Assembly: GCA_029265615.1 (NCBI GenBank)
Contig: JAJUIB010000002.1
Coordinates: 1-64,000 of the forward strand
Length of the DNA stretch: 64,000 nucleotides
Source of the DNA: Spirochaetota bacterium
Lineage (GTDB): Bacteria > Spirochaetota > Spirochaetia > Treponematales > Rectinemataceae
Reading direction: 5' to 3'
The stretch's first letter is position 1, and each line of letters starts with the position of its first letter. Positions 1-64,000 of the stretch are shown piece after piece. Below the pieces are notes generated by a model. That model was not told the DNA's origin and made no database searches. It saw only the letters and a program-made list of their open reading frames with translations. The position numbers and the translations under genes are program-made.

Positions 1-843
1 GATTACCGATGAGAATTTGCTCTTCATCTGCCGCATCGCAAGGTAGTTGGCGGCGAGGTCGCCGATCGAGTCGATCTGCAGGCCCGGTAGCACGGCAGCT
101 GCTTTTTGGGCCGCCGCAGCGGAGTCGGCAAGGAGACTCGCAAGCGAAGGCGCGCGCTTTCCTGCGGCGCAAAGCTCAGTGACGAGGCCGCCGAAGTCGA
201 CGAGGTCCCGCGCATCCGCGTAGGCCATGTAGAGTGCGCTTCGGTCTAGCTCGGGAACCGGCGTCGAGATGAGTCCGACGACCTCGTACTCGTCGGCATT
301 GGTGGTTTCATGGATGGTGCCCGCGGCTACGACGACATAGTCTCCGAGCTTGAGTCCGAGCTCCGCGGCAAGGGATGCGCCGAGGACGACGCCCTTTTCG
401 CCTTCGGGGGAGAGCCAGCGGCCCTGACTCACCGATTCTGCGATCGAAAATACCTTGCGGTCGCACAGCGGATCGACCGCCGTCGCGAGTACGGGTATCT
501 CGTCGATGTAGTTGGAAAGACGCGCGACGAAGCGGGTGCGCGGTGTCACGGCGGTGATCCGCGGGTCCGCCGCTGCGAGCGCTTTTGCCGCTGCTTCAGG
601 ATCGGGGATGCCGAAATCGAGGGGATTGCCTGCGAGGTTGTCGGCGTAGTCAGGGTTCCTGACTTTCAAGAACGAATCGGTGTATGCGATCATGTTGTCG
701 ATGGTGAGGCGATCCATGCCTGAGAGCATGGAGTCGGCGGCGATGTAGACGCCGATGCCGACGCACATCACGATGCCGGTGATCGCGGTGCGGCGCTTGT
801 GTCTGAGTACGTTGCGCCAGGCGATTTTCCAAATGCTGCCCAC
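1..843 (-). CDS. ABC transporter permease, MacB/FtsX type (N-terminal part; gene continues past the left edge)
   Basis: These are the first 281 residues of an inner-membrane permease that reads leftwards off the window. I start it at the GTG at 843 because AAAGGAG ends 6 nt upstream. The gene follows the TAG of the ATPase gene by 2 nt, so the two are co-transcribed. After a short basic N-terminus (RHKRR) there is one membrane helix, about residues 17-38, then roughly 240 residues of extracytoplasmic domain of the MacB periplasmic-core type. The remaining helices expected for the family lie outside the window. With the ATPase it should form a MacB/LolD-like mechanotransmission or export complex. 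The substrate cannot be read from the sequence. Confidence 0.85.
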   Translation of the reverse strand, partial: MGSIWKIAWRNVLRHKRRTAITGIVMCVGIGVYIAADSMLSGMDRLTIDNMIAYTDSFLKVRNPDYADNLAGNPLDFGIPDPEAAAKALAAADPRITAVTPRTRFVARLSNYIDEIPVLATAVDPLCDRKVFSIAESVSQGRWLSPEGEKGVVLGASLAAELGLKLGDYVVVAAGTIHETTNADEYEVVGLISTPVPELDRSALYMAYADARDLVDFGGLVTELCAAGKRAPSLASLLADSAAAAQKAAAVLPGLQIDSIGDLAANYLAMRQMKSKFSSVI

Positions 844-845
844 GG

Positions 846-1532
846 CTATCTCCTTTCGTCGCTGAGGATAGAACCGTCCCGCAGGGTGACGATTCGGCGG
901 GCGTGTTCCATGACGAGCCTGTCGTGTGTGGAGAAGATAAAGGTCGTGCCCTGCTCGGTGTTCACGCGGCGCATGAGCTCAACGATCTCCTCTGCCGTGT
1001 GCGAATCGAGGTTCGCCGTCGGCTCGTCCGCGAGGACGACGATGGGCTTCTTGACGAGCGCTCGGGCTATCGCGACGCGCTGCTCCTGGCCGCCAGAAAG
1101 CTCGCGCGGATAACGCGACTCTTTGTCGGAGAGGCCCACCGCGGCGACCGCCTCCCGCGCGAGCGCGCGGATCTCGGAAGGCCTTTTTTTGCGCTCGATG
1201 ACGAGGGGGAGCTCAACGTTTTCAAGGACCGTGAGTACGGGTATGAGGTTGTACGACTGAAAGACGAAGCTCACATGCTCTTTGCGGTACTCGGACAGCT
1301 CTTTTTCCCCGAGGCCCCGAAGCTCCCTGCCCGCATAGACGACCCGCCCCTCGGTTGGGGAATCGAGACAGCCAATGATGTTGAGGAGCGTCGTCTTGCC
1401 CGACCCCGAGGGGCCGACGATGGCGAGGTATTCGCCGCGCTCGATCGAAAGATCGACGCCGGCGAGCGCCGTGACGGGGGTCGCGCCTCGGTCGTAGACC
1501 TTGCGCACCTTTTCGAGAGTCAAGATAGCCAC
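846..1532 (-). CDS. ABC transporter ATP-binding protein, MacB/LolD family
   Basis: This 228-residue ATPase powers the adjacent MacB/FtsX-like permease. All nucleotide-binding motifs are visible: Walker A GPSGSGKTT near residue 40, Q-loop in FVFQSYNLIPV, signature LSGGQ followed by EQRVAIARAL, Walker B IVVLADEPT, D-loop SANLD-like TANLD, and the H-loop STHD. Length and the LIPVLTVLENVELPL stretch are typical of the LolD/MacB ATPase branch. The usual LSGGQQQR is LSGGQEQR here, a mild change. It is the third gene of a four-gene leftward operon and is 33 nt from the regulator upstream. Confidence 0.93.
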   Translation of the reverse strand: MAILTLEKVRKVYDRGATPVTALAGVDLSIERGEYLAIVGPSGSGKTTLLNIIGCLDSPTEGRVVYAGRELRGLGEKELSEYRKEHVSFVFQSYNLIPVLTVLENVELPLVIERKKRPSEIRALAREAVAAVGLSDKESRYPRELSGGQEQRVAIARALVKKPIVVLADEPTANLDSHTAEEIVELMRRVNTEQGTTFIFSTHDRLVMEHARRIVTLRDGSILSDERR

Positions 1533-1564
1533 TTTCGGGCCTCCTTGCCGTGATGCAGATTCGC

Positions 1565-1888
1565 TTAACGCGTCGACTTGAGCGATGCGACGATGATTTC
1601 CAGTTCCTTGAGGTACTCTTCGAGTGCCTTTTTCCCAGCGGGTTCTAGTCGCACCCCCGTATAGGGGCGCGCGCCGCGGAATTCTTTGTGTAGTGCTACG
1701 TAGCCTGCTTCCTCGAGGACACGGAGCTGGGTTGAGAGATTCCCCGCCGTAAAGCCGAGTTCGTCCCGGAGCTCAGTGAAGCCCGTCTCGGGCTCGCTCG
1801 ACGAGGCAAGATAGGTAAGGATCATGAGCCGCGCCCGCTCATGAACGAGCTTGTCGAGGCCGAGCTCTCCGATAGCCTTCCGGCTCAT
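1565..1888 (-). CDS. Winged-helix transcriptional regulator (ArsR/MarR-like, 107 aa)
   Basis: This is a small DNA-binding protein consisting almost wholly of one winged helix. Residues about 15-95 hold the helices and wing, with a recognition-helix region TAGNLSTQLRVLEEAGYV, and the C-terminus forms a helix (LKELEIIVASL) likely used for dimerisation. It resembles the short winged-helix regulators placed beside MacB-type exporters in many bacteria. Its ATG overlaps the stop of the membrane-protein gene as ATGA, so it is translationally coupled. It probably controls its own operon; no ligand domain is visible. Confidence 0.8.
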   Translation of the reverse strand: MSRKAIGELGLDKLVHERARLMILTYLASSSEPETGFTELRDELGFTAGNLSTQLRVLEEAGYVALHKEFRGARPYTGVRLEPAGKKALEEYLKELEIIVASLKSTR

Positions 1889-2589
1889 TGATCGGCGCTC
1901 CCGTTTCCGCTAGATCTGCCGCTCGTACCCGTTTTTCCAGGCGGCGACGCGACAAGTCCGGCGACGCCGAAGACGATGAAGGAAAGGCCGTAGAGAGTCG
2001 CGACCCAAAAAAAGGGCGCCGTTTCGACGGCAAAAAGCGCCGCGATGCCGGTGACGACGCAGTACCAGCCGATTGCGAAGTATTCGCGCCTTGCGACAAG
2101 GATGCCAAACGAGTTTGAAATGAGGCCAAGAAAGATCGCCGATGCCGGCAAGATGAGCCAAGGCCTGCCCTCGCGGAGCGCGAAGGCTGCGACGGCGGCA
2201 AAGACAAGGATTGCGGGCAGATTGAGGTGGAGGAGGCTACCCGCGTAGGCGGCTTTGACGATGTCGCCGAAGCCCGCCCCTTTCGACACCGCGCCAGCCT
2301 CTTTTCGGATGAGGACAATTTTAAACACGCCACCGAGCACCATGAAGAGCGTGAGGAACACGATAAGCGGCACGCGCCAGGCCTCCGGTACTATGCCCGC
2401 CGCGCCCAGGGCGCTTGCGCTTGCGTGCAGGGCGAGAAAGAAGGCTACGAGGGCAAGGCCGAGCGGGATGGCCGCCACCGCGAAAAGCCGTATGGAGGCG
2501 ATTTTGCGGAGAAGGGGATCGTTTTTTCGGATGGCGCGGCGAATTTCGCCGATTTCTGCGCGAAGCCGCTCGATGTCATCGTGATCCAT
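1885..2589 (-). CDS. Multi-pass membrane protein of unknown function (234 aa)
   Basis: This is the first gene of the regulator/ABC operon. The ATG at 2589 is chosen because GAGGTG lies 5 nt upstream; a longer reading from 2610 has no ribosome site. The first 35 residues are charged and cytoplasmic (RLRAEIGEIRRAIRK), followed by about six hydrophobic helices and a Gly/Ser-rich tail. Membrane proteins in this position next to a small winged-helix regulator are common, but I do not recognise a named family. It may be a partner or sensor for the exporter; that is inference from context only. Confidence 0.75.
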   Translation of the reverse strand: MDHDDIERLRAEIGEIRRAIRKNDPLLRKIASIRLFAVAAIPLGLALVAFFLALHASASALGAAGIVPEAWRVPLIVFLTLFMVLGGVFKIVLIRKEAGAVSKGAGFGDIVKAAYAGSLLHLNLPAILVFAAVAAFALREGRPWLILPASAIFLGLISNSFGILVARREYFAIGWYCVVTGIAALFAVETAPFFWVATLYGLSFIVFGVAGLVASPPGKTGTSGRSSGNGSADQ

Positions 2590-2766
2590 AGGCACCTCGT
2601 TGTTTGCCATAAATAAGTTTGTGTGGCAAACCATAGCAACACTCTGACCCATTTTATGCCGCGTGTCAAGAGCGCGATTGGTACTCGTTCGGGCGCCGGA
2701 AACGTGGTATCATTGTTCCTCAAAAATGGGCCGCCTGAGGGCGGGCCCGCACGTGAGGAGCTTGCC

Positions 2767-3651
2767 ATGCCCGACGACCCCGACAACTCCCCTGGATTTC
2801 TCCGCGCAGAATTCCCCTGCGAGGGTGCCGAGCGCCTCGTTTTGCGTTTTCCCGAGGCCGATGCCTCGATTCTCCCCACAGCATCAAATGATGAGGGAAA
2901 GACGATCCGTCTCGAACTCGAGCTTCGCGGGCCCAAGGAGCTCGTCGCCTCATGGCGCCCCGAGCTCAGGCGCGTCGAGGGCATCCTCGTTGTCGCCGAA
3001 GGCCAGGGGCCGGTCCATGTCACCGAACTCAAGGCGAGTGTACCCGCCGCGATTCACGATATCGAGCTACACACGAAAACGGGCGATGTCGAGGTTCGCG
3101 GCCTTTCGATCGGCGTCCGGGCCGAGACCGAATCCGGCTCCGTCCGAGTTGAGGGGGCTAGCTCCCTCGAAGCGCGCTCCCTGTCGGGCGACATCGACGC
3201 GGAGCGCATCGGGAGCGCGGATATCGGCGCAGGATCGGGCCGCGTGCGTTGCGTGCTTCCCTTCGACCGCGTCGTCGTCAGGAGCAAATCTGGCGACATC
3301 GACATCGAGGATGCAAAAGGCGATCTCGTCCTTGAAACCGCCTCGGGCGAAATTTCAGTGGCCCGTCCGCGCGGCCGCGTCCGCGCCGCGAGCCAGGCGG
3401 GCGACATCGAAATAGAGGCGCTTGGTCCCTTCGGCGGCGGCGAGGCGACGAGTGTTTCTGGCCGCATTGGCTTTAATCTCGCCGGTGCCGATCTCGAGCT
3501 TCGGGCCGAGACGCTGTCGGGGCGCCTGCGCACGCCCCAGGGCGAGATAGGGAGTCCCGCCGGTCCACGGCGGTGCGCTCTGTCGGTGGGAAAGGGCGGC
3601 CGCCGCCTCCACGCGAAAAGCGTTTCGGGCGACATCGAAATCGAATTTTAG
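2767..3651 (+). CDS. DUF4097-like beta-strand repeat protein (294 aa)
   Basis: The product is built of repeated short beta units with the pattern (S/T)xSGDI-(D/E)-(I/V), for example VRSKSGDIDIEDAKGDL, ETASGEISV and AKSVSGDIEIEF at the very end. This is the right-handed beta-helix-like repeat of the DUF4097 family. The ATG at 2767 is preceded by GAGGAG. There is no signal peptide or membrane segment, so it is probably cytoplasmic. It is divergent from the regulator/ABC operon and converges on the hydrogenase gene, overlapping its stop by 4 nt. A TGGTATCAT extended -10 at 2706-2713 could drive it. DUF4097 proteins often sit near envelope-stress regulators; the role here is unknown. Confidence 0.8.
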   Translation: MPDDPDNSPGFLRAEFPCEGAERLVLRFPEADASILPTASNDEGKTIRLELELRGPKELVASWRPELRRVEGILVVAEGQGPVHVTELKASVPAAIHDIELHTKTGDVEVRGLSIGVRAETESGSVRVEGASSLEARSLSGDIDAERIGSADIGAGSGRVRCVLPFDRVVVRSKSGDIDIEDAKGDLVLETASGEISVARPRGRVRAASQAGDIEIEALGPFGGGEATSVSGRIGFNLAGADLELRAETLSGRLRTPQGEIGSPAGPRRCALSVGKGGRRLHAKSVSGDIEIEF

Positions 3652-5099
3652 CCGCGGTCTTCACGCATCCTTTCGATTTCGATCTTGGCGAGTCGCGGGT
3701 TTGCGATGGTGCAGGGACCCGCGACGCAGCCGCCTTCGCAGGACATCACCTCGACGAGATCGGCCTCAGGCGGGCACGCGGCCCATGCCTCCATTGTCGC
3801 GAGCGTCTGCCGCGTAAGGCCGTTCACCGCGTAGAGTCGTGGGGCGGGTTTCCCTTTTGCGGCGAACTCTGCCGCCACTGCGGCGCCGACGCCGCCAGAA
3901 ACGGCAAAGCCGCGGGCGGTGCCGCCTGCCCCGCGTGCCAGGGGCTCAGGATCGAGGGCGCCCACGTCGATTCCTGCCGCCACGAAAAGGGCGCCGAGCT
4001 CTTCCGCCGTGATGACGCGATCGACGAGACGTGTGCGTTTTGCTTCGGCGCGTTTTGCGACACAGGGTCCGATGAACACCCGCATCGCCTCAGGCTGCGT
4101 AGCCGCGGCGCGCTGCGCCGCGTAGACCATGGGGCTTGGCGTTTCCGAGACGCACGGGGCGAGGGCGGGAAGGCGTTTGCGGGCCGCGTTTGTCCAAGCA
4201 GGACAGCAAGATGTGAGAAGAAAACCCTCGCCCCCTGTAAGCCGCGCGGCGAGTTCCGCGGCTTCGTGGCGGGTTGTTTCCTCTGCGCCCTCGGCTACCT
4301 CGAGCATGTCGGCAAATCCAAGGGCGTGGAGCGCCGCAGCCAGGCGCTCAAGGCCGCCTGGAAACTGCACGGCAACCGCGGGCGCGACAAGGGCGACCGC
4401 CCGTTTGCCTGCGCGAAGCTCGAGCGCAAGCTCGATCGCTTCGGAGCGCTCGGCGACGGCCCCAAAGGGGCATTCGCGGAGACACTTGCCGCAGAGGATG
4501 CACTTCGCAGGATCGATGCGCTCGACGCCGTCGGCGCCCTTGGCGATGGCGCCGACGGGGCATGCCTCCTCGCAGGGCACGGGCAGTTTTACGATCGCGG
4601 TGTAGGGGCAGTTTTTCATGCAGAGTCCGCAGTTGACGCAGCGTGCAGGATCAATGTGCGCCCTCCCGCCCTCGACCCTGATCGCGCCCTTCGGACAGTT
4701 CATTTTGCAGGGCCGCGCAAGACAGCCCTGGCAGGCTTCGGTGACGAGGTACCGCGTCTTCACACAGGCATTGCATGCTTCGGAGATCACGACGAGTTCT
4801 CCGCCTTCTATGCGCGGCGCGGGATCTTGCGCGCGGCGTTCTGTTTCGCGTGCGTACTCGGCGAGGGGGAGTGCGGCGTCGTCAAGGCCTTCGGGATCTG
4901 CGCCAAGCACGGCCATCGTCCGCAGGCGGAGGATGGCGCGATCGTGGTGGCGGCAACAGCGGATCGTTTCCCAGCCCTCGGCTGTCATTTCATAGGGGAG
5001 CCGTTCGATCCCTTCCACAAGACGCCCTTCGAAGGCGAGCTTCGCCGTGCGGATGAGGAGCTCCCGCCTAATGCGTGCGGCATTGTTGTTGTGGTTCAT
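3648..5099 (-). CDS. [FeFe]-hydrogenase, group B type, with ferredoxin domains
   Basis: This 483-residue protein carries several [4Fe-4S] motifs (Cys clusters at about 109-112, 123-135, 154-164 and 200-210) and a C-terminal H-cluster domain. The three H-cluster signatures are L1 TSCCPAW (296-302), L2 GPCVAKR (344-350) and L3 SCEGGCVAGPC near residue 450. The PAW and GPC variants, instead of PGW and MPC, fit the group B enzymes rather than the prototypical A group. Expected reaction: reversible H2 formation from reduced ferredoxin; the physiological direction is uncertain. It is the last gene of a five-gene leftward operon and overlaps the preceding [2Fe-2S] gene as ATGA. HydE/F/G maturases are not in the window. 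Confidence 0.9.
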   Translation of the reverse strand: MNHNNNAARIRRELLIRTAKLAFEGRLVEGIERLPYEMTAEGWETIRCCRHHDRAILRLRTMAVLGADPEGLDDAALPLAEYARETERRAQDPAPRIEGGELVVISEACNACVKTRYLVTEACQGCLARPCKMNCPKGAIRVEGGRAHIDPARCVNCGLCMKNCPYTAIVKLPVPCEEACPVGAIAKGADGVERIDPAKCILCGKCLRECPFGAVAERSEAIELALELRAGKRAVALVAPAVAVQFPGGLERLAAALHALGFADMLEVAEGAEETTRHEAAELAARLTGGEGFLLTSCCPAWTNAARKRLPALAPCVSETPSPMVYAAQRAAATQPEAMRVFIGPCVAKRAEAKRTRLVDRVITAEELGALFVAAGIDVGALDPEPLARGAGGTARGFAVSGGVGAAVAAEFAAKGKPAPRLYAVNGLTRQTLATMEAWAACPPEADLVEVMSCEGGCVAGPCTIANPRLAKIEIERMREDRG

Positions 5100-5386
5100 C
5101 GCCTAGCCTCCTGTGAGTCGGCGCCCCCGCACGCGCCACAGGCGGCGGCAATCGCGTCGATGAGCGTCTCGATCGTTGCGGCGGCGATGACCTTCTCACC
5201 GACGAGGGCGAAGGGAGGCTGTCCCTTTGCGCGGTCGCGACACAGTTCAAGGCAACTTGCGCCCTCGAGCTCGATCAGCCCTGTGAGTTCGGCGGGGAGC
5301 CTCGACTCGAGATCGAGAAGTTCGGCTCCACCGCGTACATAGCAGGCGGTGCCCGTGCAGATGGCTACGCGGATTTTCTGGATCAC
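5096..5386 (-). CDS. Thioredoxin-like [2Fe-2S] ferredoxin (NuoE/HydC-like, 96 aa)
   Basis: This is a short electron carrier. The four cluster cysteines are placed as in the thioredoxin-like [2Fe-2S] fold: CTGTAC at 10-15, then Cys at about 44 and 48 in GASCLELC. The extra CGACGG near the C-terminus is not part of the usual cluster. It overlaps the group B hydrogenase gene by 4 nt, so it is probably produced in step with it and passes electrons to or from it. No NuoF-like flavoprotein is encoded beside it, unlike in the multi-subunit NADH-linked hydrogenases. Confidence 0.85.
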   Translation of the reverse strand: MIQKIRVAICTGTACYVRGGAELLDLESRLPAELTGLIELEGASCLELCRDRAKGQPPFALVGEKVIAAATIETLIDAIAAACGACGGADSQEARR

Positions 5387-5404
5387 GGCATTCTCCTTGA
5401 GGCC

Positions 5405-6601
5405 TTAGACATAGCGGATGCGGACATCCTTGAGGTGGCGCTCCGCGAGGACGGCGGCGAGGCGCTTCACGACGTTGCGGCGTATTTCAAGCTCGACGGG
5501 CATGGAGGGATCCTGGTGCGCCTCGTTGATTTTCGTGCCGACGACGAAGTCGATCACATCGGAATCGAGCATGAGCTCGATGGCACGGGTCGCCGCGTTG
5601 CACGGAAGGCTGTCGAGTCGGTCTCTGCTCGCAAGGAGTTCCGCGGCGCGCCCCAGGGTGATGATGCCCTCGGTGACGAGGTCCGCCCCCGCCATCGTGG
5701 ACGCAGGCGGTATTTCCGGATCGAAACGGCCAAGTTCGACCTTGACCTTCGCCCCCGTTTCGCGGGCGATGATCGAGGCCGTGGTGCCGCCTGCGACGAG
5801 GCGGCGGCCGGGATACTCCCGAAAAATGCGGGCCATTTCGGCGTCGCGCTCGGGGTAGAGGGGCGGCCCGGTGAGCACGAGGAGCCGTCGCGCGTCCCGA
5901 AAGTAGACGACGCCGCAGGTGATGTCGTCGCGCGCCTTTCCAAGATCGCGCACGAGGGCTTCGCGCACGACTGCGCGCGCAAGCTCCCGCGCGGAGAGTC
6001 CCGGCTCCGCTCTGATCGTGCGAAGGATAAAGTCTTCCACGGCAGGGCTCCCCCAGCCCAAGGGGCTCTGGCGGCTCCCCATGCCCGCCTGCGTGACGCC
6101 GTCCGAAAAGAGCACGAGGCGGTCGCCCGGCCGCGCCTCGAAGCGCGAGGCGCGGAGAATCGCCTTACTCCCAAGCCCTCCCTGCCGCCTGTGCCGTTTT
6201 ACCGCAATTTCAGTTTTGATCGGTTCGACGAGGCTCCCCTCGCGGATGAGGACGTAGGGGGGATTGTCGTATTCGACGATGGCCAGTTTGCCCGATGCCG
6301 CCACGTCGACGAGGCTGAAGGTCGCGTAGCTTATCCGTCGCTCGGAACAGACGGGGAGGCTCCGCATGATGACACCTGCGGTGCGCTCGATGGGCGCGTC
6401 GGAGGCGGCGCAGCCTGCGGCCATGGTCGCGGTGAGCGTCGCAAGGACATTCGCCTTGACGCCCGAGCCGAGCCCGTCAGAGAGAACGGCGATCACGCGG
6501 CCGTCTTCGGCGCTCCGTCGCGACAGGAAGACATCGCCCTCCGCGCGCTCGCCGCATTTCGCCTCGTTGTAGTGCCCGATTTCGATGAAGGATCCCTTCA
6601 T
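5405..6601 (-). CDS. SpoIIE/PP2C-type serine phosphatase with a C-terminal domain of unknown function
   Basis: Residues 1-230 form a SpoIIE-like PP2C phosphatase: the metal-binding aspartates are in VLSDGLGSG (near 40), LVLFSDGVTQ (near 165) and ARDDITCGVV (near 225). It should remove phosphate from a Ser/Thr-phosphorylated protein, manganese-dependently. Residues about 230-398 are a second domain with GGTTASII, DLVTEG and VVGTKINEAH; I do not recognise it. The gene lies between the sensory hydrogenase (4-nt overlap) and the [2Fe-2S] protein. Phosphatases of this kind are known neighbours of group C sensory hydrogenases, so it probably turns a hydrogen or redox signal into protein dephosphorylation. 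Confidence 0.85.
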   Translation of the reverse strand: MKGSFIEIGHYNEAKCGERAEGDVFLSRRSAEDGRVIAVLSDGLGSGVKANVLATLTATMAAGCAASDAPIERTAGVIMRSLPVCSERRISYATFSLVDVAASGKLAIVEYDNPPYVLIREGSLVEPIKTEIAVKRHRRQGGLGSKAILRASRFEARPGDRLVLFSDGVTQAGMGSRQSPLGWGSPAVEDFILRTIRAEPGLSARELARAVVREALVRDLGKARDDITCGVVYFRDARRLLVLTGPPLYPERDAEMARIFREYPGRRLVAGGTTASIIARETGAKVKVELGRFDPEIPPASTMAGADLVTEGIITLGRAAELLASRDRLDSLPCNAATRAIELMLDSDVIDFVVGTKINEAHQDPSMPVELEIRRNVVKRLAAVLAERHLKDVRIRYV

Positions 6602-8361
6602 CGCACGGCCTCCTCCTGCTCCCGGCCCTTGCCGGGCTGGGAGAACGAGCCGATGATCGATTCAAGAATAGATTCTGTGTCCGCGGCATTTTCGCCAAGG
6701 AGGTAGGCGATGCGCTGCACCGTCCGCAGGTTTTTGTCGATAACCGTTTTCGCCTGGGCGACGATGCGGTCGCGCTGTATCCAGGGAAGGGTCACATCCT
6801 GGAACACGCCGCCTGCATAGGCGCCGCGCTCGATGACGAAGACGGTTCCGTGGAGCACGCGCTCGCCGAGCCTAAGATCGCGCTCAAGCGCCTCGGGCCC
6901 ATCCTCCGCGAGGACGCGCTCGAATAGTTCGGAAAAGGGAAGGAGCTTTTCAAGCTCCGCGCCCGCAAGGCCGGGCTTCGCCTCGTAGGCCGTCACCGCC
7001 TCGGGGCCAAGGAGTCGCGCAAAATTCTCGTTGCATTCGACAACCCGGAGCTCAGCATCCGCGACGACGACGCCTGAGGGCATGGCGCGCACCAGCGCCT
7101 CGGCCTTTTTCTGCGCAAGGTCGCGCATGTAGGAGACGCACATGGTGCGCTCGGCGCGGCCGGAGATGAGCGCTGCCGCAAAGGCGCGGCAGGTGTCGTA
7201 GCCGCAACCTGAGCAGTTGAGCTCGTCTGCGGGGCTGTGCTTGCCCACCTGTCTGAGCGCCTCGCGGAGCCGCTCCTCGGGGTAGTGGGGCGCCGAGGCG
7301 GGCGCGGGCGCGACGCGTCGATGGGGGAGTGCGAAGTGCGTTTCCGTCGCGCCCTCCTCGCGCGCGCCCCGCGCATACTCGAGGACGCCCAGGCGCTTGG
7401 CGACGGTACCCGAACGCCGTTCGCAGCGCGGGCCGTTGACACAGCCGCCCTCGCAGGCGAGGAGCTCGAGGAAGATCGGCTCGCGTCCCTCGTAGGACTC
7501 GAGGCCATCAAGGGCCTTTTCGATTTCGACGAGTCCTGAGTAGGAGATGAAGTGCGCCTCAAGATCGTGTACATGTCGCTTCACCGAGGCGATCATCCCG
7601 CCGTCAACCGGATAGAGAACACCCCGCGAGGCGCGCACAGGGGAAAAGCGGTCGTCGGAACCAGGCTCGCAGGAGGCGGGGTCGATGCCCGCTTCGCGCA
7701 TCCAGCTTCGAAGGCCGCGAAAGGTGATCGCCGCCTCGACCTCGCCCGAGGAATCGTCCGCCTCGCGCTTTTTGGCGATGCAGGGTCCTGCGAAGACGAC
7801 GGCCGTTCCGGGGTCGGCGGCTTTGAGCATGCGGGCGTGCGCGAGCATGGGCGAGGCGCTTGCGGAGAGGAAGGGGGCTAGCGTCGGCCGGTACTTGAGC
7901 ACATAATCGACTACCACCGGACAGGCGGTCGAAAGAAGTATCCGCGCTCGGCCTATATCTTCGCGCGCGGCGAGGGCGCGGAGCTCTGTGGCCGTCGCGT
8001 GTGAAACGACATCGGCGCCCGAGGCGGTCTCCGATACAGCCGCAAAGCCGAGTCGCCGTAGCGCCGCGACGAGGCGTTCCGGTGCGATGCCGGGAAATTC
8101 CGCCGCGAATGAGGGCGCGAGGGAGAGTGTGACCCGCTTTCGCAGACGCAGGAGTGCCTTTGCCCGCTCGACGTCCGAGCGCACCTTTTTTGCCCCTACG
8201 GGACAGACCTCGACGCAGTGGCCGCAGAGTACGCAGAGTTCGCCGACGACGCTTGCCCGGCCCGAGCTCACATTGATCGCCTTGACCGGGCATTCCCGGA
8301 CGCATTTGTAGCAGTCCTGGCAGGCGGCTGTTTCCGTATAGACCGGCTGGCGGTGATCCAT
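6598..8361 (-). CDS. Sensory [FeFe]-hydrogenase (group C, HydS-like) with PAS domain
   Basis: Domains in order: two [4Fe-4S] ferredoxin motifs (Cys 14-24 and 43-53), an H-cluster-like domain (about 75-320), an extra four-cysteine Fe-S motif (C...CGYDTC...C, about 380-410) and a PAS domain (about 415-515) with a helical tail. L2 GPCIAKK (192-198) and L3 CEGGCVNGP (303-311) are intact, but L1 is STACPVV (144-150) where catalytic enzymes have TSCCP. Such altered sites are typical of sensory group C proteins. The ATG at 8361 sits one base after the upstream TGA. No kinase domain is fused; the output is probably the neighbouring phosphatase. Confidence 0.88.
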   Translation of the reverse strand: MDHRQPVYTETAACQDCYKCVRECPVKAINVSSGRASVVGELCVLCGHCVEVCPVGAKKVRSDVERAKALLRLRKRVTLSLAPSFAAEFPGIAPERLVAALRRLGFAAVSETASGADVVSHATATELRALAAREDIGRARILLSTACPVVVDYVLKYRPTLAPFLSASASPMLAHARMLKAADPGTAVVFAGPCIAKKREADDSSGEVEAAITFRGLRSWMREAGIDPASCEPGSDDRFSPVRASRGVLYPVDGGMIASVKRHVHDLEAHFISYSGLVEIEKALDGLESYEGREPIFLELLACEGGCVNGPRCERRSGTVAKRLGVLEYARGAREEGATETHFALPHRRVAPAPASAPHYPEERLREALRQVGKHSPADELNCSGCGYDTCRAFAAALISGRAERTMCVSYMRDLAQKKAEALVRAMPSGVVVADAELRVVECNENFARLLGPEAVTAYEAKPGLAGAELEKLLPFSELFERVLAEDGPEALERDLRLGERVLHGTVFVIERGAYAGGVFQDVTLPWIQRDRIVAQAKTVIDKNLRTVQRIAYLLGENAADTESILESIIGSFSQPGKGREQEEAVR

Positions 8362-8362
8362 A

Positions 8363-8611
8363 TCATGTCCCCTCGAACACGTGCTCGAGGATGTCACCGA
8401 CCGTGGCGGGGCTTACCGCGGTGAAAATCTTGTCCCCGATGCGGAGGATGGGCCCTTCCTTGCAACGGCCCTCGCAGAGCGTGCCGGCAAATTCTATCTG
8501 TGCAGAGTATCCCCGCACCGTAAGCCAGGCCTGAATGAGTTCTGCATTTCGCGCGTTGCCGCGGGCATAGCACGAACTTCCCATGCAGATGTGTATCGTT
8601 GTGGTATTCAT
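8363..8611 (-). CDS. Thioredoxin-like [2Fe-2S] ferredoxin (82 aa), first gene of the hydrogenase operon
   Basis: This is a compact electron carrier with the four cysteines of the NuoE/HydC fold: CMGSSC at 9-14 and CEGRC at 46-50. It is the promoter-proximal gene of the hydrogenase operon and is separated from the sensory hydrogenase by a single base. The ATG has no Shine-Dalgarno; the -10 box ends only 13 nt upstream, giving a leader of about 6 nt, so translation may start on an almost leaderless message. It may deliver electrons to the sensor domain, while the second [2Fe-2S] protein serves the catalytic enzyme; that split is inference. Confidence 0.85.
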   Translation of the reverse strand: MNTTTIHICMGSSCYARGNARNAELIQAWLTVRGYSAQIEFAGTLCEGRCKEGPILRIGDKIFTAVSPATVGDILEHVFEGT

Positions 8612-8624
8612 ATCGGTAAGAAAA

Positions 8625-8653
8625 TATATATAAACTTGTAGTCAAAATGTCAA
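8625..8653 (-). promoter_or_regulatory. Promoter of the hydrogenase operon
   Basis: On the minus strand a perfect -35 TTGACA is followed after 17 nt by TATATA. The transcription start expected 6-7 nt beyond lies about 6 nt before the first ATG. The site sits in an AT-rich pocket of a GC-rich genome. Confidence 0.7.
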
Positions 8654-8701
8654 GCCATAGTGGATATTGCTCCCGATGTTACTGTTTTCTTGTCATAGCG
8701 T

Positions 8702-8745
8702 GATAAAGGCGCCGTGGGCGATCGCTCGTCCACGGCGCCTTTATC
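8702..8745. terminator. Perfect 16-bp inverted repeat between two leftward genes
   Basis: Arms 8702-8717 and 8730-8745 are exact complements, with a 12-nt loop. It lies after the stop of the acyl-CoA synthetase gene and upstream of the hydrogenase promoter. The arms end in GATAAA/TTTATC, but no U-tract follows on the minus strand, so it could be a terminator, an mRNA-stabilising hairpin or a protein-binding site. The rest of 8654-8838 shows nothing else I can name. Confidence 0.5.
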
Positions 8746-8838
8746 GATCCACCGGCGCGGCGTATCTTTCTGTGAACGTGTTAAGCGCGCGCGTACATGC
8801 GGAACGTATGCGGCACGTCGACGAGGTTTACACGCGGC

Positions 8839-10746
8839 TTAGGCGAAGAGCCCTGCGATCTCCCGCGCGTAGAGCTCGTTGATCGCGTGGCGCTTTATCT
8901 CCTGCTTGGCGGAAAGCTCTTTTCCCACTTCGAAGGGTTTAGCTAGGAGGGCGAAGCGGAAGACGCGCTCGAAGCTTTTGAACCCGTGGCGAGGCGAGAC
9001 CAAGTCGGTGATCTCGCTCTCGAAGAGCTCAAGGACCTCAGGCTGCTTGAGGAGGGTTTCGTAATCGACGATGGGAACGTTATTTTCCGTCGCCCATGCG
9101 GTCACCGCGTCCTCTTTGGGGACAATAAGAGCGGCAAGGTAGCGCTGATCCTGGCCAAGGACGACGGCAGTCTGGATGTAGGGGCTTTCGAGCAGTTTTT
9201 GCTCGATGGGGTTCGGCTCGACATTTTCGCCGCCCCGAAGGACGATCGTATCCTTTGCGCGCCCCGTGATTTTGAGTTCGCCGCGGCGGGTGAGCATGCC
9301 AAGGTCGCCCGTGTCGAGCCAGCCGTCCTCTTTGAGAACCCGCGCGGTGAGATCGGGCCGCTTGTAGTAGCCCTTCATGACCGAAGGGCCACGTGCCATG
9401 ATGAGGCCCTTGTGTCCGTAGGGGAGCTCCTTGCCGTTTTCGTCGACGATCTTGATCTCGGTGCCGCGGAGCGCGGGGCCAACGGTGCCGCTCACCGGGT
9501 GGTCCTGGAGCCGCACTGCGAGAACGGGTGCAGTTTCCGTAAGGCCGTAGCCCTCGAGGATGAGTACCCCCAGCGCGGCGAAGAAGCGGTCCACGGCGGG
9601 CGGCAGTGCTCCGCCGCCCGAGATGCCGGCGATAAAGCGGCCGCCGAGTTTCTGCTTCACCTTTCTAAATACGAGAAGATCGCCGAGGGCGGCAAGCGGT
9701 GTGATGAGGAGGAAGGGAATGAAGGCCGCCGCCGCTTCGAGTCTTCGGGAACGATGGTGGAACTCGGCCACGCGGCCGAGGACATGGTCACGCAGGTAGG
9801 CCCTCGCCTCGCCGACACCGACAAAAAAGGTGAAGAGCGCCTTTTTGAGGCCGCCCTGTTGGCGAATGCTACGGTACACCCCCTCCATCACCGATTCCCA
9901 GATGCGCGGCACGGAGGACATCCACTGTGGCCGCACGGCCTGGAAGTCGGCGAGCATCACCGAACCTATGGGCTTCGAATAGGCCACCGAGGATCCCGCG
10001 GCGAGGATCATGTACTGGGAGATGCGTTCGAAGACATGCCAGATTGGGAGGACCGAGAGGAAGATGTCGCCCGGTTTGAGGTGGATGATGCTGGGGATGT
10101 AGTCCGTCTGGTGGAGAAAGTTGCCATGGGTCAGCATAACCCCCTTGGGTTCGCCCGTTGTTCCTGAGGTGTAGATGAGGGTGGCAAGATCGTCCCGCGA
10201 GCCCTTTGCCGCCTCGGCGCGGTAGAATCCCGGCTCTGTAGCGACCTCCGCACGGCCAGCCGCATCGACTTCGGCGAAGCTCGAAACGGCGAGTTTTCGT
10301 GCCTCTGCTTCGGCGCGGGTGCTCGCCGAGGGCTCGTCAAAGAGAATGACGCGTGAAAGCATGGGCATCTTGTCGCGCCGGGCGAGCACTTTGTTGAGCT
10401 GGCGCTCGTTTTCCAGAATGGCAAGGCCGCATTCGCTCCACGAAAGAATGAAGGCAATCTCGTCCTCAGTCGCGTCGCAGCCGCGCGGTGCGTCGGCGGC
10501 GCCAAGGCCGAGGATGGCAAGATCGGCGACAAGCCATTCGCGGCGGTTGTCGGAGATGAGGCCCACATGGTCGCCCCGCTTGAGTCCGAGGCGTGTAAGC
10601 CCCGCGGCGAAAGCTTCGATGTCGGCAAGAAGCGCCGCATAGCTTCGGGGGACGAACTCGCCGGAACTGTCCTTATAGTACTGCGCGGCGGTGTCGGGTT
10701 GGCGGTCGGCCTGTTCGATGAACATGCGGGGGATGGTGTCGGCCAT
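8839..10746 (-). CDS. Long-chain acyl-CoA synthetase (AMP-forming ligase)
   Basis: This 635-residue ANL-superfamily enzyme activates fatty acids to acyl-CoA through an acyl-adenylate. The P-loop-like motif IYTSGTTGEPKGVMLTH is near residue 190, the A5 motif GYGLTETAPV follows in the middle, and GWLDTGDLG plus GRAKDTIVLRGGENVEP mark the hinge and C-terminal lobe. Length and the LPIWHVFER motif fit the FadD/FACS branch common in spirochaetes. The ATG at 10746 is selected by GAGGAGG; the longer reading has no site. A central hydrophobic stretch (FIPFLLITPLAALGDLLVF) suggests membrane association. It is a single-gene unit with its own promoter. Confidence 0.92.
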   Translation of the reverse strand: MADTIPRMFIEQADRQPDTAAQYYKDSSGEFVPRSYAALLADIEAFAAGLTRLGLKRGDHVGLISDNRREWLVADLAILGLGAADAPRGCDATEDEIAFILSWSECGLAILENERQLNKVLARRDKMPMLSRVILFDEPSASTRAEAEARKLAVSSFAEVDAAGRAEVATEPGFYRAEAAKGSRDDLATLIYTSGTTGEPKGVMLTHGNFLHQTDYIPSIIHLKPGDIFLSVLPIWHVFERISQYMILAAGSSVAYSKPIGSVMLADFQAVRPQWMSSVPRIWESVMEGVYRSIRQQGGLKKALFTFFVGVGEARAYLRDHVLGRVAEFHHRSRRLEAAAAFIPFLLITPLAALGDLLVFRKVKQKLGGRFIAGISGGGALPPAVDRFFAALGVLILEGYGLTETAPVLAVRLQDHPVSGTVGPALRGTEIKIVDENGKELPYGHKGLIMARGPSVMKGYYKRPDLTARVLKEDGWLDTGDLGMLTRRGELKITGRAKDTIVLRGGENVEPNPIEQKLLESPYIQTAVVLGQDQRYLAALIVPKEDAVTAWATENNVPIVDYETLLKQPEVLELFESEITDLVSPRHGFKSFERVFRFALLAKPFEVGKELSAKQEIKRHAINELYAREIAGLFA

Positions 10747-10766
10747 GGTTCCTCCTCTTGAATTAC

Positions 10767-10795
10767 ATAATAACAAAAAATGTAAAATTGTACAA
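10767..10795 (-). promoter_or_regulatory. Promoter of the acyl-CoA synthetase gene
   Basis: The minus strand reads TTGTAC, 17 nt, TATTAT within a strongly AT-rich block. The -10 box ends 20 nt before the ATG, leaving room for the GAGGAGG ribosome site, in contrast to the leaderless promoters elsewhere in the window. Confidence 0.7.
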
Positions 10796-10885
10796 GACGC
10801 AAACAATGACCGGTGTCACGATAAGTATAACCGAGATTGGCGCTTGAGGAAGTTCCGTGTAGGGGGGCTGCGGTCCGGAAGGGGG

Positions 10886-11881
10886 CTAGTCGTGCTCCAC
10901 CTTTACCGCGTCATTCGGCACTTCGCGGAGGTAGTCGTCGAGGAGGGAGCGCATCGCGGCAAGGCTTTCCGCGTTGCAGAGCTTCCAACGAAGGTGGTGG
11001 GCAAAGCTGAAGTTATCCGCGTAATAGAAGAAGAACTTTTGCGCACGGCTCAGCTGAAAATCCGTAGGCAGGTGCTCCTCGACAAGCGTGAGAAAGCGGA
11101 GCGCGGTCGCGCGCAGGTTCACGCATAGCTCAAAGGCGGGATCGGCACGTTTACCGCGGATGAGTGCGAATATCCACGGCCGCCGTGCGGCTTCACGGCC
11201 GATCATGATACCCGCCGGACCCGCCTCCGTCCGGCGCTTGTGCCAATCGGAAAAGCTCCGCACATCGCCGTTTCCCACGACGGGGAGGGGGAGTTCGCGA
11301 GCAAGGCGTGCAACATAGTCCCAGCGGCTTGTGCGCCTAAAGCGTTCGTCTTCGAGCCGCGGGTGGAGTGCGAGGAAGTCGAGGCCCGCTTCGGCTAGAC
11401 CCATGGCGAACGCGCGCAGGGCGCTGTAGTCGTTTTCTGGCCCGATGCGGAGTTTTGCCGACAGGGGTCGGGGCCAGACGCCGCGCGCAAGGGCGACGAG
11501 CGCACGGGCGCCTTCGGGATCGCGCATCCATGCGGCGCCCCCACCCGATCGTATGATGTGCGGGGCCGCACAGCCGAAATTGATGTCCGCTCCTGCCACG
11601 GGGCGGTCGGCGTTGCGTTCAAGCGCTTCGGCGAGGCGGTGGGGCTTTGTCGTGTAAAACTGAAGGACGGTCATTTCCGGCCTCGGGCCTGCGTCGAGGT
11701 ACCACGTTTCGTAGGGGGTGCCCGCCATGAACGCGCCTGAGCTTGCCATTTCCGTGTAGGCGAGATCGAGTCCGCCGAACTCAAGAACGAGCTCGCGGAG
11801 TGCCCGATGGGAAAGTCCCACCATGGGTGCAAGGATCAGGGCATCTTGGGGGAGATTGATCGGCACGCACGTGGTATACAC
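10886..11881 (-). CDS. dus: tRNA-dihydrouridine synthase
   Basis: This FMN-dependent enzyme reduces uridine to dihydrouridine in the tRNA D-loop. The N-terminal LAPMVGLSHRALREL is the family signature. The catalytic cysteine is in NFGCAAPHI near residue 102, where most Dus have NxGCP; the basic and FMN-contact residues appear in KLRIG and VVGNGDV and GIMIGREA. The protein is 331 residues, a usual length. The first codon is taken as GTG at 11881; a later start before LAPMVGL is possible, since no clear ribosome site is seen. It is divergent from the rpsP operon. Confidence 0.88.
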   Translation of the reverse strand: MYTTCVPINLPQDALILAPMVGLSHRALRELVLEFGGLDLAYTEMASSGAFMAGTPYETWYLDAGPRPEMTVLQFYTTKPHRLAEALERNADRPVAGADINFGCAAPHIIRSGGGAAWMRDPEGARALVALARGVWPRPLSAKLRIGPENDYSALRAFAMGLAEAGLDFLALHPRLEDERFRRTSRWDYVARLARELPLPVVGNGDVRSFSDWHKRRTEAGPAGIMIGREAARRPWIFALIRGKRADPAFELCVNLRATALRFLTLVEEHLPTDFQLSRAQKFFFYYADNFSFAHHLRWKLCNAESLAAMRSLLDDYLREVPNDAVKVEHD

Positions 11882-11942
11882 CGCAATGCTGCTTTGTTCC
11901 TAGCATCTCCATGGGGCGCCCTGAACGGCTCAGGCGGCTTAA

Positions 11943-11972
11943 TTGACGCGAAGGGCGCATGTGGTGTATACA
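11943..11972 (+). promoter_or_regulatory. Promoter of the rpsP-rplS operon
   Basis: TTGACG and TATACA are separated by 18 nt in the gap between the divergent dus and rpsP genes. It gives a leader of about 80 nt before rpsP. Confidence 0.6.
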
Positions 11973-12011
11973 TGATAACGCGTTTCCCGCTCCGGGCCCC
12001 CCGTCCGGGAA

Positions 12012-12039
12012 ATTGTGGTCGTAAGGGCGGGCCCACAAT
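12012..12039 (+). promoter_or_regulatory. Hairpin in the rpsP leader
   Basis: ATTGTGG (12012-12018) pairs with CCACAAT (12033-12039), just upstream of the AGGAGG ribosome site. It could influence S16 expression; this is inference from pairing alone. Confidence 0.3.
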
Positions 12040-12057
12040 CACGCAGGAGGACTTCTC

Positions 12058-12309
12058 ATGAGCGTCAAGATCAGACTCAAGCGCTTTGGTTCCAAGATGC
12101 GCCCCTTCTACCGCATCGTCGTCATGGATTCCCGTTCGCCCCGCGACGGCAGGACGATCGATGAACTCGGCCTCTACCACCCCATCGAGACCGAGGGTAA
12201 GCAGATACTCATCGATGAGGCAAAGGCGAAGGACTGGCTGTCCAAGGGCGCCCAGCCCACGGACACGGTTCGCGGCCTCCTCAACAAAAAGGGTATCCAC
12301 GTAAAGTAA
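12058..12309 (+). CDS. rpsP: Ribosomal protein bS16
   Basis: This 83-residue small-subunit protein is needed for 30S assembly. It opens with [10 protein letters not shown] and contains the family stretch [16 protein letters not shown] and the GLYHP segment, all diagnostic. A strong AGGAGGA site precedes the ATG. It is the first gene of a conserved operon with khpA, rimM, trmD and rplS, which links ribosome assembly and tRNA modification. Confidence 0.97.
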
Positions 12310-12329
12310 AGGCCTAAGGGCGGGATCCT

Positions 12330-12362
12330 GCGCATTGCACGCGGTTGCGTGCGCTTCTGCGC
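12330..12362 (+). other. Two-tier hairpin between rpsP and khpA
   Basis: Inner stem GCACGC/GCGTGC (12337-12342 with 12347-12352) sits inside an outer GCGCA/TGCGC pairing (12330-12334 with 12358-12362). There is no T-tract, so it is more likely an intercistronic processing or stability element than a full terminator. Confidence 0.4.
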
Positions 12363-12392
12363 GGCCCGGCCGCCAGCCCTGAGGAGACATCC

Positions 12393-12626
12393 GTGGAACG
12401 CGATCTCGTCGAATACATCGCCAAGTCACTGGTGGACGATCCTGCGGCGGTGACGGTCAACGTCATCGAGGGGGACAAGTCCACGGTACTTGAGCTTCGC
12501 GTCGCGAACGACGATATCGGCAAGGTGATCGGCAAACATGGACGCATCGCCAAGGCGATACGCACCATTCTTTCCGCCGCTGCCTCCGCCGCCGATAAAC
12601 GGGTCGTTCTCGAGATCCTCGATTAA
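12393..12626 (+). CDS. khpA: KH-domain RNA-binding protein KhpA
   Basis: This is a 77-residue single KH domain with the GxxG loop in VIGKHGRIAKAIR (around residue 45). The GTG at 12393 is preferred over longer readings because GAGGAG lies just upstream and the resulting length matches the family. KhpA is an RNA chaperone linked to cell-size and division control in other bacteria and usually works with KhpB, which is not in this window. Its place between rpsP and rimM is widely conserved. Confidence 0.93.
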   Translation: MERDLVEYIAKSLVDDPAAVTVNVIEGDKSTVLELRVANDDIGKVIGKHGRIAKAIRTILSAAASAADKRVVLEILD

Positions 12627-12705
12627 GGCAAGGCTCCCGTCTCGGACTGCGGACTCCCACCCTTTGAGGGTGCCTGCAGTCTGGGGCGGCGCGAGAGGTA
12701 GAGAC

Positions 12706-13236
12706 ATGCCGTCCGACACTGCGCCCAAGAGGGACAAGCTCGCCGTCGCGCGCCTTGGCGCCCCTCGTGGCGTGCGGGGCGATCTCCGCGTCCAGAGCTA
12801 TTCAGGCGAGTTCGAACACCTCATGCGGCTCCGTGTTGTCGAACTCCGCGGCGAGGATCGGAGCCTCAGGCTGAAGGTCCTCCGTTGCGAGCGCGCCGGG
12901 GACGGCCTCACGATGGCCTTCGAGGGCTACACCACGCCCGAATCTGCCCGTGCCCTCACCGGCCTCGACATTGTCGTTGACCGTGGCGATGCCGCCCCAC
13001 TCGCCGAGAACGAGTGGTATGTGGCCGATTTGGTCGGTCTCGACCTCGTCGACGCTGGAGGACGGAAGCTTGCCCGCGTGCAAGGCGTGCTTTCGGGCGG
13101 CCCTGACCCCCTTCTCGAGGCGCTTTTGCCTGAGGGGCGCGTCGCTCTTGTCCCCTTCCGCAAGGAATTTGTCGGCCATGTCGATGTCGAGGGTGGCAGG
13201 GCCGAACTCCTTGCGCCCTGGATACTCGAAACATGA
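12706..13236 (+). CDS. rimM: Ribosome maturation factor RimM
   Basis: This 176-residue 30S maturation factor binds S19. The N-terminal domain begins LAVARLGAPRGVRGDLRVQ, which is the RimM signature, and the C-terminal PRC barrel covers about residues 100-170 (YVADLVGLDLVD through PFRKEFVGHVD). GAGAGG precedes the ATG weakly. Its stop overlaps the trmD start as ATGA. The 79-nt gap after khpA contains a CACCC/GGGTG hairpin near 12653-12670. Confidence 0.93.
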   Translation: MPSDTAPKRDKLAVARLGAPRGVRGDLRVQSYSGEFEHLMRLRVVELRGEDRSLRLKVLRCERAGDGLTMAFEGYTTPESARALTGLDIVVDRGDAAPLAENEWYVADLVGLDLVDAGGRKLARVQGVLSGGPDPLLEALLPEGRVALVPFRKEFVGHVDVEGGRAELLAPWILET

Positions 13237-14000
13237 AAATCACCGTCCTTACGCTTTTTCCGGAGATACTTCGCGGATTCTTCGAAAGTTCAATCATGGC
13301 GCGCGCCGTCAAAGCGGGACGCATCGAGTACGAGCTGGTCAACATCCGGGATTATGCGACGGACAGGCACCGGAAATGCGATGACGAAATCTTCGGCGGC
13401 GGTGCGGGCATGCTTATGCTTCCGGGGCCTTTGGGCCGTGCCCTGGATGCCCATGGTGCCCGAACGGCACGCACTGTCTTTGTGACGCCGTCGGGTCGCC
13501 TTTTCAACCAGGCTTACGCGGCGGACCTTGCTCGTGAAGAACGGCTTGTCGTCGTCTGCGGCCGCTACGAGGGTGTCGACCAGCGGATCATCGACGAGTA
13601 TGTGGACGACGAGATTTCGATCGGCGATTACGTCCTCTCAAGCGGCGAGGTCGCGGCGCTCGTGCTTGTCGATGCCGTCTACCGCCTCATTCCCGGCGTG
13701 ATCTCGGGGGAAAGCCTTGCGGAGGAGAGCTTTTCCGGCCATGGGCTACTCGAATATCCCCAGTATACACGGCCGGCTGTTTATGGTACAATAAAGGTCC
13801 CCGAAGTTCTGCTGTCGGGGCATCATGCGAACATCGCGGCGTGGCGACTCAAGGCGCAGATTCGCAAAACTCTGGCCTATCGCCCCGAGTTGTTTGCCTC
13901 CGCCGGCCTTCCCGATGAGGTGAGGCGGCTGCTCAAAGAAATAGTGACCGAAGGGGGAATAGATGAACCTTATCCAGAAGATTCAGGCTCCGCAGATTAA
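13233..14000 (+). CDS. trmD: tRNA (guanine-N1-)-methyltransferase TrmD
   Basis: This 255-residue SPOUT-family enzyme methylates G37 of tRNA and so prevents +1 frameshifting. The opening [11 protein letters not shown], the GGGAGMLM loop, [13 protein letters not shown] and the trefoil-knot SAM site [16 protein letters not shown] are all present. The start overlaps the rimM stop by 4 nt, and the last 38 nt of the gene overlap the start of rplS in another frame. Confidence 0.96.
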
Positions 14001-14349
14001 GTCCGATATCACGGCCTTCAATGTCGGCGATACCGTCCGTGTCCACTTCAAGATCATCGAGGGTAAGACCGAGCGTGTCCAGGCCTATGAGGGCCTGTGC
14101 ATCGCGATGAAAAACGGCGGCCTTCACAAGACCTTCACGGTTCGCAAGAACTCCTACGGCGTCGGCGTCGAGCGCGTGTTCCCGATGAATTCTCCGCGCA
14201 TCGAGAAGATCGAGGTCGTCCGCCTCGGCAAGGTGCGCCGCGCTAAGCTCTACTATATCCGCACGAAGATCGGCAAGAAAGCGAAGATCAAGGAGTACAT
14301 CCCCGTCTCCTCCAAGGCCGCCGCTCCTGCCGAGCAGCCCAAGGCCTAA
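13963..14349 (+). CDS. rplS: Ribosomal protein bL19
   Basis: This 128-residue large-subunit protein lies at the interface with 30S. The central [17 protein letters not shown] and [15 protein letters not shown] stretches and the [20 protein letters not shown] core are the family hallmarks. The alanine-rich tail ([10 protein letters not shown]) is an extension. The AGGGGG ribosome site lies inside trmD. The downstream gap (14350-14407) holds a GC-rich hairpin (CCGAGGGG with CCCCTTCGG) without a T-run. Confidence 0.96.
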
Positions 14350-14407
14350 GGTTTTAGGCCTAAGGCCCCGAGGGGGCTCATAGCGGCCCCTTCGGCCGAA
14401 CGCGCCG

Positions 14408-15706
14408 ATGCGGCCCCTGGGCTCTTCCGAGTTTTCCATTCTCCGACCAAGCGCCGGTTCCGGATTTTCGTTCCGGGCCGGCGCTTTCGTTTCGCTCCGT
14501 GTCGAGGAGCAGCTTGCGCCAGGCAGTTACCGTGTCGCCTCAGATGGCCGTGCGTTTGTCGTGCATACTGACCTTCCCCTCGAATGCGGAGCGGAGATCC
14601 GCGCTCGCGTCCAGCGCGATGTGGCGGGATCGGTGCTACGCATCGTTGCCCCCGGGGCCTCCAAGGCGAGGGTGCGTGAAGGAGGCCGTACCGCGGGCGA
14701 AAGCCGCGCTTCTATCGGCGATGCGCGTGCGGGGGAGCGCCGCGGCGTCCCGGCTGTCTCGCGCCATCCGTGGGGGATGGACGACGACGCGGTTTTGCGG
14801 CCTGTCCTGACCGCTCTCCATGCAGAAGGCTTTACGCCCGACACTGCAGCGCTTTCTCGCCTTAAGCGTCTTGTGCGCCGCGTTCCGTCTGGACGAAAGG
14901 CTGAGTGCGCGGCGCTGGCCGCGGCCCTCGAGGCAAAGGGTATCGCCGCGGACGAGGCCCTGGTCGCGGCGCTTGTGGAGCTCCCTAGCGCTGCAGACGC
15001 CGACGCGACAGGAGATGGCCAGTCCGGCGGGGGCAATGCGCGGCCTCATGACGGGGGGAGGGGGCGGCAGGCGAGCGACCGTGGTGAAGAGTTTGCAGGA
15101 TCGGGCGGTGCGGAGGCAGGGAGCGCGCAGTGCGAACGTGAGGAGGGCTTTGTGCGCGAAGTCCCCATGTCCGAACTCCCTACCGTCTTGGGTGCGTTTT
15201 TGCGCGCTTTGAGTTTCCGCGCCGCCGATAACGGCGCCGCCGTTATCGGCGGCGCTCCCTCAGCGCCTTCCGCCGTGTCGGCGGCGCTTACGGGTTTGTC
15301 GCGTTCCGCACTGTACCTCGGGCTGTTCAACCATGCACGGGGGGCTGTGGGAGCTTCGGTGCTCGTTCCCTTCAGCTTCTCGCTCGATTCGATTGATTTA
15401 CGCGGAAGACTGCGTATACTATTGCCCTATGCGCCGGGCGGCCGCTTTCGCCTCGATGCGAACTTTGTCGCCCGGAATACTGCCAACGGCGTCGCGACGA
15501 GGCCTTCGTCTTGGTCATTCAGCCTGCGTGCCGGTGGCGGTGCCGATGCCGAGCTCCTGTTCCATCCGGATCCGGAGCGCGAGGCGGCGAGCCGCCTGTT
15601 CCCGGTGTTTGCTCGCGGGCTTGCTACTTCAGGTTGCCATGCGCGGCTCGTGTCTTCCGATGCCGAGGCCGAGATTGGAGAAGGGGGGCTCGATATCGAT
15701 GCTTAG
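14408..15706 (+). CDS. FliK-like flagellar protein candidate (432 aa)
   Basis: The N-terminus (about 25-80: LAPGSYRVASDGRAFVVHT, LPLECGAEIRARV) resembles the N-terminal beta domain of FliK-like hook-length regulators. The middle is low-complexity and Gly/Ala/Arg-rich (about 205-245). The C-terminal 130 residues (ALYLGLFNHARGAVGASVLVPF onward) look like a FliK C-terminal-type beta/alpha domain. The next gene is a FlhB C-terminal fragment, and FliK is the known partner of FlhB in switching export specificity, which supports the call. It is not certain. No clear ribosome site supports the ATG at 14408. The coding sequence contains a perfect 17-bp inverted repeat. Confidence 0.55.
   Translation: MRPLGSSEFSILRPSAGSGFSFRAGAFVSLRVEEQLAPGSYRVASDGRAFVVHTDLPLECGAEIRARVQRDVAGSVLRIVAPGASKARVREGGRTAGESRASIGDARAGERRGVPAVSRHPWGMDDDAVLRPVLTALHAEGFTPDTAALSRLKRLVRRVPSGRKAECAALAAALEAKGIAADEALVAALVELPSAADADATGDGQSGGGNARPHDGGRGRQASDRGEEFAGSGGAEAGSAQCEREEGFVREVPMSELPTVLGAFLRALSFRAADNGAAVIGGAPSAPSAVSAALTGLSRSALYLGLFNHARGAVGASVLVPFSFSLDSIDLRGRLRILLPYAPGGRFRLDANFVARNTANGVATRPSSWSFSLRAGGGADAELLFHPDPEREAASRLFPVFARGLATSGCHARLVSSDAEAEIGEGGLDIDA
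15219..15255 (+). repeat. Perfect 17-bp inverted repeat inside the FliK-like gene
   Basis: Arms 15219-15235 and 15239-15255 are exact complements with a 3-nt spacer, forming a very stable hairpin within the coding sequence. It falls in the Ala/Gly-rich linker just before the C-terminal domain. Confidence 0.85.
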
Positions 15707-15953
15707 GGCCCGGAAAGCGGTTGCGCTCAAGTATGAAGGAGGGCTTCCCGCGCCCTTTCTTGTCGCGAAGGGTTCGGGACGGACCGCGCTCCGCCTCGAG
15801 GCTATCGCTCTAGAACTCGGCCTTCCCCTGGTGCGTGACGAGGCGCTCGCGGAGGCTTTGTTTCCGATCGACATCGGGGGCTTTGTCCCCGAGGAGTATT
15901 TCGAACTTGTTGCGAAGGTGTTTGCCTTCGTGAAGACCATAGAGGAACCATGA
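15699..15953 (+). CDS. Stand-alone FlhB C-terminal-domain protein (FhlB/FlhX-like, 84 aa)
   Basis: The protein corresponds to the part of the flagellar export switch FlhB that lies after the autocleavage site. VALKYEGGLPAPFLVAKGSG, the VRDEALAEALFPIDIGGFVP segment and the YFELVAKVFAFV helix match, while the NPTH cleavage motif and all membrane helices are absent. Such paralogues can substitute for the cleaved FlhB fragment in some species. AGGGGGG precedes the ATG, which overlaps the end of the FliK-like gene by 8 nt, and its stop overlaps the HD-GYP start as ATGA. A role in flagellar export is likely. Confidence 0.85.
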   Translation: MLRARKAVALKYEGGLPAPFLVAKGSGRTALRLEAIALELGLPLVRDEALAEALFPIDIGGFVPEEYFELVAKVFAFVKTIEEP

Positions 15954-16072
15954 AGAAACGGATCGCCCTGGATCAGATACAACCTGGATCGCGGTACACC
16001 GAGGATGTCTACATCGACGAGAAGAATCTTCTCGTGCCGGCGAATATCTCCGTCAAGCAGAAAGACCTTTAG
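15950..16072 (+). pseudogene. N-terminal part of the HD-GYP gene, ended by an in-frame TAG
   Basis: The reading frame beginning at the ATG that overlaps the fhlB-like stop encodes 40 residues (KKRIALDQIQPG, EDVYIDEKNLLVPAN, VKQKDL) and then hits TAG at 16070-16072. The next codon continues the same frame with VLKRWGVAFVLTEG. Together they make the small N-terminal DUF3391-like domain normally fused to HD-GYP proteins, so the TAG interrupts what was one gene. A single base change from CAG or GAG would explain it; a sequencing error or readthrough cannot be excluded. Confidence 0.75.
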
Positions 16073-17113
16073 GTGCTCAAGCGCTGGGGGGTGGCATTCG
16101 TACTCACCGAGGGCGAATTGATCGCCGAAGATGCGAAAAACGGGGGCGCAAAACCGCAGAGTGCGGCCTTGCCTTCCTCCGAGGCCACGCGGGAGCAGGG
16201 TTTTGCGGGGAGCCGCGAGCTCTATCGTCGGTATGTCGAGCTCGTCGACGGGCTTGCACAGGTGTTTGACCGGATCCGCAAGGGCGAGCCGGTCGAGTCC
16301 AAGGCGGTCGATCAGATCGCGCAGGGCGTACTTAAGCTCGTACGCGACGAGCGCGACGCGGCGATTTCCGCCATCCTCGCAAGCGAATCTCAAGGGGCCG
16401 AGCTCGCTAAGGCGGGCGTCAACACGGCGATTTTGTCCGCCGTGATTGGCCAGACGCTGAAGCTCCCCGCATACAAACTCACCTATCTGGTCTTGGGCGC
16501 ACTCCTGCATGATGTCGGCATGCTCCGCATCCCCGAGTCCATTTTGAAAAAGCAAGGAGGGCTTACCGACGAGGAGGCGCAAAAAATACGCGCCCATCCG
16601 CTGCTCTCCTATCGCATTGTGACGAAGGAGCTTCTCTATCCCGACGATGTCGGCATCATCGGCTTGCAACACCACGAGCGCTGGGACGGCGAAGGCTACC
16701 CGCGCAAAACGACGGGCGGCGATATCGATCCGCTTGCGCGCATAGTGTCCGTTGCCGACGCCTTCGAGGCGATGGTGAGCGAAAAGCCCTACCGCAACTC
16801 GATGATCGGCTACGTTGCGATGAAGACCCTGCTTTCGGATAATTCGCGGCGGTTTGACCCCGAGATTCTCAAGGCCTTCATCAAGTCCATGGGCATCTAC
16901 CCACTTGGTTCGACGGTCATCCTCAACAATGCTGCCATCGCCCGGGTGGTCGCGACTCATCCCGACGCCCCGCTCCGCCCCAAACTGCGGCTTCTCGTCG
17001 ACGAGTTCGGTAACCGCTTCGAGGGCGAGGAGGGGGAACTCGTCGATCTCCTGCTTGAGAAGACTCTGTTCATAGCGCGCGCGCTCGATCCGAAAGAGCT
17101 GGTCGGGAGTTAG
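16073..17113 (+). CDS. HD-GYP domain protein (c-di-GMP phosphodiesterase), downstream part of an interrupted gene
   Basis: The HD-GYP domain expected to hydrolyse cyclic di-GMP is complete: LLHDVGMLRIP carries the HD pair, HHERWDGEGYP the HHExxDGxGYP motif, and ADAFEAM and KPYR follow. The open frame begins with GTG directly after the TAG at 16070, so a separate protein could be made by re-initiation, but there is only a weak purine stretch upstream. Without the first 40 residues the N-terminal DUF3391-like domain would be damaged, although the catalytic domain is intact. Context with FliK-like and FlhB-like genes suggests a role in motility control. Confidence 0.88.
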   Translation: MLKRWGVAFVLTEGELIAEDAKNGGAKPQSAALPSSEATREQGFAGSRELYRRYVELVDGLAQVFDRIRKGEPVESKAVDQIAQGVLKLVRDERDAAISAILASESQGAELAKAGVNTAILSAVIGQTLKLPAYKLTYLVLGALLHDVGMLRIPESILKKQGGLTDEEAQKIRAHPLLSYRIVTKELLYPDDVGIIGLQHHERWDGEGYPRKTTGGDIDPLARIVSVADAFEAMVSEKPYRNSMIGYVAMKTLLSDNSRRFDPEILKAFIKSMGIYPLGSTVILNNAAIARVVATHPDAPLRPKLRLLVDEFGNRFEGEEGELVDLLLEKTLFIARALDPKELVGS

Positions 17114-17129
17114 CGGGCGTCGTGCAGTG

Positions 17130-17486
17130 ATGTCGACCTTCGCCCGTGGTCGTGCCGGCGAAGACGCCTGCGCCGAGGAGCTCCGGCGCTCCGGTTGGGA
17201 GCTTGTTGCGCGGAATTTTCGCGCGGGCCCGGGTGAACTCGATCTTGTCGCGCACAGGGGAGACACGATCGCCTTTGTCGAGGTAAAATCCTGGTCTAGG
17301 CTGGGTCTCGCTGCGCTCGCCGAATCGATTGACGCCCGGAAGCGCCGCCGCATCATCGAAACGTCTAAAATCTTTCTGGCCCGGAATCGACAATATAGTA
17401 GCATGCGGGTGCGCTACGATGTTGCGCTCTTTTCGGGGGGCGTCATCGCCCGCTATATTGAATCGGCGTTTACGGGAGACCTATGA
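17130..17486 (+). CDS. yraN: YraN family protein (UPF0102, nuclease-fold)
   Basis: This 118-residue protein of the restriction-endonuclease-like fold begins GRAGEDACAEELRRSGWELV and carries the family's GELDLV and FVEVKSW motifs, which supply the D-ExK-like metal site. Its cellular role is not settled in any organism. GTG at 17127 is an alternative first codon one position earlier. The stop overlaps the next small gene by 4 nt. Confidence 0.88.
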   Translation: MSTFARGRAGEDACAEELRRSGWELVARNFRAGPGELDLVAHRGDTIAFVEVKSWSRLGLAALAESIDARKRRRIIETSKIFLARNRQYSSMRVRYDVALFSGGVIARYIESAFTGDL

Positions 17487-17647
17487 CGGGCCGGGGAGCT
17501 GGTCGGTCCGACCGGGATCGGATCGCGGAACTCAAAGACAAGCTGCGTGACGAGGCATATATGGAGGGCGCGATCTTACGGATTGCGACCGTCTTGTCGG
17601 CGCGGCTTACGGAAGGATACGTGGATGGCGGAAGAAAAGCGCGATAG
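17483..17647 (+). CDS. Small conserved-position hypothetical protein (54 aa)
   Basis: This short gene is easily missed. Its ATG overlaps the yraN stop as ATGA, with GGGAGAC just upstream, and its 3' end overlaps the next gene by 23 nt in a different frame. The product is charged and helical (DRDRIAELKDKLRDEAY, then ILRIATVLSARLTEG), with no cysteines or membrane segment. The tight coupling on both sides argues that it is real. I do not recognise a family. Confidence 0.65.
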   Translation: MTGRGAGRSDRDRIAELKDKLRDEAYMEGAILRIATVLSARLTEGYVDGGRKAR

Positions 17648-18158
17648 GGGTGGAATGCCCGAGCGCGGCAGACGCGACGAAGGAAGGCGGCCGAATCAAG
17701 GCCAGCCGGCCGGCCAGCAGCCGATGAACCAGGGCTCGGCGCCCCGCCGCGAAGCCGAGGGCGGTCGCCGCTTTGGGCGTCGCCGTTTCGGCCGTCCATT
17801 TGCGCGCGAGGATCGCGCACGCGCCGAACAGGGCCAGGACGGATCGCGCGAGCGGATCGAGCCGGTCCAGTGTCCCCTCTGCGGCAAGCCCGTCTATGAT
17901 CTTTCCACCGCCATAGCGGCCGACAAAGAGGGAGGCGCGCCCGCCCACTTCGACTGCGTGCTCGAGCGCGTCGCGCAGGCGGAGAACCTTGCGCCGGGCG
18001 AACGAGTCGTCTATCTCGGTTCGGGGGCCTTTGGCGTGGTCGAGTTCAAGGATCGGAGCGAGAGCGCCTTTGTCGTCAAACGCCGCATCCAGTGGGAAAA
18101 GGAAGGCGAAAAAAAAGACTGGCGCCGCGCTCTTTCCGCGCGGATACAGAAGATCTAA
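17625..18158 (+). CDS. Zinc-ribbon hypothetical protein with a basic disordered N-terminus (177 aa)
   Basis: The first 90 residues are rich in Arg, Gly, Gln and Pro and are probably disordered. A folded C-terminal half starts with CPLCGKPVYDLSTAIA and includes a later AHFDCVL, giving three cysteines and a histidine suited to one zinc, then GERVVYLGSGAFGVVEF. GGAAGGA precedes the ATG at 17625. It ends the rpsP operon and is followed by hairpins. Proteins of this shape follow yraN in spirochaetes as I recall, but the function is unknown; the basic tail suggests RNA or ribosome binding. Confidence 0.75.
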   Translation: MAEEKRDRGGMPERGRRDEGRRPNQGQPAGQQPMNQGSAPRREAEGGRRFGRRRFGRPFAREDRARAEQGQDGSRERIEPVQCPLCGKPVYDLSTAIAADKEGGAPAHFDCVLERVAQAENLAPGERVVYLGSGAFGVVEFKDRSESAFVVKRRIQWEKEGEKKDWRRALSARIQKI

Positions 18159-18182
18159 GCGCTTCGTGAACCGGCCGGTCCA

Positions 18183-18233
18183 CAGGGATGCAGTCCCTGC
18201 GAACCGGCCGTGAAGGCCGCGCTTCTCGCGGCC
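18183..18233 (+). terminator. Two consecutive hairpins after the rpsP operon
   Basis: CAGGGA (18183-18188) pairs with TCCCTG (18194-18199), and GGCCGCG (18215-18221) pairs exactly with CGCGGCC (18227-18233), the second followed by TGCTGTT. They lie 25-75 nt past the operon's last stop. A weak or Rho-assisted terminator is the simplest reading. Confidence 0.5.
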
Positions 18234-18520
18234 TGCTGTTAGAGGGGCAGGGCCCTCTCGAATGCTTCAATCAACTCGACACCTCCTTCGCCTCGCCGCG
18301 ACGCCTCGCGAAAGGCTTTATCTGTTTGCCGGCACGCTCAGACTACAACGGAGAGCGCGGGCACGAAAGAGAAAACTCACGTTGCTTCGTTTTGTCCCAA
18401 AGCCGCACCACGAAGGGCGGTCCTTGCTACAGGGGGGCTTGAGCCTTCACCGCGCCTGAGAAGCTGTCCCCCCCCTCGTGGTGAACGAAGAGGAGAGAAT
18501 CTTTTTATCGATTCTTTCTG
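18234..18520. other. Gene-poor stretch
   Basis: This stretch contains only short arginine-rich open frames (for example from 18262) without ribosome sites and with codon use unlike the neighbours. I see no gene, RNA or mobile-element signature. Composition drifts towards AT at the right end, where a promoter begins. Confidence 0.5.
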
Positions 18521-18549
18521 TTTACACAGATATGAAATCCGTGCAATGA
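18521..18549 (+). promoter_or_regulatory. Promoter of the repeat-peptide transcript
   Basis: TTTACA and CAATGA are spaced by 17 nt. The -10 box is followed after 8 nt by an ATG that opens an 11-codon mini-ORF, so the message may be leaderless. Confidence 0.5.
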
Positions 18550-18557
18550 TTACGCGC

Positions 18558-18593
18558 ATGAAAACCATGTGTTTCGAGAGGAGGGCCCGATGA
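18558..18593 (+). CDS. Putative 11-residue leader peptide
   Basis: The mini-ORF MKTMCFERRAR begins 8 nt after the -10 box and its TGA overlaps the ATG of the 41-residue peptide as ATGA. Its Arg-Arg codons form the AGGAGG ribosome site of the following gene. This arrangement would couple translation of the two. It may be accidental. Confidence 0.35.
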   Translation: MKTMCFERRAR

Positions 18594-18715
18594 GCATCGT
18601 CAGCATGAAGTTGGCAGTCGGTAAAATTGCCGCCGGCAATTCTGCCGCAGGCAATTCTGCCGCAGGCAATTCTGTCGCAGGCGATACTGCCGCCAAGCGC
18701 GTCATCGCCGCCTAA
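18590..18715 (+). CDS. 41-residue peptide with AAGNS repeats
   Basis: This is a small peptide gene with a strong GAGAGGAGGG ribosome site 5 nt before its ATG. The product starts MSIVSMKLAVGKI, runs through four five-residue units of the form (A/V)AGNS or AGDT, and ends AAKRVIAA. There is no signal peptide and no cysteine. The repeats come from a 15-nt tandem repeat. I do not recognise a family. It could be a structural or modified peptide, or only a spurious frame over a repeat; the ribosome site and upstream promoter favour a real gene. Confidence 0.5.
   Translation: MSIVSMKLAVGKIAAGNSAAGNSAAGNSVAGDTAAKRVIAA
18632..18691 (+). repeat. 15-nt tandem repeat, four copies
   Basis: Units start at 18632, 18647, 18662 and 18677 with consensus GCAGGCAATTCTGCC; copies differ by one to three bases. 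Each unit contains a GGCA...TGCC inverted repeat, so the RNA could form serial small hairpins. The repeat is in frame with the 41-residue peptide. Confidence 0.85.
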
Positions 18716-18822
18716 GCTCCGGAGCGCATTACTCCTTGGATAGTAAAGCGGTCCTCGCCCAGCAGACGCACGTCGCGGGCCTTAGGCGGATGCAACCCCT
18801 GTATCCCCCTGAGGAACGATCT

Positions 18823-19137
18823 ATGTCGTATCAAAATGCGGATTCGCTTCTCCCCCCTGAGCTTTTGCGGGAGGTGCAGAAGTATGTGCAAGGCTCGCTC
18901 GTCTATATCCCCCGGCCCGAGGCCGAGCGGCTCGGTTGGGGCGCCAAGAGTGGCGCGCGCGAGGCCCTGGATCGCCGCAACGAAGCCATCCGCGCCGCAA
19001 AGGCCTCGGGCCGGAGCATCGACGATCTCGCCGATGAATACGGCCTTTCGCCCGATGGCATCCGCAAGGTGCTCTACCGCGGGCGCCCTTCGGGGCTGAC
19101 AGGCGCCGAGGATGCGCCAACTGCCGCCTCCGCCTGA
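18823..19137 (+). CDS. CD3324-like helix-turn-helix protein (104 aa)
   Basis: The sequence YQNADSLLPPELLREVQKYV, followed by GSLVYIPRPEAERLGWG and a C-terminal helix-turn-helix (SIDDLADEYGLSPDGIRKVLY), matches the CD3324/Mor-type family of small DNA-binding proteins seen in many anaerobes. GAGGAA precedes the ATG at 18823; a longer reading to 18736 has no site. It is monocistronic and closed by a strong terminator. It probably regulates transcription; targets are unknown. Confidence 0.85.
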   Translation: MSYQNADSLLPPELLREVQKYVQGSLVYIPRPEAERLGWGAKSGAREALDRRNEAIRAAKASGRSIDDLADEYGLSPDGIRKVLYRGRPSGLTGAEDAPTAASA

Positions 19138-19163
19138 AACATGCACTGCGTCGAGAGGTCCGC

Positions 19164-19191
19164 AGGGCTGCCGGAAACGGCAGCCCTTTTT
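19164..19191 (+). terminator. Rho-independent terminator
   Basis: A perfect 10-bp stem (19164-19173 with 19178-19187), GAAA tetraloop and five T residues follow the CD3324-like gene. This is the clearest intrinsic terminator in the window. It may also serve the converging Hsp70-like gene, whose stop is 2 nt away. Confidence 0.92.
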
Positions 19192-19192
19192 G

Positions 19193-20533
19193 CTAGCCCT
19201 TTTCTCCCGCGCCTGATGCGGTAGCCGACAGTCTGTTCCGCGCCTTTGCGACACCGAGCCCCCGTTCTTCGGCCCCGATGAGGCCGGCGGCGATGCTCGT
19301 AAACACGGCGCCTTCTTCGACACGTCCCGGGAAGAGCCGTTCAAGCATGCGGGCAAAGGCGGGCACGCGCGAAGAGCCTCCGACACGCACCACCTTGCCG
19401 ACCTCGCCTGTTTCAAGGCCGGCTGCCGCGAGCGCCTCGCGCACGAGGCGCTCGGCCGCCTCGACGCGGGGAGCGATAAGCCCCTCGAACCAGTTCCGCG
19501 TCACCGCCTCTTCGAAGGCGATAAACGGAGGCACGTCGAAGACGATGGACGCCGTCTCCGCTTCCGAGAGCCGTATTTTCGCCGCGTCGATCCGCGCAAA
19601 GAGCTCGAAGGCGAGGTTGCGATCGAGAAATTCGAGGAGGCCGCGGAGTTTGTCCTTGTCCTCGCGGCGAGCTTCAAAAACGAGCTCCCTGACCGCAGTC
19701 CGTGTTTTGTGTATGTCCGCAAGGGGGAGGGCGTAAAACGAGGCGACCTGCCGTGTGATCCACGAGGGCATGGCGAGTTCTCGGCCGGTCATTGTCCGCC
19801 ACTTGCCTTCCGCACCGAAGTGGCGGACGAGACGCGCGCGTGCGACATCCTCGTTGAGGAGGTAGCCGCCGAGGTCGATGCCGCGGTTTGCGAGTATTTC
19901 GAAATCGCAGCCTGAGCCCCGCGCGACGCTGATGTCAAGCGTGCCGCCGCCGAAATCGAACACGAGCACCACGCCGCGGTAAGCTGCTGCGGCGCTCACC
20001 GCGGCAGCGACGGGTTCATAGACGAAGGAGATCTCGGAGAAGCCTGCGAGTCGGGCCGCTTCGCGGAAGCGGTCTTCGATGCGGCGGTCCGCGTCGGCGT
20101 CGTCGGCGAGAACCACGGGGCGGCCGAGGACGAGCGGTTCATCCGCGGCCTTCTCGCCCAGAGCCGCGAGCGCCTCGTCGGCACGGCGCTTCACCTCGCG
20201 GAGGAAGAGCGCGGCGAGCGCCTCGACCCGTCTGAACTCGCCGAAAATGCGCGTTCCCTCGAAAAGCGGATCCTTGAGCGCGAGTTTGATGGCTTGGAAA
20301 AAGCGGAAATGCGCATAGGGGTTCGGCGTTCCGCGATAGCGGCCAAGGGCCTCCGCGTAATCAGCCATCGCCTCGGCGCCGATGGAGGGGCGCCGGTCGC
20401 GCTCGTAGTAGAGGAGCGAGGGGACGAGTCCACCTTCACCGAGTTCGAGAAGCCGCGCATCCGAACCGCGCGCGCCTCGGGACGGCGCGTAGGTGACGAC
20501 GGTGTTAGAGGTTCCGAAATCGATTCCGTACAT
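19193..20533 (-). CDS. Hsp70-family ATPase without a substrate-binding domain (446 aa)
   Basis: The actin/Hsp70 nucleotide-binding fold is complete: phosphate-1 GIDFGTSNT at 3-11, phosphate-2 VLVFDFGGGTLDISVA near 195, and the adenosine motif VRVGGSSRVPAFARML near 390. The chain ends about 40 residues later, so the peptide-binding domain of DnaK is missing; it is closer to the YegD/HscA-like group. The ATG at 20533 is chosen because the conserved GIDFG start follows at once; no ribosome site is visible. It is the last gene of the activase operon. It might act as a chaperone for the Fe-S enzymes encoded upstream; that is inference. Confidence 0.85.
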   Translation of the reverse strand: MYGIDFGTSNTVVTYAPSRGARGSDARLLELGEGGLVPSLLYYERDRRPSIGAEAMADYAEALGRYRGTPNPYAHFRFFQAIKLALKDPLFEGTRIFGEFRRVEALAALFLREVKRRADEALAALGEKAADEPLVLGRPVVLADDADADRRIEDRFREAARLAGFSEISFVYEPVAAAVSAAAAYRGVVLVFDFGGGTLDISVARGSGCDFEILANRGIDLGGYLLNEDVARARLVRHFGAEGKWRTMTGRELAMPSWITRQVASFYALPLADIHKTRTAVRELVFEARREDKDKLRGLLEFLDRNLAFELFARIDAAKIRLSEAETASIVFDVPPFIAFEEAVTRNWFEGLIAPRVEAAERLVREALAAAGLETGEVGKVVRVGGSSRVPAFARMLERLFPGRVEEGAVFTSIAAGLIGAEERGLGVAKARNRLSATASGAGEKG

Positions 20534-20610
20534 GGGCTTAGGAGGGAAGCACGAGACGCACGCGCGCGTCAAGCCGCCCCGCGCGCCTCGCGTTTCCCTC
20601 TGGCCCGCGG

Positions 20611-21801
20611 TCAGAACCCTTTAAGCCTTTTGCCGCAGAGCATGTTCTGATAGCAGCGCACACATCCGGGAAAGTTACCGTTCGGCGCCGCCTTAAGTTC
20701 GCGGCGGAAGCGAATTGCCTTTTCGCCGTTGAATATCTCAAAGAAGGGTTTTTCAAGGATGTTGCCGAGGACATAGTCCGGATAGTCTGCACAGAAGTGG
20801 ACATTGCCGTTGTAGTCGATGTTCGCCTGGCTCCAGGGGACGGAGCAGGTGCGACGCACGGGGTGCTCGAGGTCGCCATAGTAGATGTCGATTTTGTCGG
20901 GTTCGAGCGCGGGGACGGTGATGATAGGGTGCCCCGCATCCATCGCGTGGATTTTCTCAAGGATGCCGTGGAGCTCCGCGCCATCAATGCCCTCGTTGTA
21001 GCCGGTGTTGTAGGCCTCGAGGCATTTGATCTCGGTGTCGAGCCGCGTGCGCATGAACTCCTTGTGGCGTGCGACAATCGCATCGTTCGAATAGGTGCCG
21101 AGGTTGAAAATGTGCCAGGCAAGGCCGAATTCGCGCGCCGCGTCGGCGAGGCGATAAAGGTCCTTGTAATTGAGATTGTTGACCGTAGTGACGATGCCCA
21201 TGTAGGGGAAGTGCGAACCCTGCCGCTTCTTTTCGCGGTTGATCGCGGCGAAGCCCTCGACGACGCGGCGGTAGGATCCGTCGCCGCGGATGCGGTCGTT
21301 TGTCTCCTCGAAGCCGTCGAGGGAGACGAAGAGTGCGTGCCACTTGTGCCGGACGATCTCTTCGGCCTTTTCCGCGAGGTAGGTGCCATTTGTGTTGACG
21401 GAGACTGTCAGCCCCGACTCCATCATGTAGTCGACGAGCGGGAAAAGGTCGGGGTAGAGGAAGGGCTCGCCTCCCCAAAGGTAGACGACGGGCTTTTTGA
21501 CAGCGACTTCGTCGACGAGGCGCTTATACGCGTCGAGGGGAAGCACCTTCTTTGACTCGGCCGCGGCGAAGGCACCCTTGAGGACGCCCTTGTCACCGCG
21601 CTGGCCGCACATCACGCAGCGCAGGTTGCATAGCGGCGTGAGGCGGAAGTACATGAGGCCAAGTTCATGCGACTTGCCGCCGTAGAGGTTGCGGTCGACC
21701 AGCATGGACTTTTTCTGCGCGGCAAAGGCCCTGAGGATGCGATAGGCGAGCTGCGGGTCCTCGCGAAGGAGTTCGGGCACGATCGAGATGTTGGTTTTCA
21801 C
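20611..21801 (-). CDS. Radical SAM/SPASM domain protein (396 aa)
   Basis: The radical SAM cluster motif is CNLRCVMC (58-65), followed by WGGEPFLYPDLFPLVDYM and the barrel motifs SVNTNGTYL and VSLDGFEETND. The C-terminal SPASM-type region has cysteines in CSVPWSQ, HFCADYPDYVLGN, and CVRCYQNMLC for auxiliary [4Fe-4S] clusters. SPASM enzymes modify peptides or act as anaerobic maturases. The gene overlaps the SDR gene as ATGA and sits between it and the Hsp70-like gene. The substrate is unknown; the 41-residue repeat peptide 1.9 kb away is only a remote candidate. Confidence 0.88.
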   Translation of the reverse strand: MKTNISIVPELLREDPQLAYRILRAFAAQKKSMLVDRNLYGGKSHELGLMYFRLTPLCNLRCVMCGQRGDKGVLKGAFAAAESKKVLPLDAYKRLVDEVAVKKPVVYLWGGEPFLYPDLFPLVDYMMESGLTVSVNTNGTYLAEKAEEIVRHKWHALFVSLDGFEETNDRIRGDGSYRRVVEGFAAINREKKRQGSHFPYMGIVTTVNNLNYKDLYRLADAAREFGLAWHIFNLGTYSNDAIVARHKEFMRTRLDTEIKCLEAYNTGYNEGIDGAELHGILEKIHAMDAGHPIITVPALEPDKIDIYYGDLEHPVRRTCSVPWSQANIDYNGNVHFCADYPDYVLGNILEKPFFEIFNGEKAIRFRRELKAAPNGNFPGCVRCYQNMLCGKRLKGF

Positions 21802-22622
21802 GAGGTCCTCCTCGGGCTGGTATTGAGAAGCCGGTCAAGGATCGGTTTCATGAGTCGGGCGGCGGCGCCGCCTGAGAGGGGGGCCATGAGAAAGGCGGCG
21901 AGGCGGTTCCGCGCACCGACAATCGCGCTCGCGCGGCCGCTTGCAATGAGGCGGAGCCCGGCGCGCGCGACCACCTCAGGCGGTAGCGAATTGCGCGCCG
22001 AGAAGGCGAGGTAACTCAGGCTCGTTATCCCCGCCGCGCCGTCGAAGGCGGTCCGCACATAGCCCGGGAGAAGGCAGGAGACGACAACCCCCGAGCTTGC
22101 GAGTTCGGCGCGGAGAGCGAGGCTATAGGATCGCACGTAGGCCTTTGACGCGGCATAGGCCGCGAAGTAGGGCGTGGGTTTGAGCCCCGCGAACGAGCCG
22201 ACATTGAGAATGGCGCCCCTTCCGCGCGCGCGCATAGCTCTGCCGAAGAGGGCGCAGAGCGATGTCAGTGCGAGCACGTTGAGCGAGAGCATCGCTTCGA
22301 CCGCGGCGGGGTCGAGGTCCACCGCCGGACCCGAGAGCCCCGCGCCTGCGTTGTTCACGAGGATCTCGACTTCGATGCCGCGCGCGCCGAGGTCTGCAAA
22401 AAGACGGTCCGCGGCGCACGGCGCGGAGAGGTCCGCCACGATGACGAGAGCCTCCGCCGCACGAGGGCCTTTGAGGAGCGCCTTTGTTTCGGCAAGGCGC
22501 TCGCCGCTCCTTCCGACGAGGATGAGGGCCCAGCCCTCCTTTGCCAAAAGCCGCGCGAACTCCCTGCCGATGCCGCCCGATGCGCCAGTGACGAGGGCCC
22601 AGCCCCATTGTTCGTGGCGCAT
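21798..22622 (-). CDS. Short-chain dehydrogenase/reductase
   Basis: This 274-residue classical SDR has the Rossmann motif TGASGGIG (13-20), VNNAGAG near 90 and the catalytic Ser...YxxxK in YAASKAY near 158-164. It should reduce or oxidise a carbonyl/alcohol with NAD(P)(H). Length and the C-terminal hydrophobic extension fit the DltE/YqjQ-like fatty-acyl or ketone reductase group. It starts 3 nt after the activase stop, so it is co-translated with it. Confidence 0.9.
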   Translation of the reverse strand: MRHEQWGWALVTGASGGIGREFARLLAKEGWALILVGRSGERLAETKALLKGPRAAEALVIVADLSAPCAADRLFADLGARGIEVEILVNNAGAGLSGPAVDLDPAAVEAMLSLNVLALTSLCALFGRAMRARGRGAILNVGSFAGLKPTPYFAAYAASKAYVRSYSLALRAELASSGVVVSCLLPGYVRTAFDGAAGITSLSYLAFSARNSLPPEVVARAGLRLIASGRASAIVGARNRLAAFLMAPLSGGAAARLMKPILDRLLNTSPRRTS

Positions 22623-22625
22623 CGC

Positions 22626-25600
22626 TTAGGCCTCCACCACCGCGGCCCGGCCCGATTCCGCGCCGGCGGGCCCCGTCTTGGCCTGATCGGAGCGCGGCAC
22701 CGCGTCGACAAGGACATCTGCTCCGCCCCGTCCGCCAAAGCGCAGAACCTTGACCATGAAAATGTTGAGCTTGTTGATCGTCGAGGGAGGCAGGAGGTTA
22801 CCGTCGACCTCCACCGAGATGATGGGGTAGCCGCGCTCGCGCGCCCAGGGGGTCACAAGTCCCTCGATGACGCGTCCGATGAGGCAGGCGAAGGGCGAGA
22901 TGTTAACGATGCCGGAATAGCCGCCTTCCTCCATAGCTGTGGCGGCAACGCCCGAGGAGACGACGATCTCGGACTGGAGCTCGCTTGTCACGAAGTGCGC
23001 GAAGGTGTTTCGCATAATGCGCCGCATGTCATGCGGCGTTTCGGGGAGGAGCCCCGAGGGCAGAAGCGCCTTCTTGACGCCGCGTTCGACATGGTGCTTC
23101 CACCACTCCTCGATGCGGAGCCTTAAGAGTTTTCGGGCTTCCTCCGAAAAGGGGCGGGCCCAGAACGGTCTGAGCCTCAGGCGCTTCGTGTAGTCGTACC
23201 AGCGCACATAGTCGAGGTAGTGAATCCACTCGCCGACGCCCGAGACCTTGGCGATAATCCCTTTGCGACTGAAAATATCCACGAGCTCGTCGACGGCGAA
23301 GTCGTCGCGGCGGACGTATATTTCGCCGACGACGAGGACGCGAGGCGCCTCGCCCACCGTAGCCTTGCGGGGGATCGCCGCTGCCTCGTGCGCGATGCGT
23401 GCAAGCACTGGCTGCGCCTTTCGCAAGTCGCGTTCGGCCACGTCGATGAGATCGCGCCACGCGCGGGCGAACCAGGCCATGGCAGACGGCGCATCGACGG
23501 CGAGGGCGCGGAGCGCGTTTTGGAGGTCCTTCATGTAGTCGGCGACGACGATGCTCCGCCACATGTGCTTCGAGAATTCCGGTCCGAACTCGTTGTAGGA
23601 ATTGTCCGCGGAGAGCGTGACGACGACGACGTTCTCGAGCCTGAGGTCGCGGAACAGGTTCTCGAAATAGACATAGTACTGGCCGGTGCGGCAGGGGCCC
23701 GTCGTGATTGGCACGAAAAGGAGGTAGATTTCGTCCTTTCGGTATTTTTCCGAGGCAAAGTATTCGAGTGCGGAACCCAGGACGAGGTGCGAAGGCACGC
23801 ACTCCTTCCCCGACGCGTGGGCGCGCGCAAGGCGGATCGTGCGCGAGCTCGCCACCGGCATCGCTTCGGCGTTGACGCCCGCGCCCCGGAGGACCGCGGC
23901 CATGAGTTCGGTGGAAAGCTCGCCCATGTTGGAGAGGAGGAGCTTCAACTTTTTGTTGCCGAAGAGCTCGTGCCGCGCGCCGCTTGCGGTATCGAGAACA
24001 TGGAGCGGTGACTTTCCGTCGTTCACGAAACGCAAGCCGTTGTCGTAACGCGCTTCGCCGAGTTCCCCAGCCTTGGCCCGGTAGCCGTCGATGATGTCGA
24101 GGAAGGCTTCGACCCGCGTGTCGATGCCCGCGTCCGCGGAGTGGGAATCGAGCTCGAGGACGAGGAAGGGTTTCTGCCCCATGATCCATTTCACATAGTG
24201 GAGAATGAAAGAATCCGGGGCGCAGGAGAAATTCGAGATGAAGGCGACGTAGAGGTTCGGCTCGCTCTCCACAAGCCGCGCGGCTTTCAAGTCGAGCTGG
24301 CCGTAGTACCAGTACATGTTCGAGAAAATGCTTCTGCCTTCGATGGGGAGAATGTCGAAGGGAATGACCGAGTGCCCTCGCGTCGAGAATTTGCGCGGGA
24401 TGCCCATGTTCGCCTCGGCGGTGAAGGCGTTGTAGGGGCGGCCGAGGAGGGCGATGACGGGCCTTTGTTCGCATCGCGCCGCGTCGAGCGCGCGCCTGCC
24501 GAGTTCGGCCGCCCTTGCGAAGTACTCGTCCTGTTTGGCGCAGGCGCGTTCGAAGGCCGCCTCCATCTCTTCGCGCCCGATGCCCAGAAGCCCACCCATT
24601 GCCACAAAGTGTTCCAGGGCCTTTTTGCGCCCGTATTTGAAGGAAACGACGACGGGGAGGAATTTCGACTCGGGCACCTCGGGAAAGGCTTTTTTTATGT
24701 AGTAGGGGAGGGCCTGCGTGATCGGGCAGAAATTCGCATGGACCTTGTCCTCGTGGCTCGGCATGTCACGGAAATGGGGGATGAGGACGTAATCGGCGCC
24801 TTTATCAAGTGCATTCTGGACGGCGCCGTGCGCGATCTCTGCCGGGAAGCAATAGGTGCTTTCGGTGCGCGCCACGCCCTCCCGCGCGACCTCGTCGGTG
24901 AGGAAGATCCGTATGCCGAGCTCGTGGAAAAGCCAGGCGTAGAATGGATAGAGGGTGTGCACCGAGAAGCAACGCGGGATGCCGACGGTGAAGCTTCTCT
25001 TTTGCACAAACTCCTCATCGCGCGGCGCCGCCTGTACGAACATGAGCTCGTTGCGCGCGGCGACCCAGTCGGTCGGCTCATCTTTCTCCTGTATCTCCTG
25101 TGCGCGCTTACGCAGGTTCGCGTACTTGTTGCAGCGGCCGCCGAACATGTACCGGTGGCCGGCGACGGAAAGCACCTGGATGGGGCAGAGGTTGTCGCAG
25201 GATCTGCACGTGAACACCTCTTCATAGACGATCTCGCGGCCGAGCATCTCGTCGATGGAAAACGACGCACGTTCGAGGAGGCCCGCCTCAGCCTTGGCCC
25301 GAGCAAGAAGGGCTACGCCGAAGGCCCCCATGAGTTCGGGGCTAGGCGGCACAAGGATCGGCTTGCCAAGGAGCGAGGCGAAGGCGAGGGGTACGGCGGG
25401 GTTTTTCGCGACACCGCCCTGAAGAAAGACCGTCCTGCCGATCGTGCGGTTGCCGACTACGCGGTTTAGGTAGTTCGCAACGATGGAGGCGACAATGCCC
25501 GCCGTGATGTCTTCGCGGCTTGCGCCTTGCTGAACCGCTTTGCGGATGTCCGAATTGATGAAGGCCGAGCAATGTTCGCCGAACTTGAGAGGCGCCTTCG

Positions 25601-26990
25601 CGGCGAGCGCGATGGGGCCGATTTCGGCGGCGGATTTGATGTTGAGGTCGCCGGCTGCCGATTCCTCGAGAAACGAGCCCGTGCCCGCGGAACAGGCTTC
25701 GTTCATCGCGTAGTCGATGGGGACGCCGTTTTTGAGGAGGACATACTTCGCGTCTTGGCCGCCGATTTCGAAGATGGTGTCAACATCCTTCGAGAAATGC
25801 GCCGTGCCGACGGAATGGGCGATGATCTCGTTGTAGACGCCCCGCGTCTCAAGGAAGACGCCGAGTATCTCGCGAGAGGAGCCGGTGGTCGCGCAGAGGG
25901 GAATCGAGATTCCTGCATCCTCAAGCCGCGCCACGCCCGTGTCGGCGAGGACCTTTTTTTTGATCTCCTCGAGGCAGAGCTTGAGCGCGCGCACCGGGTC
26001 GCCGTGCGTGCGGCCGTAGTGGGCGGCGACAATCTCGTCGGTTTCGAGATCGACGAGGCAGGCCTTCGTCGTCGTCGAGCCGCCGTCGACGCCGAGGATA
26101 TAGGCACGGCCCCGCAGGACGGGGCCGGTCTTGCCTTCGAAGTAGCGAACCTTGTCCCGCGCGTTCTCGAAGCTCTCGAGCCGGTCGAAGCGCACCTGGT
26201 GTCCACCGAGAAGGCGTTCCCGTGCGGGGAGGGGGGATCCCTTTTCCCGCGCGAGGATGGCGGCGCCATAGGCTTCGAAGAATGCCGCCTCGGCGGGCAC
26301 GACAAACTCGACGCCGGGCGCAAGCTCACGCATGAATCTGAGGATGTGGGGGTTGCGGGTCGTGCCGCCCGTAAGCATGACGCGGCCTTTTTCGACGCGC
26401 GCGCGCTTGAGGAAGTCGACGACCTTGGTCGCCATCACCTTGGACAGGGAGAGAACGATGTCGTCCTTGGTCGCCTCGCGTTTGTTGAGACGGTGGGTGC
26501 AGTCGCTCTTCATGAAGACCGAGCAGCGTGTTGAGAGGGGAAGGGCCCGAGCCTCCTGCGATATCCGCGCTGCGTCCTCAAGGCTCATGTCCATGCGTGC
26601 TAGCTGCTGCTTGAAAAACTCGCCCGTGCCCGAAGCACACTTGTTGCCCGAGAAGGAGCCGGCTATTCTGCCTTCGGCGTCGATCGAGTAGACGACAAGA
26701 TCCTCGCCGCCCATCGCCACGACGGCGTCTACCCGTTCGTGGGCGGCGCGAAGGGCCGCCTCGACGCAGAGGGGCTCGATCGTGCTGTTGAGCGCAAAAA
26801 GACCGCGACCCTCGTTGCCCGTGACGAGTGCGCGGACGCCCTGGGGATAATCGCGTTCGGCGAAGGCGCGCGAAAGCGCCGCCTGAAAGTCGCCGTCGTG
26901 CGGGTGCACGGCGCTCCAGAGAATCGCCCCCTCATCGACGAGAACGAGTTTCAGGGAGGAAGAGCCGATATTGATACCAAGAGTCTTCAC
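22626..26990 (-). CDS. Giant 2-hydroxyacyl-CoA dehydratase activase fusion (1454 aa)
   Basis: Two ASKHA ATPase domains of the BadF/BadG/HgdC type come first (INIGSSSLKL at the N-terminus and ILGVDGGSTTTKACLV near residue 290), each with an Fe-S cysteine in NKCASGTGEFF- or NEACSAGTGSFLEES-like motifs. Then follow a four-Cys region (CRSCDNLCPIQ), a DUF2229 domain and an HgdB-like dehydratase domain. Such fusions use ATP hydrolysis to drive low-potential electron transfer; their substrates are mostly unknown. GTG at 26990 has GGAG 8 nt upstream; an in-frame ATG at 27038, 13 nt after the -10 box, would add 16 residues. It heads an operon with SDR, radical SAM and Hsp70-like genes. Confidence 0.9.
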   Translation of the reverse strand: MKTLGINIGSSSLKLVLVDEGAILWSAVHPHDGDFQAALSRAFAERDYPQGVRALVTGNEGRGLFALNSTIEPLCVEAALRAAHERVDAVVAMGGEDLVVYSIDAEGRIAGSFSGNKCASGTGEFFKQQLARMDMSLEDAARISQEARALPLSTRCSVFMKSDCTHRLNKREATKDDIVLSLSKVMATKVVDFLKRARVEKGRVMLTGGTTRNPHILRFMRELAPGVEFVVPAEAAFFEAYGAAILAREKGSPLPARERLLGGHQVRFDRLESFENARDKVRYFEGKTGPVLRGRAYILGVDGGSTTTKACLVDLETDEIVAAHYGRTHGDPVRALKLCLEEIKKKVLADTGVARLEDAGISIPLCATTGSSREILGVFLETRGVYNEIIAHSVGTAHFSKDVDTIFEIGGQDAKYVLLKNGVPIDYAMNEACSAGTGSFLEESAAGDLNIKSAAEIGPIALAAKAPLKFGEHCSAFINSDIRKAVQQGASREDITAGIVASIVANYLNRVVGNRTIGRTVFLQGGVAKNPAVPLAFASLLGKPILVPPSPELMGAFGVALLARAKAEAGLLERASFSIDEMLGREIVYEEVFTCRSCDNLCPIQVLSVAGHRYMFGGRCNKYANLRKRAQEIQEKDEPTDWVAARNELMFVQAAPRDEEFVQKRSFTVGIPRCFSVHTLYPFYAWLFHELGIRIFLTDEVAREGVARTESTYCFPAEIAHGAVQNALDKGADYVLIPHFRDMPSHEDKVHANFCPITQALPYYIKKAFPEVPESKFLPVVVSFKYGRKKALEHFVAMGGLLGIGREEMEAAFERACAKQDEYFARAAELGRRALDAARCEQRPVIALLGRPYNAFTAEANMGIPRKFSTRGHSVIPFDILPIEGRSIFSNMYWYYGQLDLKAARLVESEPNLYVAFISNFSCAPDSFILHYVKWIMGQKPFLVLELDSHSADAGIDTRVEAFLDIIDGYRAKAGELGEARYDNGLRFVNDGKSPLHVLDTASGARHELFGNKKLKLLLSNMGELSTELMAAVLRGAGVNAEAMPVASSRTIRLARAHASGKECVPSHLVLGSALEYFASEKYRKDEIYLLFVPITTGPCRTGQYYVYFENLFRDLRLENVVVVTLSADNSYNEFGPEFSKHMWRSIVVADYMKDLQNALRALAVDAPSAMAWFARAWRDLIDVAERDLRKAQPVLARIAHEAAAIPRKATVGEAPRVLVVGEIYVRRDDFAVDELVDIFSRKGIIAKVSGVGEWIHYLDYVRWYDYTKRLRLRPFWARPFSEEARKLLRLRIEEWWKHHVERGVKKALLPSGLLPETPHDMRRIMRNTFAHFVTSELQSEIVVSSGVAATAMEEGGYSGIVNISPFACLIGRVIEGLVTPWARERGYPIISVEVDGNLLPPSTINKLNIFMVKVLRFGGRGGADVLVDAVPRSDQAKTGPAGAESGRAAVVEA

Positions 26991-27051
26991 GGTAGTTGCT
27001 CCGTCGAGCCGCAGCGCGCCGTAGCACGCCGGGGTCATGGTATGGAGCGGA

Positions 27052-27080
27052 ATCCTAGCATCCCGGTTGCAGGTTGTAAA
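27052..27080 (-). promoter_or_regulatory. Promoter of the activase operon
   Basis: TTTACA and TAGGAT on the minus strand are spaced by 17 nt. The predicted start of transcription is about 55 nt before the GTG and about 7 nt before the alternative in-frame ATG. Confidence 0.6.
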
Positions 27081-27116
27081 TGCCGAAAGGCGCGCCCCTT
27101 GAGCAGGCTTCCTCCG

Positions 27117-27146
27117 TTGACCCTTTTCCTGCGGGGACCCTATAGT
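27117..27146 (+). promoter_or_regulatory. Promoter of the cNMP/GGDEF pair, leaderless type
   Basis: TTGACC and TATAGT are separated by 18 nt; the ATG follows the -10 box after only CGTCGT. The transcription start would coincide with the A of the ATG. Confidence 0.7.
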
Positions 27147-27152
27147 CGTCGT

Positions 27153-28202
27153 ATGACATCGCGGCCGGATGCAACGGACCTTCCCGCCCTCTCGGACCTC
27201 CTTCGGGCGACGGAGCTCCTTGCAGGCCTCCTTGACGACGACATCGCGTATGCCGTTGAGCGTTCGGCGCTTGTCGCGGTTTCCTCGGGCGAGAGAATCT
27301 TTTCCCCCGGAGAGCCTGCAGAGCGTTTTTATGTCGTCCTGCACGGTGAAGTGGCCGCATTCAGTGCGGGGGAAGGCGAGCGGGAGATCGCACGCTTTGT
27401 ACAAGGGGATGCGCTTGGCGATTTCGATTTCGCCGTAGCCGCGCCTTACGGCGCGGAGGCGCGCGCCGTAAGCGATGCGGAGCTTATCGTCTTCCCTCGC
27501 CCGGGGCTCGACATGCAGGACCTTGCGCGGGAGAAGCCTGACGCCGCCGCTCGCATCCTCCTCCGCTGCGTGTCGATGGTTTCTGCGCGCCTCCGTGCCA
27601 CGCAGCGCCTCATTTCGGACAATGCGCCCTGGGTGCGAGAGCTGCGGCGCCAGGTGTACACTGATGCGGGGACCGGCCTCCACTCGCGCGCATTTTTCGA
27701 TGAGGAGCTACCGCGCCTTCTCGAGGCGCCCGCGGCGCTCGTCCTTGTGAAGCCTGACCGCTTCAAGGACCTCGTCGATGCCGCCGGCCACAGTGCCGGC
27801 GACGAGGCGATGTCTCGCTTTGCCGCCCTCCTCGTCCACGAGTGCGAGCGCCTTGGGCGAGGCTGGGCCGTGCGGCTACGTTCGAACGAAATGGCGCTCG
27901 TCGTACCCCGCTCCTCTCCCGACGAGGCCGTCGAGCTCGCCCGCCGTCTTGCTCTGGCGGTCGCTGGGCTCCGCGCGCCTGCGCCGCTCGCGCAGGGTTT
28001 TGTCTTTAGCGCCTCGATCGCGGTGACGGTCTGGCCCGACGCAGAACCGGATTGGCGGCGTTGTGTCGAGCGGGCCTATGGCGTGCTTATGCGGGCCTGG
28101 CGCTCGGGCGGCGCCCGCATCTACCGCGTGCGACCCTCCATTTCCCCTTCCGCGGCGGACATGGCAGCGCCATCCGATTCAGGCGAAGGGATGCTCTTGT
28201 GA
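27153..28202 (+). CDS. Cyclic-nucleotide-binding domain protein with degenerate GGDEF domain (349 aa)
   Basis: Residues about 15-130 form a cNMP-binding (CRP-like) beta barrel, with GERIFSPGEPAERFYVVLHGEVAAF as the typical start of the fold. Residues about 165-330 have a GGDEF fold (TDAGTGLHSRAFFDEEL), but the signature is RSNEM instead of GGDEF, so cyclase activity is unlikely. It may act as a receptor or regulatory partner of the next protein. The start is fixed by the promoter geometry rather than by a ribosome site. The stop overlaps the next gene's GTG by 4 nt. Confidence 0.85.
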   Translation: MTSRPDATDLPALSDLLRATELLAGLLDDDIAYAVERSALVAVSSGERIFSPGEPAERFYVVLHGEVAAFSAGEGEREIARFVQGDALGDFDFAVAAPYGAEARAVSDAELIVFPRPGLDMQDLAREKPDAAARILLRCVSMVSARLRATQRLISDNAPWVRELRRQVYTDAGTGLHSRAFFDEELPRLLEAPAALVLVKPDRFKDLVDAAGHSAGDEAMSRFAALLVHECERLGRGWAVRLRSNEMALVVPRSSPDEAVELARRLALAVAGLRAPAPLAQGFVFSASIAVTVWPDAEPDWRRCVERAYGVLMRAWRSGGARIYRVRPSISPSAADMAAPSDSGEGMLL

Positions 28203-29188
28203 GCCTTATCGCCGATTTTTTAGCCGGTCTTCCGCTATTCAGCCACATGAGCGGCCTCGAGGTCGCCGCCGTCGCCGCCTTTCTCGAGCGTAGGCGGTGT
28301 ACTCCGGGCGAGATCATCGTTCGCGAGGGCGAAACCGGCACCGAGCTGTTCGTCGTTCGCACTGGCCGTGTCGGCTCCTATGTCACCGAGCGGGATGGGA
28401 ATAAGCGCGAACTCTACGAATTCGCCCCAGGCGCCCTTTTTGGCGAAATGGCGATTATCGAAAACGCGCCGCGTACGGCGACCTGCTATGCGATCGAAGC
28501 GACGGAGCTCCTTGTTCTCGAAGGGCTCGACTTTTATCGGCTCGTGTGGGAGCACCCGGTGCTCGGCGTAAAGCTTCTTTCAGGGATCGCCCGCACCATG
28601 TCCGCCTGGCTCGACGAGGCGTCGAGCCTCCTTGGCGAGCTGTCCCGCTGGGGGGAGGTGGCCCGGCGCCGCGCCGTCACCGACGAGCTCACCGGCTTGT
28701 TCAACCGCCGTTTTCTCGAAGAGGCCATGCGTAGCCGCTTTGCGTGCGGCGCAGCCGTGCCGCGTGTCGCGCTTCTCATGCTCGATCTGGACCATTTTCG
28801 CGACCTCAATGCGCGCTTTGGCGCCGAGGCGGGCGATGCGGCGATCGCGAGCGCCGGCGCGGCCTTCAGCTCGCTTGTGCACGGCGAGGAGGTTGCCGCA
28901 CGGCTTTCAGGCGACGAATTCGCCTTTTTTCTCCCCTCCGCAAGCCCCGCGCGCGTCCGTGAGCTCGCCGAGAAGCTTCGCCGCGCAACAGGGGGGCTGT
29001 TCCTCGAGTTCCGCGCGGGTCAGGATGCGATGCCTGAACGGGCCTCTCTAACGGCGAGCGTCGGCTACGCATCGGCGCCCGAGGACGCATCGACGGTGGA
29101 GGGGCTTTTGGCGGCTGCCGACGCCGCGCTCTACCGCGCGAAAGAAGGCGGCCGCGATCGCGTGGAAGGAGCGTGCTCCGGCGCCTAG
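28199..29188 (+). CDS. Cyclic-nucleotide-binding/GGDEF protein, probable diguanylate cyclase (329 aa)
   Basis: Here the cNMP-binding barrel (10-125, with GEIIVREGETGTELFVVRTG and GALFGEMAIIENAPRTATCYA, the phosphate-cassette region) is followed by a GGDEF domain (TDELTGLFNRRFLEEAM). The active-site loop is SGDEF, and the metal-binding LMLDLDHFRDLN and ALYRAKEGGRD are kept, so synthesis of cyclic di-GMP from GTP is plausible. GTG at 28199 is preceded by AGGGA and overlaps the upstream stop. The pair probably arose by tandem duplication, one copy keeping catalysis. Confidence 0.88.
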   Translation: MSLIADFLAGLPLFSHMSGLEVAAVAAFLERRRCTPGEIIVREGETGTELFVVRTGRVGSYVTERDGNKRELYEFAPGALFGEMAIIENAPRTATCYAIEATELLVLEGLDFYRLVWEHPVLGVKLLSGIARTMSAWLDEASSLLGELSRWGEVARRRAVTDELTGLFNRRFLEEAMRSRFACGAAVPRVALLMLDLDHFRDLNARFGAEAGDAAIASAGAAFSSLVHGEEVAARLSGDEFAFFLPSASPARVRELAEKLRRATGGLFLEFRAGQDAMPERASLTASVGYASAPEDASTVEGLLAAADAALYRAKEGGRDRVEGACSGA

Positions 29189-29190
29189 CC

Positions 29191-29335
29191 TCGCCGGATC
29201 TCGTTAAAGTCACAGTAGGGAGCCATCGCGAAGCCGCCATGGCGGCTTCGCGGCGACGAAGCTGCGCTTCGTCGATCGTATTTTAGCCGCCGGCCTTGGC
29301 TCGCCGGATTTCGCTAAAGCCGCAGTAGGGAGCCA
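29191..29335. repeat. Duplicated serS 3' tail flanking two hairpins
   Basis: The 35-nt block 29191-29225 matches 29301-29335, inside the end of serS, at 31 of 35 positions. Between them lie a perfect palindrome (29227-29252) and a 9-bp hairpin (29254-29274, arms CGACGAAGC and GCTTCGTCG). Read leftwards, the outer copy still encodes a near copy of the SerRS end, PYCDFNEIRR against PYCGFSEIRR. The hairpins probably terminate serS. Confidence 0.75.
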
Positions 29336-30572
29336 AGGCCGGCGGGATGGCGACCGAGCCGTCGGCGCGCTGGAAGTTCTCGAGGATCGCAATGATGCCG
29401 CGGCTACAGGCGAGAGCCGTGCCATTGAGCATGTGGACGTACTTGTTTTTGCCGTCCTCGTCCCGGTACTTCACGTTGAGGCGGCGCGCTTGGTAGTCGG
29501 TGCAATTGGATGTCGACGTGACCTCTCCCCATTCGCCGCCGTTGCGCCCGGGCATCCAGGCCTCGAGATCCCACTTGCGATAGGCGGGGGCGCCCAGGTC
29601 GCCCGTGCAGGTATCGACGACGCGGAAGGGGATGCCAAGGCCGGAGAATATCTCCTCCTCGATCGCGCGGAGCTCCTCGTGCATGCGATCGGAGTCTTCA
29701 GGCCGTGTGTAGGCGAACATCTCCACTTTGGTGAACTGGTGGACGCGGTAGAGCCCCTTGGAGAACTGGCCGGCGGCCCCCGCCTCGCGGCGGAAGCAGT
29801 GCGAAAGCCCCGCAAGGCGCAGGGGAAGTTCGTTTTTGTCGAGAATGGCGCCCGAGTAGTAGCCACCCAGCGTGATCTCCGCCGTGCCAATGAGGCAGGT
29901 GCCTTCGCCTTCGACCGTATAGACGTTCGATTCGGCGCCGCGGGGGTTGAAGCCGATGCCCTCGAGGATCTCGGTTTTGGCGATGTCGGGCGTCGTGAAG
30001 AGGGTGAAGCCTTTCTTCATGAGCAGATCGAGGGCGTAGCGCACGAGTGCGAGCTCGAGAATGACGCCTTCGTTTTTAAGGTAGTAGAACTTGGTGCCCG
30101 AGACGCGGGTCGCGGCGTCGAAGTCGATGATGTCGAGCGCCTGACCAAGTTCGACGTGATCCTTAGGCGTGAAATCGAATTTTGTCGGCTCCCCCACGCG
30201 CTTTACCTCGAGGTTATCCTTGTCCTCCTTGCCGATGGGGGCGGCGGGGTGGGCCATGTTCGGTATCTTGCGGCCCTCCTCGTCGAGGCGGGCCTCGACT
30301 TCGGCGGCTTCGGCTTCGAGGGCGGCGATGCGCTCCTTGAGGGCCTTGCCCTCGTCGATGAGCCTCTGGCGCTGCGCAGGGTCTTTTGCGGCGGCCTTCA
30401 TAGCGGCGGCGTTGTCGTTGCGCTTTTTTCGCTCGTCCTCGAGGGCGCGGAGCGTGGCGTTCCGGCGTTCGTAGAGCTCGACGACGAGATCGGCGTCGGC
30501 CTTCATGGAGCGGTCGGCGATGTTTTTCTTGACCGCCGCGAGGTTGTCCTTGATGAACTTGTAGTCGAGCAT
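29283..30572 (-). CDS. serS: Seryl-tRNA synthetase
   Basis: This 429-residue class II synthetase charges tRNA-Ser. The N-terminal arm is a long antiparallel coiled coil (about 30-105: ALEDERKKRNDNAAAMKAAA and similar). Motif 2 is in GLSHCFRREAGAAG and motif 3 in NGTALACSRGIIAILENFQ. The usual C-terminal segment is PYCGFSEIRRAKAGG. The ATG follows the -10 box by 8 nt without a Shine-Dalgarno, so the mRNA is predicted to be leaderless. A partial copy of its 3' end lies just downstream. Confidence 0.96.
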   Translation of the reverse strand: MLDYKFIKDNLAAVKKNIADRSMKADADLVVELYERRNATLRALEDERKKRNDNAAAMKAAAKDPAQRQRLIDEGKALKERIAALEAEAAEVEARLDEEGRKIPNMAHPAAPIGKEDKDNLEVKRVGEPTKFDFTPKDHVELGQALDIIDFDAATRVSGTKFYYLKNEGVILELALVRYALDLLMKKGFTLFTTPDIAKTEILEGIGFNPRGAESNVYTVEGEGTCLIGTAEITLGGYYSGAILDKNELPLRLAGLSHCFRREAGAAGQFSKGLYRVHQFTKVEMFAYTRPEDSDRMHEELRAIEEEIFSGLGIPFRVVDTCTGDLGAPAYRKWDLEAWMPGRNGGEWGEVTSTSNCTDYQARRLNVKYRDEDGKNKYVHMLNGTALACSRGIIAILENFQRADGSVAIPPALAPYCGFSEIRRAKAGG

Positions 30573-30580
30573 GATGCGCC

Positions 30581-30609
30581 ATACTAGCGTGACCGGAAGG
30601 CGGAGGCAA
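30581..30609 (-). promoter_or_regulatory. serS promoter, leaderless type
   Basis: TTGCCT, 17 nt, TAGTAT on the minus strand, then GGCGCATC and the ATG. A 15-nt tandem repeat abuts the -35 box on its upstream side. Confidence 0.65.
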
Positions 30610-30614
30610 GCGGG

Positions 30615-30683
30615 GCGTCGCGGAGGACCGCGTCGCGGAGGACCGCGTCGCGGAGGGCCGCATCGCGGAGGGCCGTGTCGCGG
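30615..30683. repeat. 15-nt tandem repeat upstream of serS
   Basis: Four full units (starts 30615, 30630, 30645, 30660; consensus GCGTCGCGGAGGACC) and a 9-nt partial one lie 6 nt upstream of the serS -35 box. The rest of the 30573-30757 gap holds the two divergent promoters. Confidence 0.9.
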
Positions 30684-30720
30684 TGTGCACGCGGGAAAGC
30701 TCGCCGCATTCAGGCCCGCC

Positions 30721-30750
30721 TTGAAGGCCTTGCCGTGTTTGAGGTACCAT
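30721..30750 (+). promoter_or_regulatory. Promoter of the small-protein/prfA operon, leaderless type
   Basis: TTGAAG and TACCAT are spaced by 18 nt, and the ATG follows after TCGGCCT. No ribosome site is present. Confidence 0.55.
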
Positions 30751-30757
30751 TCGGCCT

Positions 30758-30937
30758 ATGAGACTTGACATAAATCCGCGCGGAAACGGTGCCTGTCCCC
30801 TGTGTAGCCGCGATGCATCCTGCCGACTCAAGCGGCTTCTCTCCGCTTCCGTCGAGGAAGAATCCGATCCCGCCGAACTCGGCATGGAGATCGTTGTCTA
30901 CTCCTGCCCGCTCTTTGCGGAAAAGGCCCGCTCGTGA
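30758..30937 (+). CDS. Small cysteine protein upstream of prfA (59 aa)
   Basis: This 59-residue product has CPLC (13-16), CRL with Cys 22 and a late SCPLF with Cys 50, a pattern suggesting a single bound metal. Its TGA lies inside the prfA start region: prfA's GTG overlaps it as GTGA, so the two are translationally coupled. The start codon follows the -10 box by 7 nt. I do not recognise a family. Position suggests a role tied to translation termination or ribosomes, but that is only context. Confidence 0.65.
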
Positions 30938-32004
30938 TCGACAAGCTCGAGGCGCTCAGGGCGCGTCTTGCTGCGCTCGACGAGGAGGTGGCCGATCCTG
31001 CCCTCGCCAAGGATCCCGCCCGCTATCGCGAGACCATGCGCGAGCGTTCGCGGCTTGCGGCGATCGACGCAGTCTACGGAGAGTACAAGGCGGCGCTTTC
31101 GGGGATCGAGGGCGCCAAGGCGATCATCCGCGATGAAAGCGATGCGGAGATGCGGGAGCTCGCCCGCGAGGAGCTCCGCGGCCTTGAGTCCCGCCGTGAT
31201 GAGCTCGAGGCGCGACTTAAGGACCTCCTCGTACCCCGCGATCCCCTTGCAGACAAAAACGTCATCATGGAGATACGCGCCGGGACGGGCGGCGAGGAGG
31301 CTGCTCTCTTCGCCGCGGACCTCTATCGCATGTACGCCCGCTATGCGGACGGTCTTGGCTGGAAGGTCGAGGTGATGGAGACGAGCGAGACCGAGCTCGG
31401 CGGCTACAAGGAGATTGTTTTCTCCGTGACGGGGGAGGGCGCGTACGAGCGGCTTCGCTGGGAGTCAGGGGTTCACCGCGTCCAGCGCGTGCCCGCGACC
31501 GAGGGCTCAGGCCGCATCCATACGAGCGCGGTCACCGTCGCTGTCCTCCCCGAGATGGAGGAGACGGAGATCGACATCCGTCCTGAGGACTTGCGCATCG
31601 ATGTCATGCGCGCGGGCGGGCCCGGCGGGCAGTGCGTCAATACGACGGATTCGGCGGTGCGCATAACGCACCTGCCGACGGGCATCGTCGTCCACTGCCA
31701 GGATGAAAAGAGCCAGATCAAGAACAAGGCCAAGGCGATGCGCATTCTCCGCGCGCGTCTTTTCGAATTCGAGGACGCGAAGCGGCAGGCCGAGCGGGCG
31801 GCGGAGCGCAAGAGCCAGGTCGGATCGGGAGACCGTTCTGAGCGCATCCGCACCTACAATTTCCCGCAGAACCGCGTGACCGATCATCGCATCGATCTTA
31901 CGCTCTACAAGCTCGACCTTGCGATGGAGGGCGACATCGGCGAGCTCGTCGACGCGCTCATGCTCTCCGCGCGCGAGGAGCTTATGAAGGCCGAAAAAAC
32001 ATGA
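30934..32004 (+). CDS. prfA: Peptide chain release factor 1
   Basis: This 356-residue class I release factor reads UAA and UAG. The stop-codon recognition motif is PAT in [11 protein letters not shown], the PxT form that defines RF1, and the peptidyl-hydrolysis motif GGQ is in [11 protein letters not shown]. Length and the N-terminal helical domain are normal. GTG at 30934 overlaps the upstream stop, and the gene's own stop overlaps prmC by 4 nt, which pairs RF1 with its methylase. Confidence 0.97.
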
Positions 32005-32915
32005 CCGTTCGGGACGCGCTCCGCGAAGGGGCACGGATCCTGGGCGCCGGTGAGGCCGGAAGCGAGGGGTCCTCGACCCCCTTTCTGGACGCTTCCCTGC
32101 TCCTCTCCTTCGCGCTTGGCATCCCCCGCGACCGTCTTCTCGCCGCGGGGCCAGAGCCGCTTGCGGATGCCACCATCGCCCGCTACCGCGCGGCTCTTGA
32201 ACTCCGTGCCGCAGGACGCCCCGTCGCCTACATCCTCGGGCGCAAGGAGTTTTATGGCCGTGACTTTCTCGTGGACGAGCGGGTGCTTGTACCCCGTCCC
32301 GACACGGAGCTGCTCGTCGAGGCGGCTTTGCGCGCGGGCGACGCCCTCTGCCGCGGTCGCGCGCCAGAGGCGCGCGGGACGGGATGCAGACTTCGCGTGC
32401 ACGAACCCTGCGTCGGCTCGGGCTGCGTCATCCTGTCGATCGCTCTCGAACGCCCTGCGTGGGATGTCTCCGCTTCTGACATTGCGGACGGGGCGCTTTC
32501 TGTGGCTACGGCCAACGCGGCGGCGCTCATCCCTCAGGATCGACCGGGCGGTCCCTGTCGGCTTTTCGCGAGCGACCTCCTCGCCGTCGTTTCCGGTCCC
32601 CTCGATCTCGTCGTCGCTAATCCGCCTTATGTCCAAAGTGCTGAGACTGACCGGCTCCTTGCGCGCGGCTGGTCCGAGCCGCGTTGTGCACTCGATGGCG
32701 GCGAGGACGGTCTTGCCCTCTGCCGCCGCCTCGTCCCCGAGGCCTTCCGGCTTCTTGCGCCCGGCGGGGTGCTCCTCGTCGAAGCGGGCGAGGATCAGGC
32801 GTCACGCCTCCGAGCGCTCTTTGCGGAAGCCGGGTTTATGGCCGTCCGCTCTTGGAAGGACCTTGCGGGACGGCAACGTGTGACCGAAGGAAGAAAGCCA
32901 TGGACGAGCGTGTGA
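32001..32915 (+). CDS. prmC: Release factor glutamine methyltransferase PrmC
   Basis: This 304-residue SAM-dependent enzyme methylates the GGQ glutamine of release factors. The N-terminal recognition domain ends in [13 protein letters not shown], the SAM site is [17 protein letters not shown] (family usually DLGTGSG), and the catalytic NPPY is in VVANPPYVQ. It overlaps prfA at its start and the Rel/SpoT gene by 16 nt at its end. Confidence 0.94.
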
Positions 32916-35092
32916 CGGCATTCATCGAGGCGGTGCGCGGCACCTATGCGGCCGAGGACGTCGCGCGCATCGAGCGTGCGCTCGAATTCGCCATGGAACG
33001 CTTTGCCGAGGTCCTTCGCGCGAGCGGCGAGCCTGCATGGACGCACGACCTCCGCGTCGGCCGCATACTCGTCGAGCTTGGCATGGACGCCAACTCCGTG
33101 ATCGCCGGTATCCTCCACGATTGCCTTGAACCCTTGGGCGACGCCGATGTTCCCCCTGCGAGCGCCGAGTCAGCCCTCCCGCGCCGCAGCGCCGTCGAGG
33201 CGGCGAAGCCGGTAGCGGGCATTGCGCCTGAGCGGCTTAAAGCCGAATTCGGGCAGACTGCCGCAAGTCTCGTCGAGGGCGTTTCGCGTCTTGCCGCCCT
33301 CCGTGCGAAAAACAAGACGGTTCAGGCTGCGGAGACGATGCGCAAAATGCTCTTCGCGATGACGCGCGACATCCGCGTGATTCTTGTGAAGCTCGCCGAC
33401 AAGCTCGACAGCATGCGGACGCTCAAACACCTCCCTGAAGAGCGGCAGAAGGAGATAGCCGCCGAGTGCCTCGACATTTACGCGCCGCTCGCCGATCGGC
33501 TGGGCGTGAGCTGGATCAAAGACGAGCTCGAGGACCTCGCACTCAAGGCGCTGAACCGCGAGGCATTTGACCAGATCAAGGGACTCGTCGCGGCCAAGAA
33601 GGGCGAACGCGAGAGCTACCTCGTGCGTGTCGAACGGGCGATCCGCGAGGCCGCCACTGCCGAGGGGATTGAGGTCGAATTGTCCGCCCGCGCGAAGCAC
33701 TTCTATTCGATCTACCAGAAGATGCGCAAGCGCGGAAAGGGCGCCGAGGAACTCTACGACCTTCTCGGTGTGCGCCTCATCACGGGGACGGACAATGACT
33801 GCTACGCCCTCCTCGGCCTCGTTCACCGCCTCTGGAAGCCGATCGAGGGGCGCTTCAAGGACTACATCGCCATGCCGAAGTCGAACGGCTATCGCAGCCT
33901 CCACACGACGGTGATGTGCTACGAGGGGCGGCTTCTCGAGGTACAGATCCGCACGCGCGAGATGCATCGCGTCGCGGAGTACGGGGTCGCCTCGCACTGG
34001 CTCTACAAAAAGGGCACGACAACGGAGGCGCCGCGGCCAGAGGACCTCCCTATCGTGAACCGGCTCAAGGAGTGGGGGGAATTCCTTGCAAGTGGCGAGG
34101 GCTACCTCGAAGAAATAAAGCGCGAGCTCCTTAAGGATTCCATCTTCGTCTTCACGCCGAAGGGTGACGTCATCGAGCTTCCCGCGGGCGCAGGCCCCCT
34201 CGACTTCGCCTATGCAATCCACACCGATGTCGGCAACCGTTGTATGGGGGCCAAGGCGGATGGTCAGATCGTCCCGCTTGACGGAGAACTCAAGAACACG
34301 CAGGTGGTCGAGATTCTCACCTCGCCCCAGGCGCATCCGACGATGAACTGGCTCCCCCTCGCCAAGACTTCGAAGGCGCGGCAGAAAATCCGCGCCTGGC
34401 TTGTCCAGTCCGGCCAGGTTCTCGCCTTTGAGCGCGACATCGTCGCGGCAAAGCGCCAATCCTCCGCGGAGCGGGCCGAGGAGCGGAAGGCTAGCGCCCA
34501 CGCCGCGGCGGGGCATGGCGATGCCGCGCAACGCGAGGCCGAAGAAAGGCGCGCCGCGGAACCGAAGGCTCAACTCCGCGGGCCCCTCGAGGGGCGCGGC
34601 GAAACGACGGTATACCGCCGCGTCGCTCCCGGCGAGGCGCTCAGAAATGAAAAGGCGGGCGTTGCAATTGGCGGGCAGAAAAACCTTATGATCCGCATCG
34701 CGGGCTGTTGCCGCCCCGTCACGGGCGACGCCATCGTCGGCTACGTTTCGCGGGGCCGCGGCATCATCGTGCATCGCGCCGACTGTCGGAGCCTCGCCGC
34801 CGTGCCCGACTTCGCCGAGCGGCGCATCGAGGTGAGCTGGGCGCAGACTTCGGCGCTTGTGTCGTCGCGCTTTCGCGTCACGGCCCGGCGCAGCCCCGAT
34901 CTTTTCGCGGAAATCGAATCCGCGATGCACAAGTTCGAGGGGCGCATCCGCGAAGGCCGACTCGGCGAGCGGGGGGATGGCAACCTCGAGGGCTCCTTCA
35001 CGATGGAGCTCCGCTCGCGTGACGATGTCCGTCGTGTCGTCAAGGCGCTCCGCGGCCTTCCCTCGGTTATCTCTATCGAAGAAGAGGACTAG
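32900..35092 (+). CDS. Rel/SpoT-type (p)ppGpp synthetase/hydrolase
   Basis: Domains in order over 730 residues: HD hydrolase (about 25-190), synthetase (about 240-360, with GRFKDYIAMPKSNGYRSLHT), TGS (about 410-475, DSIFVFTPKGDVIELP) and a C-terminal ACT-type domain after an Ala/Glu-rich linker. The synthetase has RFKD rather than RelA's EFDD, which marks a bifunctional Rel/SpoT type. In the HD domain the usual HDxxED is HDCLEP (73-78), so the second acidic residue is lost, and about 30 residues after it look inserted. The ATG lies within the end of prmC. It controls the stringent response. Confidence 0.93.
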   Translation: MDERVTAFIEAVRGTYAAEDVARIERALEFAMERFAEVLRASGEPAWTHDLRVGRILVELGMDANSVIAGILHDCLEPLGDADVPPASAESALPRRSAVEAAKPVAGIAPERLKAEFGQTAASLVEGVSRLAALRAKNKTVQAAETMRKMLFAMTRDIRVILVKLADKLDSMRTLKHLPEERQKEIAAECLDIYAPLADRLGVSWIKDELEDLALKALNREAFDQIKGLVAAKKGERESYLVRVERAIREAATAEGIEVELSARAKHFYSIYQKMRKRGKGAEELYDLLGVRLITGTDNDCYALLGLVHRLWKPIEGRFKDYIAMPKSNGYRSLHTTVMCYEGRLLEVQIRTREMHRVAEYGVASHWLYKKGTTTEAPRPEDLPIVNRLKEWGEFLASGEGYLEEIKRELLKDSIFVFTPKGDVIELPAGAGPLDFAYAIHTDVGNRCMGAKADGQIVPLDGELKNTQVVEILTSPQAHPTMNWLPLAKTSKARQKIRAWLVQSGQVLAFERDIVAAKRQSSAERAEERKASAHAAAGHGDAAQREAEERRAAEPKAQLRGPLEGRGETTVYRRVAPGEALRNEKAGVAIGGQKNLMIRIAGCCRPVTGDAIVGYVSRGRGIIVHRADCRSLAAVPDFAERRIEVSWAQTSALVSSRFRVTARRSPDLFAEIESAMHKFEGRIREGRLGERGDGNLEGSFTMELRSRDDVRRVVKALRGLPSVISIEEED

Positions 35093-35105
35093 TCTCCCCG
35101 CATGC

Positions 35106-36617
35106 TTATCTAGCACGCGGTCTTGCGGCTCCTGGGCGCGGCACTACGGCGCCGATGCGGGGGGCGCTTTCGAACGCGCGCCGGGATGCGCGGAGTAGCG
35201 CGAGGGGGGTGGCGGCCTCTATGTCGTCGGCGAGTCGAGCTGGCCCGCTACCGTCTCCCCCCCGCGCGAGGTCTTCCGCGATCGCGGCCGCGATGTCGCG
35301 TGCGGCATCGTGGTTGCCATACGCCGTACTGAGCGCAAGGGCTTTATACGCGGAAAGTTCGCTTTCGATTGTGGCCGTGCCGCCTGTGTCGAGCGATAGG
35401 CATTCGCCTTCACACAGTCGTCTTACGGCCGCAAAGACTGCGGCCTCGCCTGATGCGGCGTTTGCAAGGCCCGTGATGCACAGCCTGACGCCGCAGGCCG
35501 CCTCCGTCGCGCGCGCCTGTGCCGCGTCCTCCCCCTTAAGCGCGAGTTCGGCGGCAAGGAGTCTTTCGAGCATGCGGAGCGCTACGGCCCGCGCACCGCG
35601 TTCCTCGGCCGCAGTGCCTTGAGACGCAAAGCGCGCGACTAGGGTGGCGCTCCGCGCTCCGGGTGGCGCGATAACAAGGGAGCGGCCCTCCTCAACTGCG
35701 CTGCGAGCGGCGTCGTCGCAAGCGACGGCGTCGCTCGCGACGCCTCCCCCGGACGCCCTGTCCCCCTCGCCTGTCGCGGCGCGTACCGCGGCACGGCGGT
35801 AAAGCGCCGCGAAGATCGTCCTACCGAGCGTCTCTATGTCGAGGTCGCCGCAGACCGCGAAGGACGGGAGAGGCGCTGTGGCGGCATTGTTCCAAAAGGC
35901 CTCGAGCGCCGCATGCGAAAGTCCCGTAAGCGCGGTGCGGTCGCCGAGGGCGCCCACACCGCCTGCGGCGCGAGCGGCAAGTCGCTCAGGATCGACGGAT
36001 TCTTCGAGCGCAGCGCGCTCAAGGTCGCGGATGGCCGCAAGGTATGCGGCCTTGTCTGGCGCAGGCCCGCCAAAGGTTGCCGCAAGCGACGCAAAGAGGC
36101 CCGGGAAATCCTCGGTTGTCGATTCGAGGAGAAGTGCGAAGCCGAGCGCCTCCGTCTGCACGAGCTCAAGCCGGGCACCGGGCGGAAGCGCAACCGCGGC
36201 GGCGAAGCTCCTTCCCGCCGCGATGAGTGTAAGGGCGGGAAGGGGGCCATCTTTCGCCGTTCCGGGAAGGAACAGATAGGCTGCGGCGAGGGGCCTATGC
36301 GCAAGACGGCGCAGGACGAGCTTCGAGCCAGATAGGGGCTCAAGGCGGCTCGTCTCGGCGAGTGCCGTGCGGAGAAAGATGCTTGTCGGCCGTGGCGGCA
36401 TCGGGGTCGAGGAGGGCGCAAGCTCCGACGTGGCCTCCGCTTGCGGTCGTTCTGCGGCGGGCTTCTCATGCACCGCCCCGCCACCATGCGGTTGTGAAGG
36501 AGGGGGAGGCGTGACTGCACAGCCTGCGAGTACGAATGCAAGCGTCGCGGCGAGAAAACGCGCCACGCCGCGTTTGCGGGCTGCGCTCCTTTCTGACAAA
36601 AAAATCAGCGCTGCCAC
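35106..36617 (-). CDS. M16-like lipoprotein without zinc site (503 aa)
   Basis: A lipoprotein signal ends in FVLAGC (Cys near 33). The rest has the alpha/beta layout and TLVARFASQGTA-type strands of the M16 (insulinase/MPP) fold but no HxxEH motif, so it is probably the non-catalytic partner. The gene overlaps the catalytic M16 gene upstream by 13 nt. The start is uncertain: GTG at 36617 gives a signal with a long basic leader, and GTG nearer the hydrophobic core (about 36566) would give a shorter one. Like mitochondrial MPP alpha and beta, the two proteins may form a heterodimer at the membrane. Confidence 0.75.
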   Translation of the reverse strand: MAALIFLSERSAARKRGVARFLAATLAFVLAGCAVTPPPPSQPHGGGAVHEKPAAERPQAEATSELAPSSTPMPPRPTSIFLRTALAETSRLEPLSGSKLVLRRLAHRPLAAAYLFLPGTAKDGPLPALTLIAAGRSFAAAVALPPGARLELVQTEALGFALLLESTTEDFPGLFASLAATFGGPAPDKAAYLAAIRDLERAALEESVDPERLAARAAGGVGALGDRTALTGLSHAALEAFWNNAATAPLPSFAVCGDLDIETLGRTIFAALYRRAAVRAATGEGDRASGGGVASDAVACDDAARSAVEEGRSLVIAPPGARSATLVARFASQGTAAEERGARAVALRMLERLLAAELALKGEDAAQARATEAACGVRLCITGLANAASGEAAVFAAVRRLCEGECLSLDTGGTATIESELSAYKALALSTAYGNHDAARDIAAAIAEDLARGGDGSGPARLADDIEAATPLALLRASRRAFESAPRIGAVVPRPGAARPRAR

Positions 36618-38071
36618 CAGAAGGCGTTCATCGGCGTGACGAGTTCGAAGCCCGCGTTGTCGAAGGCCTTGCGCTCCCGCTCATAGTCGGCGGGATTCAT
36701 CCTCAGCGCCACGACTTCGAGGTTGCGCATAAAGTAGGTGTCGAGAAAAGACATAAGCTCAGCGCGGCCGGTCCGTGCAATGGCGGCCGGATAGCCGAAA
36801 AAGTAGTCGGCCGAGGCTGAGCCCCACCAGAAGGCGAGCGACTCGACAAATCCGTCTGCGGTTTCAAGGGCTCGGTTCCTCGCCGCGAGGAGCCGAGCGC
36901 GGGCGGCGGCATAGTCGGCTTCGGTGTAATAGCCGCTCTCGCCGCGCATCGCGGTGAGCTCGAAGCCGCGCACCCGTTCCTTGAAGAGCCGCGTACGTTC
37001 GACCGCGGGTAGCGCTGGGTCGGTCGCGAAATAGGCCGAAATGGAGAGCGTTGCGCCGTCGCGCTGGCTCACATAGTAGGCGGAGAGGGGGTCGCGGCCG
37101 TAGAGCTTCGGCACTTCTTTGGCCACGGATTTCTTGAATTTGCCGGCGGGATCCGCGACGAGCGCCGACCAAAGGTCGGCGGCATAGCTTGCCTGGGGGT
37201 CGCTCTGGAGGTCGGGGCCGCGATAGCGGGCTTCCACCAGGGCAAGCCCCTCGGGCACGGTGGCATCGGGGTAGACGATCCAGGTGGGGCGCGGCACACC
37301 AGGCCGCGGATGCGGGGGAAGGGGATTTTTCCAAGGGTTTTCGCGGCTCTCCCAAGTGCCGAAGATGGCACGGATCGCCGCAAGCGTCGCTTCGGGGTCG
37401 ACGTCGCCGCCGACTATAAGCGCCGCGTTCGCAGGCTGAAAGTAGGCATCACGGAGTTTTTCAAGGGCCTCGGTGCCGAGGGCAAGGAGCGCCTTTTCGG
37501 CTCCATCGGGGTCGCGACGCCAGGGATAGCGGGCAAAGAGCCGCCTTTGGACCGCCGCTTCGAACACCGCGTCGGGATCGGTCGTGCGGAGGCGGAGCTC
37601 CTCGAGGACCGCCGCGCGCGCCCCCATGAGCGCGGCCTCCGCAATCGGTGCCGGCTTGACGAAGCGCTCGGCCCAGAAGCGGAGACCCTCGGCCACGCGG
37701 TTCGAGGCTAGCCTCATCCAGTAGCTCGCCGCGTCGGCACCCAGGGTGCCGCCCCATTCCGCCGCACCGATGCGTAAAAGCGCCGCCTGGGCACTAGCCG
37801 ATGCGCCGCGGTGGCCGCCCAGCGCGAGGTGCTCGAGGAGATGGAAGGCGCCTGAGGTGTCGGCGCTCTGCGCGGCGGCTCCCGCCCTGAAGACGATCTG
37901 GATGCGCGCAAGCGGGGTGGCGTGATCCTCGTAGACGAACACCTCAAGCCCGTTGTCGAGTTTTGCGCGGCTTAATCCCGCCGGGATATCCGGCTTTGCG
38001 CCCACCGTCTGGGCGCAAAGCGGCGCGAGGAGCGCAAGAGCGCAGAGCATGGCGAGCATCGTCCGTTTCAT
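36605..38071 (-). CDS. Periplasmic M16 zinc metallopeptidase (488 aa)
   Basis: A Sec signal peptide (MKRTMLAMLCALALLAPLCA) directs export. The zinc site is the inverted motif HLLEH (77-81), and the third ligand is Glu 157 in AAVLEELRLR, 76 residues downstream as in the family. The protein should degrade peptides or process envelope proteins. A GAGGAG site precedes the ATG. It is the first gene of a two-gene unit with the inactive M16-like lipoprotein, driven by a promoter with perfect TTGACA. Confidence 0.9.
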   Translation of the reverse strand: MKRTMLAMLCALALLAPLCAQTVGAKPDIPAGLSRAKLDNGLEVFVYEDHATPLARIQIVFRAGAAAQSADTSGAFHLLEHLALGGHRGASASAQAALLRIGAAEWGGTLGADAASYWMRLASNRVAEGLRFWAERFVKPAPIAEAALMGARAAVLEELRLRTTDPDAVFEAAVQRRLFARYPWRRDPDGAEKALLALGTEALEKLRDAYFQPANAALIVGGDVDPEATLAAIRAIFGTWESRENPWKNPLPPHPRPGVPRPTWIVYPDATVPEGLALVEARYRGPDLQSDPQASYAADLWSALVADPAGKFKKSVAKEVPKLYGRDPLSAYYVSQRDGATLSISAYFATDPALPAVERTRLFKERVRGFELTAMRGESGYYTEADYAAARARLLAARNRALETADGFVESLAFWWGSASADYFFGYPAAIARTGRAELMSFLDTYFMRNLEVVALRMNPADYERERKAFDNAGFELVTPMNAFWWQR

Positions 38072-38119
38072 GGGCTTCTCCTCTTCGGGCTCGGGCGCAT
38101 GGCGGCGCCGTGCGGGCCC

Positions 38120-38149
38120 ATACTAGACCGCGCAAAAAAGCGTTGTCAA
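38120..38149 (-). promoter_or_regulatory. Promoter of the M16 pair
   Basis: TTGACA and TAGTAT are spaced by 18 nt. The leader contains a ten-residue mini-ORF (ATG at 38100) whose TGA overlaps the M16 start codon as ATGA. Confidence 0.65.
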
Positions 38150-38176
38150 GGAAAGTGGGCTGTGCGGCCTGGTAGC

Positions 38177-38205
38177 TTTCAGGTGCGCGCTCGTGCTACC
38201 ATTAT
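38177..38205 (+). promoter_or_regulatory. Promoter of the transglycosylase gene, leaderless type
   Basis: TTTCAG, 17 nt, CATTAT, then TCGTCT and the ATG. The boxes are weak individually; the spacing matches the other leaderless promoters. Confidence 0.45.
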
Positions 38206-38211
38206 TCGTCT

Positions 38212-39129
38212 ATGCTTCCGCTTGTACGCGGCGACGCGGGCTACCGTCGCCGAACCGAACCCTATAAAGGTCAAGCTCTCCTCGAGGCGCGACTTGCACG
38301 GGCCATCTATGCCGGGCTCATCCTCGATCCAGCGCTACGTCCGCCGCCAAAGACGCAGCACGCCCGCTCTTGCGCTTCTGAGCAGCCTTGGTTCTGGGCG
38401 CCGCCCCCCGAGCTCCTGGTGCATGAACCACAGCCGCCACGGTGCCGGGGCCGAGCGCTATGCCTTGCGCGGGCCACATTTGCCCTCATACTCGGCGCCC
38501 ACCTTTTTTACCTACTCGCGACCGCCCTCCTCATCACGGCGTACCGCCGCATCGACCCCGCATGCACCGTGCTCATGGCCTACCGTGCTTGGGGTAACGG
38601 CTGGAAGGTGACGCCCCCCCGCCCCGTAAAGCTCTCGGCGGTGCCGAGCCATGTAAAGCGCATGCTCGTCGCCGTGGAGGACAATAAGTTCTACGAGCAC
38701 CACGGACTCGACTTTGAGGCGGTGAAGCGGGCCAAGGAGATCAACGCGCGTCTTGGGAGGCCGCTCTATGGCGGATCGACGCTGACGATGCAGCTTGCAC
38801 GCACGCTTTTTCTCGTGCCGGAAAAGAGCTACCTCCGCAAGTATCTCGAGGTCATCGCCGCCCTTGAGCTCGAACTTATCCTTCCCAAGGAGCGCATCCT
38901 CGAGCTCTATTTCGGCTACGCCGAATGGGGCAAGGGCGTTTTTGGCATTGAGGCCGCCGCCCGCGCGCACTATGGCCGCCCACTTGCGCAGCTCTCCCGT
39001 GACGAGGCTGCGCGCCTTGTCGCCCTTCTTTCCTCGCCGATTAAGTACAAGCCCTCCACGCTCGAGCGTAGCGCTATTCTCCGCTCTCGCTATCTCTTTC
39101 TTGCGCGGCGCTTCGTCGAGCGGGGCTAA
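38212..39129 (+). CDS. Monofunctional peptidoglycan glycosyltransferase (GT51, MtgA-like)
   Basis: The GT51 domain (about 135-290) polymerises lipid II into glycan strands. VAVEDNKFYEHHGLDFEAV carries the first catalytic Glu and GGSTLTMQLARTLFL the second motif; ERILELYFGYAEWGKGVFGIEAAA is the third conserved block. A membrane anchor is at about 88-110. The first 85 residues are Arg/Pro-rich and unlike the family, so the true start could be further in, but the promoter geometry supports 38212. There is no transpeptidase domain. It converges with the UPF0178 gene, overlapping its stop. Confidence 0.87.
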   Translation: MLPLVRGDAGYRRRTEPYKGQALLEARLARAIYAGLILDPALRPPPKTQHARSCASEQPWFWAPPPELLVHEPQPPRCRGRALCLARATFALILGAHLFYLLATALLITAYRRIDPACTVLMAYRAWGNGWKVTPPRPVKLSAVPSHVKRMLVAVEDNKFYEHHGLDFEAVKRAKEINARLGRPLYGGSTLTMQLARTLFLVPEKSYLRKYLEVIAALELELILPKERILELYFGYAEWGKGVFGIEAAARAHYGRPLAQLSRDEAARLVALLSSPIKYKPSTLERSAILRSRYLFLARRFVERG

Positions 39130-39632
39130 GGGACGAAAGGCCCTTGAGGGCGCTTGAGCGCGCGCGTCAGTTCGCGGTCGAGCGCGTCGGCAAAGCTCTT
39201 GAATTCCCGCGGTCCCCAGCTCCGCGCGCGCGGCGACTCGGGCGCAAGGCCGAGCGCGCGAAGCTCTGCGGCGCGATCGCGGGCCGAACGCCGTTCGCGA
39301 ACGTTTTCGCGCGTGAAAACCTCGCCCCGGTCGTTGAGCGCGGTCACATCCATTTCGGCAAGGCGTTCGGCGAGGGGGAGGTCCCGCGTCACGGCGATGT
39401 CGCCCGCCGCGGCGCGGGCCAGGAGCTCCCGGTCCGCGGCATCCGGGCCGCCCTCGACGAGTACGAACTCGCAAGCTGGCCCGACCTTGAGGAGCCGGGC
39501 GGCGATAAAGACGAGGCGGTAGCGCGGCTCGCGCGATTCGCGCGCCGCCCGCTCAAGCTCCGCGGCTGCCCGCCGCTCGAGTAGCTCGCGGAGCTCCGCC
39601 TGGAGGCTATCCGCGTCGGCGAGAATGCGCAC
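39126..39632 (-). CDS. UPF0178 (YaiI/YqxD) family protein
   Basis: This 168-residue PIN-like-fold protein contains RILADADSLQ at the start, VTRDLPLAERLAEMDVTALNDRGEVFT in the middle and FADALDRELTRAL at the end, the family pattern. The GTG at 39632 is preceded by GGAGG 7 nt upstream and gives the usual length. It lies 4 nt after manA, so both are on one message. The family's biochemical role is unsettled; a nuclease-like role is suspected from its fold. Confidence 0.88.
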   Translation of the reverse strand: MRILADADSLQAELRELLERRAAAELERAARESREPRYRLVFIAARLLKVGPACEFVLVEGGPDAADRELLARAAAGDIAVTRDLPLAERLAEMDVTALNDRGEVFTRENVRERRSARDRAAELRALGLAPESPRARSWGPREFKSFADALDRELTRALKRPQGPFVP

Positions 39633-39636
39633 CGCG

Positions 39637-40875
39637 CTACCTCCGCGCGTTGGAACGCTCCACCGCGCGGGGCACCGAGGCGCGATAGGCGATTCCGTTT
39701 CCCGCGAGTCGGTAACGGCCTGCGTCGGCGCCCACGAAGACCGACGTGCCGCGTCCGAGTTTAAGGCTCCCTGTGTCCTCGGACAGCTCGAGGCCTCCTT
39801 CGATGCAGAGGAGTATCTCCGGGCCCTCCGGCGCAAGCTCGACGCTGTCGTTGTGCACATAGAGGCGGGAGAGCTGGAAATCCGGCGCGAAGGAGGGGTA
39901 GAGCTCCTCGAATGCCGAAAGACGGCGGGGGGTAAGGGGCTCGGGCTTTCCCATATCGAAGCTGAGTACCGACACGAGTTCGGGCACATCCACATGCTTT
40001 TTGGTGAGTCCGCCGCGGATCACGTTGTCCGAGTTTGCCATGAGCTCGAGCGCGGTTCCCGAAAGGTAGGCGTGGAGCTCTCCCGTCTCGATGTAGGCTG
40101 CCTGTCCCGGCTCGAGGACGAGGTGGTTGAGTACGAGCGGCGCGAGCGCACCCATGTCGTCGGGATAGAGATCGAGGAGCTTCCCGATCCAGCGAAAGGA
40201 CTCGGCGCGGGCCTGCGGGATACGCCCTTCCGCAAGGAGCCGTGCGGTTGCCGCTCTCGTGCGCGCGAGCATCGTCCGGCGCTCCTCGGGATCGGTGCTA
40301 AGCATTGAGTAAAACAGCACCGAAAGCTCGACCCGCCCGGGCGAACGTTCGAGCCGCCCGACATAGCGCGCGCGCTGTTCGGGCGCGATGATACCGATGT
40401 TTTCGATAATCTCCTCGATGGGCCTAAAGCCGCACAGACCCTCGAAGCGGCTGAGCGCGACGGTCATTTCGGGCTTGTGGTTGGCGTCACGGTAGTTGCG
40501 TTCAGGTGCGTCGAGAGGGATGCCCGCAAAATTCTCGCGCTCATAGCCGCGCTCCGCCTTCCGTTTCGAAGGGTGGGCCTGGATCGACAGCGGCGCGCCC
40601 GCGGAGAGCACCTTGAAGAGGAAGGGAAGGGCACCGCCAAAGCGTTCCGCCGTCGATGCGCCGAGGAAGCGCGCGGGGTCTTCGGCGATGAGCGCATCAA
40701 GGGGCCGCCGCCCCCCCTCGACGAGCGCGATCGAGGGCGCCTTGGGGTGCGCACCCATCCAGAGTTCAGCAAGGGGGGCTTTGTCGGGGTTGGGGATGCC
40801 GAGGGTTTCGGAGAGGCCGTCGACGCTTCCCCACTCGTAGCGTTGGATTGGATTTTCTAGGATATATGCTCGCAT
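39637..40875 (-). CDS. manA: Mannose-6-phosphate isomerase, class I
   Basis: This 412-residue zinc enzyme interconverts mannose 6-phosphate and fructose 6-phosphate. Cupin-fold zinc ligands are in IQAHPSKRKA and NHKPEMTVAL, and the GELHAYLSG and NVIRGGLTKKHVD blocks are typical of class I. The -10 box ends 8 nt before the ATG and there is no ribosome site, so the mRNA should be leaderless. It supplies mannose phosphate for glycoconjugates or lets mannose enter glycolysis. Confidence 0.95.
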   Translation of the reverse strand: MRAYILENPIQRYEWGSVDGLSETLGIPNPDKAPLAELWMGAHPKAPSIALVEGGRRPLDALIAEDPARFLGASTAERFGGALPFLFKVLSAGAPLSIQAHPSKRKAERGYERENFAGIPLDAPERNYRDANHKPEMTVALSRFEGLCGFRPIEEIIENIGIIAPEQRARYVGRLERSPGRVELSVLFYSMLSTDPEERRTMLARTRAATARLLAEGRIPQARAESFRWIGKLLDLYPDDMGALAPLVLNHLVLEPGQAAYIETGELHAYLSGTALELMANSDNVIRGGLTKKHVDVPELVSVLSFDMGKPEPLTPRRLSAFEELYPSFAPDFQLSRLYVHNDSVELAPEGPEILLCIEGGLELSEDTGSLKLGRGTSVFVGADAGRYRLAGNGIAYRASVPRAVERSNARR

Positions 40876-40883
40876 GATCGGAG

Positions 40884-40912
40884 AGTGTACCTGTATCTTT
40901 GTGCGTGCGCAA
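40884..40912 (-). promoter_or_regulatory. manA promoter, leaderless type
   Basis: TTGCGC, 17 nt, TACACT on the minus strand, then CTCCGATC and the ATG. Confidence 0.6.
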
Positions 40913-40958
40913 CCGCGCTTTAGGCGCGCTAGCGGCGTTCATGATGGATGCGCGAAGC

Positions 40959-43394
40959 TCACCAGTCGTCGAGGAACTGTGCGACGGAGCGCGCGATGCC
41001 GACAAGCCCGTCGGTGACGAGCCTGCATTCAGGCAGGCTTTCCACGAACAGCCGCCCATAGCGCTTCGTCGCTACCCTGCTGTCGAGGATGACGACGGCG
41101 CCGCGATCCTCCGAATGACGGATAAGACGGCCAAAGCCCTGTTTGAGGCGGATGACTGCTTCGGGCAGGCTGATTTCCATGAACGCATTGCCCCCCCGGC
41201 GTTCGCAGGCCTCGCTCCGCGCACATTGGACTGGATCGGTGGGGACGCGGAAAGGCAGTTTCGCGATCACAACAAGGGACAGCGTTTCTCCGGGCGCATC
41301 GATGCCCTCCCAAAAGGAGTCGGTTGCGAAAAGGACGCTCGAGATATCCGCTTTAAACGCTTCAAGGAGCCGTCCGCGCTCGTCCTCGCCCTGGCGCATG
41401 CAGGCGATGCCGAGCTCCGCCATCACGGGTTTTGCCCGCTCATAGGCGCCATTCAGGGCCTCATGGGAAGTGAACAGCACAAGGGCGCGGCCCCGCGAGG
41501 CGCGGATGAGCTCGACAACCGCCTCTTCGACGTAGGATTTATAGGCGGGGTGCTCAGGCGGCGGCGCTTCGGTGTCGATCGCGAGGAGGGCGTTCGTGCG
41601 GTAAGGGAAGGGCGAGGGGTAGGTCCGCGTTTCCACCGTGGCGCTCGTGCTGCGCAGCCCCACGCGGCTTTTCCAGAAATCGAAGCTCTCGCCCACGGAG
41701 AGGGTTGCCGAGGCGCAGACCACCGAACGGAATTTCGTGAAGACCGCCTCCTCCATCGTGCCGGTGATGTCGAGGGGGCTTGCTGTATAACGCACAAAGG
41801 TCTCCCCTTGCGCCGTCTGCGCCTTTTCGAGCCAAAAGACCTCCTCGGGGTGCGCGTCGAATTCCTTGAAGCGGCCGCACAACGCGGCATCTTCGCCGAG
41901 GCGCCTTCCAAGGAGGCGGGCTTCGAAGATCGTCCGCTCTTCCGCAAGCTCCTCGGGCGCCTCCTCGAGTGCGGCGGTAAGAAGTTCAGCGCAGGCAAGA
42001 AGCCGCCGTTCGAGTTCACCGATGGGCGTAAGCAAGCACTCCTCCGCATCCGGAAAGCGGGCTGCAAGGCGATACTGGCGTTCGCGGCCACAGAGGAGGA
42101 CGGCACGGCGGTCGAGTGAGTCCATCGCCTCGCGCACCCGCTTGATGGCGCCCTCAAGCTCGGCGAAGGCCTCTGCCGGAAATCCCGGTAGGGCGAGGAG
42201 TCTTGGGGCTATGCCGAAGCTTTTTTTGCCACGCTTCTGCAAAAGCCGAGAGAGGCGCCGCGTAATGCTGAAACGGGAAAGCTCCCGTGAAAAAAAACTG
42301 GTCGCGCTTGCCTCGATCGCATGCGCCTCATCGATCACCAATACCTGAAACGCGGGGAGCACAGCGGTCGCCTCATAGCCCGCACCGCCTGCGCGCGCCG
42401 CAAGGTCGGAAAACAGTATGTGGTGGTTTGCGACGACGATCTGGGCATCCGCGGCCTCCTTTCGGACGCGGAGTACAAAACAGCGTTCGCGCTCGGGACA
42501 GCGGAGTTGCAGGCAGCTTTCCGATTCGCTTGCGACACGCGACCAATCCCGCTCATCGGGCATGAAGCTGAGGTCGGCTCTATCGCCGGTCGGGCTGGTC
42601 TCCGCCCACGCGGCGATGGCCGTGAGCGGCGAGTCCTTGGTGAGGAGGAGCCCTTCCTCGTCGAGCGCTTCGCGGAGGCGGATACGACAGAGGTAGTTGC
42701 CGCGCCCTTTTACGAGTACCGCCTTGGTCTTTTTCTTAAAGAGCCGTTGAATGACGGGGATGTCTTTGTCGACGAGTTGCTTTTGGAGGTTGATCGTCGC
42801 AGTCGATACGACGACGCGCTCCTCGTTTTTTATCGCCCAGGCGAAGGCGGGGACGAGGTAGGCGAAAGATTTTCCGACACCAGTGCCTGCCTCGGCGGCG
42901 AGCACGAGTGACTCGTTGAAGGCGCGCGTGATGTCGCGGGTAAGCCGCACCTGGCTCGGCCGCGGCTCGAAGGAGGGAATGATGGTTGAGAGCTTGCCCC
43001 CCGCCTCGAGGGCACCGGCTATCTCGTCTTCGTCGAGTAGGCGGTAGGCGCGGCGCCGTGCGGGTTCCGCGATGACATAGACCGCGCTGACGGCATTGTC
43101 GACGATGTACGAGCCGACACCCATGGCGCCCGCTTCGGCGGCCACCGCGACGTCGGCCTCGCTCGGGCGAAGATGGCCCGAGGGATGGTTGTGGACGAGG
43201 ACGTCGCCTCGCTCGAAGTACGAAGCGAGGGCGGGCACCGCGCGCTCATGCCCGCGGGCGGCGACGAGGACTTCCGCGATCCTGCCCTCCGTGTCGAGGC
43301 GGCAGGCGGCAAACACCTCGTCGCCGCCAGCCTTCTCAATCTCGCGCCGGAGCTCTGCGGCCGCCCCCTCGGTGAAGCGTTCGCTGGCCTCCAC
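40959..43394 (-). CDS. JAMM/RadC-like domain fused to a DinG-type Fe-S helicase (811 aa)
   Basis: Residues 1-130 form a JAB/MPN metal domain with the zinc motif HNHPSGHLRPSEAD (68-81), as in RadC. The rest is a DinG/XPD-family superfamily 2 helicase: Walker A AEAGTGVGKS (167-176), a cluster-binding set of cysteines (one in GNYLCRIRL, then ESCLQLRCPERERC), DEAH box VIDEAHAIE and C-terminal motifs in ATDSFWEGIDAPG and QGFGRLIRH. It should unwind DNA 5' to 3', perhaps clearing R-loops or damaged forks, and the JAMM part may cleave or sense. The first codon is GTG at 43394, 9 nt after the chemoreceptor stop. The E. coli DinG has no such N-terminal domain. Confidence 0.9.
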   Translation of the reverse strand: MEASERFTEGAAAELRREIEKAGGDEVFAACRLDTEGRIAEVLVAARGHERAVPALASYFERGDVLVHNHPSGHLRPSEADVAVAAEAGAMGVGSYIVDNAVSAVYVIAEPARRRAYRLLDEDEIAGALEAGGKLSTIIPSFEPRPSQVRLTRDITRAFNESLVLAAEAGTGVGKSFAYLVPAFAWAIKNEERVVVSTATINLQKQLVDKDIPVIQRLFKKKTKAVLVKGRGNYLCRIRLREALDEEGLLLTKDSPLTAIAAWAETSPTGDRADLSFMPDERDWSRVASESESCLQLRCPERERCFVLRVRKEAADAQIVVANHHILFSDLAARAGGAGYEATAVLPAFQVLVIDEAHAIEASATSFFSRELSRFSITRRLSRLLQKRGKKSFGIAPRLLALPGFPAEAFAELEGAIKRVREAMDSLDRRAVLLCGRERQYRLAARFPDAEECLLTPIGELERRLLACAELLTAALEEAPEELAEERTIFEARLLGRRLGEDAALCGRFKEFDAHPEEVFWLEKAQTAQGETFVRYTASPLDITGTMEEAVFTKFRSVVCASATLSVGESFDFWKSRVGLRSTSATVETRTYPSPFPYRTNALLAIDTEAPPPEHPAYKSYVEEAVVELIRASRGRALVLFTSHEALNGAYERAKPVMAELGIACMRQGEDERGRLLEAFKADISSVLFATDSFWEGIDAPGETLSLVVIAKLPFRVPTDPVQCARSEACERRGGNAFMEISLPEAVIRLKQGFGRLIRHSEDRGAVVILDSRVATKRYGRLFVESLPECRLVTDGLVGIARSVAQFLDDW

Positions 43395-43403
43395 GGCGAA
43401 GGG

Positions 43404-45317
43404 CTACGAATTTCGGGCGGCAACGACGGATGTAGCTGCCGAAGCCTCGCCCTCGACTGCGCGTACGGTGAACCGCGCAAGGAGCTCTTTGAGTCGCTTC
43501 ACCGACAAAGAGTTGCGGTTGCCGGCCTCTGCGATCGCTTCCGCTGCCTTGAATATCTCCGTAATGCCGATCGTGATCTCTTCCATGCCCATCTTGGTAT
43601 CCGCAGAGATGCCGGAGACGCGATCCATCGCCTCGGTGATCGTGCCGACGCGTTCGCTCATTTCCCGCGACGAGCTCTTGACCTCTTCGGTCGTCGCGAC
43701 GAGGGAGCCCAGGGCCTCGAGGATCTGCTTTGCACCGATAGAGAGCTCCTGGGTCGCGTTTTTCATTTCCGACATGCTCGACGCAACGTCCTTGATCTGG
43801 GCGACAATGCGGCTGAAAACCTCGCCGGTGCGCGCCGTGCTCGACTCGGAGACCTTGATGTACTCGGCGACTTCGCCGAGCGAATCGGTGATCGCCCGGG
43901 CGCTTTCGGCGCTCGATTCCGCGAGGTTGCGAATCTCGTCAGCGACGACTGCGAAACCCTTGCCAAAGTCGCCTGCGTGTGCCGCCTCGATTGCGGCGTT
44001 CATCGCAAGGAGGTTGGTTTTCGAGGCAATATCCTGGATGATCTGGATCATCTCCATGATGACCGTGGCAGAATCGGCCACCTTTTTGATGACCTGTTCG
44101 GTTTCCTCCATCTCCGCCTGGCCGTCGAGCGCGGTGGTCTCAAGCTCGTTCGCGATGCGGAGTTTCTCCTCCGAGGCCTTCGCAATGTTGCCAATTGAAG
44201 CGCTCATCTCCTCAATGCTTGCGCTCGATTCGGTGATCGCCGCCGCCTGGGCCTGGATGAGCTCGGCAAGGCGCGCGATGAACTCACGGACGTCGGCTGC
44301 CGAGCGTGCGCTTGATCCCACCTCGGTGTCGAGGTGGACGATTTTGTTCTTCATGCCCTCGGTGTTGGCGCGGATCTCGTGAAGGCTCGCCGCGGTTTCC
44401 TCTGAACTCGCCGCAAGCTCCTCGGAAATCGAGCTCGCCGTTTCGGTGACGGCACGGACTTCGTCGACCATGCCCTCGAGCGAGGCGATGAAGTCGTTGA
44501 AGAATCCGGCGACCTTGCCGATCTCGTCCTGACTCCGCGCGTTCGCCCGCACGGTGAGGTCGCCCGTCGCGGCTTTTTGGAAGACGGCCACATAGCCTGC
44601 AAGGGGCTTTAAGACCATTCTGATGAGGAAGAAGAGGCCGAATCCGAGAACGATCATGACGCCCAGCGTGAAGCCGCCGACATTGAGCTGGGCGGTAAGC
44701 GCATCCTTTTCCGCGCGCTTCATCGAATGGATGATCTCGAACGCGCCATGGACTTCGCCGGCCCGCCACCCCTCTTTGGTGCCACCGACGGGATCGGGGG
44801 AGCCTTTCGGGTCGCCGTGGCAGAAGAGGCAGTCTTCCGAGAGCTTAATCGGGCGGAAATAGCGAATTTCTCCCTTTCCGCGGACGATGTATTCGGAAAG
44901 CGCTCCCGATTCAAGCTTTTTGAGCGCCTCGATCTCGACGCCCTTCGGCTCATTCACCGGGTTGCGGGGCGAAAACTTGGGCACGCGGAACTCATAGCCG
45001 TTCGCTTTCGCGTTTTTGCCCGCGACTTCGATGGCGGTGATGATCGGGACGGCCTTGAGGAGCCGGTCGCGGTCGCCATCAGCGGCGAAGGTCGAGAGAT
45101 CGGTGATGACGCCGGCGCGGAGCTTTTCTGCCATCGCGTCGCGTGTCGCCTCGGCGGTCATGACGATGCCCCGGCTTTTTTCAAGGATGCCAAAGCCCGC
45201 CATCTCGGCGATATCCGTGAGGTAGAGGCCCGCAATGATGACGGCTATGGTGAGGACGCCGAGCATCGTCACAAAGAGAATCTTGAACTTCATGCTGAAG
45301 TCGCGGATACGGCGCAT
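43404..45317 (-). CDS. Methyl-accepting chemotaxis protein with a CxxCH haem-type sensor domain
   Basis: This 637-residue chemoreceptor has membrane helices at about 11-33 and 212-233. The periplasmic part is of the Tll0287/DUF3365 type and holds DCLFCHGDP (162-170), a c-type haem motif CxxCH, so it may sense redox state or a gas. A HAMP domain follows ([14 protein letters not shown]), then the signalling domain with the tip [23 protein letters not shown] at 45317 is preceded by AAGGAG. It shares a message with the helicase gene. Haem attachment would need a cytochrome c maturation system, not seen here. Confidence 0.92.
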
Positions 45318-45346
45318 TGGAGCTCCTTGGCGCGAAATACGGTGAT

Positions 45347-45375
45347 AGTATAAGGTGAGGCGCCTGTAAGGGCAA
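45347..45375 (-). promoter_or_regulatory. Promoter of the chemoreceptor/helicase operon
   Basis: TTGCCC, 17 nt, TATACT on the minus strand, giving a leader of about 25 nt with the AAGGAG site. In the remaining gap to 45537 I see no other gene. Confidence 0.7.
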
Positions 45376-45537
45376 GGAATCAATCCCGATGCTCCGCCTT
45401 GCGCTCCAATTTGCGTATAGCGCGGCTTCTCATGCACCGATACAAGAGGGAAGGCCCGCGAGCACGCGCGGAAGCCCTATGGTGCGCCATATGCAGAGCA
45501 GAAAGGCACATGCAGAAAGGATAGGGGCGGAGAACCC

Positions 45538-48276
45538 ATGACCGTCGGCCAAAAAGCGAGCCTCAGCCTCCTCATCGCCGTGCTCGTGTTCGCGGCCTTT
45601 TCGGTGGCGGCGTTTTCTGGCCTTTTTGATGTGGTCGAGGCGCGTTTCTATAATCCCTCCATTACAGCAAATTACGCGAAGAATCTTGACGCGATCGCCG
45701 AGGCTGCCGACCTCTACCACGCGCTCAATCTTGAACGATTTGCGGCGGTTCTCGGCAAGGATGCGGTCAAACGCAGTTTCCTCCCGAACATAAGCCAGGA
45801 AGACGCTTTTGAGCGGATGAACGCCTTTGGGAAGCTCCAAGAGGAAACGCCTGGGCTGACGGGTCTCCGCCTCCTCGACCTAGACGGCAAGCGCATCCAC
45901 TACAGCACAATTCCAGGCGACATTCGCAAGCAGAGTCAGTTCGAGATACTCTATAGAAACTACGGAGAGCCGGGCGACCCTCCGTATGCGCTTTTTGCTG
46001 CGGCCGATAAAAGCCCCGGTGCGGTGCGCATCGAGCCTGAGACGGGGCGCTTCATCTATTCCCTGCCATTTTACGATAGCTATGGCATTTACCGCGGCAC
46101 TGCCGCCTTCCATGTGGCGCAGAGCGGCCTGGTCGCGCAACTCCTTAAGGCCGGACTTCTCAATGTGGGAGATGATCTTGTCGCGGCGGGTGAGCGTGGG
46201 CTTGTGTGCAAGGTGCCGGCCCCGGGCCGTGCGGCGCTCGCCGAGCACATAGCAGAGCTGTGGGCGGGGGGGCTTCCTCCTGGCCCCCTGCCGCTCACGG
46301 GCGGCGAGGGGGTTGACCCCCTCGTCCTCTTTTCCCGTCACACCGCGCGCGCAGGCTATGTTGGGTTGCTTGCGCCCGCCTCCGCCTTCACCTTCCCGCC
46401 GTCAATGAAGTGGTTGCTTCTCGGCTCCTTTTTTGTCACCGCTTATCTCCTTGCCTTTCTCCTCCTCAACCTGCGCCAGGATCGCATGGCGGTGCTTTCG
46501 CACCGCATCAAGCGTTTTCAGATATCCCTCCTCGAGGAGTATCTTGATAACAAGACGGATATCGATTTCGAGCGCTGGAGCCGCGAGCTTGAATCGCGGC
46601 GTGGCGAGGTGCGGGGGGAGATCAAACGCAGCATCGGCCGGGTGAAAAAGAGCCGTGAAGGCGAAATCGATGAGCTTATCGACAAGAGCTGGGATGAAGT
46701 TCTCGCCGTTTTAGGCCGCCGCGCTGGCCTGCAAGGACTTTCTGCCGCTTCTGGTGCCGCTGCGATCAGTGTCAAAGAGGTCGAACGGCTTATTGCGGAA
46801 GCGCTCAAGGGGGGGACTTTTATCCTTCCCTCGACGGTATCGGGCCTGCCTTCCCGTGAACCGCCCAAGGCGGCAAAAGCCGAAGCGGTCGAGGAGGCCG
46901 AGGCGGTCGAAGAGGCCGAAGCGGTCGAAGAGGCCGAAGCGGTCGAGGAGGCCGAGGCGGTCGAGGAGGCCGAGGCGGTCGAGGAGGCCGAGGCGGTTGA
47001 GGAGGCCGAAGCGGTCGAGGAGGCCGAGGCGGTCGAAGAGGCCGAGGCGGTTGAGGAGGCCGAAGCGGTCGAGGAGGCCGAGGCGGTCGAGGAGGCCGAA
47101 GCGGTCGAGGAGGCCGAGGCGGTCGAAGAGGCCGAGGCGGTTGAGGAGGCCGAAGCGGTCGAGGAGGCCGAGGCGGTCGAAGAGGCCGAAGCGGTCGAGG
47201 AGGCCGAGGCGGTCGAAGAGGCCGAGGCAGTCGAAGAGGCCGAAGCGGTTGAGGAAAAGGTGGCTTTTGGCGACCTTCGCCGCGCCGCTGCGCGAGCCCT
47301 TGAGCTTGCCCGCGATGAGTCAGAGGATATTCCCCTCATCCCCGAGTCAAGCGGCCTTGAACTCGCCGACGAGGCCGATATTTCCGACATTATCGGTTTT
47401 ATCGAGGTCGATGAGTCCTTGGCGGCTACGGATGTAGCTGCAGGCGGAACTGGGCCTGCCCTGCTCCGCTCTCCCGCCTCAGCCGAGGCGCGCAGGCTTG
47501 CCGCGCTCGAGGAAGAACTTGAGGAGCTACCCGAGCTTGCGGCGGCCGAGGAGGCGGAACTCGTCGGTCGGCGAGAGGGCGAGGAGCGGAGGGATGACGA
47601 CGCCATCGCGGCGGCGATCGAAGCTACTCCACTTCCCGATTCTGGCATGAGCGCCTATGAGGAGATAGAGTTCGATCTCCTTTTAGGGTCGCTTGATCTT
47701 TCCTCGCTCGAACAGTGGGATTCGGGCCCTGCGGGCGCGGAAGAAATGGACGCGACCCGCTCGGATTATCGGCCCATCAACGCCGAATCTCCGTACGAAG
47801 CGCCCTCGCCCTCCGGGCCTCCGCCAGAGCCGAAAGCCGAGTCGGAAGAGGGCGGGGAGCCAGGGGCGCGGACCGACGATCTTGCCTCCGAGCTTGAGGA
47901 GCTTGAAGCCCTTGAGGCCGATGCCTCGCCGCATGAGCTTGAGGGGGTGGAGCCGGCGTTCTGGCATTGTGCACCGCCTGCGGCCCCGCTTGCGAGCCTC
48001 CTCGACGCGCCCCTTGCAGGCGAATTGCCGCTTGCGGAGGGAGAAGCGGAAGGCGATGGTGCGGAGCTTCTTGAGCTTGAAGCCGCCGATCTACAGGATG
48101 AGCGCGAAGATGGCGATGATGAGACGGAACCTCCTCAAGGAGGCCCTATCGTTTACCGCGACGGCGTCTACCTCCTTGAAGGCGCCCGCCGCGGTTCGTC
48201 CCGGGAACTTGATGCCGAATTCCGGGAGCTTGTCGATTCCGTGCTCGGCGGCGATGCCGGCGCACGGCGCTATTGA
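45538..48276 (+). CDS. Membrane-anchored acidic protein with 21 AEAVEE repeats (912 aa)
   Basis: Layout: membrane helix 8-28, an extracytoplasmic sensor-like domain (30-285), a second helix (288-310), a cytoplasmic charged helical region (315-440), 21 six-residue repeats of AEAVEE (448-573), then a long Glu/Asp/Ala-rich tail ending in a short ordered segment ([21 protein letters not shown]). GGCGGAG precedes the ATG. The outer domain with a cytoplasmic tail recalls a Cache-like receptor without kinase or MCP output. I do not recognise a family. It begins a run of envelope-related genes. Confidence 0.75.
46879..47256 (+). repeat. 18-nt tandem repeat, 21 in-frame copies
   Basis: Exactly 378 nt = 21 units of GCC-GA(A/G)-GC(G/A)-GT(C/T)-GA(A/G)-GA(G/A), each coding AEAVEE. 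Only synonymous third-base changes occur between copies, so the protein repeat is perfect while the DNA is not. The unit length keeps frame under slippage. Confidence 0.95.
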
Positions 48277-48301
48277 CGCTTTGCGCCGCGCCGTCTAGGG
48301 T
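48273..48301 (+). promoter_or_regulatory. Promoter for the 48308 gene, leaderless type
   Basis: TTGACG overlaps the stop of the repeat-protein gene; 17 nt later TAGGGT is followed by GGCTCC and the ATG. The AGGGTGG there could also serve as a weak ribosome site on a longer transcript. Confidence 0.5.
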
Positions 48302-48307
48302 GGCTCC

Positions 48308-49147
48308 ATGGCTCTGGCCCCTTCCACGATCTTTGTGCTCCGTGTCGGCACGGAGGAAAGCATCATTCTCCACCCCTTTGGCCCGGGCTCCCCGCTGTAC
48401 GGAGCGGCCGGATCGCCTCAGGCGGCGAACCGCCTCGAGGGGCGTTTCGCCGCCGGGCCCGGCCCCCTGTCATTTGCCCGCCTTCGCGCCGTCCTCGACA
48501 CCGAACTCGAGGCGGGGCTTCGTGCGTATGCACTCGAGCGTGGGTTTGTCCTGCGTGTGACGGCGTCCGCCGCGGTATTTCTTGTCGTCTATCTTTTTCT
48601 GTCGATAGTCATACGGGATCCCATTCCTCTTTTTGATGAACTTCTCGGTGGGGGGCTTGCCGCTTTCGCGGTCGAGCGCCTCTTGGTGCGCCGCGCCCTC
48701 CGTGCTTCGCGTGTCATCGAGCTAGGAGAACGGCTCCGCCTTGCGCTCGGCGAGGCGGTGTTTACCGAAAGCCGCGTGGTCGCCATGACGGAGTCCTGGC
48801 TCGAGGAACTGTTCCCCGCAACCGGACTTATGGAAGGGCATGCGGCTTTGGGGTCTGTCCTTGCAAGCGGCGCCACCTTCGCGGCCTGGCTTGACCGGGA
48901 TCCGCCATCGCTTTCGCGCGACGAGCTTGGCGAACTTGGCGATATCGCGGAACTCATTGCGCGCGAACTTGTGCCGCCTGGGTCGCTTGGCGGTACGGGC
49001 GCAGAGGCGGCCGAGGCCCGCGCCAAAGAACTCCTTCGCCGGCTTCGCCCGAGCTGCGCGCCCCGGGGTAAACGGCGCCGTGATCTTGCGCTTGCGGCGC
49101 TCTATCTCAAGGCCCAGAGCGTCCTTAAGGCGCAAAAAGGCGTGTAG
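48308..49147 (+). CDS. Hypothetical membrane protein (279 aa)
   Basis: A soluble N-terminal part (1-75) is followed by a strong helix (about 84-104: RVTASAAVFLVVYLFLSIVI), a weaker hydrophobic segment and a long helical, acidic cytoplasmic region ending in a basic tail. No motif identifies a function. It is 2 nt from the next membrane gene and in the same direction as the M23 peptidase operon, so it may act in envelope assembly; that is context only. Confidence 0.7.
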   Translation: MALAPSTIFVLRVGTEESIILHPFGPGSPLYGAAGSPQAANRLEGRFAAGPGPLSFARLRAVLDTELEAGLRAYALERGFVLRVTASAAVFLVVYLFLSIVIRDPIPLFDELLGGGLAAFAVERLLVRRALRASRVIELGERLRLALGEAVFTESRVVAMTESWLEELFPATGLMEGHAALGSVLASGATFAAWLDRDPPSLSRDELGELGDIAELIARELVPPGSLGGTGAEAAEARAKELLRRLRPSCAPRGKRRRDLALAALYLKAQSVLKAQKGV

Positions 49148-49149
49148 CC

Positions 49150-49458
49150 ATGCGGTGGCGATCCTCGCGTGAGAGGGCAAAACCGACGCTCCGTGGCCGC
49201 GAGCGCGCCGATCGGCTCGGCCTGCGCGTGCGGGATTTCGCGTTCGGCGCCCTTGGCGTTCTCGGGGTCTCGGCGGCTCTGGTTTGGCCGCTCTGGCGCC
49301 TTGCCACGACACGGCGCGCCGTGTACACCGCGCTTGTGGGCTGTGGTGCGCTCACGCTCGCTGGTTTTTTCCTAGCGCGCGCGGCCCTGCGCGGCTCTGC
49401 GCGCCGTCGCGATGTCGCATGCCGCGCCCAGCGGCATCGCCTCGGATCGCGACCATGA
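49150..49458 (+). CDS. Small membrane protein (102 aa)
   Basis: A basic N-terminus is followed by two membrane helices (about 31-50 and 58-80) and a very Arg-rich tail (RGSARRRDVACRAQRHRLGSR). Positive charge at both ends predicts both termini inside. It starts 2 nt after the previous stop and overlaps the peptidase gene as ATGA. I do not recognise it. Confidence 0.65.
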   Translation: MRWRSSRERAKPTLRGRERADRLGLRVRDFAFGALGVLGVSAALVWPLWRLATTRRAVYTALVGCGALTLAGFFLARAALRGSARRRDVACRAQRHRLGSRP

Positions 49459-50417
49459 GCGCATCCTTTCTCCGCCTTTCTCGCCGCTTCTTTGTGCGCG
49501 TCATCGGTGTCTGGGCCATCGCGACCTTCGTGTGTGTGGGCACCGCGGCCGCAGAGCTCAAGGGAGGGGAGGGCAGTCTGGCGGTCTACCCGAGTCTCGG
49601 TTCGCTTGGCCCCGATGATATCGTGTACCTTCAGCACCAGGAGCAGCTTGCCGCCTCGTACACGGCGCTCGCCGCGAAGAGCGCGGGACCCGAACTCGTT
49701 TTATACGCCTATACAGTCCGGTCGCGCCTTGACCTTTTTTCGCTTGCCGCCCGGCTCAATGTGCCCTACGAGGCTATCGCGACGCTCAACCGCATCGATC
49801 GTGTGCGGAGCCTTGAACCAGGCGAACGCCTTCTTGTGCCATCGATGCCGGGGCTGTTCATTCCGGCGCTTCCTACAAGCGATCTTGAGTGCCTCATATC
49901 CTATCGAGGGAGCGCCACCGCCCAGCCTCTTGTTGCCACAGGTCCGCGAGGCTCCACGGCCTTTCTTTTTTTTCGCGGGGAACGGTTTAACGCGGAGGAG
50001 CGGGCGCTGTTTCTTGGGTTACTTTTCCGCTTCCCGTTGCCCGCGGCGCGGGTAACGAGCGGCTTTGGCCTTCGCACGAGCCCGGTGAGCGGGCGGACGG
50101 CGATGCACTCGGGTATAGACCTCGCGGCGCCTGCCGGAACCGAGGTGTTTGCGGCGCGCGATGGCAGGGTTTCGGCGTCGGGCACGGATCCGGTCCTTGG
50201 CGAATACGTCATCATCGAACACGAGGGAGACTGGCAGACAGTCTATGGGCACCTTTCCGTACGCTATGCGCTGTTGAATCAGCGGGTGGAATCCGGTATG
50301 ATAATCGGACGAGTGGGCTCGACGGGACTTTCGACCGGCCCGCATCTTCATTTCGAGGTGCGGAATCGCGGCGAGGCCCGTAATCCCGAACCGCTCATCC
50401 CGAAGGGAAAACGATGA
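49455..50417 (+). CDS. LysM and M23 peptidoglycan endopeptidase (320 aa)
   Basis: A signal peptide (about 1-32, ending GTAAA) leads to a LysM-type segment (about 85-130, YTVRSRLDLFSLAARLNV with LEPGERLLVP) and an M23/LytM domain (about 200-310). Zinc and catalytic residues are present: HSGIDLAAPAG supplies His and Asp, and GPHLHFEVR the HxH pair. It should cleave peptide crosslinks in peptidoglycan. The ATG and the next gene's ATG both overlap their neighbours' stops, so the three genes are coupled. Confidence 0.92.
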   Translation: MSASFLRLSRRFFVRVIGVWAIATFVCVGTAAAELKGGEGSLAVYPSLGSLGPDDIVYLQHQEQLAASYTALAAKSAGPELVLYAYTVRSRLDLFSLAARLNVPYEAIATLNRIDRVRSLEPGERLLVPSMPGLFIPALPTSDLECLISYRGSATAQPLVATGPRGSTAFLFFRGERFNAEERALFLGLLFRFPLPAARVTSGFGLRTSPVSGRTAMHSGIDLAAPAGTEVFAARDGRVSASGTDPVLGEYVIIEHEGDWQTVYGHLSVRYALLNQRVESGMIIGRVGSTGLSTGPHLHFEVRNRGEARNPEPLIPKGKR

Positions 50418-51436
50418 AAGCCCGTCCGAGCGCGTCGCCTCTCGCCCTGGTACTCATCTTCGCCGTGCTGTGCACAGGCGTCTTGCGCCTTGGGGCCGAA
50501 GAGCTCAGGACGGTCATTGCCGGGCAGGCCGTTATCTCGGCGGAGGTGCCCGATGGCGTCCGTCTTTCGATGGGGTATGCGGATGCGGTGGCGATCACGG
50601 TCGCCCGCGAGTCTCCCTTTATCCAAGGCGTGGAGATCGAACTCAAGTCGCCGCAGGCCGCGCTGGCGCTGCCCGGTGCGCTTGCCTATGAACTATGGCG
50701 GCGCGTTGAGCCGCTTCCAGACAAGAACCGTTTCGCCTACGAGGGGAATCGGATTCTCGTGCAGCCCCTTATGGCGCGAGCAGGCTTTGTCATCCAGGTG
50801 CCGACGCGAAAAGACCATGCGCTGAAAAGCGGGCCCTTTGCAACCGTCATTCCGACGGTGGCGGAGGTTAAGGATTTTCCGCTGGTTTTCAAGCTCCTTC
50901 CCGTGACCAAGGGGATACCGCCTGAGCTTGAGTCAGCCCAATTTCAGGTGCGGGTGCGGCCCATCCTCACCGATGAAGGGGCGCTTCGCCTCGTCCTGCG
51001 CTATCCCGAAGGCATTCCTCGCGCGCCGGTGTCGGTGTTTATCGACGATCGCCGCCTATCCGAGGGGCGTCCCTTCGACGGCAAGGAGACGTTCACGCTC
51101 AAGGCTGGAAGCCACGCACTCCGTCTTTACTCGGACGCGTATCGCGACGAAAGCCGTAGCTTCGTGATCGAGCAGGGGCGCGTTCTCGAGCTGGTGATCG
51201 AGCTCCAAGACACGATGCCGCTTCTCGTTATCGAGGCGCCCGATTCCGCCCTCGTCAGCCTCGACGGCCAGCGCATCGACCACGCCCAGAAAGCGTCGTT
51301 TGCCGTCGAGCCGGGCGAACATGTGGTGAGCTGCCGGATCGGCGACTATAGTGTGACGCGGAAATTCTCAGCCTACCGCGGCAAGACCTACCGCGTGGTC
51401 CTTTCGGTCGAGCTTCAGGTGCAAGAAAGCCCGTAA
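50414..51436 (+). CDS. Exported hypothetical protein with a PEGA-like C-terminus (340 aa)
   Basis: A signal peptide covers about residues 1-28 (LALVLIFAVLCTGVLRLGA). The mature protein is mostly beta, and the last 75 residues (LLVIEAPDSALVSLDGQRI, then VEPGEHVVSCRIGDYSVTRKF) resemble a PEGA domain, a surface or periplasmic repeat fold. It is coupled to the M23 peptidase by ATGA, which suggests a role in cell-wall or envelope binding. No enzymatic motif is visible. Confidence 0.75.
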   Translation: MKARPSASPLALVLIFAVLCTGVLRLGAEELRTVIAGQAVISAEVPDGVRLSMGYADAVAITVARESPFIQGVEIELKSPQAALALPGALAYELWRRVEPLPDKNRFAYEGNRILVQPLMARAGFVIQVPTRKDHALKSGPFATVIPTVAEVKDFPLVFKLLPVTKGIPPELESAQFQVRVRPILTDEGALRLVLRYPEGIPRAPVSVFIDDRRLSEGRPFDGKETFTLKAGSHALRLYSDAYRDESRSFVIEQGRVLELVIELQDTMPLLVIEAPDSALVSLDGQRIDHAQKASFAVEPGEHVVSCRIGDYSVTRKFSAYRGKTYRVVLSVELQVQESP

Positions 51437-51490
51437 TTGTCCCCGCGCGCGGCTCATGTCCCGCGGCCCGCGCGTTTGAGCGAGGTACCC

Positions 51491-52273
51491 ATGCTACGCA
51501 TCCTGTCCTGGAACGTGAACGGCATCCGCTCCTGTGCGGAAAAGGGCCTGTTCGACTGGCTCGCCGCGTCGAGCCCCGACATCCTCTGCCTCCAGGAAAC
51601 CAAGGCTCATCCCGAGCAACTGCCGAAAGCCTTTCTCGCGCCGCTCGATGGCCAGGGCGGAGTGTACCGGAGCTACTACGCCTCAGCCAAGCGGCGGGGC
51701 TATTCGGGTGTCGCGATTTTCTCAAAGCGCGAGCCGCGCTCGGTGACTTCGCTTGGAATCGCCGAGTTCGATGACGAAGGCCGGACGCTTATCGCCGACT
51801 TTGGCGACATTGTGCTGTTTTCCTGCTATTTTCCGAACAGCCAAGAGGCGGGCGTGCGGCTTAACTACAAACTTCGCTACTGCGATGCGGTGCTTGCCGC
51901 CTGCGACCGCCTGGTCCGCGAGGGGCGGCACGTCGTTGTTGCGGGGGACTACAACATCGCCCATGAACCCATCGACCTTGCGAACCCCAAGGCGAACGAA
52001 AGCAATCCCGGCTACCTACCCGAGGAGCGCGCCTGGTTCGACAAGTGGGTGCAGGCGGGGTACGCGGACAGCTTCAGGCGGCTTTGCCCCGAACCGGGCA
52101 AGTACAGCTGGTGGACCTACCGGGTGCCGCACGCGCGGGAAAAAAATATAGGCTGGCGGCTCGATTACCACTGTATCGACGAGGCGCTCCTGCCTGCCGT
52201 CGCCGCCGCGACGATCCACCCCGAGGTTCGCGGTTCCGACCATTGTCCGGTCGGTCTCGAACTCGCGCTCTAG
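51491..52273 (+). CDS. xth: Exodeoxyribonuclease III
   Basis: This 260-residue AP endonuclease/3'-5' exonuclease works in base excision repair. The family blocks are all present: LSWNVNGIRS (5-14), LCLQETKAH with the metal Glu, VVAGDYNIAH, the RLDYHCIDEALLP stretch and SDHCPVGLEL with the catalytic Asp-His. GAGGTA precedes the ATG at 51491; the longer reading has no site. Confidence 0.95.
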   Translation: MLRILSWNVNGIRSCAEKGLFDWLAASSPDILCLQETKAHPEQLPKAFLAPLDGQGGVYRSYYASAKRRGYSGVAIFSKREPRSVTSLGIAEFDDEGRTLIADFGDIVLFSCYFPNSQEAGVRLNYKLRYCDAVLAACDRLVREGRHVVVAGDYNIAHEPIDLANPKANESNPGYLPEERAWFDKWVQAGYADSFRRLCPEPGKYSWWTYRVPHAREKNIGWRLDYHCIDEALLPAVAAATIHPEVRGSDHCPVGLELAL

Positions 52274-52295
52274 GTACATCCCACGGGAGGAAGGC

Positions 52296-52856
52296 ATGAA
52301 GATACGCTACAACGCGCCGACGACGCTGACTTTTACCTTTGTGTCGGCCCTCGTCCTCACCCTGTCGGGCACGATTATGCCGGGGCTCACCCAGGCCTGG
52401 TTTTCGACGCCCGCGCCCTTCCGGGCGAACGCCGCTCAGGATTATGTAAAGCTTTTCACGCATGTCGCGGGGCATGCGAGTATCGATCATTTTCTTTCGA
52501 ATTTCAGCTTCATCCTCCTCCTCGGTCCGATGCTCGAGCTCAGCTATGGCTCGCTCTCCCTCCTTGTGATGATGCTTGCGACGGCCCTCGTCACGGGCCT
52601 TCTCAATGTGCTTCTCTTCCCGACGACTATCCTGCTTGGCGCAAGCGGCATCGTGTTCATGATGATTCTGCTCGCCTCCTTTACGAACTTCAACAAGGGC
52701 GAGGTGCCTCTGACCTTTATCCTCGTGATGGCTCTGTTCCTCGGCAAGGAGGTGGTGAACGCGCTTGCAAACCGCGACAACATCTCGCAGTTCGCCCATG
52801 TCCTCGGCGGCCTTGTCGGTTCCTGCTTCGGCTTTCTGCGCCCACGCAAGCAGTGA
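52296..52856 (+). CDS. Rhomboid-family intramembrane serine protease (186 aa)
   Basis: This is a minimal six-helix rhomboid. The catalytic serine lies in LLGASGIVFMM (GxSG) and the catalytic histidine in FAHVLGGLVG. The HVAGHASIDHFLSNF stretch is the conserved H-N region of helix 2. It should cut membrane proteins within the bilayer; the substrate is unknown. GGAGGAAGG precedes the ATG, 22 nt after xth. Confidence 0.92.
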   Translation: MKIRYNAPTTLTFTFVSALVLTLSGTIMPGLTQAWFSTPAPFRANAAQDYVKLFTHVAGHASIDHFLSNFSFILLLGPMLELSYGSLSLLVMMLATALVTGLLNVLLFPTTILLGASGIVFMMILLASFTNFNKGEVPLTFILVMALFLGKEVVNALANRDNISQFAHVLGGLVGSCFGFLRPRKQ

Positions 52857-52892
52857 AGAAGCCTGCCCGGCGGCGGGCGCTGGATTGCAGGG

Positions 52893-52965
52893 CTTGCGCC
52901 GCACCTTGCGCCGCACCTTGCGCACGCACCTTGCGCACGCACCTTGCGCACGCACCTTGCGCACG
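52893..52965. repeat. 12/13-nt tandem repeat overlapping a promoter
   Basis: Two 12-nt units (CTTGCGCCGCAC), three 13-nt units (CTTGCGCACGCAC) and a partial one run into the -35 box of the next gene. Every unit contains TTGCGC, the sequence used as that -35 box. The rest of 52857-52991 shows nothing else. Confidence 0.9.
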
Positions 52966-52985
52966 GTGCTTCCTCGCCCGATACT
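52957..52985 (+). promoter_or_regulatory. Promoter of the PIN-PhoH gene, leaderless type
   Basis: TTGCGC (within the last repeat unit), 17 nt, GATACT, then TGAGGC and the ATG. Confidence 0.6.
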
Positions 52986-52991
52986 TGAGGC

Positions 52992-54329
52992 ATGAGCCAG
53001 CCAGCTAGCGACATCAAGAGTTTCGTCCTTGACACCAATGTCCTCATCCATTACCCAGAGGCAATTATGTCCTTTAGGGATAATGAGATAGTCATTCCTC
53101 TCGAGGTGCTTGAGGAGCTCGACAAGCTCAAAACCTACCCCGACCAGCGGGGAAAGAGCGCGCGCGAAGCGATCCGCTTTCTCGACACGATCGCGAAAAA
53201 GGGCAACCTGCACGAGGGTATCAAACTGGAAAACGGCTCGGTGCTTCGTGTCTCCTACCGTTTGCCCTCCGAGGTTCCAGAGGGCATTGCCCTTGAGAGA
53301 AACGACAACAAGATCATCCTCTGCGCGTATGCGCTCCAGCGGGACGGCCGACGCGTCTTTTTCGTGTCGAAGGACATCAACGCGCGGGTTAAGGCGACCG
53401 CCCTCGGCCTCCGGGCGGTCGATTATGAAAAGCAGAAGGTCGATATCGCGACGCTCTACCAGGGGCTTCGCGAGATCGACACTACGGCAGACACCCTCGC
53501 CCGTCTCGAGGGGACGGGCGAGCTTGCCTGGAAGGAGCGACTTCTCCCGAACGAATTCGCCCTCCTTCGCGACCGTGTTTCCGGTCGCGAGCTCCTTGCG
53601 CGCTGGGCGCCCATCCCAGCGGCCGAGGCGAACGGCGGCGAGACAGGACGCCTCATTGCGCTTCCGCCCTGGGAGGGCCATGTCGCGGGCATTGCACCGC
53701 TCAACGCCCGCCAGCGGGTCGCCCTTGAGCTCCTCCTCGACGATCGGGTGCGGCTCGTCACCTTAGTCGGGAAAGCCGGTACCGGCAAGACGCTCATCGC
53801 GATCGCGGCGGGCCTGAAGCGCGTCCTCGAAGACAAATCATACAGCCGCATGCTGGTCACTCGGCCGATCGTGCCGGTCGGCAAGGACATCGGCTACCTC
53901 CCCGGCGAAAAGGGCGCCAAAATGGCCGCCTGGATGGAGCCGCTCTTCGATAATCTTGAACAGATACTCTCGGTCTACAAGCGGCCCAACCTCAAGAACG
54001 TCGAGCAGCTCGTGAAGGACCGCATCCTCGAAATCGAGGCGCTCACCTACATCCGCGGACGCTCCCTTCCGAACCAGTACATGATTATCGACGAGGCGCA
54101 GAATCTCACGCCCCATGAGATCAAGACGCTCGTCTCGCGCGCGGGCGAAAACACGAAGGTGGTGCTCACGGGCGACCCCTACCAAATCGACAACATGTAT
54201 CTCGACGCGAATTCAAATGGACTGTCCTACCTCGTCGAGTCCTTCAAGGGGCAAAGGCTCTATGGCCATGTCACGCTCCACAAGAGCGAACGGAGCGAGC
54301 TTGCGGAGCTCGCGGCGAGCCTCCTCTAG
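52992..54329 (+). CDS. PIN-PhoH protein (PhoH2/YlaK-like RNA helicase-nuclease)
   Basis: Residues 8-150 are a PIN nuclease domain (FVLDTNVLIHYPEAI with the first Asp, LEVLEELDKLK, DRRVFFVSKD-like metal sites). Residues about 235-440 form the PhoH ATPase: Walker A VGKAGTGKTLIAI near 260, Walker B YMIIDEAQNLTPHEIKTL and the VLTGDPYQID motif. The fusion is an RNA-unwinding, RNA-cutting enzyme in other bacteria. The gene is led by a zinc-ribbon partner 2 nt downstream. Confidence 0.93.
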   Translation: MSQPASDIKSFVLDTNVLIHYPEAIMSFRDNEIVIPLEVLEELDKLKTYPDQRGKSAREAIRFLDTIAKKGNLHEGIKLENGSVLRVSYRLPSEVPEGIALERNDNKIILCAYALQRDGRRVFFVSKDINARVKATALGLRAVDYEKQKVDIATLYQGLREIDTTADTLARLEGTGELAWKERLLPNEFALLRDRVSGRELLARWAPIPAAEANGGETGRLIALPPWEGHVAGIAPLNARQRVALELLLDDRVRLVTLVGKAGTGKTLIAIAAGLKRVLEDKSYSRMLVTRPIVPVGKDIGYLPGEKGAKMAAWMEPLFDNLEQILSVYKRPNLKNVEQLVKDRILEIEALTYIRGRSLPNQYMIIDEAQNLTPHEIKTLVSRAGENTKVVLTGDPYQIDNMYLDANSNGLSYLVESFKGQRLYGHVTLHKSERSELAELAASLL

Positions 54330-54331
54330 CC

Positions 54332-54607
54332 ATGACGGTGCGCCTCTGTCCGGCGTGCGGGCGGCTTAACCTGGCCGATTTTCGCTATTGCCCCTACTGC
54401 GGCGAGCCGGCCGCGCGGGGACCGGGGCTCGCTGAGGCGCTCGAGGCCCCCTTCCGCCGCCTTGACGCTCTCGGGGCAGAACGGCGCTTTGCCATTCTTG
54501 GCGAGAAGCTTGACACTCTTGAGGCGGAGTTCGAGCTCCTCGCCTCCCGCCATTGCAAGGCCGTGCAGGAAGGTGTAAAATTCCCCCCGCGTGCCGGCGC
54601 CACATAA
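54332..54607 (+). CDS. Zinc-ribbon protein (91 aa)
   Basis: The N-terminus holds [20 protein letters not shown] (6-25), two CxxC knuckles binding one zinc. The remainder is a helical, coiled-coil-like stretch ([20 protein letters not shown]). It starts 2 nt after the PIN-PhoH stop with no ribosome site, so translation probably re-initiates. A role with the PhoH protein in RNA binding is possible. Confidence 0.75.
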
Positions 54608-54642
54608 GGCTCCCGGCCGCCGCGACAACAAGGGGGAAACGC

Positions 54643-55875
54643 ATGTACGGCAAGCTCAAGGGCGAGCTCGAGGCCAAGCTCGCGCAGATCAGGAACGAGG
54701 GGCTCTACAAGAACGAGCGGGTGATCGCGACGCCACAAGGGGCGCTTATCAGCGTCAAGGGCGGACGCGAGGTCATCAACTTCTGCGCAAACAACTACCT
54801 CGGTCTTGCGAACAACGAGCGCATTCGCATGGCGGCGGAAAAAGCACTCCGCGAGTGGGGCTACGGCATGGCTTCCGTCCGTTTTATCTGCGGCACCCAG
54901 GATCCGCACAAGCGGCTTGAAAAGGCGATTTCGGAGTTCCTCGGCACCGAGGACACGATCCTCTTTTCCTCGTGTTTTGACGCCAATGGCGGCGTTTTCG
55001 AGCCCTTCCTCGACGAGGACTGCGCGATCGTCACGGACAGTCTTAACCACGCGTCCATTATCGACGGCATCCGGCTCTGCAAGGCTCAGCGCTGGATTTA
55101 TAAGCATGGCGACATGCGTGATATTGAAGAAGTCGATCCCGACACCGGCAAACCCGCCAAGGGCCTTGAGCGCTGCCTCAAGGAGGCCGCCGCGAAGCGC
55201 CTTGTGATGATTGCGACCGATGGTGTCTTCTCCATGGACGGCGATATCGTCAAACTCAATGAAATCTGCGCCCTTGCGGACAAGTATGGCGCCCTCGTGA
55301 TGGTCGATGATTCGCACGCGACGGGCTTTATGGGCAGGACCGGCCGCGGCACGCACGAGCATTGCGGCGTAATGGGCCGCGTCGACATTATCACGACGAC
55401 CTTCGGCAAGGCCTTGGGCGGCGCCTCGGGCGGCTGCGTCTCCGGCCGCAAGGAGATTGTTGAGTATCTCCGCCAAAAGGCACGCCCCTATCTTTTTTCA
55501 AACACGCTTGCGCCATCGATTGTAGGGGGCACGCTCGAGTGCCTTGCCATGCTCACCGAGTCCACGGCTCTCCGCGACAAGCTCGAGGAGAACACGAAGC
55601 GCTTCCGGGAGGGGATGACCAAGGCTGGCTTCGACATAAGGCCGGGCGTGCATCCGATATGCCCTGTGATGCTTTACGACGAGAAGACCGCGATGCGGAT
55701 GGCGGACGAACTCCTTGAGGAGGGCATCTACGTTATCGGCTTCACCTTCCCCGTGGTGCCGCGCGGGAAGGCGCGGATCCGCGTCCAGATCAGCGCGGCC
55801 CATTCGAGCGAGCAGATCGATAAGGCCATCGCCGCCTTTACCTCGGTGGGTAAGCGGCTTGGCGTCATTAAGTAG
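54643..55875 (+). CDS. kbl: Glycine C-acetyltransferase (2-amino-3-ketobutyrate CoA ligase)
   Basis: This 410-residue PLP enzyme of the alpha-oxoamine synthase family acts after threonine dehydrogenase, splitting 2-amino-3-oxobutyrate into glycine and acetyl-CoA. [14 protein letters not shown] opens the fold, [17 protein letters not shown] and [15 protein letters not shown] contact PLP, and the Schiff-base lysine is in [19 protein letters not shown] precedes the ATG at 54643. No tdh is nearby, so it could also be a related synthase. Confidence 0.9.
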
Positions 55876-55896
55876 GGAGCCAGCGTTCGATGCGAC

Positions 55897-55933
55897 AAGG
55901 AGCCGCGGCAGCCATAGGCTGCCGCGGCCTTTA
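55897..55933 (+). terminator. Terminator after kbl
   Basis: GCCGCGGCAGCC (55902-55913) and GGCTGCCGCGGC (55917-55928) pair perfectly around ATA. AAGG before and CTTT after can extend the stem across a bulged A. The T-tract is short. Confidence 0.75.
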
Positions 55934-55959
55934 CGGGCTCCCCCTGTTTTTGGTATATT
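55930..55959 (+). promoter_or_regulatory. Promoter of the FmdB-like gene
   Basis: TTTACG, 18 nt, TATATT preceded by TGG (extended -10). The leader is about 30 nt and carries GAGGTT before the ATG. Confidence 0.6.
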
Positions 55960-55995
55960 CACTTTCGAAATTCCCGACATCCCGAGGTTATCGCC

Positions 55996-56238
55996 ATGCC
56001 TACGTACGAGTACGAGTGCAAATCCTGCGGCAAGACCTTCGAGGCCTTCCAGACCATGTCCGATGCGCCGCTTTCCGCATGTCCTGACTGCGGCAAAGCC
56101 GTTCGGCGCCTCATCGGCGGCGGCACGGGGATCATCTTCAAGGGCTCGGGCTTCTATGTGAACGATTCCAAGAAGTCCTGCTCCTCCTGTTCCACTTCCG
56201 CCTCGAGCTGCGATTCGGCCAAGAAAGAAGCCGTCTAG
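55996..56238 (+). CDS. FmdB/zinc-ribbon family regulatory protein (80 aa)
   Basis: The N-terminal zinc ribbon MPTYEYECKSCGKTFEAF ... CPDCG is the FmdB family signature. It continues with GGGTGIIFKGSGFYVNDSKK, typical of the family, and a Ser/Cys-rich tail (SCSSCSTSASSCDS). The protein is small and probably cytoplasmic; FmdB was linked to amidase-gene regulation in one organism, but the general role is unknown. Confidence 0.88.
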   Translation: MPTYEYECKSCGKTFEAFQTMSDAPLSACPDCGKAVRRLIGGGTGIIFKGSGFYVNDSKKSCSSCSTSASSCDSAKKEAV

Positions 56239-56252
56239 CCCCGCGCGGCCGC

Positions 56253-56555
56253 ATGGGAAAGCCGCGTTACTTTTGCGAGCGCTGCGGTGCCGAGGTTCGC
56301 CGCAACGCTCGCGTGTGCCCGCACTGCGGCCGTTTTTTTTCCTCGGTCCGTTGCCCGCGATGTGGCTTTACGGGGGCAGCCGAGGATTTTCGTTCGGGCT
56401 GCCCCGCCTGCGGCTATGCCGACGCGGCGAATGCCGACCCCGAACCCTTGCGCGGCTCAGGATCTCCTCTGCCGCCCCTCCCGCTTTGGATCTATGTGCT
56501 CGCCCTCTTTGCCTTAGGCCTTGCGCTCGCCTTGCTAATTTCCGCACTCCGCTGA
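56253..56555 (+). CDS. Double zinc-ribbon membrane protein (100 aa)
   Basis: Two pairs of CxxC knuckles (CERCG/CPHCG and CPRCG/CPACG, residues 8-53) are followed by a Pro-rich linker and one membrane helix at about 79-99 (WIYVLALFALGLALALLISA). It is in the same direction as, and 14 nt from, the FmdB-like gene. Function is unknown. It converges with the histidine kinase gene. Confidence 0.75.
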   Translation: MGKPRYFCERCGAEVRRNARVCPHCGRFFSSVRCPRCGFTGAAEDFRSGCPACGYADAANADPEPLRGSGSPLPPLPLWIYVLALFALGLALALLISALR

Positions 56556-56556
56556 C

Positions 56557-58659
56557 TTAGGCTGAAGCGCTCGGGAGCCGTATGACAAAGACCGTCCTTC
56601 CAGGTCGGCTTATGAAGCCGATGGTGCCGCCGTGCGCCTCGACGATTTTTTTGCACTGGTGGAGTCCAAGGCCGAGCCCCTTTTCGGGGCTCTTTGTCGT
56701 AAAAAAGGGTTCGAAAACCCGGTCCTGAAGAGCGTCGGGAATTCCGGGGCCCGTGTCCGCGACTTCCACGACGACGTTTGCTCCTTCCTTCCGGATGGCA
56801 AGTTCAATCCTTCCCTGACCGCTTAAGGCGTCACAGGCGTTGTCAAGAAGGTTTGCAAAGACATGTTCGAGTTCCCGCGGTTGGGCAAAGACAAGGGCGT
56901 CGCGCTCATAGTCGCGGATGAGCTCCACGGCGCCCAGCTTGTGACGGAGCAGGGCGACCGCCGCCTCAAGGCCGACAATCGGGTCGACGAGGACCGCACC
57001 GGCGAGTTCCTCCCTGCGGACGCGGGAACTGAGCGCCAGGACGGCCTTTTCCGCCCGCTCGGCGCCGATGACGATGACCCGCGCGGCGCGTTCGATGCTC
57101 GAAAGGGCCGCAAGCCGTTCGACGATCGCATCGAGGCGGGGAAGTGCGAGCGCCGCCTCAAGTTCGTCGCCGGACTCAAGCCCTATCTCGGCGAGCGTTT
57201 CGGCAAGCTCGTCTGCGTTTGGAAGCCCTTGGAGCTTGAGGCGCGCCTCGATGCGGGATCGAGCGGCCCGCTGGCCGCTCGGCAGGGCCTCGGCCTCACG
57301 CATGAGCGCGCGGCCAAGGAGCCGTTCAAACACATTCCGTTCATCGGGCCCAAGGCCTGCCAGAAAATCGGGAAGGAGTTTAAGCTCGGTCTGGAGCGTT
57401 TCCCGCACGTGTTCGGCGCTCGAGCGGATCGCGCCGAGGGGGCTGTTGAGCTCGTGCGCGGTTCCGGCGGCGAGCCGACCGATGGCTGCGAGTTTTTCCG
57501 CATCGACAAGCCGCTTATGCGTCGACTTAAGTTCACGCAAGGTGCCGGAAAGCCGTGTGTTCGTGGTCGCAAGTTCGGCGTTGGCCCTTTCGAGCGAGGC
57601 GGTGCGGAGGCGTACGCGCTCTTCGAGTTCGGCGTTGAGCGCGACGATCTCGGCCTCGCGCCGCTTGAGTTCGCCAATGGCGCTCCGAATCTCTTCGCTC
57701 TTTTGCATAAAGGCGTGTCGGAGCTTTGCTACCTCGTCGAATTCGAGGAGGCTTTTTTCAATGGGTGGCTCAAGCCCCGCGTCGATGCTCCAGCCGTCGA
57801 GGGCTGTGGCGAAGCGGCCAAGCGGGGCAAGGGCGCGGCGCCTGAGCGCGCCCGTGCGGAGCGCCGCCGCGGCAAGGAGGATACCCGCAAGGAGGGGCCA
57901 CACAAGGCGCACCGCACCGAGCACCCGGTCGAGTTCACTACGCGGAGACAGCACGACGATGCGGTCGCCCAAGGCTTGGTTCATGCGCTCGCTTGAGAGC
58001 CATTGTGCGCCGAATGCAGTGATCGGCCGCTTGTCGGCTCCCGGAATGAGGTCGATGCCGAGCTCTGGCCGCGTCGAGGCGAGGATGCGGCCATCGGCTG
58101 CGGCGAGGATGATGATCTCCCCCCGATACTCGGCAAAGCGCGCAAGCTCGGCGACGATACGTTCGATGCGCACGCGTGCGACGATCCAGCCGCCATTCCG
58201 CGCCGCCGCGAGGTAGATTGAGGGGCGCTCGTCTTCAACGCCGCGGATGATGCTCGAAAGGGCGCAACCCTCGCTCGGCTTTTCCGCAAGGAGGGCGCCT
58301 GCGCGGGTGAACGCAAGTTCAAAGCCGGGATAGACGGCGGAGCCCCCTTCCGCGAGGAGGATGTCCTCGACGCGGCCCGTTTTTCCGACGAGGTAGAGGT
58401 CGGAAAAACTCTCAGCAAGGAAGCGAGGTTCGGGAATGTGCGCCGCCGCGGCCACGCCAAGAAAAATGCGGCGCTCGCGCTCGACAAAGGAATCAAGGAT
58501 GAGTTCGGCTTTGCGGGCTTCCGCCCTGCGCGCTTGTTCGAAATCTGCGCGGATTGCGGCTGATGCCGTCATGAGCGCGGCGGCGAGCGCGCCGAGCGAG
58601 GCGAAAAAAGCCACGCCCTCGACGGCGAGGGCGTAGGCGGCAAAGCTTCGTCGTCTCAC
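56557..58659 (-). CDS. Membrane sensor histidine kinase (700 aa)
   Basis: Two membrane helices (about 8-30 and 250-270) flank a periplasmic sensor domain of roughly 220 residues. A coiled linker (about 330-385) leads to the H-box AAGTAHELNSPLGAIRSS, with His near 405. About 140 residues, longer than usual, separate the H-box from the ATP-binding domain, which has LLDNACDALSG (N box), DTGPGIPDAL (G1), FTTKSPEKGLGLGL (F and G2). It overlaps the binding-protein gene as ATGA, so the solute-binding lipoprotein probably presents the ligand. No response regulator is in the window. Confidence 0.9.
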   Translation of the reverse strand: MRRRSFAAYALAVEGVAFFASLGALAAALMTASAAIRADFEQARRAEARKAELILDSFVERERRIFLGVAAAAHIPEPRFLAESFSDLYLVGKTGRVEDILLAEGGSAVYPGFELAFTRAGALLAEKPSEGCALSSIIRGVEDERPSIYLAAARNGGWIVARVRIERIVAELARFAEYRGEIIILAAADGRILASTRPELGIDLIPGADKRPITAFGAQWLSSERMNQALGDRIVVLSPRSELDRVLGAVRLVWPLLAGILLAAAALRTGALRRRALAPLGRFATALDGWSIDAGLEPPIEKSLLEFDEVAKLRHAFMQKSEEIRSAIGELKRREAEIVALNAELEERVRLRTASLERANAELATTNTRLSGTLRELKSTHKRLVDAEKLAAIGRLAAGTAHELNSPLGAIRSSAEHVRETLQTELKLLPDFLAGLGPDERNVFERLLGRALMREAEALPSGQRAARSRIEARLKLQGLPNADELAETLAEIGLESGDELEAALALPRLDAIVERLAALSSIERAARVIVIGAERAEKAVLALSSRVRREELAGAVLVDPIVGLEAAVALLRHKLGAVELIRDYERDALVFAQPRELEHVFANLLDNACDALSGQGRIELAIRKEGANVVVEVADTGPGIPDALQDRVFEPFFTTKSPEKGLGLGLHQCKKIVEAHGGTIGFISRPGRTVFVIRLPSASA

Positions 58660-59738
58660 TCGAATTCGCCTCGAGGATCCTCGATGAAATAGAGTCTTCC
58701 CGCCGCATCGCCGAAGCTGTCGAACGAGAAATCGCCGAAGCTGGTCGGCACGGTTTTCTTATCGATGATCCAGCGCTTCATGGCTTCGGGGTTCCTCGCG
58801 CCGCCATCCCAGGCCGCTGCCATGATCTCGAGGGCGGCGTATACGTTGAGGCTGATGAATGTCGGCGCGTAGCCGAAGCGCGCGCGGAAGCGCACAACGT
58901 AGTCGTCGATGCGGCGATCCACGCCGCGGGGGGGATAGTGGGCGGGCAGGATTGATCGCGCAAGGGCCGGTCCCGCCGTTTCCACGAGGGCGGGCGTTTT
59001 AAGCCAGGGGGTGAAGACGATCTTCGCCTGTGGCCGCAGAGCGGCGCTTATCTGGGCGAAGCTTCCCGCCCTCGCCTCGTAGCTACCGACGAGGATGTAG
59101 AGCGTGTCATAGGCGGTGGTGCTGAGGGTCGCGCGCACCGCGCCGATGTCGAGCGCCGACATCCTGAGCGTCGATTCGACAATCGTTTTCCCGCTAAGCG
59201 CGGCGCGGAAGGCCTTGATCGCGGGCTCCGTGTACGCCTCATTATCGAGATCCCGGAGGACGAGCACGCGGTCGCCCGGGAGACGCGCGATATATTCGGC
59301 GATCGCCCGCTGCTCATGCTCGACGTCGGGTACGTTCCGCAGGATGAGGTCGTCGGCGCCCGAGAGCTGATTGGTGGTGGAGCCTGTCGCCATCGCGAAC
59401 ACCCCCCCCTTCCGCATCGGCTCAAGGAGGGCAAGTGCGCAGTTCGATGGGTGGCTTGTGACGAAGAAGCGGTAACCCTGTCCCCGTGCGCGGTCGAAGG
59501 CGGCGATCGCCTTGGTCGGTTCCCATCCGTCGTCGAAGGGTTCGATGGTGATGGTCGCGCTCTTCCCCGCCGCGGCGCGGTCCTCCAGGAAGAGCGTCGC
59601 CGCGTGCATTTCGCTTGCGCCGACGAGCGAACCTGCCTCGAGTTTGGTGAGAAGGGCAATCCTTAAGCCCGGCTTCGCACAGGAGGCGAAAAAGAGGGCG
59701 AGTGGTATGAGGCACAGTGCAGGCCTTAGGTTTTTCAT
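58656..59738 (-). CDS. Substrate-binding lipoprotein, branched-chain amino acid binding-protein-like (360 aa)
   Basis: A lipoprotein signal ends at FFASC (Cys 20). The mature part has the periplasmic-binding type 1 layout: RIALLTKLEAGSLVGASEMH at the start, FFVTSHPSNCALALLEPM and DRVLVLRDLDNEAYTEPAIKAF in the two lobes. GGAG precedes the ATG. The gene is coupled by 4 nt to a histidine kinase and not to transport genes, suggesting ligand sensing rather than uptake. The ligand is unknown. Confidence 0.87.
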   Translation of the reverse strand: MKNLRPALCLIPLALFFASCAKPGLRIALLTKLEAGSLVGASEMHAATLFLEDRAAAGKSATITIEPFDDGWEPTKAIAAFDRARGQGYRFFVTSHPSNCALALLEPMRKGGVFAMATGSTTNQLSGADDLILRNVPDVEHEQRAIAEYIARLPGDRVLVLRDLDNEAYTEPAIKAFRAALSGKTIVESTLRMSALDIGAVRATLSTTAYDTLYILVGSYEARAGSFAQISAALRPQAKIVFTPWLKTPALVETAGPALARSILPAHYPPRGVDRRIDDYVVRFRARFGYAPTFISLNVYAALEIMAAAWDGGARNPEAMKRWIIDKKTVPTSFGDFSFDSFGDAAGRLYFIEDPRGEFE

Positions 59739-59772
59739 CGCGACAACTCCAGGTCAGGCGGCTTTGAGGCGC

Positions 59773-60306
59773 TCAACCGGGAAACTGGTCGAGCCTTCCC
59801 TCGCGGATGACGCGGTAGGCGCCCGTTTCTGTGTCGAGGTCGTAGATCGAGAAATTCGTGTCGATGTCGAATCCCGGGTGCCGTACCGCGAAATTGAGCG
59901 AAGCGGAACCAGCCTCGCCCGAGGCTATGCGGTGGAAGACGTTGCAGGGCCAGACAAGCATCGCGGGGCCTTCGTAGAGCGGCTTGCCGTTCATGAGCAC
60001 CCTGTCCGGCTCCACGACGAAGGTTTCCATGCGCCTGTGTTCGAGCGTGTAGATGTCGACGGTTCGACGCCCCTGGAGCACTATGAGATTGTCTTCCTGG
60101 TGGGGGTGGAGGTACCAGGGGCGGCCCACCTCGCCGACCGAACCAGGCGATAGTGCTCCGTGCTGGTGGATCACGCGATCGATGCCGTCGATGCGCGGCA
60201 GAAACTCGAGGGGGACAAGGTCGAAGGATACGCCCTCCGTTCGCCTGAAGGGCTTGAGCTTGATGACGCGCCAGAATCGCGGAACTTCGGCAACGACATA
60301 GTTCAC
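59773..60306 (-). CDS. Cupin-fold protein (177 aa)
   Basis: Metal-binding residues of a cupin are visible: YLHPHQEDNLIVLQGRR holds His-x-His and Glu of motif 1, and WPCNVFHRIAS the His of motif 2. Members of this superfamily include sugar epimerases, dioxygenases and regulators; nothing here decides between them. The GTG at 60306 is preceded by GAGGAGGG. The leader RNA contains two near-identical hairpins. Confidence 0.75.
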   Translation of the reverse strand: MNYVVAEVPRFWRVIKLKPFRRTEGVSFDLVPLEFLPRIDGIDRVIHQHGALSPGSVGEVGRPWYLHPHQEDNLIVLQGRRTVDIYTLEHRRMETFVVEPDRVLMNGKPLYEGPAMLVWPCNVFHRIASGEAGSASLNFAVRHPGFDIDTNFSIYDLDTETGAYRVIREGRLDQFPG

Positions 60307-60341
60307 GGAACCCTCCTCGAATTCGGAGCCTCTGGACCCGC

Positions 60342-60375
60342 GGGTCTTCGAGACCCCGCCGGGCCTTCGAGGCCC
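60342..60375 (-). repeat. Two tandem hairpins in the cupin leader
   Basis: 15-nt inverted repeats at 60342-60356 (GGGTCT/AGACCC) and 60361-60375 (GGGCCT/AGGCCC) each enclose a 3-nt TCG loop. The second differs from the first by compensatory changes, so pairing is preserved. They sit between the promoter and the ribosome site of the cupin gene. Confidence 0.7.
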
Positions 60376-60395
60376 CGGCGGACTCGCCTATCCCC

Positions 60396-60424
60396 TATTA
60401 TGATGGTTTTGCTTGGGTGCGCAA
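60396..60424 (-). promoter_or_regulatory. Probable promoter of the cupin gene
   Basis: On the minus strand TTGCGC occurs twice in direct succession (60419-60430), followed 17 nt from the second by ATAATA. The predicted leader is about 80 nt. Confidence 0.5.
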
Positions 60425-60455
60425 GCGCAAAATAGGGAAGGCGGGCGCGGAGTGC

Positions 60456-61328
60456 CTATGTCCCGCTCTGTGACTCTTCCGCATCGGGGCAGAACGGGAC
60501 TTCGAGGAGTTCCGGTTTGAGGATGAACCGCAGGAAGCGCGAGGCGGCGTGGGCGAAGTAGATGCCGTCGGATATCCGCTCGTCGATCGTGACTTTGATG
60601 GTGACGTGGCGTCGCGGTTTACCGCCGCCTTCAGCGTGGGCCGACTCCTTTTCGAAGATGCGGCCGAGGACGACAAAGACGCTCGCCGTGCCCCATTCGT
60701 AGGCGTGGTGGAAGGGGGCGTCAAGGCCGATGCTCCCCAGGTTCGCGAAGTAGGCCGAGGCGAAGAGGGGATCGGCGCGGATCATCGAAGGGGGGGCGAT
60801 GTTGAAGCGGTCGAGGAGGCGGAACAAAAACGTGGAGAGCGCCTTGCCGCCGGGTATGCGGTGCACGAGCTTGACCTCGCGCTCGTCGGGGCTCTCGTTG
60901 CCCTCGCCCTTTACAAAGGCGACCGCAGCATTGAACTTGCGCATCACTTCGTCGACCGTATCCGTCGGTTCGAGAAAGAGTTTTGCGTTCGTTTCGGGCG
61001 CTTCCTCCGAGAGGCGCTTTTTGACGATGAAGGAAAAGGCGATGTGGTTGCGCTGATAGATGCCGCGGCGATGGACGAAGCGGTTGAGCTCGGGTTTTTC
61101 CGCAATCGTCCTTTGGGCCGCGGCGAGCACGAGGCCGAAGAGGCTGTAGCGGTTGTCGCCGAGCTCGGCGTTCTTTCGCCGCACGTAGCGGAGGGCATTT
61201 TCGACATCGACATCTTTGGAAAAATAGACGGCCGCTTCGTTGCGCCGTCGCATGAGGTAGGGCATGATCGCATTGAGGGGCTTTGCGTCCCAGCAGCGTC
61301 TGCCGTCCGAGCGGTCGACAAAGAGCAT
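60456..61328 (-). CDS. E2-type acyltransferase-like protein lacking the catalytic His (290 aa)
   Basis: The protein has the fold of the 2-oxoacid dehydrogenase acyltransferase/chloramphenicol acetyltransferase family: NAIMPYLMRRRNEAAVYFSK at the start, KPELNRFVHRRGIYQRN, FASAYFANLGSIGLDAPFHH and VTIKVTIDERISDGIYFA near the end. The family's DHRxxDG is DERISDG here, so the catalytic His is Glu. There is no lipoyl or E1-binding domain. It may have lost catalysis and act as a structural or regulatory protein. The start follows the -10 box by 5 nt. Confidence 0.75.
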   Translation of the reverse strand: MLFVDRSDGRRCWDAKPLNAIMPYLMRRRNEAAVYFSKDVDVENALRYVRRKNAELGDNRYSLFGLVLAAAQRTIAEKPELNRFVHRRGIYQRNHIAFSFIVKKRLSEEAPETNAKLFLEPTDTVDEVMRKFNAAVAFVKGEGNESPDEREVKLVHRIPGGKALSTFLFRLLDRFNIAPPSMIRADPLFASAYFANLGSIGLDAPFHHAYEWGTASVFVVLGRIFEKESAHAEGGGKPRRHVTIKVTIDERISDGIYFAHAASRFLRFILKPELLEVPFCPDAEESQSGT

Positions 61329-61333
61329 AGGCT

Positions 61334-61363
61334 ACTATACCCATTGGGGCCCGCGGGGGTAAA
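61334..61363 (-). promoter_or_regulatory. Promoter of the E2-like gene, leaderless type
   Basis: TTTACC, 18 nt, TATAGT on the minus strand, then AGCCT and the ATG. Confidence 0.6.
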
Positions 61364-61389
61364 GTCAGAGGCCGCATACATGGGGGTGC

Positions 61390-61418
61390 TTTTCGACGCA
61401 GGACCCTGGGCGTATTAT
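61390..61418 (+). promoter_or_regulatory. Promoter of the nucleotidyltransferase gene, leaderless type
   Basis: A weak TTTTCG is followed after 17 nt by TATTAT, then GCCGCAT and the GTG. An ATG at 61417 lies inside the -10 box, so it cannot be the start on this transcript. Confidence 0.45.
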
Positions 61419-61425
61419 GCCGCAT

Positions 61426-62073
61426 GTGGGAACCCGATTCGACTGCGTGATGCCTGCCGCCGGCGCTTCCTCGCGGATGGGGCGCTGGAAGCCGCTCTTG
61501 CCCTGGGCCGGCCGCTTTCTTGTGGAAGCCGCGGTCGAGGCGGCTTTAAGCGCCTGCTCCCGTGTCCTCCTCGTGGCGGGCTATCGCGCCTCCGAGCTTG
61601 CGTCGCTCTTTCACGGCGAGTCGCGGGTGCTCGTACTCGACAATCCCGCCTGGGAGAGAGGCATGCTCGGTTCCATCCAGCGCGCGCTTCCCGAAGTGCG
61701 CGGCGCCGCCTTTTTTTGCGCGAACGCCGATATGCCATTTGTGCGGCCCGCCGACTACGAGGCGCTTGCGGCGGCGCTTGCGCCGCCGCTCGAGGCGGAG
61801 CAGTCAGGCTGCGAGGCCTTTGCGGCCTCTGCCTTTGCTGCCGGCCGCGATGGCGGAGGGAGGCTCGTGCCGGGGCATCCGGTGCTCGTGCCCGCTACCT
61901 GGATCCCCGATATCCTCGCCCTATCCCCCGCCTCGCGTATGAAACCCTTTCTCCTCAGCCGCCCCTTTGTGCTTGTGGAACGCGGACAGGCGGCACTCTT
62001 TGACGTCGATAGCCCTGATGATTACGAGGCCGCGCTTCGCGCTTTGGGCCCCGAAAGTGCGGTTAACCGTTGA
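61426..62073 (+). CDS. MobA/MocA-like nucleotidyltransferase (215 aa)
   Basis: The N-terminus DCVMPAAGASSRMGRWKPLLP is the nucleotide-binding loop of the MobA-like NTP transferases, with the conserved Lys. FCANADMPFVRPADY gives the metal-binding Asp, and PGHPVLVP and DVDSPDDYEAALRAL complete the pattern, which is close to MocA, the molybdenum cofactor cytidylyltransferase. GTG at 61426 is chosen by promoter geometry. No molybdenum enzyme lies nearby in the window. Confidence 0.82.
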   Translation: MGTRFDCVMPAAGASSRMGRWKPLLPWAGRFLVEAAVEAALSACSRVLLVAGYRASELASLFHGESRVLVLDNPAWERGMLGSIQRALPEVRGAAFFCANADMPFVRPADYEALAAALAPPLEAEQSGCEAFAASAFAAGRDGGGRLVPGHPVLVPATWIPDILALSPASRMKPFLLSRPFVLVERGQAALFDVDSPDDYEAALRALGPESAVNR

Positions 62074-62098
62074 CCGGGGCCGGGAAGGCTTTTATCAT
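62070..62098 (+). promoter_or_regulatory. Promoter of the ABC importer, leaderless type
   Basis: TTGACC, overlapping the preceding stop, is followed after 17 nt by TATCAT, then ACTTCCCC and the ATG. No riboswitch-like leader fits in this space. Confidence 0.65.
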
Positions 62099-62106
62099 AC
62101 TTCCCC

Positions 62107-63111
62107 ATGAAAGCGAAATTCGCCTCATTTTTCTTGCTTGTGTGCGCCGCTTTTGCGGCTTTTGCCGCCCCGGCGCCCGGGCGTGTCGTCCTTGGCGGCA
62201 AGGCCGTCACTCTCGTCGCAGACGCCGTCTACCTCTTCCCGAGCGCAAAGGACCGCGTGGTCGCGGTAGGCGGCACCGATCAGGGCCTCGGCGTGTTCCT
62301 GACGCTCGTGGATCCCGGGTTTGCCGCGAAACCAAGCCTTGACCGCGCCGCGGGCGCCGAAGTCTACGCCGCGCTCTCGCCCGACCTGATCATATTGAAA
62401 AGTTCGCTCAAAAAGAGTCTCGGCCCCTCGCTTGATGCCGCGGGGCTCAAGCAGTTGTATCTCGACCTCGAAACGCCCGAGGACTACCTCCGCGAACTAA
62501 AGCTCCTCGGGGACGTGCTCGGCGAATCCGCCCGCGGCGAGGCGCTCGTCGCCTACTACCGCGCGGCGCTCGAGCGCATAACGTCGCGGGTCGCCACGGT
62601 TCCCGCTTCCGAAAGGCCGCGGGTGTTGGTCGTGCAGGCATCGGCGGGCGGCTACGAGGTGCCGCCTGCGACATGGATGCAGAGTATCCTCACCGAGCGC
62701 GCAGGCGGGCTACCCGTCTGGAAGGACGCAAACCCTGGTTCGGGCTGGGCAAAGGTTGGGCCTGAGCAGATCGCCGCATGGAACCCCGACGCGATATTTG
62801 TCATCTCCTACCGCGAAAGCTCCGAAAAGGCCGCGTCCGTCTTTCTTTCTGACCCGCTTCTCGCCTCGCTCCGTGCTGCCAAGGGGGGAAGGGTCTTCGC
62901 CTTCCCCCAGGACTTCTTCTCCTGGGACCAGCCCGACGCGCGGTGGATACTCGGCCTGTCCTGGATGGCGAAAAAACTATATCCACAGCGTTTCGGCGAT
63001 CTTTCTATCCCCGCGGAAGCCGAGCGCTTTTTCGCCTTTGCCTATGGCATCGATCGCGCCCGGTACACCGAGGCGGTAAGGCCGCGGCTTGTCGGCGCCA
63101 TTGGCGACTAA
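62107..63111 (+). CDS. Iron/cobalamin-type ABC transporter substrate-binding protein
   Basis: A signal peptide (about 1-20, ending AAFAAFA) leads to a class III periplasmic-binding fold: VVAVGGTDQGL, AALSPDLIILKSS, LKLLGDVLGESARGEALVAYY and WNPDAIFVISYRES are typical of BtuF/FecB-like proteins. It delivers ferric-siderophore, haem or cobalamin to the permease encoded next. The ligand cannot be decided from the sequence. There is no lipobox, so it may be soluble in the periplasm. Confidence 0.88.
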   Translation: MKAKFASFFLLVCAAFAAFAAPAPGRVVLGGKAVTLVADAVYLFPSAKDRVVAVGGTDQGLGVFLTLVDPGFAAKPSLDRAAGAEVYAALSPDLIILKSSLKKSLGPSLDAAGLKQLYLDLETPEDYLRELKLLGDVLGESARGEALVAYYRAALERITSRVATVPASERPRVLVVQASAGGYEVPPATWMQSILTERAGGLPVWKDANPGSGWAKVGPEQIAAWNPDAIFVISYRESSEKAASVFLSDPLLASLRAAKGGRVFAFPQDFFSWDQPDARWILGLSWMAKKLYPQRFGDLSIPAEAERFFAFAYGIDRARYTEAVRPRLVGAIGD

Positions 63112-63121
63112 GGCCTGCGGC

Positions 63122-64000
63122 GTGGCGCGCTCAGCGCTCGTCGTCACGGCTCTTTGTGCCGCCTTCGCGCTCTACCTCCTTGTAGGGCGCTATCCGCGGC
63201 CCGGCTTGACGCCGCCCTTACGTTTTTTTACCGACGAGACGGCGCGGCGGCTTCTTGTCAACGTGCGGCTTCCGCGGGCGCTCGGCGCGACGCTCCTCGG
63301 CGCCGTGCTTGGCGGGGCGGGGGCCGCTTTCCAGTCTGTGTTCGGCAACCCGCTCGTCGAGCCGGGCTTTCTCGGCGTCTCCCAGGGGGCGGCGTTCGGA
63401 GCTGCGCTTGCCCTCGTCCTCGGTGCGGCAAACCCGAACATCGTTGCGCTCTCCGCGTTTTTCTTCGCCCTCCTTGCTCTTCGCGCAAGTCTTGCGCTTT
63501 CCAAGGCCTTTCGCTTTGGCGGTCAGGTGCTGCGGCTCGTCCTTTCGGGAATTGTGGTCTCGGCATTCGCCTCGGCGCTACTCGCCTTTGTGAAATACGC
63601 CGCGGATCCGCTTTCCCAGCTCCCCGACATAACCTTTTGGACGATGGGTGGGCTTGTCGCGATGGGCTGGGGAAGGCTACTGGGCGCTGCTCCCGTGGCC
63701 CTCCTTTCTCTGGGCGGCCTGTGGCTTCTCCGCTGGCGGGCGACCGTTCTGTCGCTCGACGACGAGGCATCCCGCGCGCTCGGCGCGCGGCCCGAGCTCG
63801 AGCGAGGGCTTGTGATCATCGTTGCGACGGCAGGCGTCGCCGCTATGACTGCGGTGTCGGGCATCGTATCCTGGGTAGGCCTTGTTGTGCCGCAGGCGGC
63901 GCGCACGCTCGTGGGCGCCGACGCTCGCGCCTCGATACCCGCCTCCATGGCCATGGGCGCGGGCTTCGTCCTCCTCTGCGACGGCTGTGCGCGGAGCCTC
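63122..64000 (+). CDS. FecCD-family ABC permease (N-terminal part; cut by the right edge)
   Basis: This is the first 293 residues of a multi-pass permease of the BtuC/FecCD family. VRLPRALGATLLGAVLGGAG is the family's first signature, followed by GNPLVEPGFLGVSQGAAFGA, ITFWTMGGLVAM and VSGIVSWVGLVVPQAARTL. I take GTG at 63122, 10 nt after the binding-protein stop; TTG at 63101 or 63089 in the same frame are alternatives and no ribosome site decides. An ATPase gene is expected beyond the edge. Confidence 0.9.
   Translation, partial: MARSALVVTALCAAFALYLLVGRYPRPGLTPPLRFFTDETARRLLVNVRLPRALGATLLGAVLGGAGAAFQSVFGNPLVEPGFLGVSQGAAFGAALALVLGAANPNIVALSAFFFALLALRASLALSKAFRFGGQVLRLVLSGIVVSAFASALLAFVKYAADPLSQLPDITFWTMGGLVAMGWGRLLGAAPVALLSLGGLWLLRWRATVLSLDDEASRALGARPELERGLVIIVATAGVAAMTAVSGIVSWVGLVVPQAARTLVGADARASIPASMAMGAGFVLLCDGCARSL

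Follow-up and report, generated by a model that had tools for sequence, protein, structure and literature searches.

To our knowledge, RadC is widespread in bacteria without an agreed biochemical activity. Fusions of RadC to DinG were noted earlier by the Aravind group, who guessed a nuclease (PMC5512222), and the nuclease idea is repeated for RadC-clade JABs (PMC3482391); both proposals arose because these JABs lack a tunnel for a ubiquitin-like tail (PMC3482391, PMC5512222). A 2025 review (Cheng 2025; PMC11981726) defined the subgroup 'RadC-like DinG', presented AlphaFold3 models and high conservation, identified Glu, His, His and Asp in the RadC-like domain, and reported that host genomes lack HolC. 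A DALI search in that work found resemblance to metalloproteases and none to nucleases, and the author stated that there was no research yet on RadC-like DinG, no member having been assayed (PMC11981726). The architecture is therefore already known; prior characterisation, which would have counted against the first-pass annotation, applies to its naming and modelling but not to its biochemistry (PMC11981726, PMC5512222).

In the window (the whole 64,000-nucleotide stretch of spirochaete DNA analysed), Pfam and a structural model bore out the fusion of a JAMM domain to a DinG-type helicase that had been read from the sequence, and placed the JAMM domain at residues ~1-115. The features of the gene are as follows.

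40959..43394, minus strand: RadC-like JAMM / YoaA-type DinG helicase fusion, 811 aa, GTG start (ORF, Pfam, NCBIfam, AlphaFold2)
43050..43394, minus strand: RadC-like JAMM domain, residues ~1-115, with E26, H68, H70, S78 and D81 (Pfam, alignments, Foldseek, HHalign)
43152..43193, minus strand: HNHPSGHLRPSEAD, predicted zinc/catalytic motif, residues 68-81, with H68, H70, S78 and D81 (sequence, conservation)
43317..43319, minus strand: codon of the putative catalytic glutamate E26 (conservation; alignment with the RadC Glu)
40959..43013, minus strand: YoaA/DinG-type SF2 Fe-S helicase, residues ~128-811, with C236, C294, C299 and C305
Residues ~116-127, minus strand: short linker between the JAMM domain and the helicase

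Homologues start with ATG or GTG at the same residue as the GTG in the window, so the GTG start of the fusion ORF is right. The AlphaFold2 model of the whole chain had a mean pLDDT of 89.7 and a pTM of 0.80, and that of the isolated JAMM domain scored 90.3. The GTG lacks a clear ribosome-binding site, and a chemotaxis-receptor gene (43404-45437) lies upstream in frame with the fusion gene, with one TAG stop and three codons between them (43394-43406, minus strand).

Comparison with the Desulfuromonas soudanensis model protein of the RadC-like DinG subgroup (Cheng 2025) revealed the same domain order, the same conserved Glu, two His and Asp, a YoaA-like helicase with an Fe-S cluster and a host lacking HolC. 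The defining features of the subgroup are thus present here and we saw no important difference, making the protein of the window a spirochaete member. The likeness to RadC itself (YicR; PDB 2qlc, Chlorobium tepidum) lies in the JAB clade and in the best PDB fold match; however, the fusion has a loop 8 residues shorter before HNHP, where RadC carries an HPRE segment, lacks the helix-hairpin-helix domain and is joined to a helicase. YoaA and E. coli DinG share the helicase family and the Fe-S cysteines, but both start directly with the helicase, which agrees with the earlier remark that E. coli DinG lacks the JAMM domain. ExoDinG (S. aureus DinG, 8zef) does have an enzyme in the equivalent N-terminal position, in its case a DnaQ exonuclease.

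The N-terminal part matched the Pfam RadC family (PF04002) at 25.0 bits in the whole protein and 30.4 bits when scored alone (cut-off 22.1), far below the 130 bits of the true RadC of the same genome, and a Prok-JAB match was sub-threshold. Whole-protein RadC models in NCBIfam scored well under their cut-offs (PRK00024, 20.9 against 180 bits; TIGR00608, 16.5 against 133.85 bits). Judged by these profiles, it is a domain relative of RadC and not a RadC protein. The HNHPSGHLRPSEAD segment has exactly the spacing H-x-H-x7-S-x2-D (H68, H70, S78, D81), and the full JAMM/MPN+ pattern E-xn-H-[STN]-H-x7-S-x2-D is present within a JAMM fold, as judged from the sequence and Foldseek. The first-pass annotation had these four residues right and missed E26, whose position is that of the general base of the JAMM motif. 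HHalign against a RadC profile built from related genomes and E. coli gave 98% probability (E 5e-14); E26 fell on the glutamate of RadC, and the HNHPSG...S..D blocks aligned. A Foldseek search with the isolated domain returned RadC of Chlorobium tepidum as the best match and then the JAMM isopeptidases COP9 CSN5, AfJAMM, Rpn11, AMSH and BubCD; a bacterial Ubl-deubiquitinase complex was also among the matches. Because the ligands are invariant across phyla, the model has the RadC/JAMM fold and HHalign gives 98%, we conclude that the JAMM domain and its fusion are not chance.

E26, H68, H70, S78 and D81 were invariant in 32 JAMM-bearing sequences, including that of the window, gathered with no motif filter. 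The search for this architecture that had been suggested across genomes was run on named genomes with the pattern [LI][IV]HNHP[SN]GxL; 78 of the 80 best loci had JAMM and helicase in a single reading frame, and the remaining 2 were interrupted by a contig end. These loci span Spirochaetota, Desulfuromonadales/Geobacteraceae, Halanaerobiales, Fusobacteriaceae and Gemmatimonadota. Conservation from H68 to L75 among the 80 is partly a selection effect of the pattern, but E26, S78 and D81, which lie outside it, were likewise invariant. When the earlier sequences were combined with more divergent spirochaete copies, all five residues were found in 119 of 120 JAMM-bearing copies (113 distinct N-termini; at least 5 phyla), so non-conservation in orthologues, the outcome that would have told against the original proposal, did not materialise. 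The sole exception (L215; G236:C3:210500-215000, Treponematales-like) has lost E26, the first His and a loop. That the five residues are lost solely in a visibly decayed copy indicates that catalysis is the property retained in the JAMM domain. New relative to the earlier descriptions are the conservation of the full JAMM set, the motif serine, the repeated losses described below and the dead copy.

The helicase is complete, as originally read: it has Walker A, DEAH and the Fe-S cysteines C236, C294, C299 and C305, all four of which were kept in 38 of 38 aligned relatives, and Helicase_C_2 matched at E=6e-46. In NCBIfam it is nearest to YoaA (559 bits, compared with 400 bits for E. coli-type DinG), with both cut-offs missed, that of the YoaA equivalog model NF053712 being 680 bits; from these scores we class the helicase as YoaA-like and not YoaA. 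Among proteins of solved structure, its best relatives are the DinG proteins of E. coli and S. aureus. HolC, the partner of YoaA, had no match in the window's own genome and one weak partial match among 59 relatives.

The helicase was present in 56 of 59 relatives, most of these with the JAMM domain, and in 180 of 198 genomes drawn from the phylum; about 91 of the 198 carry the JAMM clade (hits of at least 51 bits). Hits at this level were long frames consistent with the fusion or frames broken by contig ends, and lower hits (~20-40 bits) were mostly RadC-sized frames; no stand-alone copy of the JAMM clade was seen among the 198 Spirochaetota genomes. The window's genome and most relatives also encode true RadC, in a gene of its own.

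A tree of the helicase alone (101 rows) required nine changes of JAMM label, each of them imposed by branches with good support, and nested the JAMM-less helicases of Treponematales among JAMM-bearing ones at least 5 times (L027+L031, L026, L028, L029+L030+L213 and L212), in addition to the decayed L215. The tree is a quick one with a single substitution model; the sister pairs L212/L086, L026/L062 and L028/L083 are independent of its deep branches. By this tree, the JAMM domain was deleted at least 5 times and decayed once within Treponematales, with the helicase retained. Upstream DNA of the JAMM-less helicases contained no convincing JAMM remnant, at most a retained linker, and no separate JAMM gene, which argues against split genes in these relatives; RadC, being a different gene, is not their detached JAMM domain. 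SprT-like proteases were considered as replacements for the lost domain, and their weak matches followed no pattern. Since the helicase survives deletion of the JAMM domain, we conclude that the domain is a separable accessory, with its catalytic set intact while present and lost whole when unneeded.

The surroundings of the gene differ between lineages. In the window, the neighbours encode a chemotaxis receptor and a mannose-6-phosphate isomerase; in Treponema they encode an acyltransferase and a RelA/SpoT-TPR protein, in Halanaerobiales a cell wall hydrolase and an endonuclease IV-like protein, and in Desulfuromonadales an aminotransferase. The endonuclease IV-like neighbour is usual in the Halanaerobiales loci examined and confined to that clade; in five of them (L084, L106, L107, L111, L116) the fusion lies directly downstream of it, with 6 bases between the two genes in L106. 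AP sites are one source of DNA-protein crosslinks. No constant partner, mobile-element signature or defence cassette was found among the loci examined, and we conclude that the fusion gene is chromosomal with mostly housekeeping, lineage-dependent neighbours, a setting that speaks against a defence or mobile-element role. The fusion was carried by no phage, plasmid or viral-contig match examined: among the matches listed, no phage match covered the JAMM part, the JAMM domain had no plasmid match, and viral-contig matches were short, weak and JAB/RadC-like. PADLOC returned solely type IV DinG helicase models, covering the helicase alone.

An activity that depends on metal and acts on a nucleic-acid or protein substrate, as first proposed, is sensible but not specific. 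In the fusion, an active site of the RadC clade is coupled to a helicase whose behaviour is known, and the substrate of the JAMM domain is therefore probably near ssDNA. We give roughly a 40% chance to the explanation that the protein acts, by analogy, as a single-chain helicase-protease for proteins bound or crosslinked on DNA. The 5′-3′ Fe-S helicase would load on ssDNA at stalled forks, flaps or AP-site lesions, translocate into a protein that is tightly bound or crosslinked, and unfold it, passing the chain to the JAMM site. In that site, E26 would activate a Zn-bound water held by H68, H70 and D81, S78 would stabilise the tetrahedral intermediate, leading to cleavage of a peptide or isopeptide bond. 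For the domain, we infer zinc binding and proteolysis, with a DNA-bound protein as the substrate.

Amide hydrolysis is favoured because the residues of the active site match those of a thermolysin-like zinc peptidase, the chemistry described for JAMM proteins, in which Asn is permitted between the two His (PMC300881). The human precedent is FANCJ, whose translocation into a crosslinked protein unfolds that protein and so enables cleavage by SPRTN (PMC12279946; cf. PMC10175854). The fusion would be a one-chain counterpart of this pair, a likeness by hypothesis in which an XPD-family Fe-S helicase of the same family feeds a zinc metalloprotease (PMC12279946); in humans these are two proteins, however, and SPRTN is a SprT-type protease and not a JAMM protein, so that homology of the proteases is not claimed. 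A one-chain helicase-protease is thus suggested by the peptidase-type site, the XPD-family ssDNA translocase and the FANCJ/SPRTN precedent. Further support comes from the catalytic set in 119 of 120 copies, the JAMM isopeptidase folds, the permanent fusion to an ssDNA translocase and the endonuclease IV-like neighbour of Halanaerobiales, given that AP sites yield crosslinks. Against it count the dispensability of the JAMM domain in several Treponematales lineages and the restriction of that neighbour to one clade. Known JAMM enzymes, moreover, are mostly specific for ubiquitin-like tails and are not general proteases. The RadC clade lacks the tunnel for such a tail, and no RadC-like DinG has been assayed (PMC11981726). 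A more specific version, in which the protein would be a bacterial protease dedicated to DNA-protein crosslinks, equipped with an unfolding motor of its own, and would represent the first peptidase function of RadC/JAMM on DNA-bound proteins, is possible by the same analogy but doubtful. If the domain is a protease, bacteria own a one-protein machine that clears proteins stuck on DNA.

A different explanation makes the JAMM domain a nuclease, or another enzyme that processes nucleic acids, cutting the strand exposed by the helicase, as its placement like the DnaQ domain of Gram-positive ExoDinG might suggest; a nuclease would be new chemistry for the JAMM fold. The domain occupies the position that nuclease domains have in ExoDinG and EndoDinG (PMC11981726), and the published proposals for RadC-clade JABs point the same way (PMC3482391, PMC5512222). 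We nevertheless consider it unlikely, since a single Zn with His, His and Asp plus Glu and Ser is peptidase chemistry, we found no report of nuclease activity for a JAMM fold in the literature searched, and the structural neighbours of the domain were RadC and peptidases, with no nuclease in the top 50 of Foldseek, as in Cheng's DALI search.

Removal of a small protein modifier, or trimming of a partner's C-terminus (for example that of a replisome or repair protein), in place of degradation of bound proteins would fit the characterised JAB domains, which are peptidases of ubiquitin-like proteins (PMC5512222), and the existence of bacterial Ubl-JAB systems, two of which (BubCD and the Ubl-deubiquitinase complex) were among the Foldseek matches. 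The missing Ubl-tail tunnel of the RadC clade (PMC5512222) and the finding that no Ubl or ligase gene was a constant neighbour at the loci examined make this improbable. The least probable is that the domain mainly binds protein or DNA, recruiting or regulating the helicase in place of HolC: HolC is missing (one weak partial match in 59 relatives), as Cheng reports, and several lineages dispense with the JAMM domain, but a binding module need not retain E26, both His, Ser and Asp in 119 of 120 copies from several phyla.

Natural controls are offered by close relatives whose JAMM domain is deleted or dead. L212 and L086 are close relatives, of which Treponema bryantii has the JAMM domain and the other lacks it, forming a natural deletion pair. 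L215, a natural dead mutant with a decayed JAMM domain on an intact helicase, is sister to Treponema zioleckii, which has the complete domain.

Elsewhere in the window, an 18-bp unit encoding an EAVEEA repeat, GCCGAGGCGGTCGAGGAG, occurs ~21 times (46879-47255, plus strand) within an ORF (45538-48276) whose 912-residue product has no Pfam match.
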